Virus record (IMG/VR): IMGVR_UViG_3300028025_004234
Coordinates: 1 to 22,663 of that record
From: a virus
Reading direction: 5' to 3' (one strand)
Length of the DNA stretch: 22,663 nucleotides
The position numbers were made by a program, and so were the translations under genes. Within the stretch, counting starts at the first letter, position 1, and every line of letters starts with the position of its first letter. The notes under the pieces were generated by a model, which saw only the letters and a program-made list of their open reading frames with translations, was not told where the DNA came from and ran no database searches. Positions 1 through 22,663 of this stretch are shown in pieces.

Positions 1-19
1 TAACAAGGAGGTAAGTCCT

Positions 20-583
20 ATGACAGAAGATACAACAGCAGTCGCAGAAGCACCAGTTGCAGAAGCAGAAGTAAGCGTATCAGCAGAGGTCACTCCAGAG
101 GCACAGCCAGTAGCAGAGAAGGCATTAGATGTAGAGACAGCAGTTGCAGAAGTTGCACCTGAAGTTGAAACATCTAAGTCTGACGAAGTTGCGGATGATA
201 GTGCTACATCTTCACCAGAAGATGCAACAGAGGCTCCAGCAGAAGAGGCATCAGAAGATGCTGAAAAGGCTGATCAAGTAATTATAAACGCAATTACAGA
301 GATTAAAGAGTCTGTTACTAATGCCTTTGGCGATCTAACAGCAACAATTAAGTCACTTAGTGACGAAGTTGCGAACATGAAGAAGTCTCTTGATGCAACA
401 ACAACTGATGTTGATCAAATTAAGGGAACCTTTAATGAAATTGGCAAGCGAGTAGATCTAGTAGAGCTAGACACCGCTTTCCGCAAGTCTGGCGATCTAG
501 GCGAGATCGTGCAGGAGCCAGTAATGGTTCAAAAATCCCTATGGGGCGGACGTTTCCTCAAATTCTCCGACCTATACAACTAA
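20..583 (+). CDS. Probable capsid scaffolding protein
   Basis: 187 residues. The start is an ATG eight bases after AAGGAGG (5-11), and a TAA at 1-3 may end the upstream gene. Residues 1-85 are a low-complexity acidic stretch of Ala, Glu, Val and Pro, probably disordered. Residues 86-150 have heptad-like spacing typical of a coiled coil. The C-terminus (about 165-187) turns basic and aromatic, with SLWGGRFL at 173-180. An acidic disordered/helical body with a short capsid-binding tail, placed directly before the major capsid gene, is the usual form of a siphophage scaffolding protein, which directs procapsid assembly and is then lost. Its arginine codons are all CGN, as in the capsid gene. It could instead be a scaffold part separated from a maturation protease, whose gene would lie just outside the window. 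The role is inferred from position and composition. Confidence 0.6.
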   Translation: MTEDTTAVAEAPVAEAEVSVSAEVTPEAQPVAEKALDVETAVAEVAPEVETSKSDEVADDSATSSPEDATEAPAEEASEDAEKADQVIINAITEIKESVTNAFGDLTATIKSLSDEVANMKKSLDATTTDVDQIKGTFNEIGKRVDLVELDTAFRKSGDLGEIVQEPVMVQKSLWGGRFLKFSDLYN

Positions 584-595
584 CATAAAATCACT

Positions 596-601
596 AGGAG
601 G
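596..601 (+). promoter_or_regulatory. Ribosome binding site fixing the capsid protein start
   Basis: AGGAGG lies eight bases before ATG 610. An in-frame GTG at 601 overlaps the last base of this site, so the longer reading (three extra residues) is not the real start. Confidence 0.85.
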
Positions 602-609
602 TGAACAAT

Positions 610-1731
610 ATGTCAGAAGATATCGTAAAGAACTATCCAGGTTCTCCAACAGTAGACCACGCTCACAGCGGTGATGGTGCATTTGCTTCAGGAAGCTCAG
701 CTAACGCTGCAATTCCAGTCGCAGGACGCACAGGAACTATGGGCAATATTGCTACAGCAAATATGGGAGTACTAGATGGTCCTAACGCAGTAAATCCATC
801 AGGTACACCTGGTGGTATCTTGCTACCTGAGCAAGCCCGTCGCTTCATTGATTATGTGTGGGATGCTACAGTTCTCGCTAAAGATGGACGTAGAGTTACA
901 ATGCGAGCAAATACAATGGAACTTGAAAAAGTTAACGTTGGTGAGCGTGTAATTCGTGCAGCAGCACAGGCAGACCCTACATTTACCAATGCAGGAGCAA
1001 CATTCTCAAAGGTTGAACTTACTACTAAGAAGATTCGTCTTGACTGGGAAGTATCAACAGAAGCACTTGAAGATAACCTAGAAGGTGGAGCTCTTGAAGA
1101 CCACCTTGTTCGTTTGATGACAACAGCATTTGCAAACGACATTGAAGATCTTGCGATCAACGGTGACGGTTCAACTGCTCCATTCCTTTCAATCATGGAT
1201 GGTTTCGTTAACAAGGTAACTTCAGGATCAGCAGCACACGAGTCATTCGTAACTGTTGCAAACAACGAGTGGACAACTCCTGTTCTACAGGACATTATCC
1301 TTGCAATGCCACGTAAGTATCGTGCAATCAAGAACAACCTAAAGTTCTATGCAGGTACAGACGCATTCCAGGGTATCGTCAAGAACAACGGTACACTTGC
1401 TGATGCAATTGCAGAGGCATTCTCTCCAATCGCAGCAGGAACACCTGCTAACCGTCAGAGCTATCTAGATGGTGCAGCACAGACATTCGGTGGAGCACGT
1501 ACAACACGTGTTCTTGGTGTTGAAGTTCAGGAAGTTCCATACTACCCTGCAGGATATGTAGATCTTACATTCCCTCAGAACCGTGTATGGGGATTCCAGC
1601 GTGACATCACTGTAAACCGTTTCTACCAACCAAAGAAGGATACAATTGAGTACACAGTATTCGTCCGCTTTGGTCTACAATGGGAAGAGCTTGATGCAGT
1701 TGCATTCGCAACAGCAGCAAACAACTCATAA
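610..1731 (+). CDS. Major capsid protein, HK97 fold
   Basis: 373 residues from ATG 610. The protein forms the icosahedral shell. Residues 1-70 are a Gly/Ala/Ser/Pro-rich arm. The body begins near LLPEQARRF (71-79) and continues through a charged helix and E-loop-like strand region rich in Val and Arg. The pattern of a 'PEQ..RFIDYVWD' helix, a repeated VGERVIRA segment and a C-terminal R-F-Y-x-P strand is that of capsid proteins of actinobacterial siphophages with the HK97 fold. Codon use is strongly biased: roughly 18 of 19 arginines are CGN, and AAC, AAG and TTC are preferred, as expected of the most abundant virion protein. An intrinsic terminator follows directly. The N-terminal arm has a separate paralogue at 1799-2044. 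Whether a maturation protease removes the arm cannot be seen here. Confidence 0.9.
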   Translation: MSEDIVKNYPGSPTVDHAHSGDGAFASGSSANAAIPVAGRTGTMGNIATANMGVLDGPNAVNPSGTPGGILLPEQARRFIDYVWDATVLAKDGRRVTMRANTMELEKVNVGERVIRAAAQADPTFTNAGATFSKVELTTKKIRLDWEVSTEALEDNLEGGALEDHLVRLMTTAFANDIEDLAINGDGSTAPFLSIMDGFVNKVTSGSAAHESFVTVANNEWTTPVLQDIILAMPRKYRAIKNNLKFYAGTDAFQGIVKNNGTLADAIAEAFSPIAAGTPANRQSYLDGAAQTFGGARTTRVLGVEVQEVPYYPAGYVDLTFPQNRVWGFQRDITVNRFYQPKKDTIEYTVFVRFGLQWEELDAVAFATAANNS

Positions 1732-1747
1732 TCATTGAAACACTTTA

Positions 1748-1788
1748 TAGGGAGGGTAGCGTAAAAACTACCCTCCTTATTTTCTTTT
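1748..1788 (+). terminator. Intrinsic terminator after the capsid gene
   Basis: A perfect 9-bp stem pairs GGAGGGTAG (1751-1759) with CTACCCTCC (1768-1776) across an 8-base loop. It extends outward by a G-T pair and two A/T pairs, and is followed by a T-rich run (1777-1788). It lies 17 bases after the capsid stop codon. Some read-through is likely needed for the next gene, since no good promoter was seen between the hairpin and 1799. Confidence 0.9.
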
Positions 1789-1798
1789 AGGAGCAAAT

Positions 1799-2044
1799 AT
1801 GTCTTATCCAGGAACAAATCCAGTTGATCATAATCACTTTGGAAATGGTGCAATCGCATCTTTAGGAACACCTGGAGTAATAATTATGGGACCAAGTGGA
1901 CTTCAAGTAAATACTTTAGGAAATCTTCCAGGCGCAAACATGGGAGATACAACAGGACCAAATGCAGTAAATCCTTCTGGAGTACCAAACGGTATTCGTT
2001 TACCATCACAAAATAATTTCGGTAAACCAAGAAGAAGACGCTAA
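1799..2044 (+). CDS. Stand-alone paralogue of the capsid protein N-terminal arm
   Basis: 81 residues; ATG 1799 follows AGGAG (1788-1792). The whole protein aligns with residues 9-73 of the major capsid protein. The shared blocks are YPG, VDH-x-H, G(D/N)GA(F/I)AS, ANMG, and a final 17-residue block with 14 identities (capsid 57-73, here 53-69), starting GPNAVNPSG. Homology stops where the capsid body starts; here the chain instead ends in a basic tail, GKPRRRR. There is therefore no HK97 fold, only the arm. It sits just after the capsid terminator, so less is probably made than of capsid protein. Possible roles are a minor capsid or decoration component, a competitor for whatever binds the capsid arm, or a DNA-contacting internal protein through the Arg tail. 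All are inference; the homology is directly visible. Confidence 0.85.
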   Translation: MSYPGTNPVDHNHFGNGAIASLGTPGVIIMGPSGLQVNTLGNLPGANMGDTTGPNAVNPSGVPNGIRLPSQNNFGKPRRRR

Positions 2045-2047
2045 TTC

Positions 2048-2056
2048 TGGTATAAT
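2048..2056 (+). promoter_or_regulatory. Extended -10 promoter before the HeH-like gene
   Basis: TGGTATAAT is a perfect TGnTATAAT extended -10 element, in the 28-base gap before ATG 2073. No TTGACA-like -35 lies at the usual distance. Transcription would start near 2063, giving a very short leader that carries the AGGAGG ribosome site (2062-2067) close to its 5' end. The bases after it (GACAT) resemble those after the promoter at 6605. Confidence 0.6.
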
Positions 2057-2072
2057 GACATAGGAGGATTAA

Positions 2073-2417
2073 ATGTCTATTACTGAAGAACTATCCAAGA
2101 AAACTGTTATGGAGATAAAGTCCTATGCCAAAAGAAATAATATTGATATTGTGGGTGCAAACAAAAAAACAGAGATTTTAGAAATTATTGCTAACTGGAC
2201 CCCAAGTGAAGAGCCAGTAGAACAAAAAATAGAAACAGTCCAAAAGGTAAATGAAAATGTTGCATTGTTTTCAGAAAGAAATATTTTTTGGAATGGCGTT
2301 GGCACTCTAGAAAAAGGATACAATATTGTGAAAAAGGAGGAATCGGAAAAATGGGCTACACACAGGTCAGTTCGCATTGCGACACCACAAGAAGTTGCCT
2401 CATACTACGGTAAATAA
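2073..2417 (+). CDS. Small head-region protein with a HeH/SAP-like N-terminal domain
   Basis: 114 residues; ATG 2073 is five bases after AGGAGG. Residues 6-41 form two short helices around a turn, with the pattern L-x-x-x-T-V-x-E-I-K-x-Y-A, then I-x-I-V-G-A-N-K-K-T-E-I-L-x-I-I. This is the layout of HeH/LEM, SAP or Rho N-terminal helix-extended-loop-helix domains, which often bind nucleic acid. A charged linker (42-62) leads to a C-terminal part (63-114) with small strands (FWNGVGTLEKGYNIV). Small proteins with such domains commonly occur between capsid and connector genes in actinophages, where their role is not settled. It has its own promoter and a strong ribosome site. A link to packaged DNA or to the head-tail vertex is inference. 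Confidence 0.65.
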   Translation: MSITEELSKKTVMEIKSYAKRNNIDIVGANKKTEILEIIANWTPSEEPVEQKIETVQKVNENVALFSERNIFWNGVGTLEKGYNIVKKEESEKWATHRSVRIATPQEVASYYGK

Positions 2418-2419
2418 AT

Positions 2420-3406
2420 ATGATAGTACTTAGACTTCCACCATTTCCCATTGACATAAAGTACGATGTTCCACAAGCAGATACTGACTATTTGTTTACA
2501 ATAGAAAACTCTTTAATTAACATTAATATATCGGAAACTCTAACTTCTGACTCAAACTCACAAATTACATTTACCTTAACTGGTGATCTTGTCAAATATG
2601 ATGATGACTACTCTGTACAAATTTATGAAGCTGACGAAGAGTCAGAACAAGATCTAGTACTTGAAGATAGCTTAACTATTATTCGTCCATACGTTAATCC
2701 AAATACATTAGGAACTACCGCAACAGAAATTGCAGAAGCAACATACAATGAGCGCCTTGCAAGAGCCATAATTGACTCTATAATTGGAACTAAGTTTACA
2801 TTTGAAAAGAAAATAATTGAGGTAGTTGGACAAGGAACAGATTATCTAGCGTTCTGGGAACCAGTTTACAGTGTCAATAAAGTATATGAAAATGCAAGAT
2901 TGGTCTACGATGTAACTAATACTACTGATGGACCAGCACTTGATGGATATAATTATATTTTTACAAAAGATGGAACTTCAATGGTTAAAGTTCCAGTAGA
3001 CTACGATCCTAATGAATCAAAAGATCGCTTAGAAAGAAAACCACTAAAGTATAGAGATGCAGGATCAGATTCATTTTATGCATATGCACCATATGAAAAC
3101 TATGACAATATGTGGACAAATACAAGAAATCAACCAGCAGCATTTCCTGAAGGTGTTGACTATATAGTTGACTATGATGCAGGGTATAAAGTTATTCCAG
3201 GCGACATCCGTGATGCTATGAACCTATTAATTGAAGACATTAAGTGTGGAAGAATGGAACACTACAAGACATACATTTCTGAATATCAGACAGATCAGTT
3301 TAGACTCAAGTATGATTCATCAAAGTTTTCTGGTACTGGAAATATTCTTGTTGATATGATTATTGATAAGTATATAACAGACATTAAAAAGCCTGGATTA
3401 TTATAA
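2420..3406 (+). CDS. Head-to-tail adaptor, with long N-terminal extension
   Basis: 328 residues; ATG 2420 lies two bases after the preceding stop and has no clear ribosome site, so it is probably translationally coupled. The C-terminal half has the hallmark of siphophage adaptors (HK97 gp6-like): YIVDYDAGY, then IPGDIRDAMNLLIEDI (about 246-275), followed by a long helix (GRMEHYKTYISEYQ). In this family the strand packs against the portal ring and the helices close the connector. HK97 gp6 is only about a third of this length. Here residues 1-90 look like a separate beta-rich domain (SLININISETL, QITFTLTGDLV, YSVQIYE), and 100-245 add further strands. It is the first of four tightly packed connector genes, which supports the call. 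Confidence 0.7.
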   Translation: MIVLRLPPFPIDIKYDVPQADTDYLFTIENSLININISETLTSDSNSQITFTLTGDLVKYDDDYSVQIYEADEESEQDLVLEDSLTIIRPYVNPNTLGTTATEIAEATYNERLARAIIDSIIGTKFTFEKKIIEVVGQGTDYLAFWEPVYSVNKVYENARLVYDVTNTTDGPALDGYNYIFTKDGTSMVKVPVDYDPNESKDRLERKPLKYRDAGSDSFYAYAPYENYDNMWTNTRNQPAAFPEGVDYIVDYDAGYKVIPGDIRDAMNLLIEDIKCGRMEHYKTYISEYQTDQFRLKYDSSKFSGTGNILVDMIIDKYITDIKKPGLL

Positions 3407-3858
3407 TGAGTACGGTGTGCGAAACTACCGACTTTATGTTTCCAATGTTGGCAGACATTTACTATCCTGTAGTTGAACAAGCTGCCTATGGAAACCTAAA
3501 GAAACAGTGGGTTCTTGATAGAACCGTAGCCTGCTATCTTAGCTCTGCAACAGGAAAAACAAAAGAAGAAATTATTCCTAATGTTAAAATTGATCAAGAA
3601 GCAAGTCTGGTTGGAAGAGTCAAGCTTGACCTTAGAATATCAACACATCATGAAAGACAATCTATGACAAATATTCTTGTCACAAACATAAGGCTTCCAA
3701 ATTCAGAAACAATATATATGGAAACTGCTGGACCTAGATCAGGACAGGGAACCATATATGAGGTTGCCTCACAAGAGCCATTAGTTGGACCAACAAACAA
3801 AGTTGATTTCTATAAAGTTCTTTTGCGTCGTTCAACTAATCAGTCGGTGGATGTATGA
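3406..3858 (+). CDS. Head-to-tail stopper (head closure protein)
   Basis: 150 residues. Its ATG shares one base with the adaptor stop (TAATG), so translation is coupled. The protein is mostly beta, with a basic C-terminal strand (about 135-146, DFYKVLLRRSTNQ). Size, position between adaptor and tail-completion genes, and a short N-terminal segment rich in aromatics (MFPMLADIYYPVVEQ) followed by strands fit a stopper that seals the connector after DNA packaging. Assignment rests mainly on order and fold impression. A neck protein of another class is possible. Confidence 0.55.
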   Translation: MSTVCETTDFMFPMLADIYYPVVEQAAYGNLKKQWVLDRTVACYLSSATGKTKEEIIPNVKIDQEASLVGRVKLDLRISTHHERQSMTNILVTNIRLPNSETIYMETAGPRSGQGTIYEVASQEPLVGPTNKVDFYKVLLRRSTNQSVDV

Positions 3859-4529
3859 TTAGAATAACAGCAAACACTAATTTATTTAGAAAAGACATGA
3901 TGAACATAATTGATTATTCTCTTGGTTTTTTAGATGGAATAAACAGAGGAAAGTCTAAATTTTTTAATACTATTGGAGCACTTACTAGTGACTCACTAAA
4001 AAACTTTATTGATATAAATGCTAAACTAAATCCTGCTATGCTTCAGCATGTGTATGAATGGTATCAGGTTGGAAGTCCAGAAGCAAGACTATACAATATA
4101 TCATACAATGCCAAAGATTCTGGAGTATCACTTTCTTCAACATTTTCGCAGTCATCAACAATTAAAGATGGATCAAATGTTCCCTTTTACGATAAAGCAA
4201 GAATTATGGAAAACGGTGTGCCAGTATTGATTTCCCCAAAGACATCAGGAGTTTTAGTTTTTGAGGATAACGGAGAAACTGTTTTTACAAAGAAAGATGT
4301 ATTAGTTACAAATCCTGGAGGACGAGCAGCAGTTGGTGGATTTGAAAAAACATTTGATTTATTCTTTACTAAATATTTTTCACAGGCATTCATGAAATCA
4401 AGCGGTATAAAAGATTATCTAGAAAATCCAATAGCCTACAAAGCAAATATAAAGGCTGGCAAAAATAACGGTAAGTCTGTTGGAGTTAGAACAGGATACC
4501 AATGGATAGCACAGGCAGGGGTAGCATAA
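3855..4529 (+). CDS. Neck / tail-completion protein (HK97 gp10-like position)
   Basis: 224 residues, overlapping the previous gene by four bases (ATGA). The N-terminus is helical (about 8-60), followed by HVYEWYQVGSPEARLYNI, a mixed beta region (80-145) and a basic C-terminal segment ending in YQWIAQAGVA. The third gene of the connector cassette in siphophages is usually the gp10-like protein that joins the tail to the closed head, and its typical length and alpha-then-beta layout match. AGA is the main arginine codon, as expected for a low-copy ring protein. No catalytic motif is visible. The functional label is inferred from position. Confidence 0.5.
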   Translation: MIRITANTNLFRKDMMNIIDYSLGFLDGINRGKSKFFNTIGALTSDSLKNFIDINAKLNPAMLQHVYEWYQVGSPEARLYNISYNAKDSGVSLSSTFSQSSTIKDGSNVPFYDKARIMENGVPVLISPKTSGVLVFEDNGETVFTKKDVLVTNPGGRAAVGGFEKTFDLFFTKYFSQAFMKSSGIKDYLENPIAYKANIKAGKNNGKSVGVRTGYQWIAQAGVA

Positions 4530-4530
4530 T

Positions 4531-5103
4531 ATGGCAAATAATTCACCTTTAAATACTCCAGTTCTTTGGATTAACAAATATCTTGAAGATCAAATACCTC
4601 TATTGACCAATATTGAAGTACCACTATTTCCTTCATCCCCATCAATAATTGATGACTTGACTGGATCATTTCCAGTAGGTGGAGTTATGGGTACATGGGA
4701 TAGACTAATCAAGATGAATCGTAAAGGTTTTCCACACATCAAGTGCGAGCAGCTTCTTTATTATTTCTATGCAACAGCAGAAAATACAATAGAAAATATG
4801 GTTCAGATTCAGGAGTCAGTCCTTAGACTAATGGACCGTTTTGATGAAACGGCAGAAGAAGTCAATAACTGGTGCAGCAATCGTCAGATTAGAATTAGCC
4901 CTACAGAGGCATTAGACAGCCAGTTCTACTTCCACAACTTTAAGGTATATCAGCTTGAGGAGACCAGAGATATCATTGACTTTGGTACAGCTCGTACGTA
5001 TGGCGGTAATAAGATAATTATTGACTTTGACTACCATCAAATGCCAGATCTGACAGCAAGAGACTGGAAGCCTGAAAAACTAGCCACAAAAATAATTATA
5101 TAA
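4531..5103 (+). CDS. Tail terminator protein
   Basis: 190 residues; ATG 4531 is one base after the preceding stop. It is the last connector gene before the tail tube gene, the usual place of the tail terminator, which caps the growing tail and docks it to the head. Visible structure: an N-terminal segment (1-55) beginning NTPVLWINKYL, a central helix around AENTIENMVQIQESVLRLMDRF, and C-terminal strands (QFYFHNFKVYQLEETRDI, KIIIDFDYH). The alternation 'helix, then long strand describing the measured tail-facing sheet' resembles terminators of actinophages. The identification is by context and layout; no diagnostic catalytic residues exist for this family. Confidence 0.6.
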   Translation: MANNSPLNTPVLWINKYLEDQIPLLTNIEVPLFPSSPSIIDDLTGSFPVGGVMGTWDRLIKMNRKGFPHIKCEQLLYYFYATAENTIENMVQIQESVLRLMDRFDETAEEVNNWCSNRQIRISPTEALDSQFYFHNFKVYQLEETRDIIDFGTARTYGGNKIIIDFDYHQMPDLTARDWKPEKLATKIII

Positions 5104-5108
5104 AACAC

Positions 5109-5117
5109 TGTTATAAT
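5109..5117 (+). promoter_or_regulatory. Extended -10 promoter for the tail tube gene
   Basis: TGTTATAAT (TGnTATAAT) lies just after the tail terminator stop codon. The start of transcription would fall near 5124, giving a leader of about 60 bases before ATG 5185. No -35 hexamer is visible. This promoter would give the highly expressed tube gene its own transcript, ending at the hairpin at 5840. Confidence 0.6.
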
Positions 5118-5184
5118 TGATTTTGAGGAAACACAAACGCCAAACAACTTAATAATCCTATTAATGAAAAAGAGGTGAAATACT

Positions 5185-5820
5185 ATGGCTTATAGTCGTG
5201 GAACGTCAACCAACATTATCGTTGGTGCAGCAGCACTTTTTGTGGCAGACACAACACTTGATGCTAATTCACTAACTCCTTTTGTAAACTCAGAGACATT
5301 CCGTGAGACACTTGCGGATGATGCTGATTACACAAACGTTGGTTACACAATGAACGGTCTTGAATTAAATTTTCAGCCTGACTTCGGTGAAGTTCAAGTT
5401 GATCAGATTCTTGACGTTGCAAAGCTTTACAAGCAAGGCATGCAGGTAAATCTTGCAACAGCTTTTGCTGAAGCAACACTAGAGAACCTTCTTCTAGCTT
5501 TGGCTTACTCAGATAGCAAGCTTACAGGAACAAAGAGCTCATCTAACGGACGATCACTTGATCTTTCTGCTGGTGATATCGGAGAGTGCCCTGTAGAGCG
5601 TGGTATTGTTGCAGTAGGTCCAGGAACTGGAGACTGCGTTGACTCTGCTTATGTAGAGCGTGTTTACACAGCATACCGTGCACTTTCAATTGAGAATGTT
5701 ACAGTATCTGCAAAGCGTGATGAGGCTTCAATGTTTGAAGTATCATTCCGTCTTCTACCAGAGGATGTCTCTGGTTCATACGGTAAGATCGTAGATCGTA
5801 CTTGGACAGCAACATCATAA
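5185..5820 (+). CDS. Major tail (tube) protein
   Basis: 211 residues; ATG 5185 follows AGAGGTG (5171-5177). The protein forms the stacked rings of the tail tube. It starts with a strand-rich segment (TSTNIIVGAAALFVA) and has a central helix (QILDVAKLYKQGMQVNLATAF). The C-terminal strands (LSIENVTVSAKRDE, FEVSFRLLPED) are typical of tube proteins, in which the cargo position is filled by gene order: after the tail terminator and before the chaperones and tape measure. All of its roughly nine arginines are CGN (eight CGT), the signature of a very highly expressed gene in this genome. It has its own promoter and is closed by an intrinsic terminator. Confidence 0.85.
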   Translation: MAYSRGTSTNIIVGAAALFVADTTLDANSLTPFVNSETFRETLADDADYTNVGYTMNGLELNFQPDFGEVQVDQILDVAKLYKQGMQVNLATAFAEATLENLLLALAYSDSKLTGTKSSSNGRSLDLSAGDIGECPVERGIVAVGPGTGDCVDSAYVERVYTAYRALSIENVTVSAKRDEASMFEVSFRLLPEDVSGSYGKIVDRTWTATS

Positions 5821-5839
5821 TTTAATAATTATACGACTT

Positions 5840-5872
5840 AGCCCACTTCTTTTGAGGTGGGCTTTGTTGTTT
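5840..5872 (+). terminator. Intrinsic terminator after the tail tube gene
   Basis: A 10-bp stem, AGCCCACTTC (5840-5849) with GAGGTGGGCT (5854-5863), has one G-T pair and a TTTT loop. It is followed by TTTGTTGTTTCT. It starts 20 bases after the tube stop codon and ends just before the next promoter. Confidence 0.9.
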
Positions 5873-5875
5873 CTA

Positions 5876-5884
5876 TGATAGAAT
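5876..5884 (+). promoter_or_regulatory. Extended -10 promoter giving a probable leaderless transcript
   Basis: TGATAGAAT matches TGnTAtAAT with one change. The hexamer ends seven bases before ATG 5892, so the expected start of transcription (5890-5892) falls on or next to the start codon. No ribosome binding site can be seen before 5892; the bases are AGATAAA. No -35 is possible in the usual place because the terminator hairpin occupies it. Confidence 0.6.
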
Positions 5885-5891
5885 AGATAAA

Positions 5892-6596
5892 ATGGCTACA
5901 CAAATATATCACAGAGAAAATGTTTATTTAATTGATGGAACAGAAATAGAGATAACTCCATTAAAAATTAAATACTTAAGAGATTTTATGATTGTTTTTA
6001 ATGAAATTGAAAACGTATCAGATGATGATGGTGCCATTGATATTTTATCAAAATGTGTGGGTATATGTATGAAACAATACTATCCATCAATATCAGACTC
6101 ATTTGAAGACAATATAGATTTACCAACAATATATAAGATTATTGATGTAGCAGCGGGAATAAAAATAAACAAGAAATCAGAAGAAACAGTTAAGGATCAA
6201 GCAACAAGCAGTGGTATGACATGGCAAGACTTAGACCTTGCAAAACTAGAGGCAGAAGTATTTATTTTGGGTATTTGGAAAGACTATAATGAACTAGAAC
6301 AGTCTCTATCAATGCCTGAGCTAATGGTTACATTATCTAGTAAAAGAGAGCTAGACTATGAAGAAAAGAAATTTCTTGCAGCAATTCAGGGTGTAGATTT
6401 AGAAAGCTCATCTGGATCTGACAAAGGACAAAAAGAGTGGGAAGATATGAAGGCTAGAGTCTTTAGCCAAGGAGCAACATCTGATAGTAATGATGTGTTG
6501 GCTCTTCAAGGACAAAATGCTCAAAAGGCAGGGTTTGGTATTAACATGGGACTTGATTACGAAAATTTGGTAGATCCAACACTCCTAAAAAATTGA
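5892..6596 (+). CDS. Tail assembly chaperone, long form (G and T parts in one frame)
   Basis: 234 residues. Residues 1-90 are homologous to the whole of the next gene (same DGTEI at 15-19, PLKI at 23-26, MKQY, and DLPT-I-YKI at 76-83). Residues about 108-170 add a helical part (WQDLDLAKLEAEVFILGIW, ELMVTLSSKRELDYEEKKFLAAIQG), which corresponds to the T extension that most siphophages reach only by a -1 ribosomal frameshift. Residues 171-234 are a low-complexity tail. This is therefore a GT-like protein encoded without frameshifting; such proteins hold the tape measure and recruit tube subunits. Its four arginines are all AGA, it lacks a ribosome site and probably starts a leaderless message: all signs of low expression, as expected of the minor long form. 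Confidence 0.75.
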   Translation: MATQIYHRENVYLIDGTEIEITPLKIKYLRDFMIVFNEIENVSDDDGAIDILSKCVGICMKQYYPSISDSFEDNIDLPTIYKIIDVAAGIKINKKSEETVKDQATSSGMTWQDLDLAKLEAEVFILGIWKDYNELEQSLSMPELMVTLSSKRELDYEEKKFLAAIQGVDLESSSGSDKGQKEWEDMKARVFSQGATSDSNDVLALQGQNAQKAGFGINMGLDYENLVDPTLLKN

Positions 6597-6604
6597 CACT
6601 TTCG

Positions 6605-6613
6605 TGCTATAAT
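6605..6613 (+). promoter_or_regulatory. Extended -10 promoter for the short chaperone gene
   Basis: TGCTATAAT is a perfect TGnTATAAT. The start of transcription would be near 6620, giving a leader of about 19 bases with AGGAGG (6629-6634) four bases before ATG 6639. The element lies between two copies of AATTGACA (6591-6598 and 6611-6618), 20 bases apart. The first contains TTGACA but is only nine bases from the -10, too close to serve as a -35. Confidence 0.65.
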
Positions 6614-6638
6614 TGACATAACCTAATTAGGAGGTAGT

Positions 6639-6938
6639 ATGGCAACGACAGTGTATGAGGCTCAAAAACTCACACTTATGGATGGTACAGAAATATCTGT
6701 TCGTCCTTTAAAAATCTCTCTTCTTCGTCCATTTATGGCAAAGTTTGAGGGTGTTGCAGCGGTGGCGGATGACAATGAAAAGTCAATGACTCTTCTTGTT
6801 GAGTGTGTTCAAATTGCAATGAAACAGTACAAACCAGAACTTGCAGATGACATTGAAAAGCTAGAAGAAGTTCTAGACTTGCCAACTGTCTACAAGATTG
6901 TAGAAGCAGCATCAGGTTCAACACTTGCTGGTGAGTAA
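6639..6938 (+). CDS. Tail assembly chaperone, short form (G-like)
   Basis: 99 residues; ATG 6639 with strong AGGAGG. Aligns along its whole length with residues 1-90 of the preceding long chaperone: DGTEI (15-19), PLKI (23-26), LLRPFM, C-x-x-I-x-MKQY and DLPTVYKI (80-87). It ends with SGSTLAGE where the long form continues. In lambda-type phages this short product is made in large excess over the frameshifted form and coats the tape measure during tail assembly. No T-like extension lies downstream: the 41 bases to the tape measure gene contain several stop codons. Both arginines are CGT and its promoter and ribosome site are strong, unlike its partner. It is clearly a gene-duplication product; which copy is older cannot be told. 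Confidence 0.8.
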   Translation: MATTVYEAQKLTLMDGTEISVRPLKISLLRPFMAKFEGVAAVADDNEKSMTLLVECVQIAMKQYKPELADDIEKLEEVLDLPTVYKIVEAASGSTLAGE

Positions 6939-6979
6939 AACAATTAATAACAAAAACTAAAAAGCGAGGTGTAAACTAG

Positions 6980-9900
6980 ATGGCTGACGTTAATGCTAAT
7001 ATTGGCGTTAATATTGATACGTCTGAAGCGTTAGCCCAACTAAAGGCTTTACAACGTCAGATATCTCAGTTCCATACATCAGTCGCTAAAAGCAGCGAAG
7101 CTGCTGGACTGGCGCAGAGAGATCTGCAGAAGAACTTTATCAATAGCGTAAATGCTACTGGTGCTTTTTCTGCAGAACTCCGCACAGTCAAAACAACTTC
7201 TGAATCTTTTACAAATTCACTTGAGAAGAATAAATTCTCTATGCGAGAATACTTTAGGTATTCTGCAGCATCAACAAAAACATTTGGTCAGCTATTTAAG
7301 TCTGAGTTTGACACAATTGGCAAGGTTGCTGAAGATCGTGTAAAAAAGCTACAAACACAATATATTAAGTTAGGCCGTGATTCAAGCGGAGCAATGAAGG
7401 CAATTGCAGTTATGCCTAATCAGCTTGACATGAATAATTTTTCCACTCAGACACAACTTGCAGCACAGAAACAAGCAATATTTAATCAGTTAGTAAAACA
7501 AGGATCTACAAACCTACTTAACTTTGGTAAAAATACTCAGTGGGCTGGTCGTCAGCTTATGGTTGGATTTACTCTTCCACTAGCCAGCCTTGGAATGGTA
7601 GCATCAAGAACTTTCATGGAAATGGAAGCTCAGACAATTAAGTTTAGAAAAGTATACGGAGACTTATTTACACCAACAGAAGAAACAGACCAAGCACTTG
7701 AAAGTATTACAGCACTTGGTCAAATGTTTACTAAGTATGGTGTTGCAGTTTCACAAACAGTAGGACTTGCAGCAGAAGCTGCAGCTGCAGGTTTTTCTGG
7801 TCTTGACTTGCAACGTCAGACAACTGAAGCAACAAGACTTTCTGTTCTTGGACAACTTGATGCACAGAAAGCACTTGAAACAACAATTTCATTGCAAAAT
7901 GCATTTAAGATGTCTTCTGAAAATCTTGCAGAATCAATTGATTTTCTTAACGCAGTAGAAAACCAAACAGTCGTATCCCTAGATGATATTACAACAGCAA
8001 TTCCAAAGGTTGCACCAGTTATTCAACAATTAGGTGGTGATGTAAAAGACCTAGCATTCTTTATGGCAGCAATGAAAGAAGGTGGAATTAATGCATCAGA
8101 AGGTGCTAACGCATTAAAGTCTGGTCTTGCATCTTTAATTAATCCAAGCACAAAGGCAGCAGCAATGCTTGAAAGTGTTGGAGTAAACATAAAGAAAATT
8201 GTTGAATCAAATCAAGGAGATTTAAAAGCAACTGTTGTTGAGTTTGCACAAGCACTTGACACATTAGACCCACTTACTCGTGCAAGAGCAATTGAACAGT
8301 TATTTGGTAAGTTCCAGTTTGCTCGTTTGTCAACATTATTTGATAACGTAACAAATGAAACTGGACAAGCAGCACGTGTTCTTGAATTAGCAGGATCATC
8401 TATTGAAGACCTTGCCTCTTTATCAGAAAAAGAATTAGGACTTACTGCAGACTCTGCAATGAATAAGTTCCGTAAATCTGTTGAAGACTTAAAGCTTGCT
8501 CTTGTTCCAGTTGGACAAACATTCTTAGAGGCAGTAACACCAATTGTAGAATTTATTGGCGGAATACTTGAAAAGTTCAATAACCTTTCTTCTGGTGTAA
8601 AACGAGCATTAGTAATATTAACAGTTGCACTAGGTGCCATTGGTCCAATTGCATTAATGACATTTGGTTTGGTTGCTAACGCAATTGCAAATGCACTTAA
8701 ACTTATAAATCATTTACGTAATGGATACTTAAAGTTAACTGGACAATCACAAATACTTGGTGAGCAAACTGACTATTTGACAATGGAACAAATTGATGCA
8801 GCAGCAGCAGCACACTCTTTGGACCAATCACATGCAAGACTTACTCAAACATTTACAGCAGAATCTACTGCAATAGCAAAGTTAATTGCTTCATATCAGC
8901 AAGCAGCAAATGCAGGTGCAAAGTTTGCAGCAATAAATCCAGGAATGATGATGGCTCCACGCACTCCTACAAAGAGAGCAGAAGGAAAGCCAGTAGTAGT
9001 TGGCGGTACAGGAAATCAAGACACAGAATTAGCATTACTAACACCTGGAGAAACAGTAATTCCAGCAAAGATGTCAAAAAAGTATGCTGCACTAATTAAT
9101 GGAATGATTGCTGGAAACATTCCTGGATATATGTCAGGAAAATCAGCAGCATATGCACACGCACAAATGCCATTTGCTCCTGGATCAGAACAATATTTAC
9201 AAGGAATAAAGATTGCTGGACTAGAGCAGCTATCAAAAGAATTTCCACAATTTATAAAAGTTGTTTCAAATCTTGTTGCAGAACTTCCTCAAGCATTAAA
9301 TGTTGCAATGAAAAAAGGAGCACCAATTGGAGAATTTACAAGAGATTATTCTGCTCGTGAAGGTAAATTTACAACTGCTGCAAAACTAGGTGGTCTTGAT
9401 CTTGGTGATGAAGGAGCAAAAATAGCACTCCAATCACTTGAAAATGAAATAGGAGAAGCAACAGTTCAACTAGCAAAACAAAAAGCTTCTGGAGCAGAGG
9501 TCGTTGTTTCAGATGAAATGTTTGCTGAAGCTACTCGTTCTGTAATTAATAAATATAAAGATGTAGAAGGGTCTGCAGGCAAAGCAGCAAGAGCTTTAGA
9601 TAGAGCCTCAACTCAAATTGGGCAAATAAGAGTAAGTGCCAAAAAAGATGATATTGTTTCTGGCCTAGCTAGTGGAAAATTTAGAAGAAGCAGAACTGGA
9701 AAACAAACACAAAATCAAATTTTATTTGATAATGTTAATGTTGGAAGAGAAAGCTCTACAAATCCTAATAATTTTTATTCTGGAAATCCAACAAGTCCAA
9801 GAGGAAGCTATAGAGGAAAAACAAAAGAGTCTATTGTTATCCAAGCACAAGCAGATGCAGAAATTTATGAAAAAACAATTAAACAAAAAACATCAGACAT

Positions 9901-12900
9901 ATATGTATCTTCTAGAGAAAGACAAAGCCCACATCCACAAGCTGCAAAAGATGGAGCCGATGATGCAAGGGCATACGATAAAGCAAGATCATCTGTAGCA
10001 CAACAATCAAGATCATCACTATATGGAAGTGGTCCAATAGACCCAACACAAAAAGCTATTCGTAGAAATGAAGATAGAAAAATGAGATTGTCTCAGGTGG
10101 GACAAGGTATGTCTCCATCTCCACAAATAATAAAGGCTATAGATAATGAGGTAGCAGCAAGAAAAGTTTCACAGCAAAGACTTAGCTCTATGAACTCTGC
10201 CCTTATGGGTGGAACCTTTGCATTAACATCTTTGGCTGGCGCAGGATCAATGGCTAGTGGACCACTTGGAGATATTTCCAGGCAAGTAATGAAGTTCTCT
10301 GGACTACTATTTGCACTAATGTCTGTTACACAATTATTAACACAGACAAAGATTGCAGCCCTTGCTGCAGAAAGATTATCAATTGCTTCAACTGCAATGA
10401 AGATGGCTAAGGGTGGTGCAGGAGTGGCTGGCATGTCAGGAATTCTTGGAAAGTCTGGAATTTTTGGAAACATTGCAAGACTTGGATTTGGATTAATAAA
10501 ATTACTTGGACCAGTTGGATTGATTACAACAGGATTTATTACAGCAGTATCTGCTATGAAAACATATAACTCTTGGAGAGAAAGAGAACGTCTTGCAATT
10601 GAAGGCCTTGGCGATGCTGCATTCTTAAGTAGTGAAAAAATAAAAACACTTGGAGATTTTTTTGGAGTAGTTCCAACACAAACAAGACTTGAAAGAAGTG
10701 GCCCATCACTTGTATTGGGTAAAGAAGAAAGATCACAGGTTGACTCTCTTAGAGCTGCAGAATCATTTAGAAAAGACTTTGCAAAGGATATTGAATCTTT
10801 AAGAGGAGCTAACAATAAACAGGCAGAAATTATTTTTAATTCTTTACAAGTTCAACTAAAAGGAAAAGGTTTTGCAGAAGAAAATATTCAAACAATAATA
10901 AAAGCACTTCAAGAAGAGTCTGGAAAAGTAAATGTAGAAATTGACTTTAAGTCATTAGATTTAGCTACAGAAGCTGGTCAAGCAAACTTAGAAAAAATAT
11001 CAAAAAAGCTTGGAACTTCTTTTGGAAAGCAATTTTCAGAAGGATACTCTGCTGAGATTAAAACGGGATTTAGTGGAGCTACTGGTGAAGTTGTTACATA
11101 TACAAAAGAAACTTTATCTAAAGGACTACAAAAGAGTTTGTCAACAACCTCTAAAGTAATTGCAGGAATGTTTAATGGCTTATCTGGACAAATTGAAAAT
11201 GGAACAATAAACGCAAAAGAATTTAATCAATCTTTTTCTGCAATATCAAACACAATAGAAAATATGCCTGAGCCACAATCTATGCTTCTACTTAATAATA
11301 TTTTAAGGGCAATGCCTGGAGATTTAGCAAAAACAGCAGTAGGAATTAAAAATGTATCAGATCAACTTCTTATTGCAAAAGCTGCTGCACTTGGATTGTC
11401 AACTATTACACCAGCAATGATAAATCAACTAAAGGCTGCTTCAGAGCCAGGAGCAGATCCAAGAGCAGGACTTGCAGCAGGTAGAATAAGAGCAAAGATT
11501 AAATCAGACCTAAAGGGTATTCAGGAGTTAATGGACCTTGTGACTGAAAGCTCTAAAACAAGTGCTCAAACAACAACAACAACAGGACAAAAAGAAGTAA
11601 ATTCTCTTGTGGCTAAAACTCAGGCAATTGTAAAACAAACTAGAGCATATGTAATTTTACGTAATGCAAACGTTGACAATGCAACTGCAACCGAATTATC
11701 AAATGATGCAGAGATTGCATCACTAGTTCTTGCTAATGCCAAAGGTAAAAAATTAATACAGCTAAAGAAAGAGCTTAATGATTATAAGGCAGCTGTAGAA
11801 GGATTAACAGCAGCAACTAAAGCAGGCATGTCAGAGGATGAACAATTTGAAGCTAATCTATCACGCACACTAGCAATTGCAAATCTTCGTGAAAAATTAA
11901 TTGATATACAATTTGCATCAAGATTAAAAGATGAAAACGATAAGCTAGAAACACAAGAAAAAAATCTTGAATCCATAAATGAAAAAATTGATGCAATAAC
12001 TAAAGAAGATATTGATCCGCTACAAAAACAGATAGATGCTAACAGCTTTGCTCTTGAAGGAATAGCACTACAAGAAGATGCAATTAATGAAAAGTATGAA
12101 ACACAAATTACAGCACTAGATAAAATTGCTTCAATTAATCAAGAAATTAATAACATTCAGAAACAAAGAATGTCTATTGCAGATGCACTTACTCGTGGAG
12201 ACATATCTGCAGCAGCAGTAGCAGTACAAGAAGCAAGAGCACAACAAGCAGAATCTGCAATATCTGGACAAAGAAATGCATTGACTGCAGGCCGTGATGC
12301 AGCAATTGGAGCACTAGGAAGAAATGCACTTGAAAAAGCAAACAAGCAATTACAGTATGACATTAGCGTAATTGAAAAAACAAAACTATTAACTCTTAGA
12401 GAACAAAAAACAGAAACTGAAGCACTAATACAAGCAGCTGAAAGAAAAATTGCTCTAACAGAACTAGAAATAAAAAATGAAAAAGAAAGAGCAGTTTATT
12501 CTGGACAAACAAGACAAAACATTGAAGATCAGGCTGATCTATTCCGATTAGCAAAAGAGGCTGGAATAACTTACAATGCAGAACTAATTAAGCAATTAGC
12601 AAATGCAGAAGGCATTAAAGCGGCTATTGAAGCACTGGAAACAACAGTTACCACAAAACATATAATAGAAACAACGTATACAACAGGAGGCAGTGGCCCT
12701 GGGCCAGGTGGTCCTGAGACAGAAGTACCTGCTAAAGATAAAAAACCAATTAAACCACCTGCTGGAGGCGGTACTGGAGGCGGTACTGGAGGGGGTACTG
12801 GAGACAGCACAACAATTCAAAATCCTACAATTAGAGAAGCTGAAAGACAACAGGCAGCAAGAACAGCAACATTGGCAAAACAAGATGCAGCAATGGCAGG

Positions 12901-13333
12901 AAGAGCAGCAGATGCAGCAAAAGCAGTAGCATCAGCAAAAGCAAGCGCAGCAAGTTCTTTGGCAAAGCAAGAAGCAGCTATGGCAGCAAGAGGACCAGTA
13001 AGAAGGTCTATGGGTGGTTTAATTCCAAAATATATGGCAGCAGGTGGATTTGCACGTGGAACAGATACTGTACCAGCAATGTTAACTCCTGGAGAGTTTG
13101 TTGTTAAAAAGTTTGCTGTTGATAGCTTTGGTGTAGATAATTTGCGTGATATTAATAATGGAACATTTAATAATAAATCACAAGCAAGTGGAAATACTTC
13201 TAGCTCAGTGTATAATTATGGTATCAATGTTAATGTTTCAAACTCTAATGCAAGCACAGATGAAATTGCAAAGGCAGTAATAACACAGATTAAAAATATT
13301 GATAATCAAAGAATTAGGAGTCAAAGGTACTAA
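6980..13333 (+). CDS. Tail tape measure protein
   Basis: 2117 residues; ATG 6980 eight bases after CGAGGTG (6965-6971). It sets tail length and sits inside the tube. At the known 0.15 nm per residue it predicts a tail of roughly 315 nm, which is long. Layout: N-terminal helical region; a TP901-type tape measure domain at about 180-460 (begins NFGKNTQWAGRQLM); a hydrophobic stretch at 542-575; a first LTPGE motif at 687-691; a charged, Ser/Lys-rich middle; further hydrophobic stretches at about 1072-1120 and 1166-1193; a long coiled coil at about 1650-1890; a Gly/Thr linker near 1929-1942; and the usual C-terminal module GTDTVPAMLTPGEFVV at 2027-2042. Arginine codons are mixed up to about residue 670 and almost all AGA afterwards. 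No peptidase or lysozyme motif was recognised. Confidence 0.95.
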   Translation: MADVNANIGVNIDTSEALAQLKALQRQISQFHTSVAKSSEAAGLAQRDLQKNFINSVNATGAFSAELRTVKTTSESFTNSLEKNKFSMREYFRYSAASTKTFGQLFKSEFDTIGKVAEDRVKKLQTQYIKLGRDSSGAMKAIAVMPNQLDMNNFSTQTQLAAQKQAIFNQLVKQGSTNLLNFGKNTQWAGRQLMVGFTLPLASLGMVASRTFMEMEAQTIKFRKVYGDLFTPTEETDQALESITALGQMFTKYGVAVSQTVGLAAEAAAAGFSGLDLQRQTTEATRLSVLGQLDAQKALETTISLQNAFKMSSENLAESIDFLNAVENQTVVSLDDITTAIPKVAPVIQQLGGDVKDLAFFMAAMKEGGINASEGANALKSGLASLINPSTKAAAMLESVGVNIKKIVESNQGDLKATVVEFAQALDTLDPLTRARAIEQLFGKFQFARLSTLFDNVTNETGQAARVLELAGSSIEDLASLSEKELGLTADSAMNKFRKSVEDLKLALVPVGQTFLEAVTPIVEFIGGILEKFNNLSSGVKRALVILTVALGAIGPIALMTFGLVANAIANALKLINHLRNGYLKLTGQSQILGEQTDYLTMEQIDAAAAAHSLDQSHARLTQTFTAESTAIAKLIASYQQAANAGAKFAAINPGMMMAPRTPTKRAEGKPVVVGGTGNQDTELALLTPGETVIPAKMSKKYAALINGMIAGNIPGYMSGKSAAYAHAQMPFAPGSEQYLQGIKIAGLEQLSKEFPQFIKVVSNLVAELPQALNVAMKKGAPIGEFTRDYSAREGKFTTAAKLGGLDLGDEGAKIALQSLENEIGEATVQLAKQKASGAEVVVSDEMFAEATRSVINKYKDVEGSAGKAARALDRASTQIGQIRVSAKKDDIVSGLASGKFRRSRTGKQTQNQILFDNVNVGRESSTNPNNFYSGNPTSPRGSYRGKTKESIVIQAQADAEIYEKTIKQKTSDIYVSSRERQSPHPQAAKDGADDARAYDKARSSVAQQSRSSLYGSGPIDPTQKAIRRNEDRKMRLSQVGQGMSPSPQIIKAIDNEVAARKVSQQRLSSMNSALMGGTFALTSLAGAGSMASGPLGDISRQVMKFSGLLFALMSVTQLLTQTKIAALAAERLSIASTAMKMAKGGAGVAGMSGILGKSGIFGNIARLGFGLIKLLGPVGLITTGFITAVSAMKTYNSWRERERLAIEGLGDAAFLSSEKIKTLGDFFGVVPTQTRLERSGPSLVLGKEERSQVDSLRAAESFRKDFAKDIESLRGANNKQAEIIFNSLQVQLKGKGFAEENIQTIIKALQEESGKVNVEIDFKSLDLATEAGQANLEKISKKLGTSFGKQFSEGYSAEIKTGFSGATGEVVTYTKETLSKGLQKSLSTTSKVIAGMFNGLSGQIENGTINAKEFNQSFSAISNTIENMPEPQSMLLLNNILRAMPGDLAKTAVGIKNVSDQLLIAKAAALGLSTITPAMINQLKAASEPGADPRAGLAAGRIRAKIKSDLKGIQELMDLVTESSKTSAQTTTTTGQKEVNSLVAKTQAIVKQTRAYVILRNANVDNATATELSNDAEIASLVLANAKGKKLIQLKKELNDYKAAVEGLTAATKAGMSEDEQFEANLSRTLAIANLREKLIDIQFASRLKDENDKLETQEKNLESINEKIDAITKEDIDPLQKQIDANSFALEGIALQEDAINEKYETQITALDKIASINQEINNIQKQRMSIADALTRGDISAAAVAVQEARAQQAESAISGQRNALTAGRDAAIGALGRNALEKANKQLQYDISVIEKTKLLTLREQKTETEALIQAAERKIALTELEIKNEKERAVYSGQTRQNIEDQADLFRLAKEAGITYNAELIKQLANAEGIKAAIEALETTVTTKHIIETTYTTGGSGPGPGGPETEVPAKDKKPIKPPAGGGTGGGTGGGTGDSTTIQNPTIREAERQQAARTATLAKQDAAMAGRAADAAKAVASAKASAASSLAKQEAAMAARGPVRRSMGGLIPKYMAAGGFARGTDTVPAMLTPGEFVVKKFAVDSFGVDNLRDINNGTFNNKSQASGNTSSSVYNYGINVNVSNSNASTDEIAKAVITQIKNIDNQRIRSQRY
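12764..12799 (+). repeat. Three 12-base tandem repeats coding Gly-Gly-Gly-Thr
   Basis: Unit GGAGGCGGTACT at 12764-12775 and 12776-12787, with a third copy (one base changed) at 12788-12799. It codes a flexible GGGT linker near the C-terminal end of the tape measure protein, preceded by a Pro/Lys-rich segment. Copy number may vary between relatives. Confidence 0.85.
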
Positions 13334-13986
13334 TGGCCACATCATCCTATATAACGGGCAGAAAGCGATATCAGAGACCACAGGCTATCCTTTGGTCAGA
13401 GAATGCTGGGACTCTTACAAACGGTCTCTACGTGCCTACAGGGTATGAAATTGGGGCAGATATACCAGAGGGTACAGATCAAAATATGATTGATCAATTT
13501 TTAATATTATCAGATCATAATCGTGCAAATATGTCATTTTCAACAGAAAGAATTGAGCAACGACAAAGAACTATTAATGGACGCATGAGGTCATATCACA
13601 TTGCTGATAAGTTAAAAATGTCAGTATCCTGGAACAACCTACCATCAAGAGCACATGCTGGAGTGGCAAATTTTAACACAGAAGGAGATCCTGCCATACA
13701 GGGTATTTCAACATATAAAAATACTACAAATGAATATACTTCAGACGGTGGAGCAGGTGGAGTAGAATTGCTTGACTGGTACGAAAACCATAAAGGACCA
13801 TTTTGGATGTATCTTGCATACGATAAATATTCTAACTTTGGAAATGACGATGAAGCCTTTGGGCATCTTGCTCAGTATAACCAAATAGTTCAAGTATATT
13901 TTGCAGACTTTACTTATGATGTAGTAAAACGTGGTGGAAGCAACTTTGATCTTTGGAATGTTTCTGTAAGCTTAGAAGAGGTTTAA
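13333..13986 (+). CDS. Minor tail protein, probable distal tail (Dit-like) position
   Basis: 217 residues; the ATG overlaps the tape measure stop by one base (TAATG). The gene right after the tape measure usually codes the distal tail protein, a ring that links the tube to the hub. The sequence looks beta-rich with many aromatics. Visible segments are RQRTINGRMRSYHIADKL and a WNNLPSRAH stretch in the middle, LLDWYENHKGPFWMYLAYD at about 145-163, and a C-terminal strand NFDLWNVSVSLEEV. The last is the type of closing strand (V-S-L-E-E) found in tube-like and Dit-like folds. No enzyme motif is seen. The Dit role is inferred from position; a general minor tail protein is the safe reading. Confidence 0.6.
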   Translation: MATSSYITGRKRYQRPQAILWSENAGTLTNGLYVPTGYEIGADIPEGTDQNMIDQFLILSDHNRANMSFSTERIEQRQRTINGRMRSYHIADKLKMSVSWNNLPSRAHAGVANFNTEGDPAIQGISTYKNTTNEYTSDGGAGGVELLDWYENHKGPFWMYLAYDKYSNFGNDDEAFGHLAQYNQIVQVYFADFTYDVVKRGGSNFDLWNVSVSLEEV

Positions 13987-13987
13987 T

Positions 13988-16900
13988 GTGTTTGTTGATG
14001 AAACCTTAAAGACACACTTAGAAACATCTGCAACAATAAACTTAAAATCTCTTGTTCTTGCTGAATGGAATATGAATATTCCAGATAACATATTTAAAAC
14101 TGGTAACTATAGATATAGACCAAATGAAGTTGGAGATATATATTCAAATCTTCCGCAGTCATTTGACAGACTTGATATAGGAAAATATTATACGGATGCA
14201 CTAGAGTCAAATGTTGTTATTGATGGAGGAGTTACAAATACAGATACTCCACAGGTATTTCTTGCAAATAAAGAAAAAAACAAACTATTCTATTCTTTAG
14301 AAGATTGTCTAGGACAATTTAGACCACGTTCTGGAATTAATAAGTTAATGTATTTTTCTGGAAAATATCTTGCAAACTCTGGATCAAGACTTGCAGAGCG
14401 CCCAAGATATTACATGCCATCAAGGTATGATCAGTTTAAATACTGGACTTCATATAGAACAGAGTCTGGCAATGAATATGGAATCTCAAACCAAATACTA
14501 AATTCAAACTTTTTTATATATGATGCTGTTCCATTTGTAGTGTACAAAGAAAAGGTTCCAGCAAATAGAATTATTGTTAAAATGCAAACTAATGTGGGAA
14601 CAGCTGATCTTGGTCCTTTTAAAACACCATCAGCTACTATTCAAGATCCACTTTACGGAGATCTAAATAAAACAACTCCAAGAAAATGGAAAGTTCAATA
14701 TTTAAATAACGACAACTGGATTGATGCATACTCATTTGATCAAAACTCAACAAGAGATGATGGAACTCCTATTGTTAGTGCAGATGGTTATGTTGAACTT
14801 CAATATGGACTAATAATTCCAGAAAAATTTAAGGATAGTTTTGTATTTGCAGAAACATTGTCGTCAACAATCTTGCTTCCAGAAATATCAATAACTGGAT
14901 TCTGTTACCTAATAATTGAAAACGAAAACGAAATTGGAACACTTCATATTTGGAACGGAACAGAATATGAAACATTTATTCCAAACTACGGATGGATTAT
15001 TGGAAAAGAAGAGGTAGAAACAAATACAAATTTTGTAACAGACTTTACATCACCACAACAATACAACATAAGTGGAAACGCATTACCATTTTATAGAGAG
15101 TTTGCATATGTTGAAGGAATTAGACTTGTTGTTGACACAATGAATAAATTTGATTGCACATTTGATTTAATTGAAATGTCTCCAAGACTTGTTGCAAATA
15201 TTTCAGATAAAGTTAGTGATTATAAAGTAACCAAAATGTTATCAGATATTTCTTCAACAGCACTACCAGTTGGTCAATTACTGGCCTCAACTGGATCTGT
15301 TTCATTATTTGATGAAGATCAATCATTTAGTGACTTAAATACAGCAAGCATAATTTCAAACTATATTAAGAAGAACATAAAGTTTAGTTTTTTTGAAAGT
15401 TTAATGGACGTAGAAGGATTTGACTATCACATTCCAATAAAAACATTATATAGTGAAGGTATACCACAAAATACTGGAGCCTTTATTGATATTGATTTAC
15501 GTGATTTCTATTTTTATCTTGAATCTATGCCAGCTCCAAGATTATTGTTAACTGATGCATCTCTTAGCTATGCAGTAACAGTTCTTCTTGACTACATTGG
15601 GTTTAGTAATTATTCATTTAAAAGAGTAGCAAATGAAAAAGACCCAATCATTCCATATTTTTTTGTTGGACCAGATCAAAACGTAGCAGAAGTTTTAAAT
15701 CAATTAGCAGTTTCAACTCAAACATCAATGTTCTTTGACGAATATAACAACTTTATCGTAATGAGCAAAGACTATTTAATGCCAGAAGAAAACACAAGAG
15801 AGACAAACTTTGTTCTATCTGGAAATAATAATCAGAATCAGTCTGGAATAATTGAAAATCAAACATCTGGAAACCTTCCAAACATTATTAGTATTTCATC
15901 AAAAGATAAAAAAGTTTATAACGATGGAAAAATAAACTACACAACAAGATATATTCAAAGATCATATGGGTCAATAAGACAAGCTAGTTTGATTGACCAA
16001 GAAAAAACATGGATATACAAGCCAGCACTTTTGTGGGAAGTTGGAGGCACTGAAAATACAAAAACTATAAATGAGGTTGCATCTAAGCAGGGTAATTATG
16101 TCCTTGGTGCAATGCCTATTAACTCTAACATAGTCAATTCTGAACCTTCTGTAGTTAATAATATACTGATAGATAATGTTCTAGATCTTGGAGAAAATGT
16201 TTATTGGCTTACAAGAAATCAAGGATACTTTTATGCCAATGGAGAAATTATTAGGTATGATGCAGCAGAATTTAACGTTACTGGAACTGGAAATGTTTGG
16301 ATTAGTGATAACCAAGAGTATCAAAGATATTTTGCATCTTTGCCATTTAATGGAAAGATTTATCCAACAGGCCTTGTAAGAATTTACGCAGAGCCATACT
16401 ATGAAACAGTGGATGGAATTACAAGACTAAAGAATGGTCCAGTACAATCTCACGGTAGAGCGCAATTTGGAACAAAAATTACAAACCATGAATCTGGCAT
16501 TGGAACCTATTGGTCAGATAATTTGTATGTTCGTGGTTGCACAATGAGATCAGATTATTTGTTTACAACAGAATCAGAGATAGATATCCCAGCAACAACA
16601 TTAGGAAAAGCTGGAAGTAGTGACTCAAAGGCAAAACAAACAACCCGTAATGGAGTAATCAAAAACTTTATGTCTGTTTCAAATAAAACAGAAACAGAAA
16701 TTAATTCTTTTAATTCAGCACAAACAGGAACAATTCAATCTTCTGCACTCGTAATGAATGGTCCATCGTTTACTTCAACAGAAAAACCTTTAGATTTTAT
16801 TTCTTATGTCTATAAAGATCTTGATAGTGCATACAGACATTTTGGAACAAGAATGCGTATTGTTGGCAAAATTGAAAACAGTGAAAATAGATCTCAGACA

Positions 16901-18283
16901 CCAGCAGGAAGTACTTCATATTATCAGGTAAATACAGCAAACCCTAGCCAAAGTGTAGCAATCGGTGGAGGTTCTGGAGGAATTGCAGTTATGCTAAATC
17001 CAGAAACTAACAATGGATATTATTTTGAAATAGCTGCATTAACAGAGAGCAACATTGAATCTTATCTAAATTTAAAAAATGGAGAGACTGATATATCAAT
17101 TAGCAATGTTCTTTTCTATAAAATTAAAAAAGATTTATTAACTTCAGAGGCTATACCTGTTAAGCTTTGGGGAGGCCTAACAAGCATAATCGTTGATGAT
17201 GGTCGGTTTACTGGACAATACAGAATGACGGGTGAGCAAAATTCAACGGTATATGACTTATCGGTAGAGTATGAAGAAGTTGGATCAATAAGAAGATTTT
17301 ACTTATATATAAACAATCAACTAATAAAGGTTGTTGATGACACAGATCCTCTTCCAATATACAACAATATGGCTTTATTCGTAAGAGGTTCTTCACGATG
17401 CATGTTTGAAAACATATACTCTATGTCACAAAACTATTCACAAAATACAGTTTCTGTTGTGTCAGACAAATCATCACAGATATTTGGACAAAATGAAATT
17501 AATGCAAATGAGTCATTTAGAAAATATGCTATGAGTGGAATAGTTCAATCAGGTTATCTTTCTGGAATAAGCTCACAACAGCCACCAAAATATAACATGT
17601 ACTTTGAAGAGTTTGGAACAATTTTACGTGAGTGTGCATATTTTGATATAAAATATGATCGTGCTTACCCAGCTTTATATGCAAAAATATCTCCAACATT
17701 TAACAGAATTAAAGGATATACAGTATCTGGTTTTCAGGCTGACTCATATGGTGCAGAATTTTTAATATTTAATGCTACAGATAAAGCACTAGTTTTAGAT
17801 GAAACAACTGGAAACTATCTAAGAATTCAGGGAGTAACATTTACTCAAGATACAACACACACCTTAACCGTTGATGAGTATTTTCAAAAACGAGGAAACT
17901 TGGCTGATCCACAGTTTAAAGGAGACACATTGCTATACTCCCCATTGGTAGAACAAGAAAAATATAACAATATTAAACTAAGCAGACTAACATACGGTAA
18001 AAATGAGTTTAGCCTTGATGCTGCATACATTCAAACACAAGATGATGCTCAAGAACTTATTGGATGGATAATAAATAAATCACTAAAGCCTAAAAAATAT
18101 ATTGGCTTAAACATTTTTGCTATTCCAACCATTCAGCTTGGTGACATTGTTACTGTTGATTACAAAGACAATAATGATGAAGACTTAGTTACATTACCTT
18201 CCATAAGATTTGTTGTATACAATATTGAATATCAAAGAAATTCAAATGGTCCATCAATGACAATATATTTGAGTGAGGTGTAA
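13988..18283 (+). CDS. Large minor tail protein / tail hub with jelly-roll insert
   Basis: 1431 residues starting at GTG 13988, six bases after AAGAGG-like bases at 13977-13981; the nearby ATG 13986 is out of frame and stops after seven codons. The N-terminus (SLVLAEWNMNIPDNIF) is typical of actinophage tail-tip proteins. Around 570-600 (EVLNQLAVSTQTSMFFDEYN, then FIVMSKDYLMPEE) the sequence resembles hub (gp27/Tal-like) domains. Residues about 935-1150 look like a concanavalin/LamG-type beta sandwich (GTRMRIVGKIE; FYLYINNQLIKVV; MALFVRGSSRCMFENI), often carbohydrate-binding. The C-terminus (LGDIVTVDYKDN, SMTIYLSEV) is the usual hub ending. It probably forms the tail tip and contributes to host surface contact. 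No peptidoglycan hydrolase motif was recognised. Confidence 0.8.
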   Translation: MFVDETLKTHLETSATINLKSLVLAEWNMNIPDNIFKTGNYRYRPNEVGDIYSNLPQSFDRLDIGKYYTDALESNVVIDGGVTNTDTPQVFLANKEKNKLFYSLEDCLGQFRPRSGINKLMYFSGKYLANSGSRLAERPRYYMPSRYDQFKYWTSYRTESGNEYGISNQILNSNFFIYDAVPFVVYKEKVPANRIIVKMQTNVGTADLGPFKTPSATIQDPLYGDLNKTTPRKWKVQYLNNDNWIDAYSFDQNSTRDDGTPIVSADGYVELQYGLIIPEKFKDSFVFAETLSSTILLPEISITGFCYLIIENENEIGTLHIWNGTEYETFIPNYGWIIGKEEVETNTNFVTDFTSPQQYNISGNALPFYREFAYVEGIRLVVDTMNKFDCTFDLIEMSPRLVANISDKVSDYKVTKMLSDISSTALPVGQLLASTGSVSLFDEDQSFSDLNTASIISNYIKKNIKFSFFESLMDVEGFDYHIPIKTLYSEGIPQNTGAFIDIDLRDFYFYLESMPAPRLLLTDASLSYAVTVLLDYIGFSNYSFKRVANEKDPIIPYFFVGPDQNVAEVLNQLAVSTQTSMFFDEYNNFIVMSKDYLMPEENTRETNFVLSGNNNQNQSGIIENQTSGNLPNIISISSKDKKVYNDGKINYTTRYIQRSYGSIRQASLIDQEKTWIYKPALLWEVGGTENTKTINEVASKQGNYVLGAMPINSNIVNSEPSVVNNILIDNVLDLGENVYWLTRNQGYFYANGEIIRYDAAEFNVTGTGNVWISDNQEYQRYFASLPFNGKIYPTGLVRIYAEPYYETVDGITRLKNGPVQSHGRAQFGTKITNHESGIGTYWSDNLYVRGCTMRSDYLFTTESEIDIPATTLGKAGSSDSKAKQTTRNGVIKNFMSVSNKTETEINSFNSAQTGTIQSSALVMNGPSFTSTEKPLDFISYVYKDLDSAYRHFGTRMRIVGKIENSENRSQTPAGSTSYYQVNTANPSQSVAIGGGSGGIAVMLNPETNNGYYFEIAALTESNIESYLNLKNGETDISISNVLFYKIKKDLLTSEAIPVKLWGGLTSIIVDDGRFTGQYRMTGEQNSTVYDLSVEYEEVGSIRRFYLYINNQLIKVVDDTDPLPIYNNMALFVRGSSRCMFENIYSMSQNYSQNTVSVVSDKSSQIFGQNEINANESFRKYAMSGIVQSGYLSGISSQQPPKYNMYFEEFGTILRECAYFDIKYDRAYPALYAKISPTFNRIKGYTVSGFQADSYGAEFLIFNATDKALVLDETTGNYLRIQGVTFTQDTTHTLTVDEYFQKRGNLADPQFKGDTLLYSPLVEQEKYNNIKLSRLTYGKNEFSLDAAYIQTQDDAQELIGWIINKSLKPKKYIGLNIFAIPTIQLGDIVTVDYKDNNDEDLVTLPSIRFVVYNIEYQRNSNGPSMTIYLSEV
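18275..18280 (+). promoter_or_regulatory. Ribosome binding site fixing the start at 18285
   Basis: GAGGTG lies four bases before ATG 18285, inside the end of the hub gene. An in-frame GTG at 18273 lies just upstream of this site and would add four residues (MRCK) with no ribosome site of its own. Confidence 0.7.
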
Positions 18284-18284
18284 A

Positions 18285-18770
18285 ATGTCAGAACAAACTT
18301 CAGCAACGCCATATGTACCAACACAGTCTTCACCAACTACTCCTGCTCAAAAAATAAAAGTAGCAACACCAGACATAATCCTTTTTGATGACTCAACCGT
18401 TCCTATTGAGGTAATGACTGATCTTATTTTTGAAGATATTGGTGGTCAAGAGTTAATAAATGTTGCAAGATTTGACACAATTAATGGTCAGAATATTTCT
18501 TATCAACCAATCAAGAATCTTTCTTTAATTAATCAAGAATACAATCCAAATAATATAATTGGTCTTCAAAAAACATCAAGTATATATTTTGCTGGATTTG
18601 CAATAAAACTAGAAGACAAGATCCCACGAACAACTAATTCCCCAGACAATAATCCCGTGTACATGGATTCACTTGGCAACATAGTCGTTGATGCAATCAA
18701 TCTAAACAGTGACGATCAAATAGAAGTTCAAATCATTGTAAGTGGTACAATATATGATACGGAGATATAA
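18285..18770 (+). CDS. Small minor tail protein of unknown function
   Basis: 161 residues; ATG 18285 chosen over an in-frame GTG at 18273. The gene begins one base after the hub stop codon. Residues 1-28 are a Ser/Thr/Pro/Gln-rich, probably disordered, tail. The remainder is beta-rich: DIILFDDSTVPIEVMTDLIF, IYFAGFAIKLEDKIP, and NIVVDAINLNSDDQIEVQII near the C-terminus. Proteins with this last pattern (VD-A-I-N-L-x-x-D-x-Q-x-E-V-Q-I) are common among tail genes of actinophages, and their role is not known to me. Coupled to the next gene by a one-base overlap, so probably part of the tail tip or fibre base. Confidence 0.65.
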   Translation: MSEQTSATPYVPTQSSPTTPAQKIKVATPDIILFDDSTVPIEVMTDLIFEDIGGQELINVARFDTINGQNISYQPIKNLSLINQEYNPNNIIGLQKTSSIYFAGFAIKLEDKIPRTTNSPDNNPVYMDSLGNIVVDAINLNSDDQIEVQIIVSGTIYDTEI

Positions 18771-20116
18771 TGATAACTGAGAATGGAAAAAATATTATTG
18801 CCAAATACCTTTTGGGACAGGCACCAGCTTTTGCATCCTATATTGCTGTTGGATGTGGACCAAAACCACTATCAGCAATAGAGGAGTATGGTGATTACTC
18901 AGAAAAAAAATCTCTTGACTTTGAAATGTTTAGGGTTCCTATTTCCTCAAGGGGATTTGTTAATGAAGATGGAGTATCAAAACTAGTATTAACAGCAGAA
19001 TTACCAACAGAAGAAAGATATGAAATATCTGAAATTGGTATATATTCAGCTGGAATAAATTCTGCAGCAGGATCATACGACAGTAAAACAATTTTAGCTT
19101 TTAGTGAAACAGAAAATTGGCAACATCATACGACAACCAGCACAACGTCAATAGGTTTACCAATTGTTGAAGCTTTAGATGCACCATTTAACAATAATAT
19201 TATTGCAACAACAAGTGCAGTATTTCAAACCAATGCAGACAATAGTATTTTTTATAAAGAATCTAGAGCAAATATATACGAAAGATCTAGATTTTTAAAT
19301 AACATGGTAATGATACGTGGAAATGATGCAAACCTAACAAAAGATGTTTCAATAACAGCTGCATCTGGAAACGGTACAAGAATTGAATACACAACATCAA
19401 AAGTACACAATTTAAAAATAGGAGATACTGTAACAGTAACAGGCATTAATCCAGTCAACTATAACATAACTGGAACTGTATCCACTATACCAACTACAAC
19501 AAAATTTACACTTTTAAGTGATCAAATTGGAACATATATATCTGGAGGGTCAACAACAGTAACACATTTCTATATTGAAAGTGGATCAAACCATATTCAC
19601 CTAACTGGAACACAGGTAGATTTTTCAAAAAACTCACCAGGAGATGAGCTTAAACTTGCTTTTTCTGTAATAAATAAAGATGGAACTTCTAGCTCTTCTC
19701 CAGACAGAGTTAGAGTTTTGGTTGAGTTTTCATCTTCGGATGCAACTGATTCTGGAGAAAATGCAAGGTTTGAAGTAGATATGATTAATGGTACTGGCGA
19801 AGGAGAATATGATCTTGATAGCAATAGATATCATGTAATCACAAAACAACTACAGGATCTATACACAACTCCTGGATTTAACTGGAATGCAGTAACAATT
19901 GTTAAGGTTTATGCAAGTACAATAGTTGCTGGTGTAGTTTCAGAAGATTACTATGTTGCTCTTGATGCAATGAGATTAGAAAATGTTTCTACAGTAAATG
20001 CACTATATGGCCTTACTGGATACTCAGTAATCAAAAATACTGATCAGGTTACAATAGTAAAATCTCCTAACACTGCAAACTATGTTGAGTTCAGATTTGC
20101 AATAGGTGTTTCATAA
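18770..20116 (+). CDS. Minor tail / receptor-interaction protein with an inserted beta domain
   Basis: 448 residues; ATG shares one base with the previous stop (TAATG). The N-terminus (MITENGKNIIAKYLLGQAPA, then FASYIAVGCG) resembles the base-binding part of phage tail fibre and baseplate proteins. Residues 60-115 hold the strand pattern LVLTAELPTEERYEISEIGI seen in such proteins. Residues about 193-265 look like a separate small beta domain (HNLKIGDTVTVTGINPVNYN, then ITGTVSTIPTTTKFTLL), inserted between MVMIRGNDANL and FYIESGSNHIHLTG, which read as one interrupted domain. The C-terminal 180 residues form further strands ending in YVEFRFAIGVS. It probably sits at the tail tip and takes part in binding the host. 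No hydrolase motif is visible. Confidence 0.65.
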   Translation: MITENGKNIIAKYLLGQAPAFASYIAVGCGPKPLSAIEEYGDYSEKKSLDFEMFRVPISSRGFVNEDGVSKLVLTAELPTEERYEISEIGIYSAGINSAAGSYDSKTILAFSETENWQHHTTTSTTSIGLPIVEALDAPFNNNIIATTSAVFQTNADNSIFYKESRANIYERSRFLNNMVMIRGNDANLTKDVSITAASGNGTRIEYTTSKVHNLKIGDTVTVTGINPVNYNITGTVSTIPTTTKFTLLSDQIGTYISGGSTTVTHFYIESGSNHIHLTGTQVDFSKNSPGDELKLAFSVINKDGTSSSSPDRVRVLVEFSSSDATDSGENARFEVDMINGTGEGEYDLDSNRYHVITKQLQDLYTTPGFNWNAVTIVKVYASTIVAGVVSEDYYVALDAMRLENVSTVNALYGLTGYSVIKNTDQVTIVKSPNTANYVEFRFAIGVS

Positions 20117-20616
20117 TGTCAAATATAGGAATCAAAAAGGCAACAATATTAAATTCTGACCTACCTCCAATTGACCCACTAACAGAGGGATATAACGTAA
20201 GGTACAGAATAATATCTGAAGATAAAAACAGAACATCACATTGGTCTCCAACTTTTTTGATTCAGCCAAACTATACATTTGTGTCTAATACTATTAACTT
20301 TAATAAAAATGGATCAATTGCTCAACAAGCATGGGATTCTGTAGCTATTTTAAAAAATGGAAATGAAATAAGAAAAGCAGTTCAATATGATGTTTGGATT
20401 AAAGCAGATAGAAATGATGGAGGAGATTGGATTTATTTAGAGCGAGTAAGTGGAACTAGTGTTTCTTTTCCAATTCCCCAGACATACACTATAAATGGAG
20501 TAGTTCAAGGATCAGAACCAAACAAACTTACAACTGAAATCTACTTACTTGGAAATCCAATTAGCAGAGACTCAGATTTTTTAAAGGTATACACAGATGG
20601 TCCACATACGATATAA
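20116..20616 (+). CDS. Minor tail protein with fibronectin-III-like fold features
   Basis: 166 residues, with a one-base start/stop overlap with the preceding gene. The sequence reads as strands of a beta sandwich: YNVRYRIISEDKNRTSHWSP (about 25-44), VQYDVWIKADR (89-99), WIYLERVSGTSVSFPIP (105-121). The pattern 'Y-x-V-R-Y-R-I-x-S-E-D-x-N-R-x-S-x-W-S-P' resembles strands B-C of fibronectin type III domains, which are frequent decorations of phage tail proteins and bind surface sugars weakly. It lies within the tail tip operon. Its exact partner is not visible, so the functional call is limited to a structural tail component. Confidence 0.55.
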   Translation: MSNIGIKKATILNSDLPPIDPLTEGYNVRYRIISEDKNRTSHWSPTFLIQPNYTFVSNTINFNKNGSIAQQAWDSVAILKNGNEIRKAVQYDVWIKADRNDGGDWIYLERVSGTSVSFPIPQTYTINGVVQGSEPNKLTTEIYLLGNPISRDSDFLKVYTDGPHTI

Positions 20617-20634
20617 TGTTATAGGAGGAAGATA

Positions 20635-21075
20635 ATGGCAAAAATACCACTACCCGAAAGAGGGCAACCGTTAGATGTAACATATATCTATCAGTTAGCA
20701 GAAACAGTAAATGACTTGGCAACCCAAGTTTCTTCTGCTACGTACAACTACTCAACAATAAATAATGGAGTTTCTGGACAACAAAGCGTAAAGACTTCAG
20801 AAACAAAAATTGTTGGTGGATATGTTCAGGTCGCAAATAATGCTACCGTTACTGCAGCATCAGAAGTTGCTTTTTCATATACCTTTGATGATTTCAAGTA
20901 TTCACCAATTGTGTCAGCAACTCCATATAATATTGGTGGAACACCTGCGGGACAAAATGTAACAGTAATTTTAAAATCAGTAACTACCAGTAAGGTTGAA
21001 GGCATAGTAAGATACGGAGCATCTGGAGATCTTTCTTTGGCAGTTCACCTAGTAATCATTGGTATACCAAACTAA
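20635..21075 (+). CDS. Short tail fibre-like protein
   Basis: 146 residues; ATG 20635 behind AGGAGG (20623-20628). Residues 1-35 start with KIPLPERGQPLDVTYIYQL and continue as a short helix (AETVNDLATQVS) that could trimerise. Residues 36-70 are a Ser/Thr/Asn-rich linker. The remainder (about 72-146) is a compact beta domain with strands AASEVAFSYTFDDF, VTVILKSVTTSKVEG and LAVHLVIIGIPN. An N-terminal anchor, a coiled coil and a C-terminal beta head are the parts of a small receptor-binding fibre. It is the last structural-looking gene before the DNA-related genes. Receptor binding is inference. Confidence 0.55.
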   Translation: MAKIPLPERGQPLDVTYIYQLAETVNDLATQVSSATYNYSTINNGVSGQQSVKTSETKIVGGYVQVANNATVTAASEVAFSYTFDDFKYSPIVSATPYNIGGTPAGQNVTVILKSVTTSKVEGIVRYGASGDLSLAVHLVIIGIPN

Positions 21076-21267
21076 ATGAATAAATGCATAAGGTGTAATG
21101 GAAAAATATTTATTGATAGGCAACACACATCTGAGAGTCATATTGAAACATATTGTATTGGCTGTGGTGATAGAAAATTTTATCATCCACCGCAAAACAG
21201 TAGGGAGGGCAGATGGCTACTGCTAAAGGAAAAATACAGAGCGAAGCATACAATAACGAGTCTGTAA
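21076..21267 (+). CDS. Small zinc-ribbon protein
   Basis: 63 residues, starting on the base after the fibre gene stop. Two CxxC knuckles are present, C4-x-x-C7 and C27-x-x-C30, the spacing of a zinc ribbon. The C-terminal third (44-63) is basic with Trp and several Lys and Arg. It has no strong ribosome site and probably depends on coupling to the upstream gene. Its end overlaps the next gene by 55 bases in another frame, so the two could be expressed together. Zinc ribbons of this size in phages usually bind nucleic acid or a partner protein; the target here is unknown. The regular cysteine pairs make a chance frame unlikely. Confidence 0.65.
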   Translation: MNKCIRCNGKIFIDRQHTSESHIETYCIGCGDRKFYHPPQNSREGRWLLLKEKYRAKHTITSL

Positions 21268-21755
21268 TTAAAGGAAATCAAAAAATTTGGTTTCTTAATA
21301 ATGACTTAGTTAGGTTTCATCACAGCTCAAGATCAACAGGTATGGTTTCTTTTTACAATATAACTAAAGATAGATTTGAAACATGTCTTCGTTCTGACTT
21401 TAGACGCAATAGAGAGCGAGCATATACTGTAGCAGAAACTGCCATACTTGTCAATAGGCACAGAAAGTATATGCCAAAACTAATTAAATCAGGAATGATT
21501 CCGCCACCAATTGGAGCAAAGCTTAATGGAGAGCGTGGATTTAGAATTAGATCATATTATTCAGAATCGCAGGTAAGAGATATTCGTGCTATACTTTCTA
21601 GTATACATATTGGACAACCAAGAAAAGACAAATTAATAACGAACAACATGACTCCTACAAGCCAAGAGTTGACACGGCGAATGGGAGACGGTATACTTAC
21701 ATATACGAAGACAGAAGATGGTAGGTTTATTCCTACTTGGAGCGAAAGCATTTAG
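21213..21755 (+). CDS. DNA-binding protein with MerR-like helix-turn-helix
   Basis: 180 residues; ATG 21213 follows GGGAGGG (21203-21209) and lies inside the zinc-ribbon gene. Residues about 71-130 have the layout of a MerR/excisionase-type winged helix: YTVAETAILVNRHRKYMPKL as helix-turn-helix, IKSGMIPPP as the wing approach, GFRIRSYYSESQVRDIRAIL as wing and third helix. The N-terminal 65 residues and the C-terminal 45 residues flank it and are not recognised. Lying at the boundary between structural and replication genes, it could be a transcription regulator or a replication or recombination accessory protein. The family does not settle which. It lacks the long dimerising coil of true MerR regulators. 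Confidence 0.7.
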   Translation: MATAKGKIQSEAYNNESVIKGNQKIWFLNNDLVRFHHSSRSTGMVSFYNITKDRFETCLRSDFRRNRERAYTVAETAILVNRHRKYMPKLIKSGMIPPPIGAKLNGERGFRIRSYYSESQVRDIRAILSSIHIGQPRKDKLITNNMTPTSQELTRRMGDGILTYTKTEDGRFIPTWSESI

Positions 21756-21760
21756 GCCTT

Positions 21761-21766
21761 GGGGGG
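21761..21766 (+). promoter_or_regulatory. Ribosome binding region fixing the start at 21770
   Basis: A run of six G lies directly before CACATG. It is not a canonical AGGAGG, but it is the only purine-rich site here and supports ATG 21770 over the upstream in-frame ATG 21737, which overlaps the previous gene and has no ribosome site. Confidence 0.5.
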
Positions 21767-21769
21767 CAC

Positions 21770-21976
21770 ATGAATAACGAAGAAACAAAGATTAATGTAA
21801 CACTTGGATATACGCTTAACCTTGGAAACTTTCAGTCATTGAGACTTGACCTTGGAATAATTGATTCTAAGCGAGAAGGCGAAAACGTAGATCAGGCATT
21901 TGAAAGAGTTTATAAGTTTGTTGAAGATAAGCTTGCATCAAAGATTAATGAAGCTAAGGCTGAACTAGAAGAATAA
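21770..21976 (+). CDS. Small protein of unknown function, early/replication region
   Basis: 68 residues; ATG 21770 is preferred because GGGGGG lies just before it. Two strands at the N-terminus (INVTLGYTLNL, SLRLDLGII) are followed by a charged amphipathic helix (VDQAFERVYKFVEDKLASKI, residues about 41-60) and an acidic C-terminus. The arrangement 'V-x-L-x-Y-T-L-N-L-G-N-x-x-S' then 'E-x-V-x-x-A-F-E-R-V' recurs in small phage proteins near replication genes, but I know of no settled function. Coupled by a one-base overlap (TAATG) to the following gene, so it is probably co-expressed with the helicase locus. Confidence 0.6.
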   Translation: MNNEETKINVTLGYTLNLGNFQSLRLDLGIIDSKREGENVDQAFERVYKFVEDKLASKINEAKAELEE

Positions 21977-22284
21977 TGGCTGAGCGCAAAGACAGAATGG
22001 CTTTGCTCAGTCGCTTTAATAAGTTTTATACGCAAAAGTATGAGCGTAAGTCAAACATTAACTTAAATGTAGAGCAGTGGTCTTCAGATGCTTTAATTGA
22101 GTCTTATGGAATTAGTGCTTGCTATGATTTACTAGAATATTATTTTAGTGTCGCACAAGATCCTAGCTGGAATTATTTTGCATACAATGCAGAGAAAATT
22201 CTTAATGGTAAGATAGAAGTACAACAAGATATTGAACAAAGAAAAGAATTAAGAGCAAAAGCGAAAGAGTGGTTAAGTGAATAA
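21976..22284 (+). CDS. Small helical protein just upstream of the helicase gene; possible helicase loader
   Basis: 102 residues; ATG overlaps the previous stop by one base. The sequence is nearly all helix: a basic N-terminus (MAERKDRMALLSRFNKFYTQ), a middle part with ISACYDLLEYYFSVAQDPSW then NYFAYNAEKIL, and a charged C-terminal helix (RKELRAKAKEWLSE). Its end overlaps the start of the DnaB-type helicase gene by eight bases, so the two are made together. In SPP1 the small helical loader G39P is coded just before the DnaB-type helicase G40P, and the size and position here are similar. No sequence match to G39P is claimed. The loader role is inference; it may equally be an unrelated replication accessory. 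Confidence 0.55.
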   Translation: MAERKDRMALLSRFNKFYTQKYERKSNINLNVEQWSSDALIESYGISACYDLLEYYFSVAQDPSWNYFAYNAEKILNGKIEVQQDIEQRKELRAKAKEWLSE

Positions 22285-22663
22285 TACAGAAGCTAAAGTA
22301 ATGTCAGCAGTACTTGAAGATAAACAAGTTCATGTTCTATTACAAGCAAATGTAGAAATATTACTAAGAAGCCACAACGATGTATGGAACTTTATTAGAC
22401 TCTATGCAGAAAATAATGGAACAGTACCACCAACAAATTTAGTTGTAGAAAAGTTTAGAGACTTTATTCCAGTTCCTGGAGTTGGTGCAACAAAGCATCA
22501 TCTTGAAGAACTGCAAGCAGAATATTTAAATGATAGCCTAAAAGATATTCTTAGATCTGCAGCAAGTGAAGTTCAATCTGGACAAGGCGTTACAGCACTT
22601 GAAGAAATAATTACAAAAACCTCTGAACTAAAAAAGAATACATCTGCTATTCGTGATATTGAT
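22277..22663 (+). CDS. Replicative DNA helicase, DnaB family, N-terminal domain (partial, runs off the end)
   Basis: The frame is open to the last base, giving 129 residues. Start is GTG 22277, overlapping the previous gene by eight bases; an in-frame ATG at 22301 is the alternative but would cut into the first helix. The protein reads EAKVMSAVLEDKQVHVLLQ, then HNDVWNFIRLYAENNGTVPP, then KFRDFIPVPGVGATKHHLEE. This is the helical N-terminal (primase- and loader-contacting) domain of DnaB-type helicases: early helix with 'V-x-x-A-V-L', a 'H-x-x-V-W-x-F-I-x-x-Y' helix, then 'G-x-x-P'. The Walker motifs would lie beyond the window. The gene marks the start of the DNA replication module. AGA and CGT arginine codons are mixed. 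Confidence 0.75.
   Translation, partial: MNNTEAKVMSAVLEDKQVHVLLQANVEILLRSHNDVWNFIRLYAENNGTVPPTNLVVEKFRDFIPVPGVGATKHHLEELQAEYLNDSLKDILRSAASEVQSGQGVTALEEIITKTSELKKNTSAIRDID

Follow-up and report, generated by a model that had tools for sequence, protein, structure and literature searches.

Why would a phage encode, directly behind its major capsid protein (MCP) gene, a second gene whose product resembles the N-terminal arm of that protein and stops where the capsid fold begins? This question is raised by IMG/VR record IMGVR_UViG_3300028025_004234, of which the whole stretch analyzed (22,663 nucleotides) is hereafter called the window. The head-gene region of the window contains the following features:

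20–583, plus strand: acidic scaffold-like protein, matching the C-terminal part of the head maturation protease family phrog_9427
610–1731, plus strand: MCP, 373 aa, HK97 fold (PF05065; phrog_1623, 1e-74; AlphaFold2 and Foldseek)
610–834, plus strand: MCP residues 1–75 (N-terminal arm region), the origin or the twin of the standalone copy
1788–1792 (approximate), plus strand: AGGAG ribosome-binding site of the arm gene, from the sequence
1799–2044, plus strand: standalone capsid-arm gene, 81 aa (MSYPGTNPVDHNHFGNGAIASLG...GPNAVNPSGVPNGIRLPSQNNFGKPRRRR)

The standalone arm and its counterpart in the MCP

The arm gene begins 67 bases after the MCP stop codon with an ATG preceded by the AGGAG ribosome site. 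In a Smith–Waterman alignment, residues 2–71 of the arm protein matched residues 8–75 of the MCP with a score of 170, whereas shuffled arm sequences (n = 2000) scored 34 on average and 67 at most, and shuffled MCP arms (n = 2000) did not exceed 65. This agrees with the preliminary description, which had placed the match at MCP residues 9–73. Three blocks are common to the two arms, namely YPG..(D)HxH.GxGA.AS, LGN....NxG, and GPNAVNPSGxPxGIxLP; the last is identical at 14 of 17 positions, reproducing the count given earlier. These blocks are specific rather than generic, so the objection that the likeness might be a low-complexity motif fails. The claim that both copies keep D-H-x-H followed by G-x-G-A-x-A-S was correct for the two copies in the window, but the D is not retained in relatives. 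The standalone copies also have a conserved block of their own, GVIIMGPxGL, and a basic tail (3.9 K/R within the last 10 residues versus 1.2 elsewhere in the protein). In the protein of the window, G, N, and P together account for 35 of the 81 positions, and the first Lys or Arg does not occur before residue 67; ordinary trypsin-based proteomics would therefore probably miss this protein.

The MCP matched the Phage_capsid signature PF05065 of the HK97 fold (28.8 bits versus a cut-off of 24.2). We assigned its start to the ATG at 610 rather than the GTG at 601, because the latter would leave no spacing after AGGAGG. An AlphaFold2 model built from a 133-row alignment (mean pLDDT 68) was related by Foldseek, with probability 1.00, to the capsids of T5, DT57C, phiRSA1, P2/P4, and HK97, with E about 1e-15 for T5 and DT57C. 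Residues 1–53 and 59–71 had pLDDT below 50, that is, almost all of residues 1–71, and the first helix was predicted at residue 73. In the model, the arm is thus unstructured and the body has the HK97 fold, and the match between the two proteins ends at the start of the body, as had been proposed.

The closest cultured relatives of the MCP belong to Stanwilliamsviridae, a family of Streptomyces phages. In members such as Coruscant and Jay2Jay, the MCP bodies are alike (about 43–44% identity from residue 68 on), but the proteins begin MSDELIEKVIRTTEVAAGGGGLLNPEQ, are armless, and are not followed by a standalone arm. The arm is thus a lineage-specific addition, approximately 50 residues long, that lies between the body and the extreme N-terminus, and in the MCP-body tree all armless rows fall on one side of a branch (100*). 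To judge from MCP kinship alone, the host may be actinobacterial. Three armless-type MCPs (L389, L390, and L391) carry their own Gly/Ser/Thr-rich N-terminal extension of 40–46 residues unlike the arm, which indicates that N-terminal additions to this MCP arose more than once.

Occurrence among relatives

Relatives were gathered by an IMG/VR scan with the arm protein as the query. A standalone arm gene was located 3′ of the MCP gene, on the same strand, in 219 fetched loci; some contigs were fetched repeatedly, and the distinct MCP/arm pairs number 80. The preliminary description had suggested asking whether relatives keep the gene beside the capsid gene, and they do, directly 3′ of it. The gap between the two genes is typically 28–82 bases, apart from one truncated join at −3 (L155/L225, two fetches) and one contig fetched three times (L008/L089/L298) that carries a second MCP stretch. 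In L008 (3497–5696), this second stretch shares 969 bases with the first at 100% identity and is probably an assembly artefact, or else a very recent tandem duplication. In L073 (5866–6996), the MCP gene is interrupted by a short gap and reads as two ORFs of 212 and 149 aa, owing to either a sequencing frameshift or an insertion. Shine–Dalgarno-like sites precede the arm gene in 77 of 79 relatives.

All 14 large contigs (60–112 kb) contained exactly two arms, one within the MCP and one standalone, and no third arm was found elsewhere in them. Arm-bearing MCPs without a standalone gene occurred in 77 loci, a count that includes a few (L322, L330, and L390 among them) with a long N-terminus unlike the arm. 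In those of the loci without the gene that were examined, no remnants of it were found, and the next gene follows the MCP directly. Conversely, a standalone arm gene was found beside an armless MCP in none of the 80 loci.

Relatives of the arm were detected neither by tblastn against INPHARED nor in GTDB contigs, Pfam, PHROGs, or PDB sequences, and no family of detached MCP arms was described in the mainly open-access literature searched. The arm gene is real, conserved, and unusual, and we propose a descriptive class for its product, the MCP N-arm paralogue: a protein collinear with the MCP arm, encoded by a separate adjoining gene, and conserved.

Selection and history

Median dN/dS of the standalone arms in four groups was 0.12, 0.19, 0.22, and 0.42, compared with 0.14–0.28 for MCP arms and 0.07–0.13 for MCP bodies; the arm gene and the MCP arm are under purifying selection of similar strength. 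In the arm tree, a single branch (100/99; 100% of bootstrap trees) separates all standalone arms from all MCP arms, which indicates a single split rather than repeated copying. As this tree has no outgroup, it does not tell duplication from the MCP apart from fusion to the MCP.

The presence of the arm gene requires about nine changes on the MCP tree, of which starred branches force three, implying losses or transfers of the gene. Loci L013 and L016 encode the same MCP protein with an MCP dS of 0.008, whereas dS between their arm genes is 0.335. In the pairs L013/L016 and L034/L035, either near-identical MCPs have clearly differing arm genes or the MCP arms differ and the arm gene is the same. 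The arm gene thus appears to have been exchanged on its own between near-identical MCPs, and such swapping means that the pairing of MCP and arm is not strict. The frame offset of the arm gene relative to the MCP is evenly spread (26/26/27), which rules out a read-through or frameshift product fused to the MCP.

Transcriptional setting

Downstream of the MCP gene, the window contains three further features:

1747–1780, plus strand: terminator-like hairpin between the MCP and arm genes (scan, covariation, z −3.9)
2048–2056 (approximate), plus strand: extended −10 element TGGTATAAT of the next operon (conservation in 66 loci)
2073–2417, plus strand: next gene, 114 aa, with a weak HeH/endonuclease VII C-terminal-like match

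The hairpin is strong (z = −3.9 in the window) and was recognized as terminator-like by a scan, and its stem covaries across relatives, with 6 of 9 pairs changed on both sides. Some relatives have only a poor T run behind the stem; the structure may therefore be either a leaky terminator or one that protects an mRNA end. The motif TGNTATAAT was present 3′ of the arm gene in all 66 distinct loci and between the MCP and arm genes in none of the 66. Of 31 loci without the arm gene, 30 have TGNTATAAT immediately behind the MCP hairpin, and in loci of this kind the gene at 2073–2417 directly follows the MCP. The very strongly conserved extended −10 element TCTGNTATAAT, which precedes the gene behind the arm or MCP gene, is probably a late-operon promoter of this phage group. 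Taken with the hairpin, the placement of TGNTATAAT indicates that the arm gene fills the gap between the end of one transcription unit and the start of the next. Lying between hairpin and promoter, the gene is probably expressed by read-through only and, in qualitative terms, at a low level.

Proposed function and alternatives

We give an even chance to the reading that the product is a low-copy, disordered capsid accessory protein, a free copy of the MCP arm able to dock at the sites that the arms of the MCP itself use. The two roles put forward in the preliminary description, a minor virion protein at arm-binding sites and a decoy that tunes assembly, are both compatible with these results. 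The protein would be flexible in solution and become ordered once lying on the shell, with contacts like those of the MCP arm made through YPG..HxH.GxGA, LGN...NxG, and GPNAVNPSGTPxGIxLP. Its copies would be fewer than those of the MCP, as transcription would proceed mainly by read-through of the MCP hairpin, and it might fill a subset of sites where the MCP arm is missing or unable to reach, such as the portal vertex or strained capsomer seams. The basic tail might touch packaged DNA or the acidic shell surface, and the GVIIMGPxGL block of the standalone copies could serve a different partner. The many relatives without the gene count against an accessory role; as these close relatives manage without it, the expected effect would concern how stable or faithfully made the capsid is rather than whether the shell is built. 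More specifically, and only tentatively, tailed phages may have kept the detached arm as a peptide under dosage control that fits into arm sites of the shell, the leakiness of the MCP terminator setting its expression. If so, a detached part of the capsid's own building block would serve to reinforce or edit it.

As a rule, the accessory proteins of a capsid have no relationship to its MCP, and a paralogue of the MCP retains the complete fold. Both kinds of protein are already known; the function of a detached arm is what we infer here. T4 gp24 is a full-length capsid-protein homologue used at special capsid sites. Like the arm protein, gp24 and SaPIbov5 Ccm are paralogues or homologues of an MCP, but they retain the HK97 body (for Ccm, PMC8569155), and only the arm is present here. 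A capsid paralogue of this HK97-fold kind was rejected, as the sequence of the arm protein does not reach the first helix of the body.

Among accessory proteins, gp4 of Patience and Adjutor is a small (102 or 54 aa) hexamer-bridging protein of actinobacteriophage HK97-fold capsids, and Patience gp4, a random coil when free, becomes ordered as it threads between the subunits of a hexamer, where it displaces the N-termini of the MCP (PMC10635136). The arm protein is likewise small, and it may be disordered when free, to judge from its composition and the low pLDDT of the homologous MCP arm. It differs in being an MCP-arm paralogue, whereas no derivation from an MCP arm is reported for gp4 (PMC10635136). 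PRD1 P30 offers another precedent for a disordered capsid-bound protein (PMC7602432). The N-termini of YSD1_16 and lambda gpD extend the sheet made up of the E-loop and N-arm of the MCP, which is the kind of contact proposed for the arm protein; however, these proteins have a folded beta-tulip domain and trimerise, whereas the arm protein consists of arm sequence only (PMC7385642). We rejected a beta-tulip decoration protein of the gpD kind, as the 81 residues align fully to the arm apart from the tail and have no Pfam or PHROG match. The arm profile matched no PDB chain up to E = 10, so that no sequence homology to a solved capsid accessory protein, gp4 included, was found. A scaffolding protein was likewise rejected: the arm protein is Gly/Asn/Pro-rich, basic-tailed, and encoded downstream of the MCP, and a scaffold-like gene is already present at 20–583.

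The alternative that survives best, although we consider it unlikely, is an assembly modulator outside the virion: the free arm and the MCP arms would compete to bind the scaffold, the protease, or neighboring subunits, and the free arm would thereby tune the rate, size, or fidelity of procapsid formation and then leave. It draws on the same arm homology and probable low expression, is compatible with the optional presence of the gene, and has a parallel in SaPIbov5 Ccm, which is reported to be a capsid-protein homologue that redirects capsid assembly (PMC8569155). Relatives with armless MCPs, however, assemble without any arm.

It is improbable that a small protein came first and that the MCP arm arose by its fusion to an armless MCP, leaving the standalone protein with a separate present function (e.g., in another virion part) and a merely historical likeness. 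The unrootable arm tree with its two sister clades, the position of armless MCPs as the outgroup of the MCP tree, and the private conserved block of the standalone copies would suit this order of events, but no standalone arm lies beside an armless MCP (0 of 80 loci) or elsewhere in the 14 large contigs.

We regard as very doubtful that the protein acts specifically as a portal-vertex filler, with 5–10 copies in the arm sites emptied where the portal replaces a penton and the basic tail pointing toward the DNA; probable low expression and a basic tail suit so few copies, and arm-site mimicry is shared with the accessory-protein reading, but arm-bearing phages without the gene exist (77 loci). 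Decay of a functionless duplicate, the concern of the preliminary description, is compatible with the patchy presence of the gene but is refuted on conservation and hardly tenable, given intact ORFs with no stops, no decayed copies found, purifying selection (dN/dS about 0.12–0.42), ribosome sites in 77 of 79 relatives, and clean absences with no remnants.

Should the accessory-protein reading hold, this conserved arm-only family of single origin implies that the arm can act as a transferable docking module, and the protein would offer a naturally occurring competitor peptide with which to probe the contacts of the arm. It would also represent an accessory layer added in abundant uncultured aquatic phages and unnamed by standard databases.

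The HxH motif and minor observations

HxH was present in both copies or in neither in all 79 usable pairs (69 both and 10 neither; one truncated copy is left out). The absences are confined to essentially one clade, so the joint loss amounts to approximately one event. This joint retention and loss is suggestive of a common partner for both arms. Finer residue pairing of the two arms within the nearest group was not independent of ancestry, and strict residue co-evolution was not demonstrable with too few independent pairs. Metal binding by the arm, one of the roles suggested earlier, is weakened by the clade that lacks HxH in either copy and still keeps the pair.

Some standalone arms (L204, L207, L214, L223, L235, L276, and relatives) have acquired a pair of Cys residues, each at a fixed position (GCIA... 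and LGCIP). Such Cys-bearing arms occur in 10 of the 80 distinct pairs, alongside HxH, and any Cys was found in 1 of 265 MCP arms; a metal or disulfide site in the detached copy only is possible. A second partial duplication in the window lies between the tail genes and the tape measure gene, where 5892–6596 and 6639–6938 encode adjacent paralogues (234 and 99 aa; local score 208 over approximately 90 residues) that are probably tail-assembly chaperones.
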